From: Oceanimonas aquatica
GTDB lineage: Bacteria > Pseudomonadota > Gammaproteobacteria > Enterobacterales > Aeromonadaceae
Direction of reading: 5' to 3'
DNA length: 64,000 nt
Assembly (NCBI RefSeq): GCF_030732065.1
Contig: NZ_JAVBHX010000004.1
Location: forward strand, 62,001 to 126,000
A program made the translations under genes and the position numbers. Positions within the stretch are counted from its first letter, which is position 1; each line of letters opens with the position of its first letter. Shown one piece after another: positions 1 to 64,000 of the stretch. The notes under the pieces were generated by a model. It did not search any database and was not told the DNA's origin. It worked only from the letters and a program-made list of their open reading frames with translations.

Positions 1-256
1 GCCGGCGCAGCTGCTCCTTGGCGATGGTGGTGTCGCCCCGGGCCAGCAGCGGCTGAATGCTGGTAATGGCCAGCTCCATGTAGTTGGAGAGCTGTTGCTT
101 GCGGGACTCAAAAAGGGATTGATGCAGGCTTTGGCCGCTGAGCTCTTTCAGCCGCAGCGACTGGGACACATTGACCCAGGTGCTGACAGCGGCCAGCAGC
201 AGCAACGGCAACAACGCCAGCAACAGAATTTTTTGCCTGATGGAAAGTCGTTTCAT
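1..256 (-). CDS. Methyl-accepting chemotaxis/sensor protein, N-terminal part (partial)
   Basis: Only the first 85 codons are inside the window; the gene runs off the left edge. The protein begins MKRLSIRQKILLLALLPLLL, a short basic head followed by one hydrophobic membrane helix. Then comes a helical periplasmic stretch with ESRKQQLSNYMELAITSI, which resembles the start of a small Cache sensor domain as found in chemotaxis receptors and some sensor kinases. The start ATG is at 256 on the minus strand, and an AGGGTGG lies about nine bases upstream. The signalling part is outside the window, so chemoreceptor versus histidine kinase cannot be decided, though the chemoreceptor is more usual for this N-terminus. 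It is divergent from the PhoD-like gene at 459. Confidence 0.6.
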   Translation of the reverse strand, partial: MKRLSIRQKILLLALLPLLLLAAVSTWVNVSQSLRLKELSGQSLHQSLFESRKQQLSNYMELAITSIQPLLARGDTTIAKEQLRR

Positions 257-334
257 CCTTGATACCACCCTAGATTTGTTTACATATTTTTATCATTTTG
301 TTTTATGAATGTCATTTGGGTCGGTACAAAATAA

Positions 335-367
335 GTTAACCCTATGAGCAATCAATACCGGGTTAAC
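335..367. promoter_or_regulatory. Inverted repeat GTTAACCC-N17-GGGTTAAC
   Basis: Perfect 8-base arms lie at 335-342 and 360-367 between the divergent chemoreceptor and phosphatase genes. The repeat is just upstream of a terminator-like hairpin at 380-403. It could be a regulator site or the first stem of a structured leader. No known consensus was recognised. Confidence 0.4.
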
Positions 368-379
368 GGCAGAAAGCGT

Positions 380-403
380 CCGGGCTTGAGCCCGGTTTTC
401 TTT
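380..403 (+). terminator. Orphan terminator-like hairpin in the leader of the PhoD-like gene
   Basis: CCGGGC-TTGA-GCCCGG (380-395) is followed by TTTTCTTT, a typical rho-independent terminator on the plus strand. No plus-strand gene ends upstream, because the neighbouring gene is divergent. It would therefore stop either a short leader or small RNA, or read-through into the gene at 459. Confidence 0.55.
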
Positions 404-458
404 CAAGGCTCAGTGCCAGTGGGTATGATGAGCGCAGATGTAAACATACGGACTCGTT

Positions 459-2381
459 ATGAACCTCACCATTCTTGCCGGCCCGCTGTTGCGCCGGGCC
501 GACCCTTCACGCCTGGTATTCTGGCTGGCCAGCCGCGAAGAGCTGGCCTTTCGCCTGTGCCTGCCCGACCGCGAGCCTTTGCTGTTTTCCGGCGAGGGCC
601 AGCGGCAGCTGCGGGTGGGGGAGTCCTGTTTTATTCAATTGCTGGACCTGCGCCTGGATGAGCCCCTGCCCACCGACACGCGCCTGTCTTACGATCTGCA
701 GTGGCGCCGGCCGGGCGAGCAGGACTGGCACGGCATGGCCGAGTGGGGGCGCGAGCTGTGTTATGAAGGGGAAAGCCTGCCCAGCCTGGTGATCCGCAGC
801 AAGCTCGACAGCCTGCTGCACGGTTCCTGCCGCAAGCCTCACCACGCCGCGCCCGATGGCCTGGTAGCGGCAGACGCCTGGCTCGGTGAGCGTCACAGCC
901 AGCCGGCCCAGCGTCCGGCGCAACTCATGCTGAGCGGGGATCAGATCTACGCCGACGACGTGGCCGGCCCCATGCTCACCGCCATTCATCAGCTGATCGG
1001 GAAGCTGGGGCTGTATGGCGAGGAGCTGGAGGGCGCCCTGGTGGCCGACAGCGACGAGCTTTTTGCCAGCCCGCTCAACTATTACCGGCGCGAGCAACTG
1101 CTGCCCGGCACGCGGGAAAACGTGCCGCTGCAAAAGCGTTTTTTTGAAGGGGCGCGCAAGCCCATCTTTACCACCAGCAGTGCCGCCAACCACCTGATCA
1201 CCCTGGCCGAGGTGCTGGCCATGTACCTGCTGGTGTGGTCGCCGGTGCCCTGGCAGCTGCTGCCCGAGGATCGTCCGCAGCTTGACGGGGATCTGGCCGA
1301 ACGTTACCGGCACGAGCGGGAGCGGCTGGCGGCTTTTGTGGACGGCCTGCCGGCGGTGCGCCGGCTGCTGGCCCATATGTCCACCCTGATGATCTTTGAC
1401 GATCATGACGTGACCGACGACTGGAACCTCACCGCCGGCTGGGAACAAAGCGCCTATGGCCATCCGTTCTCCAAACGGATCATCGGCAACGCTCTTGCCG
1501 GTTACCTGATCTGCCAGGGCTGGGGCAATGATCCCGATGCCTTTGCCGGCGATCCTTTGGAACGATTACAGGCCTGGAGCGAGCAACCGGACGGTGAGCG
1601 TCAGGATCAACTGATCGATACCCTGCTGACGTTTGACGGCTGGCAATACCAGCTCGACACTCAGCCCCGGCTGCTGGTGCTCGATACCCGTACCCGGCGC
1701 TGGCGCTCCGAGTCCAGCCTGAACCGGCCGTCCGGGCTGATGGACTGGGAGGCGCTGACCGAGCTGCAGGGTGAAATGCTCAATCAGGAGTCGGTGGTGG
1801 TGGTGTCACCCACCCCGGTGTTCGGGGTGAAGCTGATCGAGGTGATTCAGAAGATCTTTACCTGGCTGGGCAAGCCGCTGCTGGTGGATGCGGAAAACTG
1901 GATGGCCCACAAGGGCACCGCCAACGTGATCCTCAACATCTTTCGCCATGCCCGCACCCCGGCCAATTACGTGATCCTCTCCGGCGATGTGCACTACTCC
2001 TTTATGTACGACATACGTCTGCGCCACCGGGGCGGCGAGCCCCATATCTGGCAGATCACCAGCAGCGGCATCAAGAACGAGTTTCCCCGCCGGCTGCTGG
2101 ACGTGCTCGACCGGCTTAACCGCTGGCTCTATGCGCCGCGCTCGCCGCTGAACTGGTTTACCCGCCGGCGCAAACTGCGCATTACCCCCCATTCGCCGGT
2201 GGGGGCCTCAACGGGCGAGCGCTTGCTGAACCGCGCCGGCATCGGCTATGTGCGCTTTAACGAGCAGGGCGAGCCGGTGTGCGTGCAGCAGATCACCGCC
2301 GAGGGCGCGGTAGACTTTATCGAGCCCGTTACGCAACCGGCGCTGGTGCGGCAGCCGGACCAAGGGGCTGACCAAAGCTGA
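459..2381 (+). CDS. PhoD-like alkaline phosphatase family protein
   Basis: A 640-residue protein with the metallophosphatase signature of the PhoD-like family: SGDQIYADD near residue 159, FDDHDVTDDWN near 312 and SGDVHYSF near 506. These supply the Asp, His and Asn metal ligands of a phosphodiesterase or phosphomonoesterase site. There is no Tat or Sec signal peptide at the N-terminus (MNLTILAGPLLRRADPSRLV), unlike secreted PhoD enzymes of Bacillus, so the protein is probably cytoplasmic. The upstream region holds an inverted repeat and a terminator-like hairpin. Its 3' end overlaps the convergent VOC gene by 53 bases. The natural substrate cannot be read from the sequence. Confidence 0.8.
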   Translation: MNLTILAGPLLRRADPSRLVFWLASREELAFRLCLPDREPLLFSGEGQRQLRVGESCFIQLLDLRLDEPLPTDTRLSYDLQWRRPGEQDWHGMAEWGRELCYEGESLPSLVIRSKLDSLLHGSCRKPHHAAPDGLVAADAWLGERHSQPAQRPAQLMLSGDQIYADDVAGPMLTAIHQLIGKLGLYGEELEGALVADSDELFASPLNYYRREQLLPGTRENVPLQKRFFEGARKPIFTTSSAANHLITLAEVLAMYLLVWSPVPWQLLPEDRPQLDGDLAERYRHERERLAAFVDGLPAVRRLLAHMSTLMIFDDHDVTDDWNLTAGWEQSAYGHPFSKRIIGNALAGYLICQGWGNDPDAFAGDPLERLQAWSEQPDGERQDQLIDTLLTFDGWQYQLDTQPRLLVLDTRTRRWRSESSLNRPSGLMDWEALTELQGEMLNQESVVVVSPTPVFGVKLIEVIQKIFTWLGKPLLVDAENWMAHKGTANVILNIFRHARTPANYVILSGDVHYSFMYDIRLRHRGGEPHIWQITSSGIKNEFPRRLLDVLDRLNRWLYAPRSPLNWFTRRRKLRITPHSPVGASTGERLLNRAGIGYVRFNEQGEPVCVQQITAEGAVDFIEPVTQPALVRQPDQGADQS

Positions 2382-2763
2382 ACTCCACCTGGTTGCCGTT
2401 GGGATCCTTTACGCCAAAGTAGTAGCCCACCGGAAAGGGCTCGTCCCGGGGCGGCCACAGCAGGCAGCCCGCCTGTTCGGCCCGCTCGGCCAGGGCATCC
2501 ACCGCCTCGCGGCTGGGCAGGGTAAAGCCGAAGTGACGGTAGTCCCGTGCACCCAGCTGCAGATCCTCACCGCCGTTCATCAGCACAAACACAAAGTCCT
2601 GCTCCCGGCCCGGCTCCGCCAGCCAGACGATGGTCTGGGGGCCGCTTTCCCGCCGGTGGGTTTCTGTCAGGCCGCAAAACTCCGTGTAAAAAGTCAGGCA
2701 GGCGTCGAGATCCCGCACATGCAGGGCCAGGTGGGTCAGGCGGGGGTAGTGAACATGGGCCAT
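2329..2763 (-). CDS. VOC/glyoxalase superfamily protein
   Basis: A 144-residue single-domain vicinal-oxygen-chelate protein. RLTHLALHVRDLDACLTFYT at the N-terminus and DPNGNQVEFSF near the C-terminus are the paired beta-alpha-beta-beta-beta motifs, and the His and Glu they contain are typical metal ligands. Family members include glyoxalase I, fosfomycin-resistance enzymes and ring-cleaving dioxygenases; nothing here points to one of them. The reading frame is open further upstream to 2952, but the VOC fold begins at the ATG at 2763, so that start was chosen. It is convergent with the PhoD-like gene and overlaps its last 53 bases. Confidence 0.75.
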   Translation of the reverse strand: MAHVHYPRLTHLALHVRDLDACLTFYTEFCGLTETHRRESGPQTIVWLAEPGREQDFVFVLMNGGEDLQLGARDYRHFGFTLPSREAVDALAERAEQAGCLLWPPRDEPFPVGYYFGVKDPNGNQVEFSFGQPLGPAAAPAPVA

Positions 2764-2811
2764 GGTGTGCTCGCTGATTGATGATCCATGGGGCTGAGTA
2801 TGGAAGCGGGC

Positions 2812-2850
2812 GCCCAAAAAGCAAAAGGGCGGAAGCCTGCGCTTCCGCCC
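2812..2850 (-). terminator. Terminator of the BCCT transporter operon
   Basis: The hairpin GGGCGGAAGC-CTGC-GCTTCCGCCC (2827-2850) is followed on the minus strand by TTTTGCTTTTT. It lies 25 bases past the stop codon of the transporter gene. Confidence 0.8.
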
Positions 2851-2875
2851 TGTGATTGTCTTTACCGGCAGCCGG

Positions 2876-4456
2876 TCAGTCGGCCGGTACTGCAACCACG
2901 GCCGGTTGTTCCGCCTGCTGGGCTGGCGCCACACTCTCGGTTTCCCGGCCATTGAGCCAGCGGAAGAAGCCGTACAGCATGATGAAGATCACCAGCATCA
3001 GCGGCAGTGAGGTGACGATGGCCATGGTCTGTACCGTGCTCAGGGGAGCGTCGATAAACATCATCGCCAGGGGCACCGCCGCCAGGATCAGGCACCAGAA
3101 CAGCCGCAGCGCCGTGGGCGGGTTGGCGTTTTCATCCAGCTGATTGGAGGCGGTGGCTGCCAGGGTAAAGGAGGCAGAGTCCAGGGTGGTGGCCAGGAAC
3201 AGAATGGACATGACCGCAAACACCATGATGAAGAGGGCGCTGAACGGCAGGGTCCGCAGCACTTCCACTACCGTGGCCGAGCCGCCGATGCTGTTGATGG
3301 ACTCGGTGACGTTGACCAGATCGTTGAGGTGGGTGCTCATGCTGTAGCTGCCCAGCACGCCAAAGAAGATAAAGCAGCCGGCACTGCCGCCCACCACCAT
3401 GCTGAGGATCACTTCCTTCAGGGTGCGGCCCGCCGACACCTTGGTGACGAACAGCGCCATAAAGGGCACATAGGTCATCCAGTAGGCCCAGTAGAATACG
3501 GTCCAGGAGGTGGGGAAGGAGCCGCCTTCCACCGGATCGGTCCACAGGCTCATGCGAATGAAGTTCTGCAGCATCAGGCCATAGCCGTTCACCGACTGGT
3601 CGATGATAAAGGTGGTCGGGCCCAGCACCAGAATGGCGAGCACAAACAGCACCGCCAGCTTGGTGTTCATGTCGCTCAGCTTGGCCATGCCCTTTTCAAT
3701 GCCCACGTAGGAGCTGACGGTAAACAGGGCGGTAATGGCCAGCATCAGGCCCAGGTTCATGCCAAAGCTGCTTTTGGTGCCCAGCAGGGACGCGATGCCT
3801 TCGGTCACCATGGGCACGCTCAGCCCAAGGGTAATGCCCATGGCGCCCACGCAGCTGAAGATGAAAATGGTGTCGATGGTCTTGCCCACGGCCGTGGTGT
3901 AATAGCGGCCCATGATGCTTTCACACACCGCGGAGAGCTTGAGCTGCGGGTTCTTGCGCACATGAAAGGAGTAGGCCACCGGCAGCGAGGCGATGCAGTA
4001 CAGCGACCAGGCCGAAATGCCCCAGTGGAACATGTTGTAGCTGGTGGCCCATTCCGCCGCCAGCGGCGAATTCGCTTCGATATTGTAGGGCGGATCCATG
4101 TAGTAATAGCCCCACTCCAGAAAGGCCCAGTACACGGTGGCCGAGCCCAGGCCGGCGCAGATCATCATGGCCAGGTAGGTGAACAGGCTGTACTGGGGCT
4201 TGTTGTCGCCGAGGCGAATGTTGCCGTGCTTGCCAAAGGCAATGCAGGCCAGCGCAATCACGCTGAAAAAGCCGAACAGCAGATACACGGAGCCGAACTG
4301 CTCGGTGATACCGCTGAACAGCATCTTGGCCACGTCGTTACCCTGTTCGGGGTACAGTGACAGGCCTGCCACGATAAAAAAGATGGTGGTGAGGCTTATC
4401 AGCATCAGCGGTTTGTCGACGCTTTTTCTCTGTTGTTTCATAGCGAATGATTCCAT
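2876..4456 (-). CDS. BCCT family transporter
   Basis: A 526-residue polytopic membrane protein of the betaine/carnitine/choline transporter family. About twelve hydrophobic helices are visible, with the conserved early segment GLGSATVYWAFLEWGYYY and the later TVFYWAYWMTYVPFMALF that carries the tryptophan-rich substrate region. Family members import quaternary ammonium compounds, ectoine or sulfonium compounds with sodium or protons, or exchange them. It is the last gene of a four-gene minus-strand cluster, eight bases after the enolase-type gene. That position suggests it imports the substrate of that pathway rather than an osmolyte. The start is either the ATG at 4456 or the in-frame ATG at 4441; neither has a strong ribosome site. 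Confidence 0.9.
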   Translation of the reverse strand: MESFAMKQQRKSVDKPLMLISLTTIFFIVAGLSLYPEQGNDVAKMLFSGITEQFGSVYLLFGFFSVIALACIAFGKHGNIRLGDNKPQYSLFTYLAMMICAGLGSATVYWAFLEWGYYYMDPPYNIEANSPLAAEWATSYNMFHWGISAWSLYCIASLPVAYSFHVRKNPQLKLSAVCESIMGRYYTTAVGKTIDTIFIFSCVGAMGITLGLSVPMVTEGIASLLGTKSSFGMNLGLMLAITALFTVSSYVGIEKGMAKLSDMNTKLAVLFVLAILVLGPTTFIIDQSVNGYGLMLQNFIRMSLWTDPVEGGSFPTSWTVFYWAYWMTYVPFMALFVTKVSAGRTLKEVILSMVVGGSAGCFIFFGVLGSYSMSTHLNDLVNVTESINSIGGSATVVEVLRTLPFSALFIMVFAVMSILFLATTLDSASFTLAATASNQLDENANPPTALRLFWCLILAAVPLAMMFIDAPLSTVQTMAIVTSLPLMLVIFIMLYGFFRWLNGRETESVAPAQQAEQPAVVAVPAD

Positions 4457-4464
4457 TTCGTTTA

Positions 4465-5580
4465 TTACACGCGGTAGCGGCCGATGATGTCTTCGTTGAG
4501 TTCGATACCCAGTCCGGGTGACATCGGCACGGGTACATGGCCGTTTTCAAAGGGCAGACGGTTGGCCACCAGATCGGTGAACAGCGGGCTTTGGCTCTGG
4601 GAATATTCCATCAGGGTGCCGTGCTCGCAGGCCGCGAGAAAGTGCACCGAGGCGGCCAGCAGAATGCCGGTACTGAAACCGTGGGGCACCAGCTGCACGC
4701 CGTGCAGCTGAGCCAGGTCGTAGATTTTTTTCATTTCGGTGATGCCGCCACAGCGGGTGATGTCCGGCTGCACGATATCGACCCCGGAATGCTCCAGGAA
4801 ATGCTTGAATTCGTAACGGGTAGTGAGCGACTCGCCCCCGGCCAGCTTGGCCTTGAGCCTGCCTGCAAGCTTGTTGTAGCCGGCCAGATCGTCGGCCAGC
4901 ACCGGCTCTTCGATCCAGTTCAGGTTATAGGGCGCCAGCCGTTCGGCCATGTAGCCGGCATGGCCCGAGGTGCGCCACTTGGAGGCCAGATCGATCTGCA
5001 CCTCTATGTGCTCGCCCACCGCCTCGCGCACCGCCTTGACGATGCGCACATCGGTATCGGGATCGTCGCCGAACACGCCACCACCGAACTTGATGCTGGT
5101 AAAGCCCTGGGCCACGAGATCGGCGGCAATGGCGCCGTTGGCCTCGGGATCAGCGTCGGGAATAAAGGTGCCGTAGGCCTTGATCCTGTCGCGGTACTGG
5201 CCGCCCAGCAGGGTATGCAGGGGAACCTGGTAAAACTGACCGGCAATGTCCCACAGCGCGATGTCGATGGCGCTGATGGCATGAATGCCGGCGCCGCGGC
5301 GACCCACGTAGTTGGACGCCCAGTACATCTTGTTCCACAGCCGCTCGATTTCCAGCGGGTTTTCGCCGATCAGCAGTGCGCGCAGGCCATGGCAATAGAG
5401 ATTGGACTGAGGCGTTTCAATGCAGGCCTTGATCACGGCCGGGGAGCTGTCGGCTTCGCCCACGCCAATCAGGCCGGTGTCGGTGTGCACGCGCACAATG
5501 ACCGCATCCTCGCCCCACTCGCACTCCTGATCCGCCGCGGGCACCCGCAGACAAATGACTTCTACATCGGTAATACGCAT
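4465..5580 (-). CDS. Enolase superfamily protein, mandelate racemase-type
   Basis: A 371-residue protein with an N-terminal capping domain and a C-terminal barrel of the mandelate racemase/muconate lactonizing family. Magnesium ligands are visible as the Asp in QIDLASKW, the Glu in WIEEPVL and the Glu in LAGGESL. A His-Asp base is present in DIVQPDITRCGGITE and VPHGFSTGI, as in mandelate racemase-like acid-sugar dehydratases and epimerases. The opposite-face motif is SIKFGGGVFG, with one Lys and no second Lys or His two residues on. Such enzymes abstract a proton alpha to a carboxylate, so dehydration or epimerisation of a hydroxy-acid or amino-acid betaine is likely. Clustered with a BCCT transporter and a UxaA-type dehydratase; the substrate is not known. 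Confidence 0.85.
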   Translation of the reverse strand: MRITDVEVICLRVPAADQECEWGEDAVIVRVHTDTGLIGVGEADSSPAVIKACIETPQSNLYCHGLRALLIGENPLEIERLWNKMYWASNYVGRRGAGIHAISAIDIALWDIAGQFYQVPLHTLLGGQYRDRIKAYGTFIPDADPEANGAIAADLVAQGFTSIKFGGGVFGDDPDTDVRIVKAVREAVGEHIEVQIDLASKWRTSGHAGYMAERLAPYNLNWIEEPVLADDLAGYNKLAGRLKAKLAGGESLTTRYEFKHFLEHSGVDIVQPDITRCGGITEMKKIYDLAQLHGVQLVPHGFSTGILLAASVHFLAACEHGTLMEYSQSQSPLFTDLVANRLPFENGHVPVPMSPGLGIELNEDIIGRYRV

Positions 5581-5589
5581 CGAAACCTC

Positions 5590-6768
5590 TTAAACCGGTT
5601 GGGTATGGATCAGCGTTTCCAGGCGCTGCTCCTTCTGGTAAAGCGAGCAGTAGGCAAAGCCGACTTCCTCGATGGCGGTTTGCTCGCCGTCGATCACGCG
5701 ATCCAGGCAGTCGAGCACTCGCTCGGCGGCCTGTTCCACGCTTTGGGTGGCCGACATGATGCCGCTTACGTCCACGTCGATGTCTTCGGTGATCAGTGAT
5801 GCATTGCCGCTGACCCGGATCACCGGCACTATGGGATTGCTGAAACCGGCGCCGCCGGTGGTCCACAAAATCACCTGGGCACCCAGGGCCGCGAAGTGCA
5901 TGCCCGAGCCACCACACAGGTGGGTGGTCTCCGACAGGTACATGCCCGGCGCCTGTGGCTGTTCAATGCCCTGCGGGGTAATGCGCAGCACGTCCTGAAT
6001 GGGGCGGGTACCGGTTTTATGCAGGGCACCCAGGGCCTTTTCTTCCAGGGTGGTCAGGCCGCCGACGCTGTTGCCGATGCTCATGGTTTCCACTTCTGTG
6101 CCGGGCACGTGCCAGCGCCGTTCTTCTTCCAGGATCAGCCGTTCCAGCTTGTCGGCCACCGCCGGGCTGACCGCCCGCCGGCGCAGAATGTCTTCACAGC
6201 CGATCAGTTCAATCAGCTCGCCGGCCACGCAGCTGGCGCCGGCATCCACCAGGGCATCGACTGCCCGGCCCACCGCCGGGTTGGACGCAATGCCGGAACT
6301 GGTATCGGAGCCGCCGCATTTGACGCCCACCAGCAGCTCGCTGATGGAAACCGGCTCGACCGGTACCGCTTCGGCCAGCGCCACCAGTTCCTGAGCCAGG
6401 GCGATGCCGTCACGAATGGTCTGGCGGGTGCCGTTGTTCTTGATGATCGACAGCCGGCGCACCGGCTTGCCGGCCTGCTCCAGCGGGGTGGCGATCAGCG
6501 CCGGATCGATACTGCCGCAGCCCATGTTGAGGATCAGCGCGCCCGCCACGTTGGGGTTGAGGCCGGCGCCTGTCATGATATTGACCAGCTCTTCGTTGCC
6601 GCCATACATGCAGGTGTAATGGTTGGTGACGATGACGCAGTCGCTTACTTTCTGGCGAATGGCCTGGGCGATGCCTTCGGCACACTCATCAACGGCCAGG
6701 ATCAGAATATGATTGCGGATCCCGACCTGGCCATTGGCGCGCCGGTACCCCTGAAATTGCTGTTTCAT
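5590..6768 (-). CDS. UxaA family dehydratase/lyase, large subunit
   Basis: A 392-residue protein matching the C-terminal catalytic part of altronate dehydratase UxaA, galactarate dehydratase GarD and the large subunit of (2R)-sulfolactate sulfo-lyase. Typical motifs are GYRRANGQVGIRNHILIL at the start, LILNMGCGSID, KCGGSDTSSGIASNPAVG near residue 150, and VILWTTGGAGFSNPIVPVIR near 300. Cysteines in these motifs probably bind an iron cofactor. The small SAF-domain subunit is encoded just upstream with an ATGA overlap, so the enzyme is split in two as in SuyAB. Which hydroxy-acid it acts on is not visible; altronate seems less likely beside a BCCT transporter. Confidence 0.85.
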   Translation of the reverse strand: MKQQFQGYRRANGQVGIRNHILILAVDECAEGIAQAIRQKVSDCVIVTNHYTCMYGGNEELVNIMTGAGLNPNVAGALILNMGCGSIDPALIATPLEQAGKPVRRLSIIKNNGTRQTIRDGIALAQELVALAEAVPVEPVSISELLVGVKCGGSDTSSGIASNPAVGRAVDALVDAGASCVAGELIELIGCEDILRRRAVSPAVADKLERLILEEERRWHVPGTEVETMSIGNSVGGLTTLEEKALGALHKTGTRPIQDVLRITPQGIEQPQAPGMYLSETTHLCGGSGMHFAALGAQVILWTTGGAGFSNPIVPVIRVSGNASLITEDIDVDVSGIMSATQSVEQAAERVLDCLDRVIDGEQTAIEEVGFAYCSLYQKEQRLETLIHTQPV

Positions 6769-7103
6769 TCGGTTTCGATCCGCATTTGCTGAATGATCTG
6801 TTCGATGATGCTGTCCGGAATATCAACCCGGCTGCTGCGCACGTTTTGCACATGCACCAGCTCACCGGCGGGAATAGCCCTGATCGCGATCCCGATGTTG
6901 TAGCCGGCCTTGCCGATGTGTTCTTCAGGCGCGATGGCGTTCAGCGCCATCTTGTTGCCAAAGGGAATGGCCTGCAGCGTCTGAAAGCTGCCCACCCGCT
7001 GGTTGTTATCGTCGATGACCTCCACTGTCTGATGCTTGCCCGCATCACTCAGCAAGGTGGCGACATTGTCCTGTCGGTGTAACCGAATGGCTTTGATTGT
7101 CAT
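6765..7103 (-). CDS. UxaA family SAF-domain small subunit
   Basis: A 112-residue SAF-domain protein homologous to the N-terminal part of UxaA and to sulfolactate sulfo-lyase small subunits: IRLHRQDNVATLL near the start and GKAGYNIGIAIRAIPAGE in the middle. The usual family motifs GHKxA and VHxHN appear here as FGNKMALNAI and VHVQNV, so both expected histidines are replaced by Asn and Gln. The start ATG at 7103 follows CAGGTGAAC; an upstream extension to 7160 lacks this support and runs into the likely operator. It is the first gene of the catabolic cluster and overlaps the large subunit by four bases. Confidence 0.8.
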   Translation of the reverse strand: MTIKAIRLHRQDNVATLLSDAGKHQTVEVIDDNNQRVGSFQTLQAIPFGNKMALNAIAPEEHIGKAGYNIGIAIRAIPAGELVHVQNVRSSRVDIPDSIIEQIIQQMRIETE

Positions 7104-7124
7104 GTTCACCTGATCCTTTTTGCT

Positions 7125-7139
7125 GATTGTCCTACAATC
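7125..7139. promoter_or_regulatory. Candidate FadR-type GntR operator GATTGTcctACAATC
   Basis: A perfect 6-base inverted repeat with a 3-base centre, matching the TNGTnnnACNA pattern common for GntR regulators with an FCD domain. It lies 21 bases upstream of the first gene of the UxaA/BCCT cluster and in the same divergent gap as the GntR gene at 7311. Operator function is inferred. Confidence 0.6.
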
Positions 7140-7151
7140 TACGGTCGGCGA

Positions 7152-7169
7152 TTTTGACATAGGTCAAAA
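7152..7169. promoter_or_regulatory. FNR/CRP-family-like palindrome TTTTGAC-ATAG-GTCAAAA
   Basis: A perfect 7-base inverted repeat with a 4-base spacer. Its core TTGACnnnnGTCAA has the geometry of FNR/Dnr-class sites. It lies between the catabolic cluster and its divergent regulator. It may instead be a chance palindrome around a -35 element. Confidence 0.4.
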
Positions 7170-7310
7170 CCGAGGAACAGTGCCAATGTGTCTGTTTTTT
7201 GGCGCTCCGGTGCCGCGCTTTGTGGGCCGGAGCGGCGGATGAGTATCACCCCGGTGGTGAAGAATCCTGTACAATGTTCCTGCTCGATTCACCCTAACGA
7301 TTGATATGTA

Positions 7311-8000
7311 ATGAAAAAAATCATTAAAAGCAGTCTGGAAGAACAAGCCGCCGACTACCTGCGCGAGCTCATTCTCAGCGGCCATTACCAAATGGGACAA
7401 AAGCTGGTGGAAAGTGCCCTGGCCCGGGAGCTGGAGCTGTCGCGCAGCACCATTCGCATGGCGCTGAACACCCTGGCCCACGAGGGCATAGTGGTGCAGA
7501 CCCCTTATGTGGGCTGGCAGGTGATCGATCTGAACGAGCATGATCTGTGGGAGATCTTCCATCTGCGGGTGGCACTGGAGCCGCGCTCCGCCTGGCTGGC
7601 CGCCGAGCGTTTGAATGATGAGGGCCGCCAGCGGTTGCAGCACATGATGGCGCTGTTTCTGGAAAAGGCCGCCACCCCGGGCGTGGACAGCCAGGAGCTG
7701 AGCCGCATGGAGTTGCAGCTGCACAGCCTGATTGTGGAGCTGAGTGAAAACCAGCGGCTTTACGGCATCTATCAGAACGTGGCTAATCAGATGCTGATTT
7801 ATTTCAACATCGATCTGGTGACCTACGAGCCGGCGGAAATTGCCGACAGCCACCAGCCGCTGGTGGATGCCATTTGTGCCGGCGATGCCGAGCTGGCGGC
7901 CCGGCTGGCAGAAGAAAACATCACCACCTTCAGCGAGATTGGTGAGAAGTTCAAGGCGCACTGCGAGCAGTCTCGCCGGCGGGCGGCGGCCGGGCGCTGA
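7311..8000 (+). CDS. GntR family transcriptional regulator, FadR subfamily (FCD domain)
   Basis: A 229-residue regulator. Residues 1-75 form a winged helix (AADYLRELILSGHYQMGQKL, then LSRSTIRMALNTLAHEGIV). The remainder is an all-helical FCD ligand domain, with HLRVALEPRSAWLAAERL near residue 85 and metal-binding histidines such as the one in DSHQPLVDAI. FCD members usually repress catabolic operons and release DNA on binding a carboxylic acid. This gene is divergent from the SAF/UxaA/enolase/BCCT cluster, and a matching palindrome lies in the 207-base gap at 7125-7139. It is therefore the likely local repressor. A TACAAT at 7270-7275 may be its -10 element. Confidence 0.9.
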   Translation: MKKIIKSSLEEQAADYLRELILSGHYQMGQKLVESALARELELSRSTIRMALNTLAHEGIVVQTPYVGWQVIDLNEHDLWEIFHLRVALEPRSAWLAAERLNDEGRQRLQHMMALFLEKAATPGVDSQELSRMELQLHSLIVELSENQRLYGIYQNVANQMLIYFNIDLVTYEPAEIADSHQPLVDAICAGDAELAARLAEENITTFSEIGEKFKAHCEQSRRRAAAGR

Positions 8001-8070
8001 CCCGGCACCGGGACGCCCGTGCCGGTGGCTGGTAGAATGGGGCTCATAACATAACGACACAGAAGCAAGC

Positions 8071-8889
8071 ATGAGCAACCTCACCGGAACCCTGATCAAA
8101 ATGCCGGCCAGCCTGGCCGGCCCCGTGGCCTATCAACTGGCGCTGGGCGAGCACCGTATCGACCTGAACGCCCGCCTGGGTCAGCCGTTGAAGCTGACCT
8201 TTACCGGCAACATTTACTGCGATGCCTGCGGCCGCAAAACCAAAAAAAGCTATTCCCAGGGGCACTGCTTTCCCTGCATGAAAAAGCTGGCCCGCTGCGA
8301 CATGTGCGTGATGAAGCCGGAAACCTGTCACTACTTTGAAGGCACCTGCCGCGAGCCCGAGTGGGGCGATCGCAACTGCATGGTGCAGCACGTGGTTTAC
8401 CTGGCCAACACCTCCGGGCTGAAGGTGGGTATTACCCGTCACACTCAGGTACCCACCCGCTGGATTGACCAGGGTGCCACTCAGGCGTTGCCCCTGCTCA
8501 GGGTGGCCACCCGCCAGCTGTCCGGCTTTGTGGAAGTAGCGCTGGCCGACATGGTGGCCGACAAAACCAACTGGCGCGCCATGCTCAAGGGGGAGGAGGC
8601 CCCGCTGGACCTGAAAGCCGAAGCCGAGCGCCTGCTGCCGGAAATAAAGGAGAAGCTGGCCGAGCTCTCGCTCAAATACGGCGACGACGCCATTACTCAG
8701 GTGGACGAGCCGGTGGTGGAACTCAGCTATCCGGTGCTGGAATACCCCACCAAAATCACCAGTCACAACTTTGACAAGCACCCCGAAGTGGCCGGCACCC
8801 TGCTCGGCATCAAGGGCCAGTATCTGATCCTCGACACCGGGGTTATCAACCTGCGCAAGTTCACCGGCTACGAAGTCACGCTGGACTGA
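8071..8889 (+). CDS. DUF2797 domain-containing protein
   Basis: A 272-residue cytoplasmic protein recognised as DUF2797. Near residue 50 is a cysteine-rich zinc-ribbon-like section: IYCDACGRKTKKSY, GHCFPCMKKLARCDMC, and TCHYFEGTC. It is followed by a mixed domain with VVYLANTSGLKVGITRHTQV, a GIY-YIG-like beta-strand signature, and WIDQGATQALPL. Family members are widespread in gammaproteobacteria and have no assigned function; nucleic-acid binding is suggested only by the zinc ribbon and the GIY-YIG resemblance. The gene stands 70 bases after the GntR regulator, and the HAD gene follows at 8936. Confidence 0.8.
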   Translation: MSNLTGTLIKMPASLAGPVAYQLALGEHRIDLNARLGQPLKLTFTGNIYCDACGRKTKKSYSQGHCFPCMKKLARCDMCVMKPETCHYFEGTCREPEWGDRNCMVQHVVYLANTSGLKVGITRHTQVPTRWIDQGATQALPLLRVATRQLSGFVEVALADMVADKTNWRAMLKGEEAPLDLKAEAERLLPEIKEKLAELSLKYGDDAITQVDEPVVELSYPVLEYPTKITSHNFDKHPEVAGTLLGIKGQYLILDTGVINLRKFTGYEVTLD

Positions 8890-8935
8890 GCAGGGCCGGG
8901 TGAGGTGGGTTTTTAAAGGGAATGAGGGGGCAGTG

Positions 8936-9565
8936 ATGACTCGCGGCAGTGATTTTAAATTTCATGATATTCAAGGTGTTATCTTCGATCTCGATGGCAC
9001 CCTGGCCCATTCCAATCCCGATTTTCCGGGCTTGCGCCGTGAGTTGGGCATGAGCCCCGGGGCCGATGTGCTGGCCCATGTGGACAGCCTGAATGATGCT
9101 TCGGCGCGAGAAAAGGCGCTGGCCATTATTCACGAGTACGAATGCCGGGCATCGCACAGCTCCAGCTGGGTGGACGGGGCGAAGGAGCTGATCGCGTTTC
9201 TGCGCGCCAGGTCGCTGCCGCTGGCGATTTTAACCCGCAACATCCCCGAGGCTGCCCAGCTCACCATCAATAAACTGGGTATCGACATTGATCTGGTATT
9301 AACCCGTCATGATGCCAGGCCCAAACCCCACCCCGAAGGGATCCAGATAATTTGCCGACAGTGGCAGCTGGCGCCGGCCGACATTCTGTATGTGGGCGAT
9401 TATCTGTTTGACTTGCAAACCGCACAAAATGCCGGCAGCCGCTGTGCGCTGTATTTCCCCGACACGGTTCCCGATTATGCCCATGAGGCGGACCTGCTGG
9501 TGGCCTGTTATCACCGCTTTATCGACGCCTGGCGCCAGGGCGATGAGCGGGCGAAAGAGGGTTGA
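8936..9565 (+). CDS. HAD family hydrolase
   Basis: A 209-residue haloacid dehalogenase-type phosphatase. Motif I is VIFDLDGTLAHS (nucleophile and acid Asp), motif II is AILTRNIPE, motif III is the Lys in RPKPHPEG, and motif IV is YVGDYLFDLQTA. A small helical cap lies between motifs I and II. It resembles phosphoglycolate phosphatase-like HAD-IA enzymes; the substrate is unknown. The ATG at 8936 was chosen over the GTG at 8900 because GAGGGGG lies just before it and the HAD fold begins soon after. It stands 46 bases after the DUF2797 gene and is probably cotranscribed with it. Confidence 0.85.
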   Translation: MTRGSDFKFHDIQGVIFDLDGTLAHSNPDFPGLRRELGMSPGADVLAHVDSLNDASAREKALAIIHEYECRASHSSSWVDGAKELIAFLRARSLPLAILTRNIPEAAQLTINKLGIDIDLVLTRHDARPKPHPEGIQIICRQWQLAPADILYVGDYLFDLQTAQNAGSRCALYFPDTVPDYAHEADLLVACYHRFIDAWRQGDERAKEG

Positions 9566-9604
9566 GCAATCAGCGCGAGGTTTCTGGATTTCTGGCCTTG
9601 CCGC

Positions 9605-9728
9605 ATAACTCAAGTACGTCGCCCCCGAGAAGGAACGTCATTCACCGCGAAGACGGGGACCCAGTGCTGGTGCCGACGGAATGGACTCCCGTCTTCACGG
9701 GAATGACAAATAACCCAAGTACGTCGCC
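9605..9728. repeat. Direct repeats flanking a REP-like palindrome
   Basis: ATAAC(T/C)CAAGTACGTCGCC occurs at 9605-9623 and again at 9710-9728 with one mismatch. Between them is an imperfect palindrome from GTCATTC (9637) to GAATGAC (9707), whose arms hold ACCGCGAAGACGGGG and TCCCGTCTTCACGGG. The arrangement looks like a small intergenic mobile or REP/MITE-type element. Confidence 0.6.
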
Positions 9729-9741
9729 TTTGCCCTCAAAC

Positions 9742-9771
9742 AAAAAGCCGGCCCATGAAGGCCGGCTTTTG
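9742..9771. terminator. Bidirectional terminator between HAD gene and cstA-type gene
   Basis: AAAAGCCGGCC (9743-9753) pairs with GGCCGGCTTTT (9760-9770), so A and T tracts flank the stem on both strands. It can terminate the minus-strand transporter transcript and plus-strand transcription from the HAD gene. Confidence 0.85.
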
Positions 9772-9789
9772 CATACCAAGAGTGAGCAA

Positions 9790-11226
9790 TCAGGCTTCGT
9801 CGGCCAGCAGATGCTCGTTGCGGCCCTTGATGCGGGTCACGATCAGGGCGGTGATCACCAGGGTCAGCACAATGCCGGTGATGGTGGACAGGGTCATCGG
9901 CAGGCCCGCGCCCAGGGTGGCGGAGTTCAGCAGGAAGCTGATGACCACGGTAGTCATGAACATGGCCGGCACGGTGGCAATCCAGTGCAGCTTGTTGTGG
10001 CGCAGCAGGTAGGCCGAGGCGGTCCACAGCATCATCACGGCGGTAGCCTGGTTGGCGACCCCGAAGTAACGCCAGATAATGCCGAAGTCCACCTGGGTCA
10101 GTACGGCGCCAATCACGAACAGCGGAATGGCCAGCATCAGCCGCTTGGGCAGGCGGTTTTGCGGCAGGTTGAAGTACTCGGCCAGGATCAGACGGGCGGA
10201 GCGAAAGGCGGTGTCGCCGGAGGTAATGGGCAGCACAATCACGCCCAGCACCGCCATAAAGCCACCCACGGCACCCAGCAGGCCGGTTGATGCCTCATAC
10301 ACCAGGTTGGCCGGGTTGCCGCCCATGCCGTTGTTCAGGCCTTCCACGCCACCGAAGAAGGACAGGGCGATGGCGCACCAGATCAGCGCAATAATGCCTT
10401 CCCCGATCATGGCGCCGTAGAACACGAAGCGGCCGTTGCTTTCATTTTCCACGCAGCGGGCCATCAGCGGCGACTGGGTGGCATGAAAGCCGGATACGGC
10501 GCCACAGGCGATGGTGATGAACAGCGCCGGCCACAGCGGCATGTCGTTGGGGTTCAGGTTCTGCAGGAAGTCATCCACTTCAAAGCCCGGCAGCATGCTG
10601 TGCTCGCTGGAAGCGACCAGCGCCACGGTGAGGCCCACCGACATGAAGATCAGCAGGGCGCCGAAGAAGGGGTACAGACGACCGATGATCTTGTCTACCG
10701 GCACTATGGTGGCCAGCAGGTAATAGACGAAGATCACGCCCACAAACACCGACACGCTCACGCCGGTGATCTTGGCCAGCAGGCCGGCGGGGGCGGAGAT
10801 AAACACCACACCCACCAGCAGCAGCAGCACAATGGCGAACACGTTCATAAAGTTTTTGGCACCCCGGCCCAGGTATTTACCCGCCAGGTTGGGCACAGAC
10901 TGGCCGCCGTTGCGCACCGACAGCATGCCGGAGAAGTAGTCGTGTACGGCACCGGCGAAGATGCAGCCCAGCACAATCCACAGCATGGCGGCGGGGCCGT
11001 AAAGCGCGCCCAGAATGGGGCCGAAGATGGGGCCGACACCGGCGATGTTAAGCAGCTGGATGAGGTAGACCTTGCCCTTGGACATGGGCACATAGTCGAC
11101 GCCATCGCCCTGAGTAAACGCCGGGGTCTGGCGCTCCGTCCGAATGCCAAACACCTTTTCGACAAAGGTGCCGTAGATGAAATAGCCGCCGAGCAGCAGG
11201 CCGACGCAGAGCAGAAACCAGGTCAT
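9790..11226 (-). CDS. CstA/BtsT-type carbon starvation protein, pyruvate transporter
   Basis: A 478-residue polytopic membrane protein of the CstA family in the short form. The family pattern is clear: NIAGVGPIFGPILGALYGP near residue 70, FAGAVHDYFSGMLSVRNGG near 105, GFHATQSPLMARCVENE near 240, and a later IITSGDTAFRSARL-like segment. E. coli CstA and BtsT import pyruvate with protons and also affect peptide use. The ATG at 11226 follows GAGGGATGATGTT; the frame is open to 11352, but that extension covers the promoter. The BtsS-BtsR genes lie immediately upstream on the same strand. A BtsR-type direct repeat stands 71 bases before the start, so BtsT is the better functional label. Confidence 0.9.
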   Translation of the reverse strand: MTWFLLCVGLLLGGYFIYGTFVEKVFGIRTERQTPAFTQGDGVDYVPMSKGKVYLIQLLNIAGVGPIFGPILGALYGPAAMLWIVLGCIFAGAVHDYFSGMLSVRNGGQSVPNLAGKYLGRGAKNFMNVFAIVLLLLVGVVFISAPAGLLAKITGVSVSVFVGVIFVYYLLATIVPVDKIIGRLYPFFGALLIFMSVGLTVALVASSEHSMLPGFEVDDFLQNLNPNDMPLWPALFITIACGAVSGFHATQSPLMARCVENESNGRFVFYGAMIGEGIIALIWCAIALSFFGGVEGLNNGMGGNPANLVYEASTGLLGAVGGFMAVLGVIVLPITSGDTAFRSARLILAEYFNLPQNRLPKRLMLAIPLFVIGAVLTQVDFGIIWRYFGVANQATAVMMLWTASAYLLRHNKLHWIATVPAMFMTTVVISFLLNSATLGAGLPMTLSTITGIVLTLVITALIVTRIKGRNEHLLADEA

Positions 11227-11296
11227 AACATCATCCCTCTTGTAGTAAGTGCCGCCAGTGTAGGCAGCCATCAACACGGGAAAAGCGGTTCCTGAG

Positions 11297-11325
11297 TGAG
11301 CGGTCGAATAAAGGGGGTAAGCGGT
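11297..11325 (-). promoter_or_regulatory. BtsR (YehT)-type binding site, ACCGCTTA-N13-ACCGCTCA
   Basis: On the minus strand ACCGCTTA (11325-11318) and ACCGCTCA (11304-11297) form a direct repeat with exactly 13 bases between. This fits the published E. coli BtsR/YehT motif ACC(G/A)CT(C/T)A-N13-ACC(G/A)CT(C/T)A as I recall it. A third partial copy, ACCGCTTT, lies at 11289-11282. The site faces the cstA/btsT-type gene starting at 11226. Confidence 0.8.
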
Positions 11326-11358
11326 CGGCAGCGGGGCTGAACGATCGCTCATATTCTG

Positions 11359-12069
11359 CTAGTGAAAACCGAACAGCTGCTTGAGGGGCTTGAGGTAGCG
11401 GCGCGATACCGGCACCCGGGCGCCGGCGCGGGTGGTGAGCTCGGCGCCGGCTTCCAGCATCTCGATTTCGGCAATGGCGCCGGGTGCTACCAGGTATTGC
11501 CGGTGGCAGCGCACCAGGGGGGTTTTTTCTTCGATGACCTTCAGGGTCATCTGGGTGTGCACCTGCTCGCTGGCGGTGGCCACGTGTACGCCGGAGAGAT
11601 CGCTGAACACGTATTCCACCTCCGCCACCGGCACTACCTTCAGCTTCTGGCCGCTGTAGCAGGGCAGGTGCTCCAGCCGGCTCGGGGCCAGGGCTTCCAC
11701 TGCCTGCGGGCGCAGATCCCGGCGTACCTTTTCCAGGGTTTGTTGCAGTCGCTGCTCGTCCACCGGCTTGAGCAGGTAGTCAAAGGCGTGGCGCTCAAAG
11801 GCCTGCACCGCGAACTCGTCAAAGGCGGTGACGAACACCACTCTGGGCATGGTGGCCGGATCCAGCATGGCGATCAGCTCCATGCCGGTAATGCGGGGCA
11901 TCTGAATATCCAGAAACACCAGATCGGGCTTTAGCCGGGTGATGGCCTGCATGGCTTCAATGGCGTTGCCGCACTGGCCTACAATCTCGATGTCATCGGC
12001 CTCGGCGAGCTGGGCGGCCAGCTCGTCCCGGGCAAAGGGTTCGTCGTCGATAATCAGGCAGGTGATCAT
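11359..12069 (-). CDS. btsR: LytTR response regulator, BtsR type
   Basis: A 236-residue two-component response regulator. Residues 1-120 are a receiver domain with acidic residues in CLIIDDEPFARDEL and the phosphorylatable Asp in PDLVFLDIQMPRITG. Residues 135-236 form a LytTR DNA-binding domain, with VEYVFSDLSGVHVAT and LVRCHRQYLV. It overlaps the LytS-type kinase gene by four bases (ATGA) and lies just upstream of the CstA/BtsT transporter on the same strand. In E. coli, BtsSR responds to external pyruvate and induces btsT. Here all three genes are adjacent and a matching binding motif is present. Confidence 0.9.
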   Translation of the reverse strand: MITCLIIDDEPFARDELAAQLAEADDIEIVGQCGNAIEAMQAITRLKPDLVFLDIQMPRITGMELIAMLDPATMPRVVFVTAFDEFAVQAFERHAFDYLLKPVDEQRLQQTLEKVRRDLRPQAVEALAPSRLEHLPCYSGQKLKVVPVAEVEYVFSDLSGVHVATASEQVHTQMTLKVIEEKTPLVRCHRQYLVAPGAIAEIEMLEAGAELTTRAGARVPVSRRYLKPLKQLFGFH

Positions 12070-13742
12070 GCTGGGGGCTCCGTAATGGGCAGGCGAATTT
12101 CAACCCGGGTAAAGTCACCGGGTTCACAGACCACGGTCAGGCCGTAGTCGGGGCCGAACAGGTTCTGAATGCGCTTGTGCACCAGGTTCATGCCCAGACC
12201 GTCCGAGTCTTTTTTGGGCTGATACAGGCCGGCGTTGTCGGTGACTTCCAGCAGCAGTTCCTGGTTATTCAGGCTGGCGTTAACCTGAATATGACCGGTG
12301 TCCAGCAGGTGGGAAGTGCCGTGCTTGACCGCGTTTTCGATAATGGGCTGCAGGGTAAAGGCCGGCACCCGAATACCGTGCAGCGACTCGGGAATGTCGA
12401 TGTCCACTCGCAGTTTGTCGATAAAGCGGGCCTTCTCGATGGTCAGGTAGGCATGAATATGCTCCAGTTCGTCGCCCAGGGTGACCAGGCCGGTGGTGCG
12501 CTTGAGGTTGATGCGCAGAAACTGGCTGAGCTGCTGCAACAGCTGCCGCGCCTTGTTGGGATCCCGGCGGGTAATGGCGCCTATGGTGCTCAGGGCATTG
12601 AACAGAAAATGCGGATTAACCTGGGCCTGCAACAGTTTCAGCTCCGCCTGGGTCAGCAGGCTTTGCTGCTCCACAAAGCGGCCAAACAGGATCTGGCTGG
12701 ACAGCAGGCGGGCGATGCCTTCCCCCAGGGTGCGGTTGATATTGAGGAACAGCTTGTTCTTGGGCTCGTACAGCTTGATGGTGCCCACCACTTCGTTGTC
12801 ACTGCGCAGCGGAATCACCAGGCTGGAGCCAAGCGTGCAGTGGGGCGACATGGAGCAGGCGTAGGGAGTTTCCACGCCGTCGGCAAACATCACCCGGTTG
12901 TGATGAATGGCGTCCAGGGTCATTTGCGAGGAAATGGGCGCGCCGGGCAGATGGTGATCGGCGCCGATGCCGATAAAGGCCAGCAGCTTTTCCCGGTCGG
13001 TAATGGCCACGGCACCGACTTTGGTTTCTTCTATCAATATGCGCGCCACCTGGGCGCTGGTTTCCTCGTTAAAGCCCTTGCTGAGCAGGCCCACGCTGCG
13101 TTCGGCAATTTTCAGCGCCTTGGTGGAAAAGGCCGACGACTGCTTGTCGAACATGGCTTTCTGATCCCGAATCATGCTCATGAACAGGGCGGCGCCCACC
13201 GAGTTGACCAGCAGCATGGACGGCGCGATTTGCAGCACCAGTGCCAGGGCATCGTCAAAGGGGCGGGCCAGCAGCAAAATAATGCTCATCTGCATGATCT
13301 CGGCAGCCAGGGTGAGCAGGCACACCCGTAGTGGATTGAACACCTGCTCACTGCGTCCGGTGCGCCGCAGATACAGGCTGACCAGGCCGGCGGAGAGCCC
13401 TTCCAGGGTAGTGGATACGGCGCAGGCCAGATCGGTAAAGCCGCCCAGGCTGTAGCGGTGCAGCCCGCCGGTGAGGCCCACCAGGGTGCCGGTAACCGGG
13501 CCGCCGAGCAGGCCGCCCAGCACCGCACCCATGGCACGGGTGTTGGCGATGGCGCCGTGGGTCTGCTCGCCAAAGTAGGTGGCCATGATGCAAAAGCCGG
13601 AAAACACCAGATAAATGAACACCTTGTGGGGCAGCCGGGTGGCGGCCTCGGTAAACAGTTTGAACAGCGGCGTGCGGCTGACCAGGTACACAATGACCAG
13701 ATACAGCGACATCTGCTGGGTCAGCAGCAGCACGAGGGACAT
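12066..13742 (-). CDS. btsS: LytS-type sensor histidine kinase, BtsS type
   Basis: A 558-residue membrane sensor kinase. The first 170 residues form the 5TMR-LytS membrane domain, with GGPVTGTLVGLTGGLHRYSL. A GAF-like section follows near residues 220-350, with VGAVAITDREKLLAFIGIGA. The C-terminal kinase has LLQAQVNPHFLFNALSTIGA, where the His is phosphorylated, and the ATPase motif IIENAVKHGTS. The ATG at 13742 follows AAGGAGTCTTC; an in-frame TTG five codons upstream is less likely. A TTTACC-17-TATACA promoter is visible upstream. It forms the sensor half of the pyruvate system with the overlapping regulator gene. Confidence 0.9.
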   Translation of the reverse strand: MSLVLLLTQQMSLYLVIVYLVSRTPLFKLFTEAATRLPHKVFIYLVFSGFCIMATYFGEQTHGAIANTRAMGAVLGGLLGGPVTGTLVGLTGGLHRYSLGGFTDLACAVSTTLEGLSAGLVSLYLRRTGRSEQVFNPLRVCLLTLAAEIMQMSIILLLARPFDDALALVLQIAPSMLLVNSVGAALFMSMIRDQKAMFDKQSSAFSTKALKIAERSVGLLSKGFNEETSAQVARILIEETKVGAVAITDREKLLAFIGIGADHHLPGAPISSQMTLDAIHHNRVMFADGVETPYACSMSPHCTLGSSLVIPLRSDNEVVGTIKLYEPKNKLFLNINRTLGEGIARLLSSQILFGRFVEQQSLLTQAELKLLQAQVNPHFLFNALSTIGAITRRDPNKARQLLQQLSQFLRINLKRTTGLVTLGDELEHIHAYLTIEKARFIDKLRVDIDIPESLHGIRVPAFTLQPIIENAVKHGTSHLLDTGHIQVNASLNNQELLLEVTDNAGLYQPKKDSDGLGMNLVHKRIQNLFGPDYGLTVVCEPGDFTRVEIRLPITEPPA

Positions 13743-13781
13743 GAAGACTCCTTGCAACAGCAGGGCGAGGCCGGCCCTGAT

Positions 13782-13810
13782 TGTATAATAGTGGCCAGCT
13801 CACCGGTAAA
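13782..13810 (-). promoter_or_regulatory. Sigma-70-like promoter of btsSR
   Basis: On the minus strand TTTACC (13810-13805) and TATACA (13787-13782) are separated by 17 bases. The -10 end lies 39 bases before the btsS start. Confidence 0.55.
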
Positions 13811-13821
13811 GGACCCCGTCT

Positions 13822-14727
13822 TTATATCAATGCCGCTGGCGGCTCATCGCTTGTGCTCCGGCGAGCCAGCAGGGCATTCAGCAGCGGCAGTTCAAAATGA
13901 CGCCGGGCGGTAATGGCATAAAAACACTCGGTAACCGGCAGCGTGCAGTAGTTACGCAGCATGCCGCTTTGTATTTCATCCTGCACTACCACCTCGGGCA
14001 CCACCGCAATGCCGCCGGCATCCCGCGCCAGCAAGCGCAGCATGGCCATGTCATCCACTTCGGCGTATGGCGAAATGGAGACGCCGTGCTCCTCACAGTA
14101 AATGTCGAACTGGGTGCGTATATCACTGTCGGGGCCTGGCAGCAGCACATTGACCTGCTCCAGATCCCGGGGAAAAGACAGTTGCTCAAACCCGGCCTGG
14201 GTGGGGCCGACCAGGCATACCCGCTGCTGGGCGAGCAGCTTGCAGCGCCAGGGCGTGGCCGAATCCGATACCACCGGGCGGTTGGAGAGAATGAGATCAA
14301 GCTTGTGCATTTTAAGCTGGCCCAGCAGATCGTCGAGATTGGATGAGGTGATCACCAGCCTCACATCCGGCTGGCCAAAGGTGGGGCGCAGAAAGTTTTC
14401 CTGGAAGTTCCGGGACAGGGTCGCCACCGCGCCAATGCGCAGTTGCTGTACCCGTTGATGCTCTCCGCTCTCCATCACCGACAGCAGCTCGCTGCCCAGA
14501 CTGAAAATGCTCTCGGCATATTCCAGTACCAGATGACCGGCCTCGGTCAGGGTCAGGGTGCGGCCCTGGCGCAGAAACAAAGCCTGTCCCAGTTGCTCTT
14601 CCAGCTGGCGGATCTGGGATGACAGGGCCGACTGGGAAACATTGAGCTTTTTCGCCGCCCGGGTCAGGTGTCCTTCCTTGGCCACGGTCCAGAAGTAATG
14701 CAGGTGATGAAAGTTGAGGTTACGCAT
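13822..14727 (-). CDS. LysR family regulator, divergent from the dab genes
   Basis: A 301-residue LysR-type regulator. The winged helix is at the N-terminus: LHYFWTVAKEGHLTRAAKKL followed by VSQSALSSQIRQLEEQLGQA. A type-2 periplasmic-binding-protein fold makes up residues 95-295. The HYFWTVAKEGH start also resembles NhaR-like LysR members. It is divergently transcribed from dabB-dabA, across a 114-base gap holding a 41-base inverted repeat, so it is the likely regulator of inorganic carbon uptake. Dab operons in other bacteria often have such a neighbour. The inducer, perhaps a low-CO2 metabolite, is unknown. The ATG at 14727 follows AAAGAGA. Confidence 0.85.
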   Translation of the reverse strand: MRNLNFHHLHYFWTVAKEGHLTRAAKKLNVSQSALSSQIRQLEEQLGQALFLRQGRTLTLTEAGHLVLEYAESIFSLGSELLSVMESGEHQRVQQLRIGAVATLSRNFQENFLRPTFGQPDVRLVITSSNLDDLLGQLKMHKLDLILSNRPVVSDSATPWRCKLLAQQRVCLVGPTQAGFEQLSFPRDLEQVNVLLPGPDSDIRTQFDIYCEEHGVSISPYAEVDDMAMLRLLARDAGGIAVVPEVVVQDEIQSGMLRNYCTLPVTECFYAITARRHFELPLLNALLARRSTSDEPPAALI

Positions 14728-14744
14728 TCATTGTTCTCTTTAAT

Positions 14745-14785
14745 AGAACGTCTTGTGAATATTTATATATTTTACAAAACATTCT
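14745..14785. promoter_or_regulatory. Candidate LysR binding site between regulator and dabB
   Basis: AGAACGTCTTGT (14745-14756) and ACAAAACATTCT (14774-14785) are inverted and match at 10 of 12 positions. An AT-rich 17-base centre that could hold -10 elements separates them. The position between divergent LysR and target genes is typical for this family. Confidence 0.55.
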
Positions 14786-14841
14786 GCCGGCTGCAAAAAT
14801 ACGCGCAATTCGTCAATCACGACTTTTTGAGAGCGTAACCC

Positions 14842-16377
14842 ATGCCTTTTGTACTGAGTGGGGCTGCCCTTGCCGCCTGTTATCTGGTGGGCTGGCTGGC
14901 CTGCATGTTATCGCGTCAGCATCACTGGCGCATTGCCCGGTTGTCGTCACGGCTGGCGCTGGCCGCCAGCCTACTGGTGCCTGCGCTGCAATGGGGGCTG
15001 ACCCGGGTAACACCGCCGGGGCTGCCGGTGGTGATGGGCATGCTGGTGGCGGTACTGGGCTGGGTGATTGTGGGCTATGCCTCCCGTTACCTGCGGGGCG
15101 AACCGCGCCAGGCGCTGTTTGTGCGGGCCATCATGTTTACCCTGTCGTCGGTGACCGTGCTGGTGGCGAGCCGTCATCTGGCAGTGATGGCGCTGGCCTG
15201 GAGCGGTACCAGCATAGGTCTGCACTACCTGCTGACCTATTACGCCGAGCGCAAGACCGGCCAAATCGTTGCGCACAAGAAATTTCTGGTCAGCCGCATG
15301 GCCGAACTGTGTCTGCTGGGTGCGCTGGTGCTGATTTACAGCTCGGTGGGCAGCCTGTCGGTGGATGTGCTCAATGCGCAGCTGGCGGCGGCTGAATCCC
15401 TGCCCCTAGCCCTGCATGGGGCGGCGGTGCTGATTGCCCTGGCGGCGGTGCTCAAGTCGGCGCAACTGCCGCTGCACGGCTGGCTGATCCAGGTGATGGA
15501 AGCACCCACGCCGGTATCGGCGCTGCTGCATGCCGGCGTGGTGAATATTGGCGGCTTTGTGTTGATCACCCTGGCCTCGCTCATCGCCCTGGCCCCGGCC
15601 GCGCAATACCTGCTGGTGATCGTCGGCAGTCTGACCGCGGTTCTGGCGGGCTGGGTGATGATGACCCGCATCAGCATCAAGGTCAGGCTGGCCTGGTCAA
15701 CCTGTGCCCAGATGGGCTTTATGCTGGTGGAGATTGGCCTTGGCCTGTATGAGCTGGCGCTGTTGCACCTGCTGGCCCACTCCATCTACAAGGCTCATGC
15801 CTTTCTGGCGGTCGGCGAGGCCGTGGAGCATGCCCGGCTGAAGGATTACCGGCCCCATATCGCCGGCGTGCGGGGCGGTGTATCGGCGCTGCTGATGGTG
15901 GCCGCACTGGTGGCCATGCCTCTGCTGCTCTGGCAGCTCTGGGTGCCGGCGCTGACCCTGCCACTGGCGGCCGTGGCAATACTGGTGCTGGGGCTGGCTC
16001 CGCTGCTCTGGCACGGACCGCGCAGCCTGTGGCCGCGGCTGGGCCGGGGGGCCCTGCAGGTGCTGGCGCTGCTGCACCTGTATCTGCTGTGGCACTGGCT
16101 GGTGGCCGGGCTGGCGCCGGCCTCGGCCCCGGCCAGCCCGCTGCTGCTGGCCTGGACGCTGCTGGCCTTTGTGCTGCTGTATGCAGCCCAGGTGGCGGTA
16201 AGCCACCATGGCCAGCACCCGCTGGTCCAGCGTATGTATCCCTGGGCCTACAACGGTTTTTATCTGGACGAAACCTTTACGCGCATCACCTTTAAAATCT
16301 GGCCCGCACGTCTGAGTCCGCTGCAGGCACAAACACGGGTTAACCGTCATACCAACGAACTGGGAGAAACAGCATGA
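14842..16377 (+). CDS. dabB: DabB, proton-conducting subunit of DAB inorganic carbon transporter
   Basis: A 511-residue membrane protein of the NuoL/MrpA antiporter-like family with about 13 hydrophobic helices. Conserved features include the Lys in LAAVLKSAQLPLHGWLIQVM with EAPTPVSALLHAGVVNIGGF, and LLAHSIYKAHAFLAVGEAVE; these contain the Lys and His residues of the proton path. In DAB complexes this subunit couples proton flow to bicarbonate formation from CO2 by DabA. The dabA start overlaps this stop codon (ATGA), as usual for the pair. Taken alone it could pass for an NADH dehydrogenase subunit, but the neighbour decides the role. Confidence 0.9.
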   Translation: MPFVLSGAALAACYLVGWLACMLSRQHHWRIARLSSRLALAASLLVPALQWGLTRVTPPGLPVVMGMLVAVLGWVIVGYASRYLRGEPRQALFVRAIMFTLSSVTVLVASRHLAVMALAWSGTSIGLHYLLTYYAERKTGQIVAHKKFLVSRMAELCLLGALVLIYSSVGSLSVDVLNAQLAAAESLPLALHGAAVLIALAAVLKSAQLPLHGWLIQVMEAPTPVSALLHAGVVNIGGFVLITLASLIALAPAAQYLLVIVGSLTAVLAGWVMMTRISIKVRLAWSTCAQMGFMLVEIGLGLYELALLHLLAHSIYKAHAFLAVGEAVEHARLKDYRPHIAGVRGGVSALLMVAALVAMPLLLWQLWVPALTLPLAAVAILVLGLAPLLWHGPRSLWPRLGRGALQVLALLHLYLLWHWLVAGLAPASAPASPLLLAWTLLAFVLLYAAQVAVSHHGQHPLVQRMYPWAYNGFYLDETFTRITFKIWPARLSPLQAQTRVNRHTNELGETA

Positions 16378-18809
16378 GTGCCAGCCGGCAACCCCACGAC
16401 CATGGTGGCATGGTGGACGCAGCCATTCACGCCGCCTGTGCACAGATAGCGCCCACCTGGCCGCTGGATCGCATGATTGCCGTTAATCCCTACTGGTCCA
16501 TGGTGGAGCGGCCCTTTGCGGAGGTAGCCGAACAGCAGGCCCGGCTGGCGGGCTCGCCCATGGCCATGCCGCTCGACTACTACCGCACCCTGTGGCAGGA
16601 CGGCCGTATCACGCCGGCGGATCTAGACGCCGCGGCCGGGGAGGCGGGTGAAGACGCCACCGCCGCCATTGCCGCTCTGGAACATGCGGCAACGGCTCCG
16701 GTGCCGCCGCCGCTGCTGTGCGATACTCTCGACAGCCAGCGGGATCTGCAACACCACCCGGCCTGGTGTGACACCATTACCCATCAGATTGCCCAGTTCT
16801 GTGCCGCCTATTTTGATGAAGATCAGGCCGACTGGCACCCTGAACGCCACGATGGCCTGTACCAGAGCTGGCGGGCCACCCTGATGCGGGATCACAGTGT
16901 GGCGCTGCTGATGCAGGCGGCAAACATGCCGGCCCGGGCCGCGGCATTGGCGGCCACTCCCCGGGAGCAGATACACCAGGCGCTGGCGCAGCTGGGCATT
17001 GAGCCGGACGCGCTGGCCGATTACCTGCAGGCGGTTATCTATCGCATTGGCGGCTGGGCGGCCTGGTGTGCCTATCGTCGCTGGCAGGCCCGGCTGAACG
17101 GGCAGGACGATGACACCCTGGTGGATCTGCTGGCCATTCGCCTGAGCTGGGAGAGCCTGATTGATGACGGCGCCCGTCAGGCCGGCTCGGTCTGGGACTG
17201 CTGGCGCAGCCAGTGGGCCCGGCACGGTGAAACCGTGAACACCGAGGCCACACGCTTTCGGCTGGTGTGGTTGCGCGCTCACGAACGCAGTTATCAGCGG
17301 GCGCTGACGCAGGCGTTGCAGGCACCGGTGGCCGAGTCCGGCCCGGCGGAGCCCAAAGTGCAGGCGGCGTTCTGTATTGATGTGCGCTCGGAAGTGTTTC
17401 GCCGTCATCTGGAGGCCCGCTCAGATTCCATTCAGACCCTGGGCTTTGCCGGCTTTTTTGGTCTGCCGATCCGCTATTCGCCCCTGGGCACCGAGGCCAG
17501 CCGGCCTCAGTTGCCGGGGTTGCTGGCACCGGCCATGACGGTGTCGGACACCACAGGGGAGGCCGCCCAGGACGAGGCCCTGGCCGGCCAGCGCCAGCAG
17601 GCCCTTCAACGGCAGGCGGGCTGGCAGCCCTTTGCCACCCTGCCGGCGTCGGCCTTCAGCCTGGTGGAAACCCTGGGCCTGGGCTATCTGGGCAAGTTGA
17701 TCAAGCGCTCACGGCCCCAAAACAAGACGACTCGGGATGCCAGCCCGGGGCTGGCCGCATCCCGCGCCTGCACGCTGCGGCCGGTATTGCAGGGCAGTGT
17801 GGAGCAACGGGTGACAGTGGCGCACAGTGCCCTGACCGGCATGGGGCTGACCGGCGAGCTGGCACCGCTGGTGCTGCTGGTGGGGCACGGCAGCCAGAAC
17901 CAGAACAACCCTCACCGGGCCGGCCTGGATTGCGGTGCCTGTTGTGGTCAGACCGGCGAAGTCAATGCGCGGGCGCTGGCGGACATACTTAACGATGAGG
18001 CCGTTCGTGCCGGCCTGGTCGGGCAGGGCATCAGGCTGCCGGCCCGCACCCGTTTCTTGGCAGCCCTGCACAACACCACCACCGATGAGGTGACCCTGTT
18101 CGACACCGACTCGCTGCAGGGCGAGGCCAGACAAGCGCTGCCTGCGCTGCAGCAGGCGCTGGATGACGCCGGCTGCGCGGCCCGGGCCGAGCGGGCTCCG
18201 GCCCTGGGACTGAGCGCCCGCCCGGCCGAGCCGGAGGTTTTGCGCCGTCAATTCAGGGAGCGGGCCAACGACTGGGCGCAAACCCGGCCGGAGTGGGGGC
18301 TGGCCAACAATGCCGCCTTTATTGTGGCGAGCCGGGCCCGTACCCGCGGGCGGGATCTGGGCGGGCGGGCCTTCCTGCATGAATATGACAGCGCCGCCGA
18401 TCCGAATGCCAGCCTGCTGACTCAAATCATGACGGCACCCATGGTGGTGACCAACTGGATTAACATGCAGTATTTCGCCTCGACCGTTGACAATCCGCGC
18501 TATGGCAGCGGCAACAAAACCCTGCACAACGTGGTGGGCGGCAGACTGGGAGTGTTTGAAGGCAACGGTGGCGATCTGCGTATCGGGCTGGCCCTGCAGT
18601 CGGTGCATGACGGCCGGCACTGGCACCATGAGCCCCTGCGACTGACGGTGGTGATTGATGCACCGGCCGCGGCCATTGAATCGGTGCTGCAGGCCCAGCC
18701 GGTGGTGCGCGCCCTGGTTGAGAACCAGTGGCTGCACCTGGCCCGCTTTGATGGCGATGACATTGTGTTTTATCAGCGCGGCCAGTGGCAGGCACCAGCA
18801 GCGCATTAA
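16374..18809 (+). CDS. dabA: DabA, carbonic anhydrase-like subunit of DAB transporter (DUF2309)
   Basis: An 811-residue cytoplasmic protein of the DUF2309/UPF0753 family. The expected zinc site is complete: Cys334 and Asp336 in AAFCIDVRSEVFRRHLE, His505 in LLVGHGSQ, and Cys520 in LDCGACCGQ. The spacing agrees with the Cys, Asp, His, Cys set described for Halothiobacillus neapolitanus DabA, including 15 residues between His and the last Cys. DabA hydrates CO2 to bicarbonate in one direction, powered through DabB. The gene overlaps dabB by four bases and ends 19 bases before the convergent sirtuin gene. No carboxysome or RuBisCO gene lies nearby, so the bicarbonate may feed carboxylases. Confidence 0.93.
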   Translation: MSASRQPHDHGGMVDAAIHAACAQIAPTWPLDRMIAVNPYWSMVERPFAEVAEQQARLAGSPMAMPLDYYRTLWQDGRITPADLDAAAGEAGEDATAAIAALEHAATAPVPPPLLCDTLDSQRDLQHHPAWCDTITHQIAQFCAAYFDEDQADWHPERHDGLYQSWRATLMRDHSVALLMQAANMPARAAALAATPREQIHQALAQLGIEPDALADYLQAVIYRIGGWAAWCAYRRWQARLNGQDDDTLVDLLAIRLSWESLIDDGARQAGSVWDCWRSQWARHGETVNTEATRFRLVWLRAHERSYQRALTQALQAPVAESGPAEPKVQAAFCIDVRSEVFRRHLEARSDSIQTLGFAGFFGLPIRYSPLGTEASRPQLPGLLAPAMTVSDTTGEAAQDEALAGQRQQALQRQAGWQPFATLPASAFSLVETLGLGYLGKLIKRSRPQNKTTRDASPGLAASRACTLRPVLQGSVEQRVTVAHSALTGMGLTGELAPLVLLVGHGSQNQNNPHRAGLDCGACCGQTGEVNARALADILNDEAVRAGLVGQGIRLPARTRFLAALHNTTTDEVTLFDTDSLQGEARQALPALQQALDDAGCAARAERAPALGLSARPAEPEVLRRQFRERANDWAQTRPEWGLANNAAFIVASRARTRGRDLGGRAFLHEYDSAADPNASLLTQIMTAPMVVTNWINMQYFASTVDNPRYGSGNKTLHNVVGGRLGVFEGNGGDLRIGLALQSVHDGRHWHHEPLRLTVVIDAPAAAIESVLQAQPVVRALVENQWLHLARFDGDDIVFYQRGQWQAPAAH

Positions 18810-18828
18810 GGCATACCGTCTGCCAGTA

Positions 18829-19659
18829 TCAGCGTGGCGGGCTTATGGTATGTACCGCCGCCTGCAACAGAGGAGTGATGGGCGCGCTCAGCTTGAGGCT
18901 GAGCAGCTCATCGGCGCGGGTTTTGCCAAGCGTCAGGGCAGCAATGGGCTTGTTCCATTCCTGCGCCTTGCGGCAGAAGCGGTAGCCGGAATACACCATC
19001 AGTGACGAGCCGATCACCAGCAGGCCGTCGGCGCGTTCAAGGGCCGTCAGTGAATCCACCACCCGTTGTTTGGGCACGTTGTCGCCAAAAAACACCACGT
19101 CCGGCTTGAGGATGCCGCCGCACCGGTGGCAGCCAGGTATGCGAAAGCGGCTGAAGTCCACTTCCAGATCGGCATCGCCATCCGGGGCGGTGGCGGCGGT
19201 GTAGTGAATAAAGTCGGGGTTCAGCTCGGCACTGCGCCTATGGGTTTCGTCCCGGCTGCAACGGTAGTCGCAGCTCATGCACACCACCTGGTCGGAGCGG
19301 CCATGCAAGTCCACTACCTTTTCACTGCCGGCGCGCTGGTGCAGGCCGTCCACGTTTTGCGTGACCAGCAGGCTTATGTGGCCCAGTTGCTCCAGTTGTG
19401 CCAGGGCGTTGTGGGCCGGGTTGGGCCTGGCATCCCGCATTACCGGCCAGCCCACCAGACTGCGGCCCCAGTAGCGCTTGCGGGTGTGCTCGCAGCGCAT
19501 AAAATCCGGGTGCTGTACCGGCTGCTGGCGCTTCCACTGGCCCTGCTGATCCCGGTAGTCGGGAATACCCGAGTCGGTACTGATGCCGGCACCGGTCAGC
19601 ACCAACAGGCGCGGGTGCTTATGAATAAATTCAACCAGCTCGAAATGGGCTTCTGTCAT
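18829..19659 (-). CDS. Sir2 family NAD-dependent protein deacylase
   Basis: A 276-residue sirtuin. The NAD-binding motifs are LVLTGAGISTDSGIPDYRDQ near residue 18 and LLVTQNVDGLHQRAG near 98, followed by the catalytic His in VVDLHGR. Zinc is held by CMSCDYR and the later CHRCGG. VVFFGDNVPKQRVVD and LLVIGSSLMVYSGYRF complete the fold. The sequence resembles class II (SIRT4-like) bacterial sirtuins more than E. coli CobB. It would remove acyl groups from lysines while using NAD. It is a single gene, convergent with dabA. The ATG at 19659 is the only good start before the first motif. Confidence 0.88.
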   Translation of the reverse strand: MTEAHFELVEFIHKHPRLLVLTGAGISTDSGIPDYRDQQGQWKRQQPVQHPDFMRCEHTRKRYWGRSLVGWPVMRDARPNPAHNALAQLEQLGHISLLVTQNVDGLHQRAGSEKVVDLHGRSDQVVCMSCDYRCSRDETHRRSAELNPDFIHYTAATAPDGDADLEVDFSRFRIPGCHRCGGILKPDVVFFGDNVPKQRVVDSLTALERADGLLVIGSSLMVYSGYRFCRKAQEWNKPIAALTLGKTRADELLSLKLSAPITPLLQAAVHTISPPR

Positions 19660-19768
19660 GGTGCGGGCTTCCCTGATCTGTAGCGGTAACAGTATTCAAT
19701 ATATGTAAAGAGCAGGTAAGGGGAGAGTCTATTGCACCAGTGCTGTGAATGTCGCACTCGAAGGGCAC

Positions 19769-19804
19769 AAAAAAAGCCAGCGCACTGATGCAACTGGCTT
19801 TTTT
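19769..19804. terminator. Terminator downstream of tRNA-Ile2
   Basis: AAAAAAGCCAG and CTGGCTTTTTT (19794-19804) form a stem with A and T tracts on both sides. It lies 12 bases past the CCA end of the tRNA gene on the minus strand and can act in both directions. Confidence 0.85.
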
Positions 19805-19815
19805 CGGTGTCTGTA

Positions 19816-19892
19816 TGGTGGCCCCTCCCAGACTTGAACTGGGGACCTAACGATTATGAGTCGTGTGCTCTAACCAACTGAGCTAAGGGGCC
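19816..19892 (-). tRNA. ileX: tRNA-Ile2 (anticodon CAU, lysidine-modified type)
   Basis: A 77-base cloverleaf with encoded CCA: acceptor GGCCCCT pairing with AGGGGCC, D-arm TAGCTCAGTTGGTTAGAGCA, anticodon loop CTCATAA, and T-arm CCCAGTTCAAGTCTGGG. The anticodon reads CAU, which also fits Met. The acceptor stem and D arm match E. coli ileX rather than elongator Met tRNA, and ileX also lies beside rpoD in E. coli. In tRNA-Ile2, TilS converts the wobble C to lysidine so that it reads AUA. Confidence 0.85.
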
Positions 19893-20015
19893 AAAAGTGG
19901 GCTGATTATAGGGGAAGCGGTGGGGGCCTGTCCAGCCGCGGCAGAAGCTTAGACGCTTGATTTTTAAGCGGTTGGTGGAGCAGGTTAAGGCAGGCAAGGC
20001 GAGTGTCAGGAAGGA

Positions 20016-20117
20016 GGGCAAAGGGAGCTGCTTCACCGTACCCTCTGCGGCAGGGATGCCGCAGCGGAGCCCACAGGGAGGTGTTCACGGCGTGTCGGAG
20101 AAGCAATTCCTTTGCCC
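20016..20117. repeat. Nested-palindrome element, copy A
   Basis: The outer arms GGGCAAAGG (20016-20024) and CCTTTGCCC (20109-20117) enclose GCTTCACCG/CGGAGAAGC (20030-20038 and 20096-20104). Inside these is the hairpin TGCGGCA-GGGA-TGCCGCA (20046-20063). A related copy lies at 50548-50650, with the same layout but different stem bases. Similarity extends left to about 20000. No gene was seen in it. Confidence 0.75.
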
Positions 20118-20129
20118 GACTTAAGCTGA

Positions 20130-20162
20130 AAGGCAAACAAAAAGGGCGCCGAAGCGCCCTTT
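20130..20162 (-). terminator. Terminator of rpoD
   Basis: The hairpin AAAGGGCGC-CGAA-GCGCCCTTT (20141-20162) lies 19 bases past the rpoD stop. On the minus strand it is followed by the T-rich TTGTTTGCCTTT. Confidence 0.75.
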
Positions 20163-20181
20163 GAACTGTGTGCGGTTGTGC

Positions 20182-22026
20182 TTACTCGTCGAGGAAGCTG
20201 CGCAGCACTTCGGAGCGGCTGGGGTGTCGCAGTTTGCGCAGAGCCTTGGCTTCAATCTGGCGAATACGCTCACGGGTAACGTCGAACTGCTTGCCCACTT
20301 CCTCAAGGGTGTGGTCGGTGTTCATGTCGATACCAAAACGCATGCGCAGTACCTTGGCTTCCCGGGCGGTGAGGCCGGCCAGCACATCGTGGGTGGCGTT
20401 ACGCAGGCTCTCGCTAGTGGCGGAGTCCGCCGGCAGCGACAGGGTGGTGTCCTCGATAAAATCGCCCAGGTGCGAATCTTCGTCGTCACCGATGGGGGTT
20501 TCCATCGAGATCGGCTCCTTGGCAATTTTCAGCACCTTGCGGATCTTGTCTTCCGGCATGGCCATGCGGTGGGCCAGCTCTTCCGGCGTGGGCTCGCGGC
20601 CCATTTCCTGCAGCATCTGGCGGGAAATCCGGTTGAGCTTGTTGATGGTCTCAATCATGTGCACCGGAATACGAATGGTACGGGCCTGATCCGCAATGGA
20701 GCGGGTAATGGCCTGACGGATCCACCAGGTGGCGTAGGTCGAGAACTTGTAGCCGCGTCGGTATTCGAACTTGTCGACCGCCTTCATCAGGCCGATGTTG
20801 CCTTCCTGGATCAGATCCAGGAATTGCAGACCGCGGTTGGTGTACTTCTTGGCAATGGAAATCACCAGACGTAGGTTGGCTTCCACCATTTCCTTCTTGG
20901 CACGGCGGGCCTTGGCCTCACCAATGCTCATGCGACGGTTGATGTCCTTGATCTGGGAGATGGTCAGGCCGGTTTCTTCTTCTACCAGCTTGAGCTTGCC
21001 AATGGCGCGCAGTACGTCTTCGGCCACGTCTTCAAGACGGCCAGACCAGGTTTTGCCGGCGGCCCGCTGGGTTTCAAACCAGGCCTGCTCGCTTTCATGA
21101 TGGGCAAAGGCCTGCACGAAGGTCTTTTTGGGCATCTTGCACTGCTCAACGCAGAGCTTCATGATGATGCGCTCCTGCACCCGCACCCGCTCCATCATGT
21201 CGCGCATGCTGTTTACCAGGCGATCGAACTGCTTGGGCACCAGGCGGAACTGGCGGAACAGATCCGCCAGTGCGGTGATCTGCGCGGCAGCTTCCTTCGA
21301 GGTGCGGCCCTTGGCGGCAATGGTGTCTCTGACAATTTCGTACTGCTCGCGCAGCTGGCCGAACTTCTCGCGGGCGAGCTCGGGATCCGGACCGTTGTCG
21401 GTCTCTGAATCGTCGTCTTCGTCCTCGTCTTCATCCTCGTCGTCGTCTTCGTCGTCGAGGTCCTTGTCGCTCAGCTCGGAGCCAATGTGAGTGGCGGTGG
21501 GCGCCACGTCATCGGCTTCTTCCAGGTCAACAAAGCCGGAAATAATGTCGCTCAGCTTGATGTCGCCGGCTTCAAAGCGGTCGAACTGGTCCAGCAGCGA
21601 AGTAATGGTCTCCGGGTACTCGGACACCGAGCTTTGTACCTGGTTGATGCCATCTTCAATGCGCTTGGCGATGTCGATTTCGCCTTCGCGGGTCAGCAGC
21701 TCCACGGTACCCATTTCGCGCATGTACATGCGCACCGGGTCGGTGGTGCGGCCAATTTCAGATTCAACAGACGCCAGCGCCTGGGCGGCGGCCTCGGCGG
21801 CGTCTTCGTCGGCGGTGGTTTCCGTCATCATCAGATCATCGGCATCAGGGGCGTTTTCCACCACCTGAATGCCCATGTCATTGATCATCTGGATGATATC
21901 TTCGATCTGATCGGAGTCGACAATATCCTGAGGAAGATGATCATTTACCTCGGCATAGGTCAGGTAGCCCTGTTCTTTACCTTTGGCAACGAGAAGCTTA
22001 AGCTGTGACTGCGGGGTTTGCTCCAT
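20182..22026 (-). CDS. rpoD: RNA polymerase primary sigma factor RpoD (sigma-70)
   Basis: A 614-residue housekeeping sigma factor. Region 1.1 is at the start ([20 protein letters not shown]). A non-conserved section with a long Asp/Glu tract follows near residues 170-195. Regions 2.1-2.4 include [20 protein letters not shown] and [20 protein letters not shown], which melt and read the -10 element. Region 4.2 ends with [20 protein letters not shown] for the -35. The length is close to the 613 residues of E. coli. The ATG at 22026 begins the conserved MEQTPQSQ; a 16-codon upstream extension is not conserved. It is the last gene of the rpsU-dnaG-rpoD macromolecular synthesis cluster, here with a yqeY-like gene inside. 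Confidence 0.98.
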
Positions 22027-22250
22027 AGAACTCGTCCGGTTAGATGTTGCAAGAGGGTGTGGGTACTGGGGCACTCATTTCTGGCGCGCAAGTAGCCGAT
22101 TATAACAAAATTTGACCAGTCAGGCTAACTGGTCCGAGTTTGCCAACACCTCGCCCTTGAGCCGAGCGTGCTGCAGCCTGCATTGATTTCTTCATTTACC
22201 CGTCAACCGGGCCTTCACTACAATCTTGGGGCGGTTTGCCCGTTTTTCAA

Positions 22251-24029
22251 TTATAAGACCGTGCCGCCCTTGCTTTCTGTCAGCAGCAGCAGTAATTCCT
22301 GTTTTTCCGATGGTGTCAGTCCGTCGCGGCTGCGGCTTTTTTGCTGTAAAAGCTCAATGCGCCGGGCCAGGTATTCGTTGATCAGCACCACGAAGATGTC
22401 TTGCAGCTCCTGCTCGATATTGTCGCCGGCAAAGGCGTTTTCGGCCATGGCCAGGCGCGACAGCGCGGGTTCCGACGGGTGGCCGCGCCAGTGTTCCAGC
22501 AGCTGGGCGGTACTCATACCGGGCTGCTCTCGAACCATGACCAGCAGGGCCAGCAGCAGTTCCATACCCGGAAGCGAGAGTTCCTCCAGGGCCGGCATTT
22601 CCGGCAGTCGGGCTGCGGCAGCCGGATATTGTAGCACAAGGGCAATGGCCCGTCGAAGCGGGGTCAGCTTTAGTTTTTGCGGGCGGGCCGCAGGGGCCTT
22701 TTCCTGGCCTTCGGCCGGCTTTAGGCGTTGGAACAGTTCTTTCACCCGGCGCTCGTTTTCACCCCAGTTGAGCTGACGCGATAACCGGGTTACCAGTCCC
22801 TCCCGGGTAAAGCCTTCGGGCACCCGCATAATGGCTTCGGCAGCCTTGTGGGCCAGCTCGTGCTGGCCGGCGTCGCCACTCATGCTGTCCTGGGCCAGCC
22901 GTTCAAACAGAAAATCACCAAAGTCCTGGGCGGTGTTCAGCAGTTGTTCAAACGCGTCTTTGCCCTGGGTGCGCACCAGGCTGTCGGGGTCTTCGCCGTC
23001 GGGCACAAATACAAAGCGCAGGCTGCGGCCGTCCTGCATCAGCGGCAGGGCGTTTTCCAGGGCCCGCCAGGCGGCTTCGCGGCCGGCGCGATCGCCGTCG
23101 TAGCAGCAGATCACCTCGCGGGTGGTGCGGTAAAGCAGCTGCAGTTGATCGGAGGTGGTGGAGGTGCCGAGGCTGGCCACCGCATAGTCGATGCCAAACT
23201 GGGCCAGGGCCACCACGTCCATGTAGCCTTCCACCACCAGAATACGTTCCGGGTTGCGGTGAGCCTGGCGCACTTCATAGAGGCCGTACAGCTCGCGGCC
23301 CTTGTGAAACACCGGGGTTTCCGGCGAGTTCAGATATTTGGGGGTGCCGTCGCCCAGCACCCGGCCGCCAAAGCCGATGGTGCGGCCGCGCCGATCCCGA
23401 ATTGGGAACATGATGCGATCGCGAAAGCGGTCGTAGACCCGGCCCTTGTCGTTTTGCAGCAGCATGCCGCCGTCGATGAGCTGGCGTTCGGTATCGCGGT
23501 TTTTGCCGTAGCGGCGTTTAACGCTGTCCCACTGATCCGGCACAAAGCCGATGCCGAAACGCTTGACCACTTCACCGCTCAGACCCCGGCCCTTGAGATA
23601 GTCGATGGCCGCCGGCGCGCTGCGCAGCTGCTGCTGGTAAAAGTGGCTGATGTCGTTCAGCAGGCCATAGAGATCCTGGCGTTCGGCCCGGGCCGCCGCC
23701 TGTTGCTGGGGCGAGCTGCCGCCGGTGGTTTCCCGGGGCACGGTGAGGCCGTGCATGGCCGCGAGTTCGTCAATGGCGTCGAGAAATTCCAGCCCGTCGT
23801 ATTCCATCAAAAAGCCAAGTGCGGTGCCATGGGCGCCACAGCCGAAGCAGTGATAGAACTGTTTGTCGGGACTGACGGTAAAGGACGGACTTTTTTCGTT
23901 ATGAAAGGGGCAGCAGGCCTGGTAGTTCTTGCCGGCTTTTTTGAGCCTTACCCGTTGATCGACCAGGTCGACAATGTCGGTGCGGGCGAGGAGGTCATCG
24001 ATAAATTGTTGGGGGATTCTGCCAGCCAT
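22251..24029 (-). CDS. dnaG: DNA primase DnaG
   Basis: A 592-residue primase that makes RNA primers at the replication fork. The N-terminal zinc domain has ACCPFHNEKSPSFTVSP with FYHCFGCG (residues 38-65). The RNA polymerase core follows, with the Toprim acidic motifs in ILVVEGYMDVVALAQFGIDY near residue 265 and CCYDGDRAGREAA near 310. The C-terminal 150 residues would bind the DnaB helicase. Start MAGRIPQQFIDDLL is the conserved family start. It lies between the yqeY-like gene and rpoD. The 224-base gap before rpoD holds no gene I can support; in E. coli the corresponding gap carries extra rpoD promoters. Confidence 0.97.
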   Translation of the reverse strand: MAGRIPQQFIDDLLARTDIVDLVDQRVRLKKAGKNYQACCPFHNEKSPSFTVSPDKQFYHCFGCGAHGTALGFLMEYDGLEFLDAIDELAAMHGLTVPRETTGGSSPQQQAAARAERQDLYGLLNDISHFYQQQLRSAPAAIDYLKGRGLSGEVVKRFGIGFVPDQWDSVKRRYGKNRDTERQLIDGGMLLQNDKGRVYDRFRDRIMFPIRDRRGRTIGFGGRVLGDGTPKYLNSPETPVFHKGRELYGLYEVRQAHRNPERILVVEGYMDVVALAQFGIDYAVASLGTSTTSDQLQLLYRTTREVICCYDGDRAGREAAWRALENALPLMQDGRSLRFVFVPDGEDPDSLVRTQGKDAFEQLLNTAQDFGDFLFERLAQDSMSGDAGQHELAHKAAEAIMRVPEGFTREGLVTRLSRQLNWGENERRVKELFQRLKPAEGQEKAPAARPQKLKLTPLRRAIALVLQYPAAAARLPEMPALEELSLPGMELLLALLVMVREQPGMSTAQLLEHWRGHPSEPALSRLAMAENAFAGDNIEQELQDIFVVLINEYLARRIELLQQKSRSRDGLTPSEKQELLLLLTESKGGTVL

Positions 24030-24103
24030 GATTCACCGTAAAGCAAAAAACAAAGCCGTGCATTCTCGCGAAGCACGGCCCGTTGGCAGCTCAGCGGCGG
24101 TTA

Positions 24104-24547
24104 TCAGGCCAGTTTGGCCTTGATGGTGGCGCTGACCTTACCCATGTCTGCACGGCCCTGGATCTGCGGTTTGAGTACCGCCATTACCTTGCCCATGTCC
24201 TGCATGCCAGTGGCGCCGGTATCGGCGATGGCCTGCGTGAGCAAAGCATCCAGCTCGTCTTCGGTCAGGGGTTGCGGCAGGAATTCCTGCAGCACCACGA
24301 TTTCCTGGCGCTCGTTGTCGGCCAGTTCCTGACGACCGGCCTGCTCGAACTGGTTGGCGGCATCTTTGCGCTGTTTCACCATTTTGGTGATCACCGCGAT
24401 GATGCCGTCATCGTCCAGGGTTTCGCGGCTGTCGATCTCTTTCTGCTTGATCTCGGCCATCAGCATGCGCAGGGTACCCAGGCGAGCCTTGTCTTTGGCA
24501 CGCATGGCATTTTTCTGCTGTTCTGACAGCTGGTCTTTCAAAGACAT
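24104..24547 (-). CDS. GatB/YqeY domain-containing protein
   Basis: A 147-residue helical protein of the YqeY family, related to the tRNA-binding tail domain of amidotransferase subunit GatB. It begins MSLKDQLSEQQKNAMRAKDK and contains RLGTLRMLMAEIKQKEIDSR and LQEFLPQPLTEDELDALL. It ends with GKVMAVLKPQIQGRADMGKV, the segment best conserved in GatB tails. The function in bacteria is not settled; a role with tRNA or ribosomes is inferred from the fold. In many gammaproteobacteria it sits between rpsU and dnaG as here, so it belongs to the macromolecular synthesis operon. It starts 15 bases after the rpsU stop. Confidence 0.9.
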   Translation of the reverse strand: MSLKDQLSEQQKNAMRAKDKARLGTLRMLMAEIKQKEIDSRETLDDDGIIAVITKMVKQRKDAANQFEQAGRQELADNERQEIVVLQEFLPQPLTEDELDALLTQAIADTGATGMQDMGKVMAVLKPQIQGRADMGKVSATIKAKLA

Positions 24548-24562
24548 GAGATCAACAACGCC

Positions 24563-24808
<246 letters not shown>

Positions 24809-24838
24809 TTAACCAGTATGACAATAAAATGGTGCGAA

Positions 24839-24868
24839 ATTCTACTCTTAACCGGGCCCGGCTGTAAA
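24839..24868 (-). promoter_or_regulatory. Sigma-70-like promoter of the rpsU operon
   Basis: On the minus strand TTTACA (24868-24863) and TAGAAT (24844-24839) are separated by 18 bases. They lie in the divergent gap between rpsU and tsaD and point to rpsU. Confidence 0.55.
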
Positions 24869-24950
24869 GTCCGACACCCCTTCGCTGGTTAAAAAAGCGC
24901 GGGCAGGGTACCATAGACGCCTATTTTTCGACAGTGTTATTCATTTTCCC

Positions 24951-25976
24951 ATGCGTGTACTTGGCATCGAAACTTCCTGCGATGAAACCGGCATCGCCAT
25001 CTATGACGACCAGCTCGGCATACTCTCACACCAGCTTTACAGCCAGGTGAAACTGCACGCCGACTACGGCGGCGTGGTGCCCGAGCTGGCCAGCCGGGAT
25101 CATGTGCGCAAGACCATTCCGCTGATTGAGGCGGCGCTGGCCGACGCCGGCTGCAGCAAGGACGACATCGACGGCGTGGCCTATACTGCCGGCCCCGGCC
25201 TGATGGGCGCGCTGCTGGTGGGCGCCACCATCGGCCGCAGCCTGGCCTTTGCCTGGGGCAAGCCGGCGGTGGCGGTGCACCACATGGAAGGGCACCTGCT
25301 GGCCCCCATGCTGGAAGAAAAGGTACCGGCGTTTCCCTTTGTGGCGCTGCTGGTGTCCGGCGGTCATACCCTGCTGGTGCGGGTGGACGGCATCGGCCGC
25401 TACGAAATTCTCGGCGAGTCCATTGACGATGCCGCCGGCGAGGCCTTTGACAAGACCGCCAAGCTGATGGGGCTCGACTATCCCGGCGGCCCGCGTCTTG
25501 CCAGACTGGCAGAAGCCGGCGTGCCCGGCCGCTTCAGGTTCCCCCGGCCCATGACCGACAGGCCCGGGCTGGATTTCAGCTTCTCCGGGCTGAAGACCGC
25601 CACTGCCACCACCATTGCCGCCGAAGGCGACGACGACCAGACCCGGGCCGATATCGCCCACGCCTTTCAGCAGGCGGTGGTCGATACCCTGGCCATCAAG
25701 TGCAAGCGGGCGTTGCAGCAGACCGGGCTCAACCGGCTGGTGGTGGCGGGCGGGGTGAGTGCCAATGTGTCGCTGCGTGAACAGCTGGAGGCCCTGATGG
25801 CAGGACTGAAGGGCGAGGTGTTCTATCCGCGTAACGAATACTGCACCGACAACGGCGCCATGATCGCCTTTGCCGGACTGCAACGGCTCAAGGCCAACCA
25901 GACCGAGCCGCTGCGGGTGCATGCCCGTCCGCGCTGGCCGCTGGACGAATTGCCGCCGGTTGACGGTGAGGCGTAA
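24951..25976 (+). CDS. tsaD: tRNA threonylcarbamoyladenosine (t6A37) transferase TsaD
   Basis: A 341-residue ASKHA-fold protein that moves the threonylcarbamoyl group from its adenylate to A37 of ANN-reading tRNAs, together with TsaB and TsaE. It starts [20 protein letters not shown]. The metal motif is [13 protein letters not shown] near residue 107, and [15 protein letters not shown] with [19 protein letters not shown] follows. FSFSGLKTA and [17 protein letters not shown] complete the nucleotide site. The length is close to the 337 residues of E. coli TsaD. It is divergent from rpsU, as in E. coli, and convergent with plsY. Confidence 0.97.
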
Positions 25977-26042
25977 GGATACTGGAGTGAGGAGAATGCA
26001 GGGGTGGTTTTACCTTGCGCCTCACCCTTTACTCCTGACCCC
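25977..26042. repeat. Short low-complexity inverted repeat spacer
   Basis: The gap between the convergent tsaD and plsY holds GGAGTGAGGAG and, about 40 bases on, a run of CTCACCC, CTCCTGACCCC and CTCACTCTTCC. The two sides can pair imperfectly. A similar spacer lies at 58171-58247. Confidence 0.4.
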
Positions 26043-26651
26043 TCACTCTTCCCGGTTTCGTTTAAGCCGGTTGAGGATGGGCGTTTCCTCGTTGTGATAC
26101 AGCCGGCTGATGTTGCGGTGGTGGCGAATGATGATCAGGCAGGACAGCAAGGCCACCGCCAGGGTGTATTCGGGCTTGATAAAGTACACGAACAAGGGCG
26201 CGAACAGGGCGGTGATCAGCGACGCCAGTGACGAATAGCCAAACAGGCCCAGGCTCACCAGCCAGGTCAGCAGCAACAGGCCGGCCATGTCCATGCCCAG
26301 CGGCAGCAGGGCGCCCAGTGCGGTGGCCACGCCCTTGCCGCCGCGAAAGTGAAAGAACAACGGAAACATGTGTCCCAGGCAGGCGGCCATGGCAATAAAG
26401 GCCAGATAAAGCGGGCTGATGCCGAGAAACCAGCCAAGGTACACGGGCAGGGTGCCCTTGAGAATGTCGAGCAGCAGTACCCACACGGCCGCGCTGCGGT
26501 TGCCGGTGCGCAGCACATTGGTGGCGCCGGGGTTGCCGGAACCGTGGGTGCGGGGGTCGGGAAGACGGTAGAGACGCGAGATCAGCACGGCGCTGGACAC
26601 CGAGCCTCCCAGATAAGCCAGTATGATCATGAACAGCGTAAGGGCGGTCAT
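26043..26651 (-). CDS. plsY: Acyl-phosphate:glycerol-3-phosphate acyltransferase PlsY
   Basis: A 202-residue inner membrane protein with five predicted helices. It makes lysophosphatidic acid from acyl-phosphate and glycerol 3-phosphate at the start of phospholipid synthesis. The three family motifs are visible: [20 protein letters not shown] near residue 16, [12 protein letters not shown] near 37, and [15 protein letters not shown] near 102, carrying the Ser, Asn and Lys residues of the active site. It ends with a charged tail ([10 protein letters not shown]). Position between tsaD and folB is the same as in E. coli. The ATG at 26651 starts at the first membrane helix. Confidence 0.96.
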
Positions 26652-26755
26652 CTCGCGGTTTATACCCCGGGTTCAATCCGTTATGATGGCGCGCTTAACA
26701 AGGCCTCACGGCCTGCTCGCCAAAGACAGCCACAGCTTAACAGAAGACGAAGACG

Positions 26756-27124
26756 ATGGATAAAGTGTTTGTGCAAGGCCTTGAGGTATTAACCACCATA
26801 GGTGTTTACGAGTGGGAAAAGGGCATTCGGCAGAAGATCCGTTTTGATCTGGAAATGGGTTACGACAACCGTCCGGCGGCCGCGGGCGACGACATCAGCT
26901 GCGCCCTCGACTACGCCACCCTGTCCCAGAAGGTGACCGCCTATGCCGAGCAGAACCATGTGGAGCTGGTGGAAACCATGGCCGAGCACATAGCGCGACT
27001 GATCCTGACCGAATTCCCGGTGCTGTCGGTCAGGGTGCGGCTCACCAAACCCGCCGCCGTGCCCAATGCCGCCGGGGTGGGCGTGGAAATCGAGCGTTTC
27101 GCCTGCCGCAATCTTCAGGGCTGA
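26756..27124 (+). CDS. folB: Dihydroneopterin aldolase FolB
   Basis: A 122-residue enzyme of folate synthesis that cleaves or epimerises 7,8-dihydroneopterin. MDKVFVQGLEVLTTIGVYEW at the start includes the substrate-binding Glu region. YATLSQKVTAYAEQNHVELV and ETMAEHIARLIL follow, and LTKPAAVPNAAGVGVEIER carries the catalytic Lys. Length and motifs match E. coli FolB, which has 122 residues. It is divergent from plsY and is followed 63 bases later by uppP in the same direction, the E. coli order. Confidence 0.96.
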   Translation: MDKVFVQGLEVLTTIGVYEWEKGIRQKIRFDLEMGYDNRPAAAGDDISCALDYATLSQKVTAYAEQNHVELVETMAEHIARLILTEFPVLSVRVRLTKPAAVPNAAGVGVEIERFACRNLQG

Positions 27125-27187
27125 CGTCATTTCATTGTCATTCCTCGCCGTTATACTGACATCATTCTTGTTTCAGAGAACGGTGCC

Positions 27188-27988
27188 ATGGAAGTACATG
27201 CCATTCTGCTGGCCCTTATTCAGGGCCTGACCGAGTTCCTTCCCGTTTCCAGCTCTGCCCATCTGGTATTGCCTTCAGTGTTACTGGGCTGGCCCGATCA
27301 GGGCATGGCCTTTGACGTGGCCGTGCACCTGGGCAGCCTGCTGGCGGTGCTGTATTACTTTCGGCACGAAGTGCGCATCATGGCACTGAGCTGGTGGGCA
27401 TCGCTGCGCGGTGGTGGTCACAATGCCGAGTCGAAACTGGCCTGGGGCATAGTGCTGGCCACGGTGCCCGCCTGCGTGGTGGGGCTGCTGCTGGGGGATA
27501 TCATTAGCGCCTACCTGCGTTCGGGCTGGGTGATCGCCGCCGCCACCATGGTGTTTGGCCTGCTGTTGTGGTGGGCGGATCGCATCGCCCGCCAGTGCAA
27601 GAACGAATATCAGACCGGCTGGCGTGGCGCCCTGATATTGGGCTGTGCCCAGGCGCTGGCCCTGATCCCCGGCACTTCGCGCAGCGGCATTACCCTCACC
27701 GCCGGCCTGATGCTGGGGCTTACCCGGCAGGCGGCGGCGCGGTTTTCCTTTTTAATGTCGATTCCGGTGATTTTGCTGGCGGGCAGTCACCAGGCCACTG
27801 GCCTGGTGGGCAGTGGGGCGGTCATGTCGTGGCCGGCGGTGACCCTGGGTGTGCTGGTGTCGTTTGTCAGTGCGCTGGCCTGCATTCACCTGTTTCTGAG
27901 CCTGCTCAACCGCCTGGGCGTGCTGCCCTTTGTACTCTACCGGCTGGCCCTGGGCGCGGTGCTGATCGGCGTATTGAGTCAGGCCTGA
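27188..27988 (+). CDS. uppP: Undecaprenyl-diphosphatase UppP (BacA)
   Basis: A 266-residue inner membrane enzyme that removes a phosphate from undecaprenyl diphosphate to recycle the lipid carrier for peptidoglycan and other envelope polymers. The two signature motifs are present: [20 protein letters not shown] near residue 15, with the catalytic Glu and Ser, and [20 protein letters not shown] near residue 160. About eight hydrophobic helices are visible. Overproduction gives bacitracin resistance in E. coli, hence the older name BacA. Its last 10 bases overlap the end of the convergent cca gene. Confidence 0.96.
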
Positions 27989-29208
27989 AGCAATTGCGCC
28001 AGGCGTTCCCGTCTGGCTTCACGAATGGCCTCGCCAATGGCGGGGCCTTTCAGTCCCTGAGCCACAAAGGGCCGGGCGGTAATTTGCTTCAGCTCCTGCA
28101 GCCACTGCCATAACCGCTCCCGCTGGGGATAGGGCCGGCGCTCAAAGCCGGTGCGGCCCTGCAAATCCGCCTGAGCGCACAGCAACAGCTCGGCAAAACG
28201 GTCCGGCTTGCGCCAGGCGTCGGTGTGATCCAGCAGTTCCAGCACGGTGTGGGCCTGCTGCGGGGCGGGCTCGGCCAGCCGGTGCAGGCAGATATGCCAG
28301 CGGCTCATCAGTACCGCCAGCTCCTTGTGCTCGGTGGGTACCTTCAGCCGCTCGCTCAAGGCTCGAATGGGGGCCACACCCAGTTCACCGTGATGGTGGT
28401 GGCTGGGCCAGTGATCGGGCGGCGTCAGCGCCTTGCCCAGGTCGTGGCACAGGGCGGCATAGCGGCAGGGCAGAGTGGCGCCCAGTTCGGCGGCGCGCTT
28501 GAGCACCATCATGGTGTGCAGGCCGGTGTCGATCTCCGGGTGCCAGGTTTTGGGGCCGGGCACGCCAAACAGGGCATCCACTTCCGGAAACAGCACCGCC
28601 AGGGCGCCGCAGTCGCGCAGCACCTCAAAAAAGACCTGCGGGTTGTCGCTGGCCAACGCCTTTTCGGTTTCTTTCCATACCCGCTCGGGCGTGAGCGCAG
28701 AGAGCTCGCCGCTGTCGGCCATTTGCGTCATCAGCGCCTGAGTTTCCCGGGCAAGAGTAAAGCCCAGATGGTAAAAGCGGGCGGCAAAGCGGGCTACCCG
28801 CAGCACCCGCAGCGGATCTTCGCCAAAGGCCTCGGACACATGGCGCAGCACTCGGGCGTGAATGTCGGCCACGCCACCATAAGGATCAACCAGCTCGCCG
28901 TCGTCGTTTTGAGCGATAGCGTTGATGGTGAGATCCCGCCGGCGCAGATCTTCTTCCAGCGTGACCTCGGGGCCGAAGTCGCAGATAAAGCCGGTGTAAC
29001 CGGTGCCGGCCTTGCGCTCGGTGCGGGCGAGGGCGTACTCCTCCTTGCTTTGCGGGTGCAGAAATACCGGAAAGTCCTTGCCCACCTGGGTGTAGCCAAG
29101 GTCGAGTAATTGCGCGGGAGTGGCGCCCACCACCATGTAGTCCCGCTCCGTTACCGTCAGGCCCAGCAGTTCATCCCTGACCGCGCCCCCCACCAGATAG
29201 ATTTTCAA
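27979..29208 (-). CDS. cca: Multifunctional CCA-adding tRNA nucleotidyltransferase
   Basis: A 409-residue enzyme that builds or repairs the 3' CCA of tRNAs. The nucleotidyltransferase head is [16 protein letters not shown], then ERDYMVV and the [15 protein letters not shown] block. The tRNA-binding neck follows, and an HD phosphohydrolase domain has [15 protein letters not shown] with HHHHGELG near residue 255, as in E. coli-type CCA enzymes. I chose the TTG at 29208, because GGGGAGAG precedes it by eight bases and homologues begin MKIYLVGG. The ATG at 29226 has no ribosome site. It overlaps uppP by 10 bases at the 3' end. Confidence 0.93.
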
Positions 29209-29258
29209 CGCCCGCTCTCCCCACATGCAAAACGGCCATTATAGCGACTGAAAGTGAA

Positions 29259-29378
29259 AAAGGCGCTTCAGCGCCTTTGAGAATCATTTTCGGTTGGCAG
29301 ACCCCCTCCCGGCCTCCTCCTTGACCAAGGGGGAGGGGCTAAGTTTTCCCTCCCCTTGTTAAGGGGAGGGGTAGGGTG
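29259..29378. repeat. Intergenic hairpins between cca and putA
   Basis: Three hairpins lie here: AAAGGCGC-TTCA-GCGCCTTT (29259-29278), an imperfect CTCCTTG-ACC-AAGGGGGAG near 29315-29333, and CCCTCCCCTT-GTT-AAGGGGAGGG (29348-29370). The last two are of the CCTCCCC/GGGGAGG type, dispersed in many bacterial genomes. One or more probably end the putA transcript. No gene was seen. Confidence 0.5.
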
Positions 29379-29387
29379 GGGTTGTCA

Positions 29388-32300
29388 TCACCCTTCACCC
29401 AGCGACAGCAGGGTGGCGTTACCACCGATGGCGGTGGTGTTGTTGGTGATGGTCTTTTCGGTAATGAACCGGGTCAGGTAGTGGGGGCCGCCGGCCTTGG
29501 GGCCGGTGCCGGACAGGCCGCGGCCACCAAAGGGCTGCACGCCCACCATGGCGCCGATCTGATCCCGGTTGATGTAGACATTGCCCACCTCGGCCCGCTT
29601 GGCCACGTGCGCGGCGAACGATTCATTGCGGCTGTGTACGCCCAGGGTCAAACCGTAGCCGGTGGCATTGATGTCGTCGATAACCTTGTCGATGTCTTTC
29701 GCCCTGAAGCGCACCACGTGCAATATGGGGCCAAACTGCTCCTTGCTCAGTTCACCGATGCTGCCAACTTCCAGCGCCGTGGGGCGAAGGTAATAGCCGT
29801 TGGCGCAAGCCTCGCTCATGGGCGCTTCGGCAATCACCTTGTGGCCGGCGGCCTTCATGGCGTCCAGGTGAGCCTGCAGCCCGGCCTGAGCGTCGGCATC
29901 GATCACCGGGCCGACGTCGGTGGACCACAGCGCCGGATCCGCCACGCTCAGCTCCTGCATGGCGCCTTCCAGAATTTCCAGCACCCGGTCGGCAATGTCG
30001 TCCTGCAAATACAGTACCCGCAGCGCCGAGCAGCGCTGACCGGCACTCTGAAAGGCGGCGCGTAGCACGTCCCGTACCACCTGCTCGGGCAGGGCGGTGG
30101 AATCCACAATCATGGCGTTCTGGCCGCCGGTTTCCGCCACCAGCGGCACTATGGCGCCGCTGCGCTTGGCCAGGGTCATGTTAATCAACTGGGCGGTGTC
30201 GGTAGAGCCGGTGAAGCAGACCCCGGCAATGCGCGGATCCTGGGTGAGTGCCGCGCCCACGGTAGCGCCGTCGCCGGGCAGCAGTTGCAGCACATCGCCG
30301 GGAATGCCGGCCTGGTGGGCCAGGGTCACCGCCAGGTGGGCGATGAGGCTGGTCTGCTCGGCGGGCTTGGCCAGCACGGTATTGCCGGTGATCAGGGCCG
30401 CACTGACCTGACCGAGAAAGATCGCCAGGGGAAAGTTCCAGGGACTAATGCACACAAAGGGGCCGCGGCCCTGCGCCTGCAGCAGGTTAAGCTCGCCGGT
30501 ATAGCCGGGCAGCTTGGTGGGCTCATGCATCATGCGGCGGCCTTCATTGGCGTAATAACGGCAGAAGTCCACCGCCTCGCGCACCTCGTCGATGCCATCC
30601 TGCAGCAGCTTGCCTGCCTCCCTGGTGCACAGCGAGATAAACTCGGCGCTGTGGCTTTCAAGCAGATCCGCCAGTTTTTCCAGGGCCTGAGCCCGGGTTT
30701 CCACCGGCGCATCACGCCAGCCCTTGAATGCCGCCTGGGCATGAGTGATGGCCTGCTCGACCGTGGCCTGGTCGGCAAACACCACTTCGCCCACCTGCTG
30801 TGCCCGGTTCTGCGGGCTGATAACCGGGCGCTTTTCCCCGCTTATCACTTTGCCGCCCACCAGCGGTGCGGCCTGCCAGCTTTTACCGGCGAGCTGTTCC
30901 AGCTTCCGGAACAGGGGGGTGCGGACCGCTTCGATGTTCAGGTTGAAGCCGGCCGAGTTTTTGCGATCGGCAAAAATGTCGTGGGGCAGGGGGATCTTGT
31001 CGTTGGCCAGACTGTGGCACTCCCGCAGGCTGGTTACCGGATGGGTGATCAGGCTGTCGATAGGAGTGTCGGGGTCCACCAGCTTGTGCACGAACGAGGT
31101 GTTGGCGCCGTTTTCCAGCAGCCGGCGCACCAGATAGGGCAGCAGATCCTTGTGGGCGCCCACGGGCGCGTAAATGCGGCAGTTAAGGCCGGGGTTGTCT
31201 GCCAGCACGGCATCGTACAGCTCTTCCCCCATGCCGTGCAGGCGCTGGAATTCATAGCGGCGCTGGCCGGCCATGTTGAGCACGGCCACTACCGTGTGGG
31301 CGTTGTGGGTGGCAAACTGCGGATAAATGGCGCCTTCGGTGGCCGCGCTCAGCAGGTAGCGGGCGCACACCAGGTAGGCCACATCGGTGCCCGCCTTGCG
31401 GGTATAGACGGGGTAGCCGTCGAGCCCAGCCTGCTGGCTGTGCTTGATTTCGCTGTCCCAATAGGCCCCTTTTACCAGCCGTAACGGAATTTCATCGCCC
31501 TGCTCCCGGGCCAGGGCGGTAAGCCAGCACAGCACCGGCAGGGCGCGCTTGGAGTAAGCCTGCACCACCAGCCCCAGGCCGCCCCAGCCTTTATTGACGT
31601 CGCTGCGATAGAGCTTTTCAAACAGCTCGAGGGACAGCTCCAGCCGGTCCATTTCTTCCGCATCGATGGTGATGAACACATCGAGTTTGCGGGCGGTTTC
31701 CAGCAGCCCTTGCACGGTGGCGTACAGCTCGGTCAGCACCCGCTCGCGGTTGGCTTCTTCGTAGCGTGGGTGCAATGCCGACAGCTTGATGGAAATGGAC
31801 GGGCGGGGCACGGCCGGGTTGTTGAGCTTCTCGCCGCCCACGGCGGCAATGGCGCTGGCGTAGTCGGCCCGGTATTTTTCGGCGTCGTCGGCGGTCATGG
31901 CGGCCTCGCCGAGCATGTCGTAGGAGTGGGTGTAGCCCTGCTCCCGGGACTTGCGACTGGCCTTGAGCGCCTCAGAGATAGAGCGTCCCAGCACAAACTG
32001 CTTGCCCATGATTTTCATGGCGCCGTACATGGCCGAGCGCACCACCGGCTCGCCCAGACGGTTGATCATGCGGCTGAGCACGTTGGCCGGATTGCCGTCG
32101 AGTTTCTTGTCCATGCGCACGATGCGGCCGGTGAGCATCAGGCCCCAGGTGGAGGCGTTCACCAGGGTGGAGTCACTCTGGCGAAAGTGCTTTGCCCAGT
32201 CGGCACCCGAGAGCTTGTCCTTGATCAGCTCATCCGCAGTGTGGCTGTCGGGAATACGCAGCAGGGCCTCGGCCAGGCACATCAGAATAATGCCTTCCTG

Positions 32301-32555
32301 GGTATCCAGGCTGTATTGCTGCAAAAAGGCGTCAATACCATCGCCGCCGTCACTGTCTTCCCGCACCCGCGTCACCAGCCGACGCGCCTGATCTTCCAGT
32401 TGTGCCATGTCCGGGCCCGAAGCGGGCACTTGCTCCAGCAGCCGGGCCAGCCAGGCGCTTTCATCCACCGCGTAGTTCTGGGTGATGTCCTGACGCAACG
32501 CGGCCAGATCGGAAGGACGGTAATCGGGGGCAAAAACATTGGCGACAGTAAACAT
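29388..32555 (-). CDS. putA: Bifunctional proline dehydrogenase/L-glutamate gamma-semialdehyde dehydrogenase PutA
   Basis: A 1055-residue fused enzyme that oxidises proline to glutamate. The FAD-dependent proline dehydrogenase barrel spans about residues 170-480, with IPLRLVKGAYWDSEIK and FQRLHGMGEELYDAV. The NAD-dependent aldehyde dehydrogenase spans about 560-1010, with CISPWNFPLAIFLGQVSAAL, VAETGGQNAMIV and the catalytic Cys842 in SAGQRCSALR. The N-terminus (MFTVANVFAPDYRPSDLAAL) lacks the ribbon-helix-helix DNA-binding domain of E. coli PutA, which represses its own gene. This form therefore should not be self-repressing, and another regulator is likely. AGGA lies eight bases before the ATG. 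Confidence 0.96.
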   Translation of the reverse strand: MFTVANVFAPDYRPSDLAALRQDITQNYAVDESAWLARLLEQVPASGPDMAQLEDQARRLVTRVREDSDGGDGIDAFLQQYSLDTQEGIILMCLAEALLRIPDSHTADELIKDKLSGADWAKHFRQSDSTLVNASTWGLMLTGRIVRMDKKLDGNPANVLSRMINRLGEPVVRSAMYGAMKIMGKQFVLGRSISEALKASRKSREQGYTHSYDMLGEAAMTADDAEKYRADYASAIAAVGGEKLNNPAVPRPSISIKLSALHPRYEEANRERVLTELYATVQGLLETARKLDVFITIDAEEMDRLELSLELFEKLYRSDVNKGWGGLGLVVQAYSKRALPVLCWLTALAREQGDEIPLRLVKGAYWDSEIKHSQQAGLDGYPVYTRKAGTDVAYLVCARYLLSAATEGAIYPQFATHNAHTVVAVLNMAGQRRYEFQRLHGMGEELYDAVLADNPGLNCRIYAPVGAHKDLLPYLVRRLLENGANTSFVHKLVDPDTPIDSLITHPVTSLRECHSLANDKIPLPHDIFADRKNSAGFNLNIEAVRTPLFRKLEQLAGKSWQAAPLVGGKVISGEKRPVISPQNRAQQVGEVVFADQATVEQAITHAQAAFKGWRDAPVETRAQALEKLADLLESHSAEFISLCTREAGKLLQDGIDEVREAVDFCRYYANEGRRMMHEPTKLPGYTGELNLLQAQGRGPFVCISPWNFPLAIFLGQVSAALITGNTVLAKPAEQTSLIAHLAVTLAHQAGIPGDVLQLLPGDGATVGAALTQDPRIAGVCFTGSTDTAQLINMTLAKRSGAIVPLVAETGGQNAMIVDSTALPEQVVRDVLRAAFQSAGQRCSALRVLYLQDDIADRVLEILEGAMQELSVADPALWSTDVGPVIDADAQAGLQAHLDAMKAAGHKVIAEAPMSEACANGYYLRPTALEVGSIGELSKEQFGPILHVVRFRAKDIDKVIDDINATGYGLTLGVHSRNESFAAHVAKRAEVGNVYINRDQIGAMVGVQPFGGRGLSGTGPKAGGPHYLTRFITEKTITNNTTAIGGNATLLSLGEG

Positions 32556-32897
32556 GGCGAGCGTCCTGATGTTGCGAATGAAAATGGCCTGATCCCAGGC
32601 CGTTGAATGCCCGTAATGTATACGATTTTCTCGTAACCAAAAAGATAAAGATCACGTAATGGCAGATAGATCACTGTTTTGTAGCAGTTTGTGGCCGTCA
32701 GTCATCTTTTTAACTCTTTTGGTACGTCACTTTCGTATACGAAATGGAGCGTGTTTTCTGGAATGACTATAGTTCATGGTGCCGCTCCGGTGCCGGGATC
32801 ATGCTTGAGAAGGTGGCAAGCCGGGTCTCGAGCGGTACTTGCCTGTGGATCAGTGCCCCCTATAATGCTCGCTCATTTTGTTTTTGGTATTCCGGCC
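32556..32897. other. 342-base divergent regulatory gap between putA and the membrane protein gene
   Basis: No gene is supported here. It contains TACGA-TTTTC-TCGTA (32621-32635) near the putA side, the perfect palindrome TTTCGTATACGAAA (32731-32744), and a good plus-strand promoter at 32839-32866. The first two share the string TATACGA and may be related regulator sites. Confidence 0.5.
32839..32866 (+). promoter_or_regulatory. Sigma-70-like promoter TTGCCT-16-TATAAT
   Basis: TTGCCT (32839-32844) and TATAAT (32861-32866) have a 16-base spacer. Transcription would begin near 32873. This excludes the in-frame ATG at 32865, which overlaps the -10 element, as the start of the next gene. Confidence 0.6.
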
Positions 32898-33866
32898 TTG
32901 AAGTATCAACGTCTTCCCAAGGGGCACTTTGCCCTGTTCGTGATTTATCTCATCACCGGCGCCTCCATCGCCGCGTCCATGGTGTTTTCCCTGCTGTTGT
33001 TTCTGTCCCTGGATCAGGGCCCGCTGATGAAGGTGATGTTCGGCGGCCTGGCACTGGTGTTTGAGGTGGGCAAGTTCTACATCTGGTACGAGATGGGGGA
33101 GCGGCTCAACCGCCGGGATCGGCTGGGGGCCGGCAAGGCGCTGTGCTTCTATGGCATTCTGGCGGCGCTGTCCATTGCCGGCAGTGTTGGCGGCATTAAT
33201 GCCGCGACCAACACCCTGCTGCAGGGCGACAAGGCGCGGGCCGCCCTGGTGCAAAGTTATGATGATCGCATTGCCGCCCTTGACCGGGAAATCGAGATCA
33301 ACGAACAGGCGGCCCAGGCCTATATCGAGATGGATCGCATCGCCACCGGCATGACCCGCATGCTCAAGCGCAATCAGGCGCTGATGGCGCAGCAGGACGA
33401 GCTGCGCCGGGAGCGGGATCAGGTCGCGGTGGAAAGTCAGGACTCGTTGATGGGGCTGATGAGCGGTCTGGCCGACGGCCTGGGCTGGCCGCTGTCGCGG
33501 GTTCAGTTTGGCATTGTGGCGGCGCTGTCGATGCTGCTCGACTTCTTTGCCGCCTTTTTTATCTCGCTGCTGGGTGAGGAAATTCGTTTTCGGCGTCATC
33601 ATCGCCTGCATGGCAGCGAGCCGGCGCCGGCACTGCCGCAACCCGAGCCGGTGGTCGAACCTGCCGAGCCCGTCGTGCGCCCCGACTATTATCACGAGCT
33701 GGTAGAGCGGCTGAAGGCGGGCGAGCTGCGCTGTGCCAAGGGGGCGGTGTCGGCGCTGCTGAACAAGTCAAAGGAAGAAGTGGAAGACATCTTTCACTGG
33801 CTGCAGCAGGACGGCGTGGTGTACCGCAAGCCCAACCGGCACTTTGCCCTGAACGACGCTGAGTAA
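32898..33866 (+). CDS. Unrecognised membrane protein with coiled coil and winged-helix-like C-terminus
   Basis: I do not recognise the family. Read from the TTG at 32898 it has 322 residues. Three hydrophobic helices come first (FALFVIYLITGASIAASMVF, VMFGGLALVFEVGKFYIWYE, LCFYGILAALSIAGSVGGIN). A charged coiled-coil stretch of about 80 residues follows, rich in Glu, Arg and Gln, then a fourth helix (FGIVAALSMLLDFFAAFFIS). A Pro-rich linker leads to a C-terminal 60 residues with LKAGELRCAKGAVSALLNKS and FHWLQQDGVVYRKPNRHF, which look like a small winged helix. A promoter at 32839-32866 supports the TTG start, since the ATG at 32865 lies inside the -10. It is divergent from putA and stands alone. 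Confidence 0.6.
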   Translation: MKYQRLPKGHFALFVIYLITGASIAASMVFSLLLFLSLDQGPLMKVMFGGLALVFEVGKFYIWYEMGERLNRRDRLGAGKALCFYGILAALSIAGSVGGINAATNTLLQGDKARAALVQSYDDRIAALDREIEINEQAAQAYIEMDRIATGMTRMLKRNQALMAQQDELRRERDQVAVESQDSLMGLMSGLADGLGWPLSRVQFGIVAALSMLLDFFAAFFISLLGEEIRFRRHHRLHGSEPAPALPQPEPVVEPAEPVVRPDYYHELVERLKAGELRCAKGAVSALLNKSKEEVEDIFHWLQQDGVVYRKPNRHFALNDAE

Positions 33867-33869
33867 ACA

Positions 33870-33900
33870 AAAAGCCGCTGGTAAACCCAGCGGCTTTTTT
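33870..33900. terminator. Terminator between the membrane protein gene and the SH3-domain gene
   Basis: AAAGCCGCTGG (33871-33881) pairs with CCAGCGGCTTT (33887-33897), followed by further T. The A-rich left side makes it usable for the convergent minus-strand gene too. Confidence 0.85.
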
Positions 33901-33933
33901 CATGCTTGGAACCAGTCCCCAATCCCTAAGGGA

Positions 33934-34548
33934 TCAGTTCATCCATCTGTCCTGACGCTTGCGGCGACGCAGGGGAATCATCGGCAGCACAAAGCCCAGC
34001 AGGGCGCCGGCACCGGCCACCAGACCGCCGTGCACCAGCCAGTCCAGACGCATTTGATGCTCACGGTCATCCATCAGGCTGGACAGGCGCTGATTCTCGG
34101 AAGAGAGCTGCTCGTGGCTGCTGCTGAGCTCGTTCAGGCGGGCGGTCAGGGTGGCCAGCTCCTGCTGCTGGCGCTCGATCAGATTGACCTTGTCGGCCAC
34201 GTCCTGGGCATGGCGCTCATCCACGCTGGCCAGCTGAGCCCTGGTATCGTTCAGCGCTTTTTCCAGCACCGGCAGGCGGGAGCGAAAGCTCTCCTCGGTT
34301 TGCAGAAAACGACCATCCATCCAGCCGGTGCGGCCCTCGGCGTCCTTTATCTGCACATACTCGGTGTCGTTATTCCGGCCGAGAAACTCCACCGTTTCAC
34401 CGGAATTGATGGAGCCTATAATGCGGTACTGGTTGCTGGGGCCGGCATGCAGAAAGGCATAAACGTCATCGGAAATGTAACGGGTGGCGGCGCTGGCCTG
34501 GCTCACCCAAAACAGGCTGCACAACAGCAGCAGAAATTTTGCTTTCAC
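33934..34548 (-). CDS. SH3 domain-containing envelope protein, YgiM type (TIGR04211)
   Basis: A 204-residue protein with a signal peptide (KFLLLLCSLFWVSQASAATR). A bacterial SH3 domain follows at about residues 25-85, with YAFLHAGPSNQYRIIGSINS and TEYVQIKDAEGRTGWMDGRF. Next come a coiled coil of about 80 residues and a C-terminal membrane helix (GGLVAGAGALLGFVLPMIPL) with a basic end. This matches E. coli YgiM, which also sits next to cca, though here putA and one more gene intervene. Such SH3 domains often bind peptidoglycan or envelope partners. The GTG at 34548, with AAGGA eight bases before, was chosen because the signal peptide begins there. Confidence 0.85.
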   Translation of the reverse strand: MKAKFLLLLCSLFWVSQASAATRYISDDVYAFLHAGPSNQYRIIGSINSGETVEFLGRNNDTEYVQIKDAEGRTGWMDGRFLQTEESFRSRLPVLEKALNDTRAQLASVDERHAQDVADKVNLIERQQQELATLTARLNELSSSHEQLSSENQRLSSLMDDREHQMRLDWLVHGGLVAGAGALLGFVLPMIPLRRRKRQDRWMN

Positions 34549-34648
34549 CTGAAAAATCCTTGGGGCTCTTGTAGTGAGGCCATGGTAATGGCGAGGGGCG
34601 GGAAGGACAAGAACAAGGGGCGCAAGGCCCCCTGGTATTCGAGTGGTA

Positions 34649-35914
34649 TCAGGTGAACATCCACTGAATGATGTAGAAGAACACAATGGCCAGCACGGCG
34701 CCGGCGGGCAGGGTGACCACCCACGAAACCACGATATTTCGCAGCACGTTAAGGTTCAGGGCGGCAATGCCCCGGGCCAGGCCCACGCCCATCACCGCGC
34801 CCACCAGGGTCTGGGTGGTGGAAATGGGCAGACCGGTACCCGATGCGATCACCACTGTCGCAGCCGTTGCCAGCTGAGCCGCAAAGCCCCGGCTGGGGGT
34901 GAGGTGGGTAATGCCGGTGCCCACGGTGGCCATGACCTTGTGGCCCAGTGAAGCCAGGCCGATCACGATGCCGATGCCACCCAGCGGCAGAATCCACCAG
35001 GCGATGCTGGCGCTGGCGCCGATTTGCCCGGCGCTCTGCACCACGCTGACCACGGCCGACAGCGGGCCGATGGCGTTGGCCACGTCGTTGGAGCCGTGGG
35101 CAAAGGCCATGGCACAGGCGGTGACCACCATCAGAATGCCGAACACCTTCTCCACGTTGGAGAAGTGCATGTCCTTGTCATCCTTGGGGTTGTAGCGCTG
35201 GCGCTTGATGTAGAAGGCGCTGATCACGGCGCTCACCAGCGACACGGCCACCGACAGGCCCCAGCTCTGCACATCGGTCAGCTCCAGGCCCACGTGCTTG
35301 AGGCCCTTTTTCAGGGTCACCAGGCAGATCACCATGACGGTGAGGAAGATATAGGCGGGCACGTATTTCTTGGCTGCCAGCAGCGGGTTTTCGGCATTGA
35401 AAATCAGCCGCTGCACGCTGATAAAGGTGAAGTAGGCCAGCAGACCCGACAGCGCCGGGGTCACGATCCAGGAGCCGACCACACCGCCCAGCTTGCCCCA
35501 GTGCACGGCGTCAGAGCCAAGCGACACCAGTGCAAAGCCGACGATAGCCCCGATAATGGAGTGGGTGGTCGACACCGGCCAGCCGAAACAGGAGGCCAGC
35601 AACAGCCAGGCACCGGCGGCCAGCAGCGAGGCGATCATGCCGAACACCAGCAGATCCGGGTGCCCCTCAAAGGCCCCGACATCAATGATGCCCTTGCGAA
35701 TGGTGGAGGTGACCTCGCCGCCGGCCAGGTAGGCACCGGCGAATTCAAAGATCATGGCGATGATGATCGCCTGTTTAATGGTCAGGGAGCGGGTGCCGAC
35801 AGAGGTGCCCATGGCGTTGGCCACGTCGTTGGCGCCAATGCCCCAGGCCATAAAGAAGCCGAAGACGGCCGCCACCAGAATTAGCGTGGTGCCGTAGTTA
35901 GCAATGATATCCAT
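34649..35914 (-). CDS. Inorganic phosphate transporter, Pit family
   Basis: A 421-residue polytopic membrane protein. The duplicated Pit signature is clear: GIGANDVANAMGTSVGTRSL near residue 25 and FAHGSNDVANAIGPLSAV near 270. Each is followed by a matching second motif, FGWPVSTTHSIIGAIVG and TGLPISTTQTLVGAVMG. Family members carry metal phosphate into the cell, mostly driven by protons, or by sodium in some. The gene follows a DUF47/TIGR00153 gene by about 20 bases; this pair is common in gammaproteobacteria and the DUF47 partner is thought to modulate transport. About ten hydrophobic helices are visible. Confidence 0.93.
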   Translation of the reverse strand: MDIIANYGTTLILVAAVFGFFMAWGIGANDVANAMGTSVGTRSLTIKQAIIIAMIFEFAGAYLAGGEVTSTIRKGIIDVGAFEGHPDLLVFGMIASLLAAGAWLLLASCFGWPVSTTHSIIGAIVGFALVSLGSDAVHWGKLGGVVGSWIVTPALSGLLAYFTFISVQRLIFNAENPLLAAKKYVPAYIFLTVMVICLVTLKKGLKHVGLELTDVQSWGLSVAVSLVSAVISAFYIKRQRYNPKDDKDMHFSNVEKVFGILMVVTACAMAFAHGSNDVANAIGPLSAVVSVVQSAGQIGASASIAWWILPLGGIGIVIGLASLGHKVMATVGTGITHLTPSRGFAAQLATAATVVIASGTGLPISTTQTLVGAVMGVGLARGIAALNLNVLRNIVVSWVVTLPAGAVLAIVFFYIIQWMFT

Positions 35915-35935
35915 TTATTTACCTTGTCGTTTCGC

Positions 35936-36616
35936 TCAGGAACGGGACAGCATCAGTTCCAGACGGGAACCAACCCGCTCGGCCTGATCTGCCAGGTCGC
36001 CGACCCACTCAAGGATCTTGTACAGGAACATGACATCGATGGGATTGTAGTTTTCTTCAATGGCCTGCAGCTGTTTGCGCAGCCGGGCCTGCATCACGTC
36101 GGTGTCGTCTTCAATCAGATCGAGCTGGTGGATCATGTCGGTGACCAGATCCATTTCCCGGCCCTTGAAGCCGGTTTCCAGCAATTCGTCGAGCTCATCG
36201 ATGGCCTTGGAGGCCTGGGCGGTGGCATCGATACAACGGTTGAGGTAATCCATAAAGGCGGACTTGAGCTCAACGGGAATAGCCATCTGACGACCCACGA
36301 TGCGGCCGGAGATGTCTTTCGCCTTGTTGGCAATCTTGTCCTGTTGGGTGAGCAGTTCCAGCATGTCGGTGCGTTCCACCGGCATAAACAGGCCGCGAGG
36401 GAGTTTAAGGCGGATTTCGCGCTTCAGCGCATCGGCTTCCCGTTCCAGCTGGGAGATGCGACGCTGGATCCGTTCGGCGTTTTCCCAATCCTGCTCCCAC
36501 ATGGCGTCGAAGAAGGGAACCAATTGCTGTGCAGCTTCATGGACTTTCATCACATGCTTCTGCAGGGGCTTGATAGGAGACTTGGCAAAGAGTCCCAAAA
36601 TAGTATTAACTGGCAT
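35936..36616 (-). CDS. TIGR00153/DUF47 family protein, partner of Pit transporter
   Basis: A 226-residue all-helical protein of the PhoU-like DUF47 family. It begins MPVNTILGLFAKSPIKPLQK, the usual start in Vibrio and Shewanella homologues. It contains RISQLEREADALKREIRLKL and VERTDMLELLTQQDKIANKA, the PhoU-type helices with acidic metal-binding residues. It ends DVMFLYKILEWVGDLADQAE, again typical. The role is probably control of the phosphate transporter encoded 21 bases downstream; evidence for this comes from the conserved pairing. The ATG at 36616 follows CAGGG by six bases; a TTG two codons earlier is less likely. Confidence 0.9.
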   Translation of the reverse strand: MPVNTILGLFAKSPIKPLQKHVMKVHEAAQQLVPFFDAMWEQDWENAERIQRRISQLEREADALKREIRLKLPRGLFMPVERTDMLELLTQQDKIANKAKDISGRIVGRQMAIPVELKSAFMDYLNRCIDATAQASKAIDELDELLETGFKGREMDLVTDMIHQLDLIEDDTDVMQARLRKQLQAIEENYNPIDVMFLYKILEWVGDLADQAERVGSRLELMLSRS

Positions 36617-36784
36617 AGCCAACCCTGTGTCGGTGAAAAAACACTCGATACGTCAATGTGGCGCGAATGGTAACGTAACTCCCCAGGCAAGAAAACAGCA
36701 TTTTTCATAAAACTGCCATGCTACTCTGATGGTGGTTTTTGCTTTCACATTTAAAACAGAAGGTTGGTTTTCCGGACACTCTCT

Positions 36785-38296
36785 ATGGATACAGAAATCG
36801 AGATCAAGTTTCTTGTCTCACGCGAACTCAATGACAGCCTGCCCGACCTGCTGCCACCCTGCCGAATTCTTGAACACGACCGCCAGCACCTGGCCAATAC
36901 CTACTTCGATACCGCCGAGCTGGGCCTGCGCCGTCTGGGCGCCGGTCTGCGCATCCGCAGCCAGAACGGCGAGCTGGAGCAGACCGTCAAGCTCGCCGGC
37001 AGCCAGGTGGGGGGGCTGCACCAGCGCCCGGAGTTCAACGTGGCCCTGGGTGTGCACAATCCCGACCTGTCGTTGTTTCCCGCGTCCATCTGGCCCGAGG
37101 GCGCCGATCCGCAAGCCCTGCAGCAGGGGCTGCAGCCGCTGTTCTGTACCGATTTCGTGCGTCGCCGCTGGCTGGTGGAACTGAACGGCGCCGAAATTGA
37201 ACTGGCCCTGGACGAGGGCGAGGTGCAGGCGGGCGATCAGCGCGAGCCCATTTGCGAACTGGAGCTGGAGCTGGTGCGCGGCGATGCCTCGGTATTGTTT
37301 GAGCTGGCCGAGCACCTGGTGCAAGGGGGCGGCTTGCGTCTGGGGGCGGTCTCCAAGGCCCAGCGCGGCTACCGGCTGGCTGGCTTAAGCCCCATGCCCG
37401 AGCTGCAGGCGCTGGAGCCGGTGGCATTGCTGCCGGCGCAGTCCTGTGAGCAGGCCATGGTGGAGCTGTTGCACCAGGCCCTGGCACACTGGCAGCACCA
37501 CGAGGAAGGCTGGCTGGCCCGCCCCGACATCGACTGGCTGGTGCAGCTGCGCGAAGGCGCCGCCCTGGTGCACCAGATTTTGCTGATGTTTGGCGAGCGG
37601 GTATCGCTTCGGGTCAACAGCGGCTGGGTCGACGATCTGCTGTGGCTGCAACAGCAGCTGTCCTGGCTGGACCGCGCCCAGATGCTGGCGCACCTGACTG
37701 CCGACAAGGGCCATTACCTGCGCCGGCTCGATTGCCGCAAGAGCCTGCTGCGGCTGCTGGCCGAGCAGCAGCAGGGCCTGCCCGACGAGCACAGCCTGCG
37801 CGAGCTGCTGCACAGCCCCCGCTACGGCCGCCTGGTGCTGGGGCTGACCCACTGGCTCTATCGCCAGGACTGGCGCGCCGGCCTGACCCGGGAGCAACAA
37901 AACCAGCTGCTGGCACCGGTGGCCAGCCTGGCCGATCCGTTGCTGGAAGACAGCTGGCAGACCCTGCGTCACAGCGCATTGGGGGGCGAACAGCTCAGTG
38001 TGGCGCAATATATTCAGCAAAAGGGCAAGCTGCGCCGCAATTTAATGGTGGGCCTGTGTTTCAGCCGGCTGTTTCCGGAGGCGGAGCGCCTGAGCTTTCG
38101 CATGCCCTGGCTCGACATTCTGCGTGGCATCGAGGATCTCGACATGCTCTCGCCGCTGCCGGAACTGGTGGAAAAGCTGGAAGCGGATGAGGCCGAAGAG
38201 CTGGAGCAGTGGCTGGCGCGCAAGCAGGGTTTTTTGCTGGAAGCCCTGGAGCAGTCCCGCCGTCAGGCGCTGGAGCTCACGCCTTACTGGCGTTGA
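36785..38296 (+). CDS. ygiF: Inorganic triphosphatase YgiF-type, CYTH and CHAD domains
   Basis: A 503-residue two-domain protein. The N-terminal 200 residues are a CYTH triphosphate tunnel domain, starting MDTEIEIKF with the EIEIK signature, then ANTYFDTAELGLRRLGAGLR, EQTVKLAG and ICELELELVRGDAS. The C-terminal half is a divergent CHAD helical domain rich in His, Arg and Lys. E. coli YgiF hydrolyses inorganic triphosphate and lies just before glnE, as here, although a three-gene minus-strand operon separates the two in this window. The ATG at 36785 begins the EIEIK motif; an upstream ATG at 36764 adds only seven poorly supported residues. Confidence 0.88.
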   Translation: MDTEIEIKFLVSRELNDSLPDLLPPCRILEHDRQHLANTYFDTAELGLRRLGAGLRIRSQNGELEQTVKLAGSQVGGLHQRPEFNVALGVHNPDLSLFPASIWPEGADPQALQQGLQPLFCTDFVRRRWLVELNGAEIELALDEGEVQAGDQREPICELELELVRGDASVLFELAEHLVQGGGLRLGAVSKAQRGYRLAGLSPMPELQALEPVALLPAQSCEQAMVELLHQALAHWQHHEEGWLARPDIDWLVQLREGAALVHQILLMFGERVSLRVNSGWVDDLLWLQQQLSWLDRAQMLAHLTADKGHYLRRLDCRKSLLRLLAEQQQGLPDEHSLRELLHSPRYGRLVLGLTHWLYRQDWRAGLTREQQNQLLAPVASLADPLLEDSWQTLRHSALGGEQLSVAQYIQQKGKLRRNLMVGLCFSRLFPEAERLSFRMPWLDILRGIEDLDMLSPLPELVEKLEADEAEELEQWLARKQGFLLEALEQSRRQALELTPYWR

Positions 38297-38300
38297 CATT

Positions 38301-38326
38301 AAAAAGGAGCCGTAAGGCTCCTTTTT
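38301..38326. terminator. Bidirectional terminator between ygiF and the PspA-like operon
   Basis: AAAAAGGAGCC-GTAA-GGCTCCTTTTT forms a stem with A and T tails. It lies five bases past the ygiF stop and 12 bases past the stop of the convergent operon. Confidence 0.85.
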
Positions 38327-38337
38327 ATATGGGGGAA

Positions 38338-38670
38338 TCAGGCCTCGTCCTGCTTTTGGCTGTATGCCAGCAGCTCGTCCATCACTCTGTGCTTGATCTC
38401 CAGCTGCTGCTCGGGCGCCAGGCCGTAGCGCTCGGCCAGGCGGGCATAATCGTCCGGGCTCAGCGACACCGTTAAGCGGGGGCGCTTGGGCTTGGCCGAG
38501 GTGGGCAGGCTCAGTATGTGCCGAATCTGGTCCGAGGGGCTGAGGCCATTGTCCAGGGCTTCGCGGCGAATGCGGTATTGCAGCTTTTCGTCCATGTCAA
38601 AGGCCACCTGCACCGCCCGGGCGGCCCGTACCGAGCTCTGCCACTTGTCCGGCAGTTTGCGCTGGCTCAT
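38338..38670 (-). CDS. Unrecognised 110-residue protein with two ribbon-helix-helix-like segments
   Basis: I do not recognise the family. The protein has two similar stretches, each with a short beta-like strand and two helices: AVQVAFDMDEKLQYRIRREA followed by GLSPSDQIRHIL, and RLTVSLSPDDYARLAERYGL followed by a helix to MDELLAYS. This layout recalls ribbon-helix-helix DNA-binding proteins, but no family match can be claimed. The start ATG at 38670 overlaps the stop of the PspA-like gene (ATGA), so it is translationally coupled as the third gene of a DUF2170/PspA-like operon. It may regulate that operon or bind its products; both are guesses. Confidence 0.65.
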   Translation of the reverse strand: MSQRKLPDKWQSSVRAARAVQVAFDMDEKLQYRIRREALDNGLSPSDQIRHILSLPTSAKPKRPRLTVSLSPDDYARLAERYGLAPEQQLEIKHRVMDELLAYSQKQDEA

Positions 38671-39290
38671 GGGCGTGTATTCCGTTGTTGCCGCAACCGG
38701 GCCAGTACCTCGTCGGCGCTGTGCCGGCGGGCCCGGCCGCTTGCCGGAGCCGGTTCGTCGGGCTGAGGCTGCTGCTCCCGGGCGCGAATATGGGCCAGGG
38801 CCTCCTTGGCGTTGACCAGGGTTACCTCCGGATGCTCGCGAATGGCGGCCATGGTCTGGCGCACGCAACGGGTGGCCCGGGCCATGGCCAGCTGCCGGCA
38901 CAGATCGTGATAGTGGCGTTCGGCTTCCAGCCAGCGGCGGCGATAGTAGCTCAGCCGTTTTTCATCATGGGCCCGGCGCGCGGCCAGCTCGGCCTGCCGG
39001 TTTTCCAGCTCCGCCAGGGCCTGAGCCAGGGTGTGGGCCTGTTCGTGAGTACCGTCGAGGGCGGCCAGTACGGCGCTTTCCTGCTCGCCATGGCGTTGTG
39101 CCAGCCGGGCGGTCTGCTCATCGGCGGCGACCAGTTCCTGCTTCAGCTGCTGGCACTGGCGCGCCAGCCCCTGCATGTGCTGCTCGGCATGGCGACAGTC
39201 CTGTACCAGTTGCACGCACACCCGTTCCGAATCCAGGCTGCCGTCTTTTTCATCCTGCAGGCTGCGCAGTACGCGACCTAATACGCTCAT
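38667..39290 (-). CDS. PspA/IM30-like coiled-coil protein, YjfJ type
   Basis: A 207-residue protein that is mostly one long coiled coil: CRHAEQHMQGLARQCQQLKQ through ALAELENRQAELAARRAHDE and on to YHDLCRQLAMARATRCVRQT. The end, RHSADEVLARLRQQ, resembles the SAQDVLARLQRQQ end of E. coli YjfJ as I recall it, and supports a PspA-family origin although overall similarity looks weak. PspA proteins line damaged inner membranes. It lies 10 bases after a DUF2170 gene, the partner of yjfJ in E. coli (yjfI), and overlaps a small unknown gene. The assignment rests on context and the end motif. Confidence 0.65.
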   Translation of the reverse strand: MSVLGRVLRSLQDEKDGSLDSERVCVQLVQDCRHAEQHMQGLARQCQQLKQELVAADEQTARLAQRHGEQESAVLAALDGTHEQAHTLAQALAELENRQAELAARRAHDEKRLSYYRRRWLEAERHYHDLCRQLAMARATRCVRQTMAAIREHPEVTLVNAKEALAHIRAREQQPQPDEPAPASGRARRHSADEVLARLRQQRNTRP

Positions 39291-39300
39291 ACTCGTGCCC

Positions 39301-39714
39301 TCACAACAAAAACTCCGCCATGTCTTCGATCACTTCCAGACAGTTGTCGCTCAGCACCGCCAGCTCGTGCTCGATGTCGGCCAGGGCCGAGTTGAGCGAC
39401 AGGGCGCCAAACACCACGTACCAGTCGTCCAGCCGGGCAAAGGCCGACAGCGGCATGGGAATGTTCATGTCGAGCATGGCCTCCAGCATGGCCTGGCGCC
39501 GCGTCGGATCCACCTGACTTTCATCCCACAGGTAGCTGATGCACAAAATCTGATCATCGGACACGGAAATGAACAAGGGCAGTTCTTCCCGCCCTTCCAC
39601 CGTGACCCTGAGTACCTCTACCTCGCCGGGAATGGGGTAGCACTGAAAGGCAAAACCTGTGGTCGAGGCCTCGCCCAGCTGCTCCAGATGGCGGCCGATG
39701 ATTGATAGTTCCAT
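39301..39714 (-). CDS. DUF2170 family protein, YjfI type
   Basis: A 137-residue protein recognised as DUF2170. Family-like features are FAFQCYPIPGEVEVLRVTVE, LPLFISVSDDQILCISYLWD and FARLDDWYVVFGALSLNSAL, followed by a helical end (IEHELAVLSDNCLEVIEDMA). In E. coli the homologue YjfI is encoded beside the PspA-like YjfJ and membrane proteins, in a group thought to respond to envelope stress. Here it is the first of three minus-strand genes (DUF2170, PspA-like, small unknown), between the convergent ygiF and the divergent glnE. The molecular function is unknown. The start ATG at 39714 leaves 156 bases to the glnE start. Confidence 0.8.
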   Translation of the reverse strand: MELSIIGRHLEQLGEASTTGFAFQCYPIPGEVEVLRVTVEGREELPLFISVSDDQILCISYLWDESQVDPTRRQAMLEAMLDMNIPMPLSAFARLDDWYVVFGALSLNSALADIEHELAVLSDNCLEVIEDMAEFLL

Positions 39715-39870
39715 GCACGAATCCTGACATAATAAGTCGGCTAAAGACTAATTCAGCCGGCCTTGCCAGTGCAAGCGCGACGTGGCGCACGAGAATTTGC
39801 GCTCGGCCCGCTGTGCCGCCCCGGCAAGGGTGATAGTCTGAAAGCCATTGTCGAACAGAAGGAATTGCCA

Positions 39871-42741
39871 ATGTCAGCATTGCCCGCCCCGCTCGTCGCT
39901 CAGGCCGACAAACACTGGGCCCATTTTTCCGAACGCGCCGCCGAGGTGCTGCCTCGTCTCGATGCCGAGCGCATTGTGCGGCTGAAACGGCTGTTTGCCT
40001 GCAGCGATTTTGCCGCCGACAGCCTATGCCGCCAGCCCGAGCTGGCGCTGGAGCTGAGTGATGAGCGGGACTTGTTTAATGCCGATCGGTCCAGCCGCTA
40101 TCAGCCCGAGCTGGCTGCCATGCTTGGCGAGGTGAATGACGAGGCCACCATGATGCGGCTGCTGCGCCAGTTCCGGCGCCGGGAGCTGCTGCTCATCGCC
40201 TGGCGGGAAATGTTGCTGGGGGCCGAAGTGGAAGAAAGCTTTGTGCATATCTCGGCGCTGGCCGATGCCCTGATCGTGGAAAGCTACCGCTGGCTGTACC
40301 GGCGTCAGTGCGCCGAGCTGGGTACCCCCACGGATGCCGACGGCAACGCCGTGCCCATGCTGATCCTCGGCATGGGCAAGCTGGGCGGCGGCGAGCTCAA
40401 CCTGTCTTCCGACATCGATCTGATCTTTACCTTTCCTCACAATGGCGTGACCAAAGGCGGGCGGCGGGAGCTGGCCAACCAGCAGTTCTTTATTCGCCTC
40501 GGGCAAAAGCTGGTCAATGCCCTCAATCAGACCACCATAGACGGCCAGGTCTACCGGGTGGACATGCGCCTGCGGCCCTTTGGCGAGTCGGGACCATTGG
40601 CGGTGAGCTTTACCGCCATGGAAGACTATTACCAGCACCACGGCCGTACCTGGGAGCGCTATGCCATGGTCAAGGCGCGCATTCTCAACGACGAGGGTGA
40701 ATATACCGCCGAGCTGCGCGCCATGCTCAAGCCCTTTGTGTTTCGCCGCTATATCGACTTCGGGGTCATCGACTCCCTGCGCCAGATGAAGGCCATGATC
40801 GCCGCCGAGGTCCGCCGCAAGGGTCTGAAAGACAATATCAAATTGGGTGCCGGCGGCATTCGCGAGGTGGAGTTTATCGCTCAGGTGTTTCAGCTGATCC
40901 GTGGCGGCCGGGAGCCGGCACTGCAGGTGCGCCACCTGCCCGAGGCGCTGGCGGCAGCCTGTGATGCCGGGGCGCTGGAGCGTGAGGTGACCGAACAGCT
41001 GCACGCCAGCTACCGCTTTTTGCGCAAGGTGGAAAACTACCTGCAGGCCTTTGCCGATCAGCAGACCCAGACCCTGCCCTTTGACGAGCTCAACCAGGCC
41101 CGGCTGGCCTGGCTGACCGGTCACAACGACTGGAACGCCTTTTTGACCACACTGCACGCCGCCATGGACGGGGTTCACCGCCAGTTTGAGCTGCTGATCG
41201 GCGACAGTACCGAAGCGGAAGAGGAAGGCGTGGCCCAGATCTGGTCCGATATCTGGCAGACCGACTGGGAGGAGGAAAACGAGCTGGCCACCCTGCTGGC
41301 AGAGCAGGGCATGGCCGCCGACAAGGCGGCACGGCTGGCCGGTGCCCTGAACACCTTCAAGGAAGAGTGTCCGCGCCGGGCCATGGGGCCCCAGGGCCGG
41401 CAGGCGCTGGAAAAACTGATGCCGGTGCTGCTGGAAAAGGTCAGCCAGTCCGACACCCCCGGCATTCTGTTTGCCCGGCTGCAGAAGCTGCTGCTGCAAA
41501 TCGCCACCCGTACCGCCTATCTGCAGCTGCTGGTGGAAAATGCCGGCGCCCTGACCCAGCTTATTCGCCTGTGCGAGGCCAGCTCTCTGGTAGCCGAGCA
41601 GCTGGCGCGCTTTCCCATTTTGCTGGACGAGCTGCTGGTGCCTCAGGTGCTGTACAACCCCATTCCGCTGGACGCCTACAAGGACGAGCTGCGCCAGTTT
41701 CTGCTGCGGGTACCGGAAGAGGATGTGGAGCAGCAGATGGAGGCGCTGCGCCAGTTCAAGCAGATTCAGTTGCTGCGCATCGCCGCCGCCGACATTGCCG
41801 GTGTACTGCCGCTGATGAAAGTGAGCGATCACCTCACCTGGCTGGCGGAAGCCATCGTGGAAGAGGTGGTCAATCAGGCCTGGGCCCAGATCACCGCCCG
41901 CCATGGCGTGCCGGCCCAGCTGGCGGACAGCGGCGACAAGGGCTTTGGCGTGGTGGCCTACGGCAAGCTGGGCGGCATTGAGCTGGCCTACAGCTCGGAT
42001 CTGGATCTGGTGTTCGTGCATCAGGCCGGCATGAGCGGTCAGACCAACGGTGACAAGCCGCTGGACAGCCGCCAGTTCTACCTGCGCCTGGCCCAGCGCA
42101 TTATTCACCTGTTCAATACCCGCACCGCCAGCGGCGTGCTCTATGAGCTGGACATGCGCCTGCGCCCCAGCGGCAACTCCGGTCTGATGGTGACTCCCCT
42201 CGACGCTTACGGTCACTACCTCGAGAAGGATGCCTGGACCTGGGAGCACCAGGCCCTGGTGCGCAGCCGTCTGATTGTGGGCGAGCCGACGCTGTGTGAG
42301 GAATTTTCCCGTATTCGTGCCGCCGTGCTGAGCAAGCCCCGCGACCGGGGTGAGCTGGCCACCGAGGTGGTGGCCATGCGCGAGAAGATGAGGTCGCACC
42401 TGATCAAGGCCGGCCCGGGGGAGTTTCATCTCAAGCAGTCGGTCGGGGGCCTGGCCGATATCGAGTTTCTGACCCAGTATCTGGTGCTGGCCTACAGTGA
42501 GCAGCACCCGGAGCTGACCCGCTGGCCCGACAACATGCGTATTCTGGAAACCGCGGTGGAGGTGGATCTGCTCGACGAAGAGGAGTCGCTGCGGCTGCGC
42601 CAGGCCTACTGCGCCATTCGCGACCGGGGCCATCGTCTCAGCCTGTCGGATCAGCCCGGCCGGGTACCCGACACCGAGCTCACCCAGGAGCGGGAATGGG
42701 TGGTGGCAAGCTGGAATAAATGGCTCAAAGGCAGGGACTAG
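39871..42741 (+). CDS. glnE: Bifunctional glutamine synthetase adenylyltransferase/deadenylase GlnE
   Basis: A 956-residue enzyme that adds AMP to, or removes it from, glutamine synthetase in response to PII and glutamine. Both nucleotidyltransferase domains are visible. The N-terminal deadenylase has LGMGKLGGGELNLSSDIDLI near residue 170, and the C-terminal adenylylase has AYGKLGGIELAYSSDLDLVF near 695; each carries the GxD-x-D metal motif. Matching segments VDMRLRPFGESGPLA and LDMRLRPSGNSGLMV also repeat. The ATG at 39871, with AAGGA before it, gives a length near the 946 of E. coli; the frame is open 36 codons further up. The stop codon lies inside a run of GGGACTA-type repeats. Confidence 0.97.
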   Translation: MSALPAPLVAQADKHWAHFSERAAEVLPRLDAERIVRLKRLFACSDFAADSLCRQPELALELSDERDLFNADRSSRYQPELAAMLGEVNDEATMMRLLRQFRRRELLLIAWREMLLGAEVEESFVHISALADALIVESYRWLYRRQCAELGTPTDADGNAVPMLILGMGKLGGGELNLSSDIDLIFTFPHNGVTKGGRRELANQQFFIRLGQKLVNALNQTTIDGQVYRVDMRLRPFGESGPLAVSFTAMEDYYQHHGRTWERYAMVKARILNDEGEYTAELRAMLKPFVFRRYIDFGVIDSLRQMKAMIAAEVRRKGLKDNIKLGAGGIREVEFIAQVFQLIRGGREPALQVRHLPEALAAACDAGALEREVTEQLHASYRFLRKVENYLQAFADQQTQTLPFDELNQARLAWLTGHNDWNAFLTTLHAAMDGVHRQFELLIGDSTEAEEEGVAQIWSDIWQTDWEEENELATLLAEQGMAADKAARLAGALNTFKEECPRRAMGPQGRQALEKLMPVLLEKVSQSDTPGILFARLQKLLLQIATRTAYLQLLVENAGALTQLIRLCEASSLVAEQLARFPILLDELLVPQVLYNPIPLDAYKDELRQFLLRVPEEDVEQQMEALRQFKQIQLLRIAAADIAGVLPLMKVSDHLTWLAEAIVEEVVNQAWAQITARHGVPAQLADSGDKGFGVVAYGKLGGIELAYSSDLDLVFVHQAGMSGQTNGDKPLDSRQFYLRLAQRIIHLFNTRTASGVLYELDMRLRPSGNSGLMVTPLDAYGHYLEKDAWTWEHQALVRSRLIVGEPTLCEEFSRIRAAVLSKPRDRGELATEVVAMREKMRSHLIKAGPGEFHLKQSVGGLADIEFLTQYLVLAYSEQHPELTRWPDNMRILETAVEVDLLDEEESLRLRQAYCAIRDRGHRLSLSDQPGRVPDTELTQEREWVVASWNKWLKGRD

Positions 42742-43173
42742 GGACTAGGGAATAGGGAACAGGGACTGGAGGGCAAATATGAAGACGCACAAGCGACTGG
42801 ATGTCTGGCGTGAATCCATGCTGCTGGTCAAGCTGACTTATGAGGTCTCGGCGTCATTTCCCCGGGCCGAGTTGTTTGGTCTCACGTCCCAGATGCGCAG
42901 AGCCGCCATTTCAGTGCCTTCGAACATTGCCGAAGGTGTGGCCAGAGCGAGTACCCGTGAATACGCTCATTTCCTGAGCATTGCCAGAGGCTCGCTGAAT
43001 GAGCTCGATACTCAGATGGAGATCGCGTGTATGCTTGGCCTGCTGCCGGAAACTCATGATGTCTTTCGGCAGCTGGACCACACATTTCGCTTGCTTAACG
43101 GTTTGCAGCGCAGCATCAAACGGAAACTCGAGACCTGATTACCAGTCCCCAGTCCCTAATCCCCAGTCCCCCA
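42734..43173. repeat. Inverted simple-sequence repeats flanking the four-helix-bundle gene
   Basis: The left flank (42734-42769) is a run of GGGACTA, GGGAATA and GGGAACA units, and the right flank (43141-43173) is the inverse type, CCAGTCCCCAGTCCCTAATCC and on. The two ends could pair as a panhandle around the gene at 42779. The left run includes the glnE stop codon TAG. Confidence 0.7.
42779..43138 (+). CDS. Four-helix-bundle protein (TIGR02436, IVP/S23 type)
   Basis: A 119-residue protein of the four-helix-bundle family first seen in intervening sequences of 23S rRNA genes, and related to the Avd accessory proteins of diversity-generating retroelements. It starts MKTHKRLDVWRESMLLVKLT. The signature FGLTSQMRRAAISVPSNIAE with GVARAS and YAHFLSIARGSLNELDTQME follows, and it ends in a helix LNGLQRSIKR. 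No reverse transcriptase or variable repeat is near, so it is a stand-alone copy. It breaks the glnE-hldE neighbourhood of E. coli and is bounded by inverted GGGACTA-type repeats, suggesting it came in as a small unit. Function is unknown. Confidence 0.88.
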   Translation: MKTHKRLDVWRESMLLVKLTYEVSASFPRAELFGLTSQMRRAAISVPSNIAEGVARASTREYAHFLSIARGSLNELDTQMEIACMLGLLPETHDVFRQLDHTFRLLNGLQRSIKRKLET

Positions 43174-43178
43174 TATGC

Positions 43179-44105
43179 TCAGTACCTTGAAGGCATATCC
43201 TTTTCTGGCAATGTCTTGAACCGGCGGTGTAGCCACATGTACTGCTCCGGGGCGCGGCGAATGGCAGCCTCGATCACCCGGTTGCCGGTAATGGCGTCGG
43301 CCTCGTCGTCACCGACGGGAAAGTTCTCCAATGGCGCCTGAATAATCAGCCGGTAGCCATTCTTTTCACGCAGGGTAAAGCAGGGCAGGGTAACGGTGTT
43401 TTTTACCCGCGCCAGGGTGGCGGTGCCGGTAATGGTGGCGGCCTTGTCGACGGCGAAGAAGGGCACAAACACGCTGGCGTGGCGGCCGTAATCGTGATCC
43501 GGCGCGTACCAGAGGGCATCGCCGGCGCGCAGGGCCCTGAGCATGCCCTTGATGTCGAGCCGGTCCACCAGATATTTGTTGGAGCGGCAGCGGCCGTGCA
43601 CCTGGGCGTATTCCAGCACCGGATTGGTGTTGGGGCGATAAACCCCCACACCGGGGCGGTACAGACCGAACTGGCGTGCATTTAGCTCCAGGGTAAGAAA
43701 GTGCGCCGACAGCAGCAGCATGCCCTGGCCGTTTTGCACGGCGGCGTCCACGTGCTCGGTGCCTTCCATAGTGGTGAGGGCGCGCATGCGCCAGTGCGGC
43801 CAGAACCAGGCCATGCCGGTTTCGAAAATGGCGCAGCCCACGCTTTCAAAGTTGGCCTTCAGCAGCCGCTCGCGCTCGCTTTTTTCCCGCTCCGGCAGGG
43901 CCAGATCCAGGTTGCGCCGGGCCACTTTCACTCTCGACTTCAGCAGCCTCATCGACAGCCGGCCCAGGGCCCGGCCCAGTGCCATCTGGGCACGCCAGGG
44001 CAACAGGGTCACCAGCAGCCAGAGCAGGCTCAGCCCCAGCCAGGCGGGCCAGAAGCGCGGGTGCAGCAGGGCTGCGCGAAAGGAAGGAAGCCGTTGGTTT
44101 TGCAT
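43179..44105 (-). CDS. lpxL: Lipid A lauroyl-type acyltransferase, LpxL family
   Basis: A 308-residue protein with one N-terminal membrane helix (LGLSLLWLLVTLLPW) and a cytoplasmic acyltransferase domain of the HtrB/LpxL family. The catalytic His-x4-Glu motif is LLLSAHFLTLELNARQFGLY near residue 135. Typical later segments are GVYRPNTNPVLEYAQVHGRC, ALWYAPDHDYGRHASVFVPF and PEQYMWLHRRFKTLP. Such enzymes add a secondary lauroyl chain to Kdo2-lipid IVA. LpxL versus LpxM or LpxP cannot be fully separated by eye; similarity to LpxL seems best. It is divergent from hldE, another lipopolysaccharide gene, as in several gammaproteobacteria. Confidence 0.85.
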   Translation of the reverse strand: MQNQRLPSFRAALLHPRFWPAWLGLSLLWLLVTLLPWRAQMALGRALGRLSMRLLKSRVKVARRNLDLALPEREKSERERLLKANFESVGCAIFETGMAWFWPHWRMRALTTMEGTEHVDAAVQNGQGMLLLSAHFLTLELNARQFGLYRPGVGVYRPNTNPVLEYAQVHGRCRSNKYLVDRLDIKGMLRALRAGDALWYAPDHDYGRHASVFVPFFAVDKAATITGTATLARVKNTVTLPCFTLREKNGYRLIIQAPLENFPVGDDEADAITGNRVIEAAIRRAPEQYMWLHRRFKTLPEKDMPSRY

Positions 44106-44234
44106 GTGACAACGCCATTAAAGGTGAATGGGCGGATTCTAAATAACTCGGGCGCCAATGGCCACCCATGCACACTCAAGCCCGTCAGGCTGTGATATTA
44201 TTCGGCCTTTCCATGTGTCAAAGAGTCGGAACCT

Positions 44235-45659
44235 ATGAAGATCAAGCTGCCGGAATTTGATGGCGCCAGGGTGCTGGTGGTCGGGGATGTGATGCTGGAC
44301 CGTTACTGGTCGGGCCCAACCGGACGCATCTCGCCCGAGGCCCCGGTGCCTGTGGTCAAGGTTGAGCACAACGAAGAACGCCCGGGCGGCGCCGCCAACG
44401 TGGCGCTGAACGCTGCCGCCCTGGGCGCCGGCGCGCGCCTGCTGGGCCTGACCGGCAACGATGAGGCCGCCAATGCCCTGCAGGAGCGCATGCAGGCGGT
44501 GGGCGTGGACTGTGACTTTGTGCGCCACGCCACGCACCCCACCATTACCAAGCTCAGGGTGATGAGCCGTAACCAGCAGCTGCTGCGGCTCGACTTTGAG
44601 GACGGCTTTAACGCCGACGACGCGGCGCCCCTGAGCGAGCGTACTCAGGCGTCCCTCGCCGACGCCGGTGTGGTGGTGCTGTCCGACTACGCCAAGGGGG
44701 CTCTGGCCCGGGTACAGGAGCTGATCCGGGCCGCCAATCAGGCCGGTGTGCCGGTGCTGGTGGATCCCAAGGGCACCGAGTTTGAAAAATACCGCGGCGC
44801 CACCCTGCTGACCCCCAACATGAGCGAGTTCGAAGCCGTGGTGGGCAAGGTGAAGGACGAGCAGGAGCTGGTGGCCCGGGGCCGGGAGCTGGTGGAGCGC
44901 TTTGAACTGCAGGCGCTGCTGGTGACCCGCTCCGAGCACGGCATGACCCTGATCCGCCGGGAAGAAGACGAACTGCACCTGCCGGCCCGGGCCCATGAGG
45001 TCTATGACGTGACCGGTGCCGGCGACACCGTCATCGCCACCCTGGCCACCAGCCTGGCCGCCGGCCTGGCGCTGGAAGAAGCCTGCGCCCTGGCCAACGT
45101 GGCCGCCGGTATCGTCGTCGGCAAGCTGGGTACCTCCACCGTATCCGCCATCGAGCTGGCCAATGCCCTGTATGGCGGCCCCGAGTCGGGCATGGGGGTC
45201 ATGAGCGAGCAGCAGCTGAAATTTGTAGTGGATGCGGCCCGTCGCCGGGGCGAGAAAATCGTGATGACCAACGGTTGTTTCGACATTCTGCACGCCGGCC
45301 ATGTGTCCTACCTCAACAATGCCCGCAAGCTGGGCGACCGGCTGATCGTGGCGGTGAATACCGACGAATCGGTGCGGGCGCTCAAGGGCGACGGCCGGCC
45401 GGTGAATACCGTGGATCGCCGCATGGCGGTGCTGGCGGCCTTGGGCGCGGTGGACTGGGTGGTGCCCTTTGCCGAAGACACGCCCCAGCGGCTGATCGCC
45501 GGCGTGCTGCCTGACATTCTGGTCAAGGGCGGCGACTACAAGCCGGAAGATATCGCCGGCTTTGAGGAAGTGACCGCCAACGGCGGCGAGGTCACCGTGC
45601 TTAACTTTGAGGACGGCTGCTCCACCACCGCCATCATCGAGGCCATTCGCACCCGCTGA
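44235..45659 (+). CDS. hldE: Bifunctional heptose-7-phosphate kinase/heptose-1-phosphate adenylyltransferase HldE
   Basis: A 474-residue fusion that makes ADP-heptose for the lipopolysaccharide core. The kinase half (1-320) is of the PfkB/ribokinase type, with [37 protein letters not shown] and the catalytic [16 protein letters not shown]. The adenylyltransferase half has [20 protein letters not shown] near residue 345, with the HxGH motif, and later [10 protein letters not shown]. Length is close to E. coli HldE (477). It follows glnE in E. coli; here a four-helix-bundle gene and lpxL lie between. A terminator follows at 45678-45706. Confidence 0.97.
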
Positions 45660-45677
45660 AGGTGCAACAATAAATAA

Positions 45678-45706
45678 AAATGCCGGCTTTCAAGCCGGCA
45701 TTTTTT
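45678..45706. terminator. Terminator between hldE and the FKBP gene
   Basis: TGCCGGCTT (45681-45689) pairs with AAGCCGGCA (45692-45700), followed by TTTTTT; five A precede the stem. It serves hldE and the convergent isomerase gene. Confidence 0.88.
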
Positions 45707-45719
45707 ATGGCACTGATAA

Positions 45720-46193
45720 TCAGTTGATCTTGAACAGTTCCACATCAAAGATCAGCACGGAACCCGGCGGAATGGTACCCACGGCGCGGTTGCCGTAGGC
45801 CAGTTCGGCGGGAATGAAAAAGCGGGTTTTCTCGCCTTCCACCATCAGCTGCAGGCCTTCGGTCCAGCCCTTGATCACCTGCTTCAGGCCAAACTGAATG
45901 GTCTCGCCGCGATTCACCGAGCTGTCGAAGACGGTGCCGTCGAGCAGGGTGCCATGGTAGTGCACGGTGACCTTGTCGCTGGTCCTGGGGTGTACCGTGC
46001 CGGTGCCTGGTTGCAGCACCAGGTATTGCAGGCCGGAAGCCGTGGTCTGCACCCCTTCCTGTTGCTTGTTTTCGGCAAGAAAGGCGTCGCCCGCTGCGAT
46101 GTTTTCGGCCGCCGCCTGCTTGTTGCCCTGAGAGCGATAGATAAACAGCACCACCAGCGCCACCAGGGCGATACCCAGAATGATTTTCACCAC
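45720..46193 (-). CDS. FKBP-type peptidyl-prolyl cis-trans isomerase
   Basis: A 157-residue protein with an N-terminal signal anchor (IILGIALVALVVLFIY) and a C-terminal FKBP domain at about residues 55-157. The domain has VTVHYHGTLLDGTVFDSSVN, FGLKQVIKGWTEGLQLMVEG, TRFFIPAELAYG and IPPGSVLIFDVELFKI, which include the Tyr, Phe, Asp and Trp of the binding pocket. The linker contains AENIAAGDAFLAENKQQEGV, as in FklB/FkpA-type proteins, but the dimerisation domain is short. It probably folds envelope proteins from the periplasmic side of the inner membrane. It is convergent with hldE and on the same strand as tolC. Confidence 0.88.
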   Translation of the reverse strand: MVKIILGIALVALVVLFIYRSQGNKQAAAENIAAGDAFLAENKQQEGVQTTASGLQYLVLQPGTGTVHPRTSDKVTVHYHGTLLDGTVFDSSVNRGETIQFGLKQVIKGWTEGLQLMVEGEKTRFFIPAELAYGNRAVGTIPPGSVLIFDVELFKIN

Positions 46194-46271
46194 ATGAATT
46201 CCTTTTTTGGTAAATTCAGGGAAGGCCCATGCCTTCCCTGATGTCTCACGTTTTACAACTTGCGTTCAATG

Positions 46272-47579
46272 TTACCGTTGCAGCCCGTTATTGATATCGG
46301 CCAGATCCTGCTCGGTGAGGTTGCCGGCGGCCTGCTTGAGCTGCAACTGGCTGACGATGTAGTTGTAACGGGCGGATGACAACTGCTGCCGGGCATTGTA
46401 AAGCTGACGGGTGGCATTGAGCACGTCGACGATGGTACGGGTGCCCACCTCGTAGCCGGCCTCGGTGGCGCTGAGGGCGCTTTGTGCCGATACCACCAGC
46501 TGTTCAAAGGCACGAATGGAGCCAAGGGCACCGGTCACGTCGTTGTAGGAGGAATAGACGCTGCTCTGCACCGAGCGAAAGGTTTTTTCCAGCACTTCAC
46601 TGGCTGCCACATAGTTGTAGCGGGCCTGGGTTACCTGTGAAGATGTGGCACCGCCGGAATAGAGCGGCAGTTTAAAGTCCACGCCAATGCTGCCTTCGCT
46701 CAGGGTATTGTCGCGAGCGTTGCTGATGCCGGTGGAGGAGCCACTGAAATCGGTGCGGCGGCTGTTCAGGCCGGCGTTCAGATCCAGGGTGGGGTGATGG
46801 CCGGCCTGTGCCAGACTGATCTGCTCACTGGCAATGTCTTTGGCAATGCGCTGGCCGTGCAGCTCGAGGTTTTGCTCCAGGGCGATTTTCAGCCAGCCGT
46901 CGGCACGCAGGGCCGATGCCTCTGGGCTGAAGCTGTCGGTATTGAGCGGAGCCAGTTGCTCATAGGTCATGCCGGTGAGCTCGCGCAGGGCCTCCTTGCT
47001 GTTGTCGAGGGCGTTGCGGGCCAGAATTTCATCGGCCAGGGCCTGATCAAACTGGGCCTGGGCCTCGTGCACGTCGGTCATGGCACTCAGGCCCACTTCA
47101 AAGCGCTGTTTGGTCTGCTCCAGCTGGCGGCTGACCGCTTCTTTATTGGCCTGCACAAAGCTTAAGGCGTCTTCGGCGTTGAGCACATTGAAATAAGCCT
47201 GGGTGGCGCGCACGATCAGGGCCTGTTGCTCCCGCTTGTAGCTCACGTCACTCTGGGCCGCCTGCTTTTCGGTGATGTCGAGGTTAACCCAGCTCGACTT
47301 GCGATACAGTGCCTGGCTCAGGTTGACACCGGCATTGGTGATCGTGGAATCGGTCTGGTTGCTCTCGGTGTAGGTAGCGCCGGCCCCCAGATTCACCTGA
47401 GGTAGCAGGGGCGCGCGGGATTCATTGATTTTTTCAAAGGCGGCGTCGCGGCGGGCCTTGGCTTCCCGCACCTGAGGATCGTTTTGGGTGGCCTGCTGAT
47501 AGACGTCGAGCAGGTTTTCGGCCTGGACCTGGCCTGCAGCGCACAGGAGTACCAGGGTCGACAACAGTGTTTTTTTCAT
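46272..47579 (-). CDS. tolC: Outer membrane channel protein TolC
   Basis: A 435-residue outer membrane efflux protein with a signal peptide (MKKTLLSTLVLLCAAGQVQA). The mature protein begins ENLLDVYQQATQNDPQVREA. The internal duplication of the family is visible in two halves, each with a long helical hairpin and beta segments, for example RAPLLPQVNLGAGATYTESN and HHPTLDLNAGLNSRRTDFSG. GLSAMTDVHEAQAQFD and VGTRTIVDVLNATRQLYNAR are the matching helix-entry motifs. It forms the trimeric exit duct for drug pumps and type I secretion. The ATG at 47579 begins the signal peptide; the frame is open to 47750. It is divergent from nudF, as in E. coli. Confidence 0.95.
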   Translation of the reverse strand: MKKTLLSTLVLLCAAGQVQAENLLDVYQQATQNDPQVREAKARRDAAFEKINESRAPLLPQVNLGAGATYTESNQTDSTITNAGVNLSQALYRKSSWVNLDITEKQAAQSDVSYKREQQALIVRATQAYFNVLNAEDALSFVQANKEAVSRQLEQTKQRFEVGLSAMTDVHEAQAQFDQALADEILARNALDNSKEALRELTGMTYEQLAPLNTDSFSPEASALRADGWLKIALEQNLELHGQRIAKDIASEQISLAQAGHHPTLDLNAGLNSRRTDFSGSSTGISNARDNTLSEGSIGVDFKLPLYSGGATSSQVTQARYNYVAASEVLEKTFRSVQSSVYSSYNDVTGALGSIRAFEQLVVSAQSALSATEAGYEVGTRTIVDVLNATRQLYNARQQLSSARYNYIVSQLQLKQAAGNLTEQDLADINNGLQR

Positions 47580-47732
47580 GGGTTGGCCTTGTATAACGGA
47601 TGATGCCATGATCGCCGTGCCCAAGCAGGCAGTCGGTTTTCGTCTGTTCAGTATAACGGTAACATGAGCCCTGGTTGGCGGGCCGGCCGGCTGAGTGAGT
47701 AACCGGTGTACCGTGAGCAAGGTATTGCAAGA

Positions 47733-47748
47733 GAATGAACGTTCATTC
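47733..47748. promoter_or_regulatory. 16-base palindrome GAATGAACGTTCATTC between tolC and nudF
   Basis: A perfect palindrome of the kind bound by TetR-family repressors. It overlaps a possible nudF -35 (TTCATT 47742-47747, 17 bases before TAGATT 47765-47770). It lies 54 bases before nudF and about 154 before tolC. No regulator gene is adjacent. Confidence 0.5.
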
Positions 47749-47801
47749 ATTTAGGGGCTCAGTCTAGATTTTGCCACCGGAATGTCAAGCAAGGAGCGAG
47801 C

Positions 47802-48419
47802 ATGAGCAACAATAAGGACGCCCGTTTTGGGCGCCGGGATATGCAGATAGTGGCCGAGGAAACCGGCTACAAGGGTTTTTTCCGGTTGCTGAAAGTGCGC
47901 CTGCGCCACCGGCTGTTTGCCGGCGGTTGGGGCCCGGAACTGACTCGGGAGTTGTTTGACCGGGGCCATGCGGCGGCGGTACTGCCCTATGATCCGGTGC
48001 GCGACGAAGTGGTGCTGGTGGAGCAGTTCCGTGTGGGTGCCATTCATCACCATGCCAGCCCCTGGCTGCTGGAAATTGTGGCCGGCATCGTTGAGCCCGG
48101 CGAAACGGAAGAAGCCGTGGTACGGCGGGAAGCCGAGGAAGAAGCGGGCCTGACCCTGGGGCGCCTGACCCGGGCGCTGGGCTATTTTTCCAGTCCCGGC
48201 GGTTGCAGCGAGCGCATTACCGTCTTTGTGGGCGAGGTGGATGCCAGTCAGGCAGCGACTCACGCGGGGCTGACCGATGAAGGGGAAGACATTCGCGTAC
48301 ACCGGCTGCCCCGTAAACAGGCGATGCAATGGCTGGCCGATGGTAAAATAGATAACGCCGCCAGCGTGATTGCGTTGCAGTGGCTGGCGCTTAACCTGGA
48401 GTCTGGACTGTGGGAGTAG
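47802..48419 (+). CDS. nudF: ADP-ribose diphosphatase NudF
   Basis: A 205-residue Nudix hydrolase that splits ADP-ribose into AMP and ribose 5-phosphate. The Nudix box GIVEPGETEEAVVRREAEEE with AGL lies near residue 97, and the family extras VLVEQFRVGAIHHHASPWLL and FSSPGGCSERITVFVGEVDA, known from E. coli NudF, are present. It is the first gene of the nudF-yqiB-cpdA-yqiA-parE block, divergent from tolC as in E. coli. The start ATG follows AAGGAGCGAGC. A 16-base palindrome lies upstream. Confidence 0.95.
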   Translation: MSNNKDARFGRRDMQIVAEETGYKGFFRLLKVRLRHRLFAGGWGPELTRELFDRGHAAAVLPYDPVRDEVVLVEQFRVGAIHHHASPWLLEIVAGIVEPGETEEAVVRREAEEEAGLTLGRLTRALGYFSSPGGCSERITVFVGEVDASQAATHAGLTDEGEDIRVHRLPRKQAMQWLADGKIDNAASVIALQWLALNLESGLWE

Positions 48420-48464
48420 GGTGTGAGCGGTATTGACACACTCGGCACGTCCAAGGAGGAGAGT

Positions 48465-48905
48465 TTGGTTTCCGTTACCGGTCGCAAGCATGTGCCGGAT
48501 CTCAAGGGGTTGCAGCGTACCTGCGACACCAATTACATGGCGCTGATGAAGCTGCTGCCCGGCGAAGCAGCGGTCGGCGAGAGCCTGTCGGTGGGCATCA
48601 GCGAGCGAGTGCTGTTTGTGTTAAGGGTGCTGGAAACGGCACCCTATACCTGGCATGTGTCCATTGAACAGTGCACCCCCGGATTGCCGGTGTTTATGCG
48701 CATGAAAGTGCGGGTTCGGCTCTATCATGACGTGAGAATGGCCGAAGTGTGTGCCAGTCAGCAGATTTCCACCCTGCAGCCAAGTTATGATTATCCCAAC
48801 AAAAACATGCACCACCGTAACGAAAAGGAACAGGTTAACTTCTTTCTCGCCGAATGGCTGAGATGTTGCCTGCAACACGGATTCAGCACGGTCAAACAGC
48901 TTTGA
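48465..48905 (+). CDS. yqiB: DUF1249 family protein YqiB
   Basis: A 146-residue protein recognised as YqiB/DUF1249. The conserved parts are LKGLQRTCDTNYMALMKLLP, RVRLYHDVRMAEVCASQQIS and YDYPNKNMHHRNEKEQVNFF with LAEWLRCCLQHG, closely like E. coli YqiB as recalled. The role is unknown. I placed the start at the TTG at 48465, because a strong AGGAGGA lies five bases before it and the length then fits E. coli YqiB (about 140). A GTG at 48423, four bases after the nudF stop and also preceded by GGAG, would add 14 residues and cannot be excluded. It lies between nudF and cpdA. Confidence 0.88.
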   Translation: MVSVTGRKHVPDLKGLQRTCDTNYMALMKLLPGEAAVGESLSVGISERVLFVLRVLETAPYTWHVSIEQCTPGLPVFMRMKVRVRLYHDVRMAEVCASQQISTLQPSYDYPNKNMHHRNEKEQVNFFLAEWLRCCLQHGFSTVKQL

Positions 48906-48913
48906 GCGAGGCA

Positions 48914-49744
48914 ATGACGCTTTCCACAGTTCCCCTTGGCACCCATGCCGGCAACGGTATTCTTGAGCTTACCCAGATCACCGACACTCATTTGTTCGCC
49001 GATAAAGACGGCGACTTGCTGGGTGTGCCTTCCTGGCACAGCTGCCGGGCGGTGGTGGACGCCATGAAAGAAGAGCTGACCGGGTGCGACGCCATTCTGG
49101 CTACCGGGGATCTGTCCCAGGATCAGAGCGCAGAGTCTTATCGTCATTTTGTGACCATGATGGCCGAGCTGGCGCCGCCGGTGTTCTGGCTGCCCGGCAA
49201 CCACGATGAAGCCCCGCTGATGCAGGAGGAACTGGACAGCGCCGGCATCAGCCAGGGCAAGCACCTGCTGGGCGAGCACTGGCAGGTACTGCTGCTCGAC
49301 ACCCAGGCCCGCGGCCATACCTATGGCCGGCTGAGTGAGCAGCAGCTGGCATTGCTGGACGAAGCCATCGACACCTACCCCAATCATCACCTGCTGGTGG
49401 CGGTGCATCATCAGACGGTGCTGGTGGGCTGTGCCTGGCTGGATCAGCACAACCTGCGCAATCCCGAGGCACTCCAGACCCGGCTGGCGCGCCACCGGGG
49501 CAGCAAAGTGGTGCTGTGCGGTCATGTTCACCAGGGCTTTGACCAGGTCCAGGACGGCATTCGTTATCTGGCGAGCCCTTCTACCTGCATTCAGTTCAAG
49601 CCGCTGTCTGACGAGTTTGCCCTGGATCACACCGCCCCGGGCTGGCGCCAGCTGTCGCTGTACCCCGACGGGCGGCTCAGTACCCGGGTGTGGCGGCTGC
49701 CGCCGGATGCCTTTGTGCCCGACTTCAGCGCCAGAGGATATTAA
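48914..49744 (+). CDS. cpdA: 3',5'-cyclic-AMP phosphodiesterase CpdA
   Basis: A 276-residue metallophosphoesterase that degrades cAMP and so tunes CRP activity. All metal motifs are present: LTQITDTHLFADKDG near residue 20, LATGDLSQDQS near 62, WLPGNHDEAP near 92, LVAVHHQTVLVG near 160 and VLCGHVHQGFDQV near 198. Length matches E. coli CpdA (275). The ATG at 48914 follows GAGCGAGG and begins eight bases after the yqiB stop; the frame is open another 20 codons up, into yqiB. It is followed three bases later by yqiA. Confidence 0.95.
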   Translation: MTLSTVPLGTHAGNGILELTQITDTHLFADKDGDLLGVPSWHSCRAVVDAMKEELTGCDAILATGDLSQDQSAESYRHFVTMMAELAPPVFWLPGNHDEAPLMQEELDSAGISQGKHLLGEHWQVLLLDTQARGHTYGRLSEQQLALLDEAIDTYPNHHLLVAVHHQTVLVGCAWLDQHNLRNPEALQTRLARHRGSKVVLCGHVHQGFDQVQDGIRYLASPSTCIQFKPLSDEFALDHTAPGWRQLSLYPDGRLSTRVWRLPPDAFVPDFSARGY

Positions 49745-49746
49745 CC

Positions 49747-50316
49747 ATGGCGACCCTGCTTTACCTGCACGGCTTTAATTCGTCTCCCAACTCCATCAAG
49801 GCCCGGCTGATGCGCGAGCATCTGCAGCAGTACCGGCCCGACATCGAACTGGTGTGCCCGCAGCTGGCGGCGACCCCGGCGGCGGCCTGGGCCCAGATTG
49901 CGTCCATTTGTGACCAACTGAACACCCCTTTCGGGGTAGTGGGCTCATCCCTCGGCGGCTTCTGGTCCACCCGGGTGGCGGAGCAGTACGGTGTACGCGC
50001 CGTGGTGGTGAATCCGGCGGTGAACCCCCATGTGTTGCTCAATGACTGGCTGGGCGAGCAGGTCAACCCCTACACCCATGAGCGCTATACCCTCACCGGG
50101 CAGCACATGGCCGAGCTGGCCGAGCTCAGAGTCAATGAGCCGACCTGCCTCGACCGCATCTGGCTGCTGCAGCAGCAGGACGACGAAGTGCTCGACTACC
50201 GGGAAGCCCTCGATTACTACCGCTTCGCCCGGGTCTGCATTCAGAAGGGCGGCGACCACTCCTTTATCGGCTTTCAGCACTACTGCGCCCAGATCATCCG
50301 GTTTCTGCAACTGTAA
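49747..50316 (+). CDS. yqiA: Esterase YqiA
   Basis: A 189-residue alpha/beta hydrolase of the YqiA family. ATLLYLHGFNSSPNSIKARL at the start holds the oxyanion-hole HG motif, VVGSSLGGFWSTRVAEQYG near residue 60 holds the nucleophile Ser, and the catalytic His is in KGGDHSFIGF near 175. E. coli YqiA has esterase activity on short acyl esters, but its natural substrate is not known. The gene stands between cpdA and parE as in E. coli. After it come 457 bases without a gene, which separate it from parE, so parE probably has its own promoter. Confidence 0.92.
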   Translation: MATLLYLHGFNSSPNSIKARLMREHLQQYRPDIELVCPQLAATPAAAWAQIASICDQLNTPFGVVGSSLGGFWSTRVAEQYGVRAVVVNPAVNPHVLLNDWLGEQVNPYTHERYTLTGQHMAELAELRVNEPTCLDRIWLLQQQDDEVLDYREALDYYRFARVCIQKGGDHSFIGFQHYCAQIIRFLQL

Positions 50317-50773
50317 TCCGCTCTTGTTCCCACGCTCCGCGTGGGAACGCATATCGTCTGTCTGGCCCGTTACAAAGCGAAGCAGCAGCGCGGTTACACT
50401 CCGCCGACACGCTTCGAGCCCATCCGTGGGACGCTCGGCAAATGTCATCCATGACATTTGCCGGTCGGCTTCGGTAATCCCCACTGCTGCTTCGGGCAAC
50501 ACCGGCGTTGCCTGTAAGCTGATAGCCAGCGCCGAGTGTCCTTAGGAGGGCAAAGGGTGTCTGCTTCGCCGTGCCCTTTGCGCCATGGATGGCGCAATGG
50601 AGCCCCATGGATGGGTTTACGGCGTGCCGGCGAAGCTGTGCGCTTTGGCCGACGGCAGTGCACTGGCCTGCAAACGATATTATTTCCGGCTTCCGGCTGT
50701 TTTGCTTCCTTCTTCCCGCAATGGGCTTCGAGTAGTAAGATCCGGCAATAACCCCAGATTACCGAAGGTCAAC
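50317..50773. other. 457-base palindrome-rich gap between yqiA and parE
   Basis: No gene is supported. Three structures are seen: GTTCCCACGC-TCC-GCGTGGGAAC (50326-50348), a 13-base perfect stem beginning CGGCAAATGTCAT and closing at 50463 (50436-50463), and the nested-palindrome element at 50548-50650. The parE start and its GAAGGTC ribosome site follow. Confidence 0.7.
50548..50650. repeat. Nested-palindrome element, copy B
   Basis: It has the same layout as 20016-20117. GGGCAAAGG at 50548-50556 is the left outer arm, whose partner is imperfect here. GCTTCGCCG (50563-50571) pairs perfectly with CGGCGAAGC (50628-50636). The inner hairpin is GCGCCAT-GG-ATGGCGC (50580-50595). Similarity to copy A extends left to about 50533. 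Confidence 0.75.
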
Positions 50774-52669
50774 ATGACATCGAGTCAATATACTGCGGAC
50801 GCCATTGAGGTACTCAACGGCCTGGAGCCGGTACGTCGCCGCCCCGGCATGTATACCGACACCGCGCGCCCCAACCACCTTGGCCAGGAAGTCATCGACA
50901 ACAGTGTGGACGAAGCCCTGGCCGGCCACGCCCGCAAGGTGGAGGTGATACTGCACGAGGATCAGTCCCTCGAGGTGATCGACGACGGCCGCGGCATGCC
51001 GGTGGACATTCACCCGGAAGAGGGCATCTCCGGGGTGGAGCTGATCTTCAGCAAGCTGCACGCCGGCGGCAAGTTCTCCGGCAAGAACTACCAGTTCTCC
51101 GGTGGTCTGCACGGGGTGGGCATTTCCGTGGTCAACGCCCTCAGCACCCGGGTAGACGTGACCGTGCGCCGGGCCGGCCAGGTGCATGAAATGGCCTTTG
51201 AAAACGGCAACAAGGTGAGCGAGCTTGCCGTTACCGGCACCTGCGGCCAGCGCAACACCGGCACCCGGGTACGGTTCTGGCCCGATGGCAGCTATTTTGA
51301 CTCGCCCCGTTTCTCCGCCACCCGGCTCAAGCACCTGCTCAGGGCCAAGGCGGTGCTGTGCCCGGGGCTCACCATTCGCTTTGACGACAAGGCCAATAAC
51401 GAAACCCTTGAATGGTGTTATGAAGACGGCCTTAAAGACTATCTGGTGGAAGCGGTCAAGGACTATCCCTGCCTGCCGGAAGCCCCCTTTACCGGCAGCT
51501 TCTCCGCCGAGCATTCGGCGGCGGACTGGGCCCTGTGCTGGCTGCCGGAAGGGGGAGAAACCCTGGGCGAAAGCTACGTCAACCTGATCCCCACCGCCCA
51601 GGGCGGCACCCACGTAAACGGCCTGCGTCAGGGCCTGCTCGATGCCATGCGTGAGTTCTGCGAGTTCCGCAACCTGCTGCCCCGGGGCGTCAAGCTGACC
51701 CCGGACGACATCTGGGAGCGCTGCGCCTACATTCTCTCGGTAAAAATCCAGGATCCCCAGTTTGCCGGCCAGACCAAGGAGCGGCTGTCGTCCCGTCAGT
51801 GCGCTGCCTTTGTCTCCGGGGTAGTGAAAGACGCCTTCAGCCTGTGGCTGAACCAGCATATCGAGCTGGCCGAGCAACTGGCCGAGCTGTGCATCAGCAG
51901 CGCCCAGCGCCGGCTGCGTCAGGCCAAAAAGGTGGTGCGCAAAAAGGTCACGCAGGGTCCGGCGTTGCCCGGCAAGCTCACCGACTGCGCCTGCTCCGAT
52001 CCGCTGCAGGGCGAGCTGTTTCTGGTGGAAGGGGACTCCGCCGGTGGCAGTGCCAAGCAGGCCCGGGACCGGGAATTTCAAGCCATCATGCCCCTGCGCG
52101 GCAAGATCCTGAACACCTGGGAGGTGGAGTCCGGCCAGGTGCTGGCGTCCCAGGAAGTGCACGACATCTCGGTGGCCATCGGCCTGGATCCGGATTCCGA
52201 CGATCTCTCCGGCCTGCGCTACGGCAAGATCTGTATTCTCGCCGACGCCGACTCCGATGGCCTGCATATCGCCACCCTGCTGTGCGCCCTGTTTGTACGC
52301 CATTTTCGCCATCTGGTGGCAGCGGGGCATGTGTTTGTGGCCATGCCGCCGCTGTACCGCATCGATGTGGGCAAGGAAGTGTTCTATGCCCTGGATGAAG
52401 ACGAACGGGATGGCGTGCTGGAGCGCATCAAGGCCGAGAAGAAAAAGGGCAAGGTGCAGGTGACCCGCTTCAAGGGCCTGGGTGAGATGAACCCCAAGCA
52501 GCTGCGGGAAACCACCCTGGATCCCAATACCCGCCGTCTGGTGCAGCTGACCGTGGACGATAGTGAGGCCACCGAAAAGCTGATGGACATGCTGCTGGCC
52601 AAGAAACGCGCCGGCGACCGCCGTGAATGGCTGGAAACCAAGGGCAACATGGTCGACCCCCTGGCCTGA
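50774..52669 (+). CDS. parE: DNA topoisomerase IV subunit B ParE
   Basis: A 631-residue ATPase subunit of topoisomerase IV, which separates replicated chromosomes. The GHKL ATP site has [19 protein letters not shown] near residue 38 and [17 protein letters not shown] near 70, then the lid [16 protein letters not shown]. The Toprim part has [20 protein letters not shown] and MPLRGKILN near 418-445, and ILADADSDG near 492. Length matches E. coli ParE (630). The ATG at 50774 follows GAAGGTC; a long upstream open frame runs through the repeat region and is not coding. parC follows 13 bases later. Confidence 0.97.
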
Positions 52670-52682
52670 GGATAACAATACA

Positions 52683-54932
52683 ATGAGCAATCAAGACTTT
52701 ACCATGGAAGGGGTGGAGCGCCTGCCGCTGCACACCTTTACCGAGCAGGCCTATCTCAACTACTCCATGTACGTGATCATGGATCGGGCCCTGCCGCATA
52801 TCGGCGACGGCCTCAAGCCGGTACAGCGCCGCATTATTTATGCCATGAGCGAGCTGGGACTGTCGGCCCTGTCCAAGCACAAGAAATCGGCCCGTACCGT
52901 GGGCGACGTGCTGGGTAAGTATCACCCTCACGGCGACTCCGCCTGTTACGAGGCCATGGTGCTGATGGCCCAGCCCTTCTCCTATCGCTATCCGCTGGTG
53001 GACGGTCAGGGCAACTGGGGCGCACCGGACGATCCCAAATCCTTCGCCGCCATGCGGTATACCGAGGCCCGGCTGTCGCGCTTTTCCGAGCTGCTGCTGA
53101 GCGAACTCGGCCAGGGTACGGTGGAGTGGATCCCGAACTTCGACGGCACCATGAAGGAGCCGCGCATGCTGCCGGCCCGGCTGCCGCACATACTGCTGAA
53201 CGGCGTTACCGGCATTGCCGTGGGCATGGCCACCGACATTCCGCCCCACAATGCCCGGGAGCTGGCCAACGCCTGCGTGCATTTGCTGGACCACCCCAAG
53301 GCCACGGTGAGCGAGCTGATGGACCATGTGGCCGGTCCCGATTACCCGACCCAGGCCGAGATCATCACCCCCAGGGCCGATATTCAGAAGATTTACGAAA
53401 CCGGCAAGGGCAGCATCAAAATGCGCGCCGTGTATCACCAGGAGCAGGGCGACATCGTCATCACCGCGCTGCCGCACCAGGCCAGCGGCGCCAAGATCCT
53501 GGAGCAGATCGCCGGCCAGATGCAGGCCAAGAAGCTGCCCATGGTGGCGGATCTGCGGGACGAGTCGGATCACGAAAACCCGACCCGGCTGGTGATCATT
53601 CCCCGCTCCAACCGGGTGGACGTGGAGCAGCTGATGCAGCACCTGTTCGCCAGCACGGATCTGGAAAAGAACTACCGGGTCAACCTCAACATGCTGGGGC
53701 TGGACAACCGGCCTCAGGTGAAGACGCTGGACCGCATTCTGTCCGAGTGGCTGCAATTCCGTCGCGAGACGGTTCGCAACCGGCTGCAATACCGGCTCGA
53801 CAAGGTCGAGGCCCGGCTGCACATTCTTGCCGGCCTGCTGATCGCCTTCCTCAATATCGACGAGGTGATAGAGATCATTCGCAGTGAGGACGAGCCCAAG
53901 CCGGTACTGATGGAACGCTTTGGCCTCACCGACACCCAGGCCGAGGCCATTCTCGAGCTGAAACTGCGTCACCTGGCCAAGCTGGAAGAAATGAAAATTC
54001 GCGGCGAGCAGGACGAGCTGGCCGCCGAGCGCGACAAGCTGGCACAGATCCTCGGGTCCGAGCGCCGCCTCAGCACTCTGCTCAAGAAAGAGATCCTGGC
54101 CGATGCCGAGAAGTACGGCGACGATCGCCGCTCGCCCCTGGTCGTGCGGGAAGAGGCCAAAGCTTTGAGTGAAAAAGAGCTGGTACCGAGCGAGCCGGTC
54201 ACTATCGTGCTGTCGGAAAAAGGCTGGATCCGCTCCGCCAAGGGCCATGAGGTGGACGGCGCCTCACTCAGTTACAAGGCCGGCGATGGCTTTCTCGATG
54301 CGGCTCCCGGGCGCAGCAACCAGATGGCGGTGTTCCTGGCCAGCAGCGGCCGGGCCTACGGTCTGGATGCTCACAGCCTGCCCTCGGCCCGGGGCCAGGG
54401 CGAGCCGCTCACCGGTCGTTGCAGCCTGAGTCCGGGGGAGCAGGCGCGTTTTGTGCTCACCGGTGACGACGAGCGGCTGTACCTGCTGGCGTCCGACGCC
54501 GGTTATGGCTTTGTCTGCCGCTACGGCGATATGGTCAGCCGCAACAAGAACGGTAAGGCCCTGCTCACCGTGCCCGCCGGCGGCGAAGTGCTCAAGCCGG
54601 TGCCGGTGTCACAGGTGGACAGTGAGCTGTGCCTGGTGGTCACCAACGAGGGGCGCATGCTGCTGTTCCCGCTTAAAGATTTGCCCATGCTGGCCAAGGG
54701 CAAGGGCAACAAGCTGATTGGCATTACCGGCGCCAAGGTGCAGGCCCGGGAAGACTTCATCAAGCAGCTGGCGGTGGTGCCCGAAGGCGCCAGCGTCACC
54801 CTGCACGCCGGCAAGCGAAAGCTGACCCTGAAGCCGGCCGATCTGGCCCACTACCAGGGCGAACGCGGCCGCCGCGGCGCCTTGCTGCCAAGAGGCCTGC
54901 AACGGGTAGACAGTCTGGAAATTGAAGCCTGA
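52683..54932 (+). CDS. parC: DNA topoisomerase IV subunit A ParC
   Basis: A 749-residue breakage-reunion subunit. The quinolone region [20 protein letters not shown] near residue 75-94 keeps the Ser and Glu found in susceptible E. coli ParC (Ser80, Glu84). The active-site Tyr is in [11 protein letters not shown] near residue 120. [17 protein letters not shown] follows, and the C-terminal beta-pinwheel (from about residue 500) has degenerate repeats for DNA wrapping. Length is close to E. coli (752). The gene is 13 bases after parE and is ended by a terminator at 54954-54984. In E. coli two or more genes often separate parE and parC; here they are adjacent. Confidence 0.97.
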
Positions 54933-54953
54933 CGGCGGCGTGAAGTGGAAAGT

Positions 54954-54984
54954 AAAAACCGGGCCTGTGCAGCCCGGTTTTTTA
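54954..54984. terminator. Terminator between parC and mutT
   Basis: AAAACCGGGC-CTGTGCA-GCCCGGTTTTTT forms a strong stem with A and T tails and separates the convergent parC and mutT transcripts. Confidence 0.88.
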
Positions 54985-55007
54985 TTTCGCCGCGGTTAAA
55001 TCACGGC

Positions 55008-55412
55008 CTACAATTTCTGCAGCTTCTCCACAATCGGGCTGTTGGCGGCAGGAAACTCGTAAGTGTGCAGCTCGGCAATGGGCACCCAGCGGCTGGGCTG
55101 GCCTTCGCGGCCGTGGGGCTCGCCGGTAAAGGCGGTGACCTTGCGAATGTCGAGGATCACTTGCTTGTCGCCATAGTCATGTTCAATGCGCATAAAGGGC
55201 GCGCACAGGCTGACCTGAATACCGATTTCTTCTTCCAGCTCCCGGGACAGGGCCTGGGGCACGGTTTCGCCGGCTTCTACCTTGCCGCCGGGAAACTCCC
55301 ACTTAAAGGCCTGGTGCTGGCTTTCGCCGCGACGGCAGACAAAAATCTCGCCGGCGGCATTCTCAATCACGCCCACCGCCACCAGCACGGATTTTTTCAC
55401 TTCAGTATTCAT
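55008..55412 (-). CDS. mutT: 8-oxo-dGTP diphosphatase MutT
   Basis: A 134-residue Nudix enzyme that clears oxidised dGTP. The Nudix box is [20 protein letters not shown] with EIGI, near residue 38, preceded by [20 protein letters not shown]. The later [20 protein letters not shown] and [14 protein letters not shown] fit MutT. The ATG at 55412 (MNTEVKKSV) was chosen; the frame is open to 55481 but that part overlaps yacG and is not conserved. It overlaps the end of yacG by 11 bases and is the last gene of the zapD-yacG-mutT operon. Confidence 0.93.
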
Positions 55413-55593
55413 TTTCACCGTCCTGCTCCGGCAGCCAGGCGGGCTCGCCGGGAATGCGTTTTTCTTCGTCGGCCCATTCACCCAGATCGATCAGCTGGCA
55501 GCGCTTGCTGCAAAAGGGGCGAAAGGGACTTTGCTCGCCCCATTCCACGGACGCGCCACAGGTGGGGCAGGGGACTGTGCTGATTTTGCTCAT
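55402..55593 (-). CDS. yacG: DNA gyrase inhibitor/zinc-binding protein YacG
   Basis: A 63-residue protein with a four-cysteine zinc finger: [12 protein letters not shown] and [21 protein letters not shown]. coli YacG binds GyrB and blocks DNA binding by gyrase. The acidic tail (PEQDGENEY) is typical. The gene overlaps zapD by four bases (ATGA) upstream and mutT by 11 bases downstream, so all three are cotranscribed. Length matches E. coli YacG (65). Confidence 0.95.
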
Positions 55594-56324
55594 TTTATAT
55601 TCGCCAGTTCAAAGTCGATGTTGCCGATGTCGGTGTTGCCCACCGGCATAAAACGAATGGTAAAACGGTACTTGTTGCCGCTCACGACCGGGTATACCGG
55701 CTGATCGCTGGGCAGCCGCAGCCGAATCATGTCGGTCTGTTCGGCGCTGTCCTGAAAAAAGCCGGCGTTGGCCCGCTGCGGATGAAACTGGCTGCTTTCC
55801 CGCCACAGGGTCAGCAGCAGGGTCAGGCCCTGTTGCAGCAGGCTGAGCTGTTCCACCCAGGCGTCAAGATCCTGCTGTTGCCGCTCCGCCGGCTGGTTCA
55901 GCCAGTGATGCAACTGAGGCACATCAAAGGGGCAAAGACCGCCGGGAATGGCAAAACGGCTGCGCACCGCCGAGAGCAGCTTGTCTTCCCGCAGGGTCTG
56001 GCCCAGGCGGGCGCTGCGGGGCAGCTGCTGGCTGATGGACTCGAGTTTCTGGGAAAACTGCTTGAGGGCGGCGGCGTCTACTCCGGGCACCTGCGCCCAG
56101 GCTTCCAGCTTGTTGTTCTGTTGCTCCAGATCCTTGGCCAGATCGGTGCGCAGATCACAGCGTTCCAGCAGCTCCAGGGCGTCGAGCAGGGCCTTGAACA
56201 GGGCGGTAGCCTGACCGGGGGCGTTCAGCCCTCGGCACTGTTCAATCTGTTTTAGCAGCTCGCTCAACCGCAGGTAGTTGCGGCATTTTTCATTGAGGGG
56301 AAATTCGTAAACCAGTGATGACAT
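55590..56324 (-). CDS. zapD: Cell division protein ZapD
   Basis: A 244-residue FtsZ-associated protein that bundles FtsZ filaments at the division ring. It starts [20 protein letters not shown], the conserved family start. The long helical domain follows, with [20 protein letters not shown] and SFLRED-like [22 protein letters not shown]-terminal beta domain has [20 protein letters not shown]. The ATG at 56324 was chosen over an upstream one at 56378, which lies in the end of hemW. It is the first gene of zapD-yacG-mutT; coaE, its usual neighbour, is not here. Confidence 0.94.
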
Positions 56325-56374
56325 AACACGCTTGGCCTGTGAGTCGAGGCGATAATGGGGCAAGTGTACCTGCT

Positions 56375-57520
56375 TCACTCCTCAAGAAACAAATCGAGCA
56401 AACGGTTAAGAAAACGCCGGCCCAGGGGCGTGACTCGCCAGTGGGTGCCGGTATCTTCAAGCAGCTCCAGCCGGTAAGCCTCGGCCAGCGGGGTACGCAG
56501 CCGTTCCATGGACTGGCCGGTGAGGGCGGTAAAGTCGGCCTTGGGAATGGGCTCGAACAGTCGCAGCCGGTTCATGAAATATTCCAGCGACAGATCCTGC
56601 GCGGCTATGTGCCAGTGCTGATCCAGATAGGGCCGCTCCGGCTCCAGGTAGCCCCGCGGATGCTTTACCTTGACGGTGCGCAGAATGCGCCCCTGCGGCG
56701 GCAGGGTGACCTTGCCGTGGGCGCCGCAGCCAATGCCCAGGTAGTCGCCAAAGCGCCAGTAGTTGAGGTTGTGTCTGGCTTCAAAACCGGGGCGAGCGTA
56801 GGCGGACACTTCATATTGCTCATAGCCGTGGGCCAGCAGCAGTTCGTGGCCGCGCTCGTAAATCTCCGCCAGGGTGTCGTCTTCCGGCAGCGCCGGCGGA
56901 CGCGAGGCGAACGGGGTGTTGGGCTCGATGGTGAGCTGGTACCAGGATAAATGGGGGGGCGCCAGCGCCAGCGCCTGCTCGAGATCAAACAGGGCGTCTT
57001 CCAACGCCTGCTCGGGCAGTCCGTGCATCAGATCGACGTTAAAGCTGCTGAGCCCCACGCTGGCGGCTTCTTTTGCGGCAAAGCGGGCCTGCTCGGGGTC
57101 GTGAATGCGGCCCAGGCGTTCCAGCTTGTCGGCCTGAAAGCTCTGCACGCCAATGGAAATGCGGTTAACGCCGGCCTGGCGAAAGCCGCCAAAGCGGCCC
57201 GCTTCCACCGTGCCCGGGTTGGCTTCCAGGGTGATTTCGATGCCGTCCTCAAAGGGCAGGCGTTCCCGCACGCCGGCCAGCAGCCGGCCGATGGCGTCCG
57301 GGCTCAGCAGGCTGGGGGTGCCGCCGCCGATAAAGATGCTGTGCAGCCGCCGCCCCTGAGCGAAGTGCAGGTCAGCGTCCAGATCCTGCAGCAGGGCGTC
57401 GACGTATTCCCGTTCGGGAATGCCTTCCTTCAGGGCGTGGGAATTAAAGTCGCAGTAGGGGCACTTTTGCACACACCAGGGAATATGCACATACAGGCTT
57501 AGCGGTGGCAGCGTCAGCAT
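56375..57520 (-). CDS. hemW: Radical SAM heme chaperone HemW
   Basis: A 381-residue radical SAM protein. The cluster motif is VHIPWCVQKCPYCDFNSHAL near residue 11-30 (CxxxCxxC), followed by FIGGGTPSLLSPDAIGRLL and ITLEANPGTVE near 100. The C-terminal HemN-like domain ends LGRRFLNRLLDLFLEE. HemW proteins were once named coproporphyrinogen oxidase but are thought to deliver heme to targets, and this one lacks the extra N-terminal Cys and Arg features of true HemN. Its start overlaps the rdgB stop by one base (TGATG), so the two are translationally coupled. Confidence 0.93.
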   Translation of the reverse strand: MLTLPPLSLYVHIPWCVQKCPYCDFNSHALKEGIPEREYVDALLQDLDADLHFAQGRRLHSIFIGGGTPSLLSPDAIGRLLAGVRERLPFEDGIEITLEANPGTVEAGRFGGFRQAGVNRISIGVQSFQADKLERLGRIHDPEQARFAAKEAASVGLSSFNVDLMHGLPEQALEDALFDLEQALALAPPHLSWYQLTIEPNTPFASRPPALPEDDTLAEIYERGHELLLAHGYEQYEVSAYARPGFEARHNLNYWRFGDYLGIGCGAHGKVTLPPQGRILRTVKVKHPRGYLEPERPYLDQHWHIAAQDLSLEYFMNRLRLFEPIPKADFTALTGQSMERLRTPLAEAYRLELLEDTGTHWRVTPLGRRFLNRLLDLFLEE

Positions 57521-58119
57521 CAGATCTCTTCTCGCAGCAGTTGCTGCAGCCGGTGCAGGGCGCTGGCCCGGTGGCTGTGGCGGTTTTTCTCGGCCGGGGT
57601 CAGCTCGGCGGCGGTTTTGTCCGTCTCCGGCACCCGGAACACGGGATCGTACCCAAAGCCGTGTTCACCCTGAGGGGCTGTGGTGATCTCGCCCTGCCAG
57701 CGGCCGGTGCAGATCAGCGGCGTGGGGTCGTCGGCGTGGCGCAGATACACCAGTACACACCAGAAGGTGGCCTGGCGCTCGTCGGCGGGCACGTCCTGCA
57801 TTTGCTTCAGCAGCAGCTCGAGGTTTTGCTGGTCGCTGGCATTCAGGCCGGCAAAACGGGCGGAGTACACCCCGGGGCGGCCGTCGAGGGCGTCCACTGC
57901 CAGGCCGGAGTCGTCGGCAATGGCGGGCAGGCCGGTCACTTGGGCGGCGTGGCGGGCCTTGATGATGGCGTTCTCCACAAAGGTGGTGCCGGTTTCCTCG
58001 GCGTCGGTCACGCCCAGCTCGGTTTGCGGCACCACGCTCATGCCCAGTCCGCCCAGCAGGGTTTGCAGTTCGGCAACTTTTTTGGCGTTGCCGGAGGCCA
58101 GTACGATTTGTTGGGTCAC
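57520..58119 (-). CDS. rdgB: XTP/dITP diphosphatase RdgB
   Basis: A 199-residue HAM1-family enzyme that removes inosine and xanthosine triphosphates. [20 protein letters not shown] at the start, [20 protein letters not shown] near residue 68 with the catalytic Asp, and [20 protein letters not shown] near 150 are the family signatures. The GTG at 58119 follows AGGAGCGAAAG and gives the family length (E. coli 197); the open frame upstream crosses repeat-like DNA. It is coupled to hemW, as in E. coli (yggS-yggT-yggU-rdgB-hemW). Confidence 0.94.
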
Positions 58120-58170
58120 CTTTCGCTCCTGTGGAATACCGCGAGCGGGCATGATACCACCGTGACCGGG

Positions 58171-58247
58171 ATAAGTGAGGGGGAGGGGAAAGGGGTGAGG
58201 AGTAAAAATGAGGTTTGTCTCCTCACTCCTCACCCTCGACACCTCAC
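58171..58247. repeat. Low-complexity inverted repeat between rdgB and the DUF4426 gene
   Basis: GTGAGGAGTAAAAATGAGG is followed by CTCCTCACTCCTCACCC, so the two sides can form a hairpin. It resembles the spacer between tsaD and plsY at 25977-26042. Confidence 0.4.
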
Positions 58248-58657
58248 TCGGTATAGAAGGTATGGCGAAAGCTCAGCTCACCGCCCTGACTGGGGCCACG
58301 AATGTCGATGGTGAACAGCACGTTGTCTTCATTGCGGTAGGGGTACTGGGCGATGTAATAAATCGCGTCCCCTTCGCGAATGGTCTGAAACTCCAGCTGG
58401 CGCACATTGCCAAGCAGGTTCTTGCCTTCTCCATTCAGGGCCACCTGCACCGACTTGCCGTCGGCGTCGAGCACGGCAATGTTGAGCAGGCCGTTAAAGC
58501 GGCTGCGTTCAATGTTATTGCTGCGGGCCACGTCGGGAGACAGGAAAGTGGACGGAAAGGCGCTGTAGTGCACCGTCCAGTCGCCGATGCGGGTTTCCTC
58601 GGCCGAGGCCTGAAAGGTGAACAACAGGGCCAGTGCGGTGATCATTGCTTTGAACAT
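58244..58657 (-). CDS. DUF4426 domain-containing periplasmic protein
   Basis: A 137-residue protein with a signal peptide ([19 protein letters not shown]) and a mature beta-rich domain recognised as DUF4426. Typical parts are [40 protein letters not shown] and [20 protein letters not shown] with FTIDIRGP. Homologues lie in the same place, between yggU and rdgB, in Vibrio and relatives. The function is unknown. It begins 37 bases after the yggU stop and runs to the rdgB side, where a simple repeat intervenes. Confidence 0.85.
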
Positions 58658-58694
58658 AACGGTTCCTTATTACCAGTGGCAGTTATTGATCAGT

Positions 58695-59009
58695 TTAGGA
58701 CGCCTCGCCGAGGAGTTCCGCCAGCGCCGGCGGAATTCGGCCCGGATGGTCGATCACCACCCGCTTGTGGCGACTGCTGTCGCCGGCCACCAGCTCCACC
58801 CGGGATTTGGCCACGCCGCATTGCTTGGCCAGCCATTTCAGCAGGTGGGCATTGGCCTTGCCGTCTACCGGCGGGGCGGTAATGGCGACCTTGAGCTCGT
58901 CGCCGTGCAGACCGAGAAAGGCATCCCGGCTGGATCGGGGTTGCAGATAAAGACTGAGGTGCAGCCGGTGTTCATGCAGCCGCACCGCCGGCGTTACAGC
59001 TGCCACCAC
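58695..59009 (-). CDS. DUF167 family protein YggU
   Basis: A 104-residue protein of the DUF167/YggU family. The core is LHLSLYLQPRSSRDAFLGLH, LKVAITAPPVDGKANAHLLK and WLAKQCGVAKSRVELVAGDS, ending HKRVVIDHPGRIP; PVDGKAN is the family hallmark. No function is assigned. The ATG at 59009 overlaps yggT by 16 bases, and a GTG about eight codons further in is also possible. The order yggT-yggU is conserved with E. coli. Confidence 0.9.
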   Translation of the reverse strand: MVAAVTPAVRLHEHRLHLSLYLQPRSSRDAFLGLHGDELKVAITAPPVDGKANAHLLKWLAKQCGVAKSRVELVAGDSSRHKRVVIDHPGRIPPALAELLGEAS

Positions 59010-59545
59010 AACGGGCCAAACAGGTCGCCCATCAGCCAGTTCAGGGCCTGCAGCGCGATAAAGGCCACCAGTATGCTCAGATCCAGCCCGCCCATGGGCG
59101 GAATAATGCGGCGCAGCGGTGCCAGCAGGGGTTCGGTGAGCTGATACATCACATATTCAATCTGGCTGCGGCCCTGGCTTATCCAGCTCAGCAGGGCACG
59201 AATGATCAAAATCCAGAACAGCATGGCGCCGGCCTTTTTCAGCACGGTGATCAGTCCCACCAGCAGCACTATGCTCCAGTCGGCATAGAGCAGGTTCATG
59301 GTTTTGAACAGGGCCAGCTTGACCGTGGCCACGATCAGCGCCAGCAGCACCGCCGCCATGTCGATGCCAAAGAAACCGGGCACCATCCGGCGCAGGGGCT
59401 TGAGCACCGGGTTGGTGGCCTTGACCACAAACTGGCTGAAGGGGTTGTAGAAGTCGGCCCTGACCAGCTGCAGCCAGATGCGCAGCAGCACCACCATGAG
59501 GTAGAGGTCGAAAACGGTGTTGATCAGGTAATAAGCGGTATTCAT
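58994..59545 (-). CDS. YggT family membrane protein
   Basis: A 183-residue inner membrane protein of the YggT family. It has a duplicated unit, each with two hydrophobic helices around a short conserved loop: NPFSQFVVKATNPVLKPLRR MVPG in the first half, and YQLTEPLLAPLRRIIPPMGG in the second. The family is found next to cell division or pilus genes in many bacteria, and its role is unclear, with osmotic or envelope functions proposed. The start ATG lies nine bases after the proC stop, so it is likely cotranscribed with yggS and proC. Confidence 0.9.
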   Translation of the reverse strand: MNTAYYLINTVFDLYLMVVLLRIWLQLVRADFYNPFSQFVVKATNPVLKPLRRMVPGFFGIDMAAVLLALIVATVKLALFKTMNLLYADWSIVLLVGLITVLKKAGAMLFWILIIRALLSWISQGRSQIEYVMYQLTEPLLAPLRRIIPPMGGLDLSILVAFIALQALNWLMGDLFGPLWWQL

Positions 59546-59554
59546 GGTGCGTCC

Positions 59555-60379
59555 TTAAAGCTGGCTTTCCAGTTCCCGGGCCCGGGCCACGGCAGCGGCC
59601 ATGGCGTCCGCCACCAGGCGGTCGAGGCCGTTGTCGTTAAAGCTGCGAATGGCCTCGGCGGTGGTGCCGCCTTTTGAGGTGACCTGCTGGCGCAGCTCGG
59701 TGAGCGACAACTGCGGGTTGGCGGCCACCATGTTGGCGGCCCCCAGGGCGGTCTGCTGTACCAGCAGGCGGGCCTCATCGGCGCTAAAGCCGCTTTGCTC
59801 GGCCCGTTTGGCCATGGCGTCCATAAACAGGAAAAAATAGGCGGGCGCACTGCCGGCGGCGGCGATCACCTGATTGATGCCGTCTTCTTCCGCTACCCAC
59901 AGGGCCTTGCCCACGGCTTCCATCATATGCTGGCAGTAGTCGCGGTCACCCTGGGCCACATGGGGCCTGGCATAAAGGCCGGTCATGCCCAGGCCCAGCA
60001 GGGACGGGGTATTGGGCATGGTGCGTACAATGCGGGTGTGGCCACCGGCCATTTCTTCCAGACGAGCCACGGAAATGCCGGCGGCAATGGACACCAGCAG
60101 CTTGCCGCCGAGGTCGGCGCCGGCGGCCAGCAGCTCGCTCAGCATGGCGGCCATCATCTGGGGTTTGACCGCCAGCACCACTGTGTCGGCCCAGGTGGCG
60201 GCCTCGAGGTTGTTCTGGGTGGTACGAATGCCGAAGTCGGCGGCCAGGGCGTCCAGCTTGGGCCGGGACGGGTTGGCGGCGGTGATGCAGTCGGCCGGGT
60301 AGCCGGACTGGATCAGCCCGGAAATCAGGCTGCGCGACATGTTACCCGCGCCGATAAAGGCGAGTTTTCTGTGTTCCAT
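59555..60379 (-). CDS. proC: Pyrroline-5-carboxylate reductase ProC
   Basis: A 274-residue enzyme for the last step of proline synthesis. The NAD(P) Rossmann motif is LAFIGAGNMSRSLISGLIQS at residue 6. VVLAVKPQMM near 68, RTMPNTPSLLGLGMTGLYA near 118 and the C-terminal AGSAPAYFFLFMDAMAKRAE with TSKGGTTAEAIRSF are the family signatures. The start is the ATG at 60379; one codon up is a TTG. It is 10 bases after yggS. The yggS-proC-yggT order is common in gammaproteobacteria. It is the reverse pathway of putA found elsewhere in the window. Confidence 0.95.
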   Translation of the reverse strand: MEHRKLAFIGAGNMSRSLISGLIQSGYPADCITAANPSRPKLDALAADFGIRTTQNNLEAATWADTVVLAVKPQMMAAMLSELLAAGADLGGKLLVSIAAGISVARLEEMAGGHTRIVRTMPNTPSLLGLGMTGLYARPHVAQGDRDYCQHMMEAVGKALWVAEEDGINQVIAAAGSAPAYFFLFMDAMAKRAEQSGFSADEARLLVQQTALGAANMVAANPQLSLTELRQQVTSKGGTTAEAIRSFNDNGLDRLVADAMAAAVARARELESQL

Positions 60380-60389
60380 CAATGATCAC

Positions 60390-61082
60390 TCAAGGGTTGC
60401 GGGAGCCGAAGATGGCAGTGCCCACCCGTACCAGGGTGGAGCCACAGGCCACTGCCAGTTCCAGATCGTTGCTCATCCCCATCGACAGGGTGTCCAGCTG
60501 GGGGTGTTTTTTCTGCATTCTATCAAAGAGGTGTTTCAACTCTAGTAATTGTGCCCGCAGGGTGTCGGAATTGTCGGTTGCCTCCGGTATTGTCATCAGA
60601 CCGCGCAGGCACAGGTGGGGCAGGCCGGCCACCTGCTCGGCCAGGGCCTCGGCCTCGGCGGGGGAGAGGCCCGACTTGCTGGCTTCGCCGCTGACATTGA
60701 CCTGCAGGCAGATATTGAGCGGGCGCATATGGGGCGGACGCTGGTCGTTGAGGCGCAGGGCGATCTTCAGCCGGTCCACGGTTTGCACCCAGTCAAAATG
60801 CTCCGCCACCAGCCGGCTCTTGTTGGATTGCAGCGGGCCGATAAGGTGCCAGACAATGTCGGGGCAGCGCTTTTTCAGGGTGGTGATTTTATCCACCGCT
60901 TCCTGCACATAGTTCTCGCCAAACCAGCGCTGACCGGCGGCAAAGGCGGCTTCCACATCCTCGGCGGGTTTGGTTTTGCTGACCGCCAGCAGGGTGATAT
61001 CTTGGGGATCACGGCCGGCCTCGGTGGCGGCATCGGCCATGCGGGCGTGAACGTCTTGCAAATGCTGTGCGATAGTACTCAT
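60390..61082 (-). CDS. yggS: Pyridoxal phosphate homeostasis protein YggS (PLPBP)
   Basis: A 230-residue single-domain alanine-racemase-fold protein that binds pyridoxal 5'-phosphate and keeps vitamin B6 pools in balance. The Lys that holds PLP is in ITLLAVSKTKPAEDVEAAFA near residue 32, followed by GQRWFGENYVQEAVDK. Later family motifs are IVWHLIGPLQSNKSR near 75, LRGLMTIPEATDN near 160 and LSMGMSNDLELAVACGSTLV near 200. It is divergent from pilT with only a 40-base gap and leads into proC-yggT-yggU. Confidence 0.95.
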   Translation of the reverse strand: MSTIAQHLQDVHARMADAATEAGRDPQDITLLAVSKTKPAEDVEAAFAAGQRWFGENYVQEAVDKITTLKKRCPDIVWHLIGPLQSNKSRLVAEHFDWVQTVDRLKIALRLNDQRPPHMRPLNICLQVNVSGEASKSGLSPAEAEALAEQVAGLPHLCLRGLMTIPEATDNSDTLRAQLLELKHLFDRMQKKHPQLDTLSMGMSNDLELAVACGSTLVRVGTAIFGSRNP

Positions 61083-61122
61083 ATGAATAAATTCGATTCA
61101 GGCTCAAGCGACGGGGAATAAT

Positions 61123-62157
61123 ATGGATATTACGGAATTACTGGCGTTCAGTGTAAAGCATAATGCCTCCGATCTGCACCTCTCTGCCGGCGTGCAGCCG
61201 CTGTTGCGGGTAGACGGCGAGGTCCGCAAGATCAACCTGCCGGTGTTGGATCACCGGGAAGTACACCGGCTGGTGTACGACATCATGAACGATCGTCAGC
61301 GCAAGGAGCTGGAAGAAAACTTTGAAGTCGATTTCTCCTTTGAGCTGCCGGGGCTGGCACGGTTTCGTGTGAATGCCTATCACCAGGCCCGGGGCGCGGC
61401 GGCGGTGTTCCGGGTGATCCCGAGCGAGGTCTGGACCCTGGATCAGCTGGGCGGTCCGGAGATCTTTGAGCGCATTGCCGAATATTCCCGCGGCCTGGTG
61501 CTGGTCACCGGCCCTACCGGCTCGGGCAAGTCCACCACTCTGGCGGCCATGGTCAACCACATCAACGACAACTTCAACAAGCACATTCTGACCATCGAAG
61601 ATCCCATTGAATTCGTGCACGACAACAAGAAATGCCTGGTCAACCAGCGGGAAGTGCACCGAGACACCCACTCCTTCAGCCATGCCCTGCGTTCGGCCCT
61701 GCGGGAAGACCCCGATATCATTCTGGTGGGGGAACTCAGGGATCTGGAAACCATTCGGCTGGCGCTTACCGCCGCCGAAACCGGCCATCTGGTGTTTGGC
61801 ACCCTGCACACCTCGTCGGCGGCCAAGACCATTGACCGTATCATCGATGTGTTTCCCGGCGCCGAAAAGGACATGGTGCGCTCCATGCTGTCGGAATCGC
61901 TGAAGGCGGTGATCTCCCAGAACCTGCTGAAGAAGATCAGCGGCGGCCGGGTGGCGGCCCACGAGATCATGCTGGGTACCCCGGCCATTCGTAACCTGAT
62001 CCGGGAAGACAAGGTGGCGCAGATGTATTCGGTGATCCAGACCGGCATGGCCCACGGCATGCAGACCATGGATCAGTCCCTCAAGCGGCTGGTGGCCAGC
62101 GGTCAGGTGTCCCCCGCCGACGCCCGTACCAAGGCGGTGGATCCCCAGAGCATCTGA
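61123..62157 (+). CDS. pilT: Type IV pilus twitching motility ATPase PilT
   Basis: A 344-residue hexameric ATPase that pulls type IV pili back. It starts MDITELLAFSVKHNASDLHL with the N-terminal PAS-like domain. Walker A is LVLVTGPTGSGKSTTLAAMV near residue 128, followed by [20 protein letters not shown] (Asp box) and the AIRAGE-like LREDPDIILVGELRDLETIR. The His box is TGHLVFGTLHTSSAAKTIDR, and the end AVDPQSI is usual. Position beside yggS and before pilU is the typical gammaproteobacterial arrangement. Confidence 0.96.
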   Translation: MDITELLAFSVKHNASDLHLSAGVQPLLRVDGEVRKINLPVLDHREVHRLVYDIMNDRQRKELEENFEVDFSFELPGLARFRVNAYHQARGAAAVFRVIPSEVWTLDQLGGPEIFERIAEYSRGLVLVTGPTGSGKSTTLAAMVNHINDNFNKHILTIEDPIEFVHDNKKCLVNQREVHRDTHSFSHALRSALREDPDIILVGELRDLETIRLALTAAETGHLVFGTLHTSSAAKTIDRIIDVFPGAEKDMVRSMLSESLKAVISQNLLKKISGGRVAAHEIMLGTPAIRNLIREDKVAQMYSVIQTGMAHGMQTMDQSLKRLVASGQVSPADARTKAVDPQSI

Positions 62158-62273
62158 GGCCGGCCTTGTATGGGCGGGCGAACACGGGTTTCATGACCTT
62201 CGTCATGATGGCGGCCAGGCTGAATGCGGCATCATGACGGTATGGTTTTCAGTATCAGTAAACGGAGAGCGTA

Positions 62274-63383
62274 ATGGAGCTGGCTTCATTATTGGGCCGC
62301 ATGTGCGAGCAAAAGGCCTCGGACATGTACATTTCGGTGGGCGTGGCACCCACCATCAAGACCCAGGGCAAACTGGTGCCCATCGGTGACCATCCGCTGA
62401 GCGAGGGCGAGGCGCTGGCGCTGGTGGAGTCCTGCATGACCGACGAGTGCCGGGAGCGCTACCACCGTGAAAAAGAGGCCAACTTCGCCATTCACGACGA
62501 CGAGCACGGCCGCTTTCGGGTCAGCGCCTTCTGGCAGCAGGACAAGGCGGGCATGGTGCTGCGTCGCATCGAAAGCCGTATTCCCACCTTTGAGGAGCTG
62601 TACCTGCCCGAGGTGCTGCGCGAAGTGGGCATGGCCAAGCGAGGGCTGGTGCTGTTTGTGGGCGGCACTGGCACCGGCAAGTCCACCACTCAGGCGGCCA
62701 TGATCGGCCACCGCAACCGCCATGCCGGCGGCCATATTCTCACCATTGAGGATCCGGTGGAATTCGTGCACCAGCACGATCAGTCGATCATTACCCAGCG
62801 GGAAGTGGGCATCGACACCGAATCCTTCGATGCCGCCCTGAAAAGCTCGCTGCGCCAGGCCCCGGACGTGATTCTGATCGGGGAAATCCGCTCCGAGGAA
62901 ACCATGGGCTACGCCCTTTCGTTCGCCGAGACCGGGCATTTGTGCATGGCTACTTTGCATGCCAACAACGCCAACCAGGCCATTGACCGCATCATGCACC
63001 TGGTGCCCGAAAACAAGCACCGCCAGCTGTTGTTTGACCTGTCGTTCAACCTCAAGGCCATTGTGGCCCAGCAACTGATCCCCACCCGGGACGGCAACCA
63101 GCGCCGGGGTGCCTTTGAGATATTGCTCAACACGCCCATCGTCGCCGACGTGATCCGTCAGGGCGACATGCACCGGCTCAAGGAAATCATGGGCAAGTCC
63201 CGCGAGGCGGGTATGCAAACCTTTGATCAGGCGCTGTTTGACCTCTATACGCGCCAGCATATAGGCTACACCGAAGCCCTGGCCTATGCCGACTCCCCCA
63301 ACGATCTGCGGCTGATGATCAAGCTGCAGGACGGCGGCGGGCTCGACTCCGGCCTGTTCGACAACGTAACCATCGAATCCTGA
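62274..63383 (+). CDS. pilU: PilT-dependent retraction ATPase PilU
   Basis: A 369-residue ATPase related to PilT that aids pilus retraction. Walker A is [20 protein letters not shown] near residue 128. [40 protein letters not shown] and [20 protein letters not shown] follow in the same order as in PilT. It has the longer C-terminal tail of PilU, with [15 protein letters not shown]. It is 116 bases after pilT. The gap has GTCATGATGGC-type short repeats but no gene. It starts [20 protein letters not shown], typical of PilU. Confidence 0.95.
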
Positions 63384-63390
63384 GGACCGT

Positions 63391-64000
63391 ATGCTGATAG
63401 TGGTGTCTCCCGCCAAGACCCTGGACTACGACACGCCGCCGGTGATCGCCGATTACACCCGCCCCGAGTTGCTGGAACACTCGGCCGAGCTGATTGAGCG
63501 GGCCCGTGAACTGAGCCCGGCGGAGATTGGCAAGCTGATGAAGATCAGCGACAAGCTGGCCGGCCTGAACGCCGCCCGTTTTGCCGACTGGCAGCCGGAA
63601 TTCACCCCCGCCAATGCCAAGCAGGCACTGCTGGCGTTCAAGGGCGATGTGTATACCGGCCTGGACGCTGAAACTCTGAGCGCAGACGATTTTGCCTTTG
63701 CGCAGACGCACCTGCGCATGCTCTCGGGCCTGTATGGGGTGCTGCGGCCATTGGATCTGATGCAGCCCTACCGGCTGGAAATGGGTACAAAGCTCGACAA
63801 TGCCAGAGGCAAGGATCTCTATGCCTTCTGGGGCAATATCATCACCGACACTCTGAACCGGGCCATGGCAGAGCAGGGCGACAATGTGCTGGTGAATCTG
63901 GCCTCCAACGAGTACTTCAAGGCGGTGAAGCCAAAGCAGCTCGAAGGCCAGATAGTGACGCCTGTGTTCAAGGACGCCAAGAACGGCCAGTACAAGATCA
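63391..64000 (+). CDS. yaaA: Peroxide stress protein YaaA (5' part, cut by the window edge)
   Basis: The first 203 codons are visible. [20 protein letters not shown] is the conserved start of YaaA/DUF328. It is followed by [40 protein letters not shown] and [20 protein letters not shown]. The last visible part is [16 protein letters not shown] and a short stretch after it. E. coli YaaA lowers free iron and protects DNA during peroxide stress, and its fold binds DNA. It begins seven bases after the pilU stop and has TGAGGA as ribosome site; the joint transcription may be incidental. The last 50 or so residues lie outside the window. Confidence 0.95.

Follow-up and report, generated by a model that had tools for sequence, protein, structure and literature searches.

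What compound would a bacterium take up through a BCCT transporter and convert with two enzymes, one of the enolase superfamily and one a two-subunit UxaA type, when all are encoded together beside a divergent regulator? This arrangement is found in the window (the whole 64,000-nucleotide stretch of Oceanimonas aquatica DNA that was analysed). Sequence comparison leads us to suggest, at a rough probability of 0.45, that these genes form one regulated operon which imports a small, probably zwitterionic hydroxy-acid and converts it to a 2-oxo acid by two parallel dehydrating enzymes. The components belong to known families and it is their combination that appears to be new; no paper describing it was found in the open-access literature searched. 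The one paper listed with both 'BCCT' and 'mandelate racemase' (PMC13206832) concerns serpentinite actinobacteria.

Gene layout and the intergenic region

The operon genes all lie on the minus strand and encode a BCCT transporter of 526 residues (2876-4456; PF02028, E=4e-130), ENOL1, a mandelate-racemase-subgroup (MR/MLE) enolase of 371 residues (4465-5580; PF13378, 5e-65), a UxaA catalytic subunit of 392 residues (5590-6768; PF20629, 4.5e-66, and PF04295, 1.3e-28) and a small, SAF-type UxaA subunit of about 112 residues (6765-7103). Opposite to these, on the plus strand, is the regulator gene (7311-8000), whose product has both a GntR (PF00392, 4.8e-16) and an FCD domain (PF07729, 6.2e-20) and is of the FadR type. 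Gene calls and Pfam, TIGR and PDB matches agree on the five genes and families that the sequence-only reading had placed here. The operon is tightly spaced, with gaps of 8 and 9 bp and a 4 bp overlap between the UxaA genes. The small subunit gave no Pfam match and resembles the N-terminus of galactarate dehydratase (TIGR03248, 6.5e-7) and PDB entries 3k3s and 3laz; its start is more likely at 7103, where several relatives begin, than at 7160, and the frame is open upstream in two close relatives, which leaves 7160 possible. A terminator-like stem-loop of 11 pairs (8 G-C) with a T-rich tail, which follows the BCCT gene on the minus strand (2826-2851), is the probable end of the operon; its position is the argument for this, since the region holds 6 terminator-like sites compared with 4.2 in shuffled sequences. 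A sigma-70 scan was uninformative (0 promoter-like sites, 1.6 expected).

Between regulator and operon, all 19 divergent regions examined contain TTGTNNNACAA, where 0.08 would be expected, the pattern having been chosen after the window was viewed and many of the 19 regions coming from close relatives. The window copy, TTGTCCTACAA (7127-7137), is a putative operator for the GntR/FCD protein; FadR-type (FCD) GntR regulators have an operator consensus of the TNGTNNNACNA-type. An FNR-like palindrome at 7152-7169 was rejected as a conserved site, as its core was found in 3 of the 19 regions only (the window, L058 and L059).

A pattern search of the window genome and five others recognised no regulon member outside the module. 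The window genome has the pattern at five places, these being the operon itself and four others, of which two (L141, L143) lie inside open frames, one (L142) between doubtful frames and one (L144) at a frame's first codon; exact operator-like sites there numbered 5 forward and 3 reverse, compared with 10 and 11 for the reversed control. In the five other genomes all of the 9 non-module loci read were inside open frames of at least 80 codons (frames as called), this survey leaving out two places without a locus and the module loci L151 and L155. Across the six genomes, counts were lower than those of the reversed-pattern control in four, equal in G665 and higher in G664.

Partner exchange among related loci

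Related loci were collected via ENOL1 (n=49; L092, at a contig end, was dropped, and three Haladaptatus plasmid matches at 37% were left out of the counts, with two of five matches used), so UxaA-only modules would escape that scan. The UxaA pair stands beside ENOL1 in 32 of the 49 loci, carried by Gammaproteobacteria, one alphaproteobacterium and one Clostridium, and the small subunit is present in every one of the 32. Seven loci with the module were found in Shewanella, and three congeneric carriers have the same five-gene order as the window. As the pair recurs in 32/49 ENOL1 loci and this order is kept in the congeneric carriers, the association of the genes exceeds chance, and the earlier proposal of a distinct module is borne out by its conservation elsewhere.

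The partners of ENOL1 vary from locus to locus, with UxaA and BCCT in 23, UxaA and an EamA transporter in 9, BCCT and a second enolase (ENOL2) without UxaA in 11, and BCCT with neither partner in 6. BCCT is thereby present in 40/49 loci and EamA takes its place in 9 of the 32 with UxaA; on the ENOL1 tree, 2 changes account for EamA and 5 for the partner label. The units can also be separated, as in Photobacterium marinum, where a GntR/small-subunit/UxaA/EamA unit lies apart from a LysR/BCCT/ENOL1 unit, and on a Vibrio plasmid that has an ENOL2-like gene and BCCT without an annotated ENOL1 nearby. Both the exchange of UxaA with ENOL2 and of BCCT with EamA among the 49 loci and this separability support the reading in which the enzymes work in parallel. 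An unlikely alternative is that ENOL1 and UxaA (or ENOL2) carry out two successive eliminations, or an isomerisation and an elimination, on one substrate. UxaA and ENOL1 do share a strand in the window and in 24 of the 32 UxaA loci (the pair is divergent from ENOL1 in 8), and for 3 of the 6 loci without a local partner the genome carries a UxaA or ENOL2-like gene at another place, but the Roseateles, Burkholderia and Klebsiella genomes searched, which carry ENOL1 and BCCT, gave neither a UxaA match above 35% identity nor an ENOL2 match at E<=1e-30, and each of the separate units of P. marinum has its own regulator and transporter.

When neighbours were clustered over 51 stretches, no cluster beyond the module's own families occurred in more than 8; a cluster found in 8 stretches was NupC-like by eye. 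Inspection by eye of the conserved neighbours in the 51 stretches recognised no sugar-acid pathway gene, kinase or aldolase, and no sulfolactate genes were recognised among the conserved neighbours of the module UxaA. In single genomes, a TauE/SafE-like gene (by eye) lies about 3.9 kb past the Psychromonas operon and a putative hexonate epimerase gene about 3.5 kb upstream of the cluster in Clostridium asparagiforme.

Residues of the enzymes and the transporter

The UxaA catalytic subunit has GD_AH_second and GD_AH_C domains above curated cut-offs and the GarD fold, and it matches the PDB entry of GarD itself (6u7l, 1.1e-29). PMC6336799 describes four conserved cysteines as a trait of the UxaA/GarD superfamily and suggests that its enzymes abstract the alpha proton and have an iron site; Cys29, Cys53, Cys84 and Cys151, kept in 17/17 module rows, were equated with those four by conservation and not via that paper's alignment. 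T52, G85 and W302 differ from the other family rows compared (L131 was left out of one UxaA family comparison), and the Arg/Gln of the TTG[RQ]G motif is missing from all 17 module rows. In a tree of 53 rows, with 17 of the 33 module proteins, the module formed its own clade (100/100), separate from each of the groups tested (altronate, galactarate and sulfolactate-context), so the placement in a known clade that would have told against the sequence-only reading did not occur.

Nearest to this clade among large groups, weakly (82/92), was the SuyB-context group, whose 12 rows were assigned by gene context in a tree without any protein of proven sulfo-lyase activity. Neighbours were HMM-checked for 3 of the 12 (Ldh_2, 2-Hacid_dh and Cons_hypoth698); on the sulfolactate dehydrogenase model the scores were 214.9 and 179.9, short of the cut-off of 500. 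The Ruegeria pomeroyi megaplasmid was rejected as a source of SuyB, as no UxaA-type gene was annotated in the 49 kb read. A sulfonate module, in which the UxaA pair is a SuyAB-like sulfo-lyase, would suit this placement, the two-subunit layout and the TauE/SafE-like gene of Psychromonas, but it is highly improbable given the separate UxaA clade, the lack of conservation of that neighbour, and the cysteines, as three of the four kept in 17/17 module rows are absent from 12/12 SuyB-context rows. The sulfonated substrate offered by the sequence-only reading is therefore disfavoured.

In ENOL1, the metal ligands D197, E224 and E250 and the dyad H300-D273, which together characterise acid-sugar dehydratases, were invariant in all 50 sequences; K164 is kept, and position 166, the second catalytic lysine of racemases, is Gly in 50/50. 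Mandelate racemase, a two-base racemase, has the signature Lys-x-Lys plus a His-Asp dyad. Because the dyad is kept and Gly replaces the second lysine, ENOL1 looks like a dehydratase and not, as had been supposed, a racemase-type enolase. The best NCBIfam equivalog was PRK14017 (230 bits, cut-off 311), and no named dehydratase was reached. ENOL2 has Lys-x-His in 12/12 sequences, Gln at the position of ENOL1's dyad His and no beta-7 His; in the enolase superfamily, Lys-x-His and His-Asp dyad residues act from opposite faces. The closest solved, full-length homologue of ENOL1 is PDB 3sjn, a mandelate racemase/muconate lactonizing protein (E=5e-189) presumably from Shewanella pealeana, and no paper on that protein was found in the open-access literature searched. 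E. coli D-galactonate dehydratase (DgoD) is 37% identical to ENOL1 and its His285-Asp258 dyad and metal ligands align, whereas its general acid, His185, is replaced by Ala or Val in ENOL1 (50/50). Trimethylamine or dimethyl sulfide would need no general acid to leave, and loss of the cationic group itself from the beta carbon of a 2-hydroxy acid, with pyruvate as the direct product, would account for BCCT and for the absence of conserved downstream enzymes. We hold such a release to be very unlikely, as the dehydratase-type cysteine set of UxaA points to hydroxyl loss and in some other dehydratases a single His serves as both base and acid.

The window BCCT belongs to the TIGR00842 subfamily (421.8 bits, cut-off 407.55), and its FYWAYW motif has Tyr325 where CaiT has Trp323, with Tyr in 41/41 module copies, a change that may mean betaines are not carried by these BCCTs. 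It scored 378 bits on the CaiT carnitine/butyrobetaine antiporter model (PRK03356, cut-off 541) and 569.3 on the YeaV model (PRK09950, cut-off 647); of two other module copies scanned with the latter, L062 of Shewanella passed (833.8) and L040 did not (599.6). Carnitine was rejected as a candidate, as no cai or yeaWX gene was recognised by eye among conserved neighbours and Tyr stands at the Trp323 position, and is a distant possibility. Together, the altered family-invariant residues of UxaA and the BCCT Tyr suggest a new substrate. The zwitterion expected by the sequence-only reading fits a BCCT transporter, but is made less secure by the altered aromatic box and by EamA, which replaces BCCT in 9/49 loci.

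The cluster might instead dehydrate a sugar-acid-like compound (aldonic, tartrate- or glycerate-like), with BCCT recruited for a plain hydroxy-acid that has no quaternary group. Both enzyme families include sugar-acid dehydratases, and the altered box in 41/41, the substitution by EamA and the putative hexonate epimerase in C. asparagiforme are in its favour; we nevertheless think it rather unlikely, as BCCT is retained in 40/49 loci and one Shewanella copy scores above the YeaV cut-off, no kinase or aldolase was recognised by eye among conserved neighbours, and UxaA has lost the TTG[RQ]G Arg/Gln (17/17) and has Gly for Glu85.

Proposed pathway and known systems

In the parallel reading, BCCT would import a small hydroxy-carboxylate, probably a zwitterion with a quaternary ammonium or sulfonium group. 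The His300-Asp273 dyad of ENOL1 would take the carboxylate-adjacent proton with loss of the neighbouring hydroxyl, and the two-subunit, iron-type UxaA enzyme may carry out this elimination with the opposite stereoisomer, a task that would pass to ENOL2, from the opposite face, in 11 loci; the two dehydratases are thus perhaps aimed at opposite stereoisomers. The 2-oxo acid would go to enzymes outside the cluster, beside which no further enzyme family is conserved in the stretches read, and the GntR/FCD protein would repress the operon at TTGTNNNACAA until substrate or product binds. The exchange of BCCT for EamA weakens the quaternary-ammonium argument, and the opposite-face argument stops short of UxaA, whose fold differs. 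It is possible, if doubtful, that the pathway serves both stereoisomers of a betaine or sulfonium hydroxy-acid, with a UxaA iron dehydratase re-tooled for a cationic substrate, since Arg/Gln and Glu are lost and Trp is gained, and exchangeable with a non-homologous opposite-face enolase.

A function would thereby be assigned to proteins without one in several phyla: 3sjn, an enolase with a solved structure but no name; the UxaA clade, at present an orphan; and the BCCT proteins whose aromatic box is altered. Were the substrate a betaine or sulfonium acid from the sea or the gut, the turnover of methylated amines or organic sulfur would gain a route so far unrecognised; that an enolase can take the place of a UxaA-type enzyme in one cassette is an apparent case of non-homologous replacement.

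Compared with known systems, the window transporter shares the BCCT family with YeaV, CaiT and DddT, DddT being its closest solved sequence, and differs by Tyr in place of CaiT Trp323. SuyAB, the (R)-sulfolactate sulfo-lyase, has the same layout of separate small and catalytic subunits, but the module protein is in a separate clade and keeps the three cysteines that SuyB-context proteins have replaced. UxaA, GarD and D-arabinonate dehydratase share the GD_AH domains, four cysteines and GarD fold with the module enzyme, which differs from them in having two chains, a clade to itself, Gly for Glu85, Trp302 for Phe and a TTG[RQ]G motif that lacks its Arg/Gln; with a TIGR03248 score of 125.6 bits (cut-off 730.85), it is set apart from altronate (UxaA) and galactarate (GarD) dehydratases proper.

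Operon layout and genomic site

The four packed minus-strand genes and divergent GntR/FCD regulator gene described in the sequence-only reading are present, at 7103-2876 and 7311-8000 (plus strand) respectively. The operon encodes a small, SAF-type UxaA subunit (likely 7103-6765), the UxaA catalytic subunit (6768-5590, overlapping the small-subunit gene by 4 bp), the enolase-superfamily protein ENOL1 (5580-4465, 9 bp further on) and, after another 8 bp, a BCCT transporter (4456-2876). A terminator-like stem at 2851-2826 comes after the BCCT gene; module G+C was unremarkable (0.60 versus 0.62). Directly downstream of this terminator lies a VOC/glyoxalase-family gene (2329-2766), kept in all three other congeneric carriers.

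ENOL1 was found at an identity of at least 87% in 4 of 23 genomes of the genus, the other three carriers having all five module genes in unchanged order. In all four carriers the module stands between PhoD-like and DUF2797-like genes (named by eye; 459-2381 and 8071-8889 in the window), which are 5.7-6.3 kb apart. Among the 14 module-free genomes having both genes, 12 have them separated by 65-793 bp and the other two hold 4.5-4.8 kb of different DNA between them; five genomes of the genus gave no PhoD match. As the flanking genes adjoin in most module-free congeners, the module is gained or lost as one block, and because 12 of the 14 close up while two hold other DNA, insertions may be targeted to this position. 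Further along the window (9790-13757), a CstA-like carrier, LytTR-type regulator and LytS-like kinase (named by eye) resemble the pyruvate-sensing Bts system; pyruvate is one possible product here, and the set is perhaps only a neighbour.

Upstream of the operon, 23 bp separate TTGTCCTACAA (7127-7137) from the likely start of the small-subunit gene. TTGTNNNACAA was found in 19/19 divergent GntR/small-subunit regions (the window and 18 loci, this layout only, many of them close kin) against 0.08 expected from base shuffles; this operator-like site is a putative operator of the divergent regulator. A perfect palindrome with 7-bp arms, TTTTGAC-ATAG-GTCAAAA (7152-7169), between the small-subunit and regulator genes is FNR-like by eye, with its core form in 3/19 related regions.

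Distribution and exchange of parts

ENOL1 was sought in genome contigs with a five-protein alignment as query and two short peptide patterns, so the resulting 48 loci are not exhaustive; adding two of five plasmid matches and dropping L092, a locus cut by its contig end, left 49 loci. All carried a transporter (BCCT in 40, EamA in 9): 23 combined the UxaA pair with BCCT, 9 the UxaA pair with EamA and 11 a second enolase, ENOL2, with BCCT, and six had BCCT with neither partner. UxaA carriers include Oceanisphaera, Photobacterium, Vibrio, Psychromonas, Shewanella, Marinobacter, Zooshikella, Pseudovibrio and Clostridium asparagiforme; ENOL2 carriers include Psychrobacter, Psychrobacillus, Peribacillus, Pseudomonas, Paenarthrobacter and Actinotignum. 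Module-like UxaA (identity at least 59%) was rare, in 5/295 genomes of the order sample and 3/398 of the phylum sample. The UxaA pair shares a strand with ENOL1 in 24 of 32 UxaA loci and is divergent in eight (seven Shewanella, one Marinobacter). In the Shewanella stretches L062-L066, L070 and L076, LysR and GntR genes both follow a UxaA pair divergent from BCCT-ENOL1, which suggests that a pair of regulatory units has merged into a single locus.

On the 50-row ENOL1 tree the EamA label requires two changes, although a single change suffices in 6% of bootstrap trees, and five are needed for the partner label. There a starred branch joins the UxaA-carrying Clostridium to the ENOL2 set of Bacillaceae and Psychrobacter. 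Among the six cases without a local partner, Photobacterium marinum encodes a module-type UxaA (65%) at another place in its genome, within a unit of GntR, small-subunit, UxaA and EamA genes where the 16 kb read holds no ENOL1, and Vibrio sinensis and P. frigidiphilum had an ENOL2-like gene (46-47%) beside BCCT and FAD oxidoreductase genes, a set also carried by a Vibrio plasmid. In Roseateles, Burkholderia and Klebsiella, UxaA matches did not exceed 35% and lay in long frames of fused size, and ENOL2 was not matched at E<=1e-30. The sister unit of GntR, FAD oxidoreductase, ENOL2-like and BCCT genes (L108:6817-11794, L061:2002-7034 and L139:5512-10595) carries PF12831 in L108 and L061, the FAD_oxidored call being by HMM on the plasmid and in P. 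frigidiphilum and by eye in V. sinensis; the L108 ENOL2-like enolase is 45% identical to ENOL2. The unit may represent a related pathway that includes an oxidation.

The module is a conserved, self-contained cassette of two non-homologous enzymes from elimination-type families, with interchangeable parts. Since the units are separable, we favour the two enzymes working in parallel rather than in fixed sequence, though this is not proof.

Clustering of all frames in 51 stretches at 40% identity, with frame choice poor in G+C-rich loci and neighbours named by eye, gave no family beyond module enzymes, transporters and regulators in more than eight stretches. Upstream of ENOL1 in C. asparagiforme, a LarA-type protein and a sigma-54 activator are encoded (L067:5255-6532 and 8356-9786); the former, at 572 bits against a cut-off of 500, scores as a nickel-dependent putative hexonate epimerase, and a relative of the latter stands beside the truncated ENOL1 of L092. 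In Psychromonas a TauE/SafE-like gene (by eye; L033:15942-17213) is located about 3.9 kb past the BCCT gene, and no conserved neighbour of this kind was seen at other loci.

Comparison with known enzymes and transporters

In a 53-row tree, with long branches flagged by the program, the module UxaA proteins (17 of 33 at hand) fell outside the known groups tested, forming a single clade with 100/100 support and a branch of 1.97. The SuyB-context, SDR/FAH-context, fused UxaA and GarD rows all lie apart from it, the SuyB-context group being weakly linked to it (82/92). Five positions invariant in 35 non-module rows, leaving out the outlier L131, are altered in the module: G52T, E85G, F302W, G310N/S/Q and K318R (one Leu); with L131 restored, position 85 is Glu in 35/36 and Asp in one. 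Module rows lack, in 17/17, the residue that separates the glycines of TTG[RQ]G; among 36 non-module rows this position holds Arg in 21, Gln in 13, and Ala and Pro once each. The AlphaFold2 model (mean pLDDT 82.8) matched only four PDB chains at E<=0.001, all of GarD 6u7l (best E=7e-19). Four cysteines, taken as those of PMC6336799, are retained in 17/17 module rows, whereas 12/12 SuyB-context proteins (named from gene context only, HMM-checked at three) lack three of them. This disfavours the sulfolactate substrate entertained earlier. PMC12421959 describes an SlcC/ComC/SuyAB association.

ENOL1 residues K164, D197, E224, E250, D273, H300 and E325 are invariant in 50/50 sequences. Position 166, the site of the second Lys of mandelate racemase, is Gly in 50/50, and the proposed racemase-type enolase was not borne out. 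ENOL2, only 30% identical to ENOL1, shows Lys-x-His and metal positions of Asp/Glu/Asn in 12/12 sequences (including the ENOL2-like copy of L061), all of which carry Gln-Ser in place of the His-Gly of ENOL1. In the enolase superfamily the Lys and His sides face opposite sides of the substrate; ENOL1 and ENOL2 may therefore act on different stereoisomers. The two enzymes of the module would use stereoisomers in parallel, probably by dehydration. In alignment E. coli DgoD shares the position of its His-Asp dyad with ENOL1, but its His185 is Ala or Val there.

The substrate is probably zwitterionic. Module BCCTs read FYW[LA]YW in 41/41, with Tyr at the CaiT Trp323 position; this Tyr is present in two of three sister-unit BCCTs, the third not matching the pattern. 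The corresponding residues of E. coli YeaV and CaiT are Trp-Trp.
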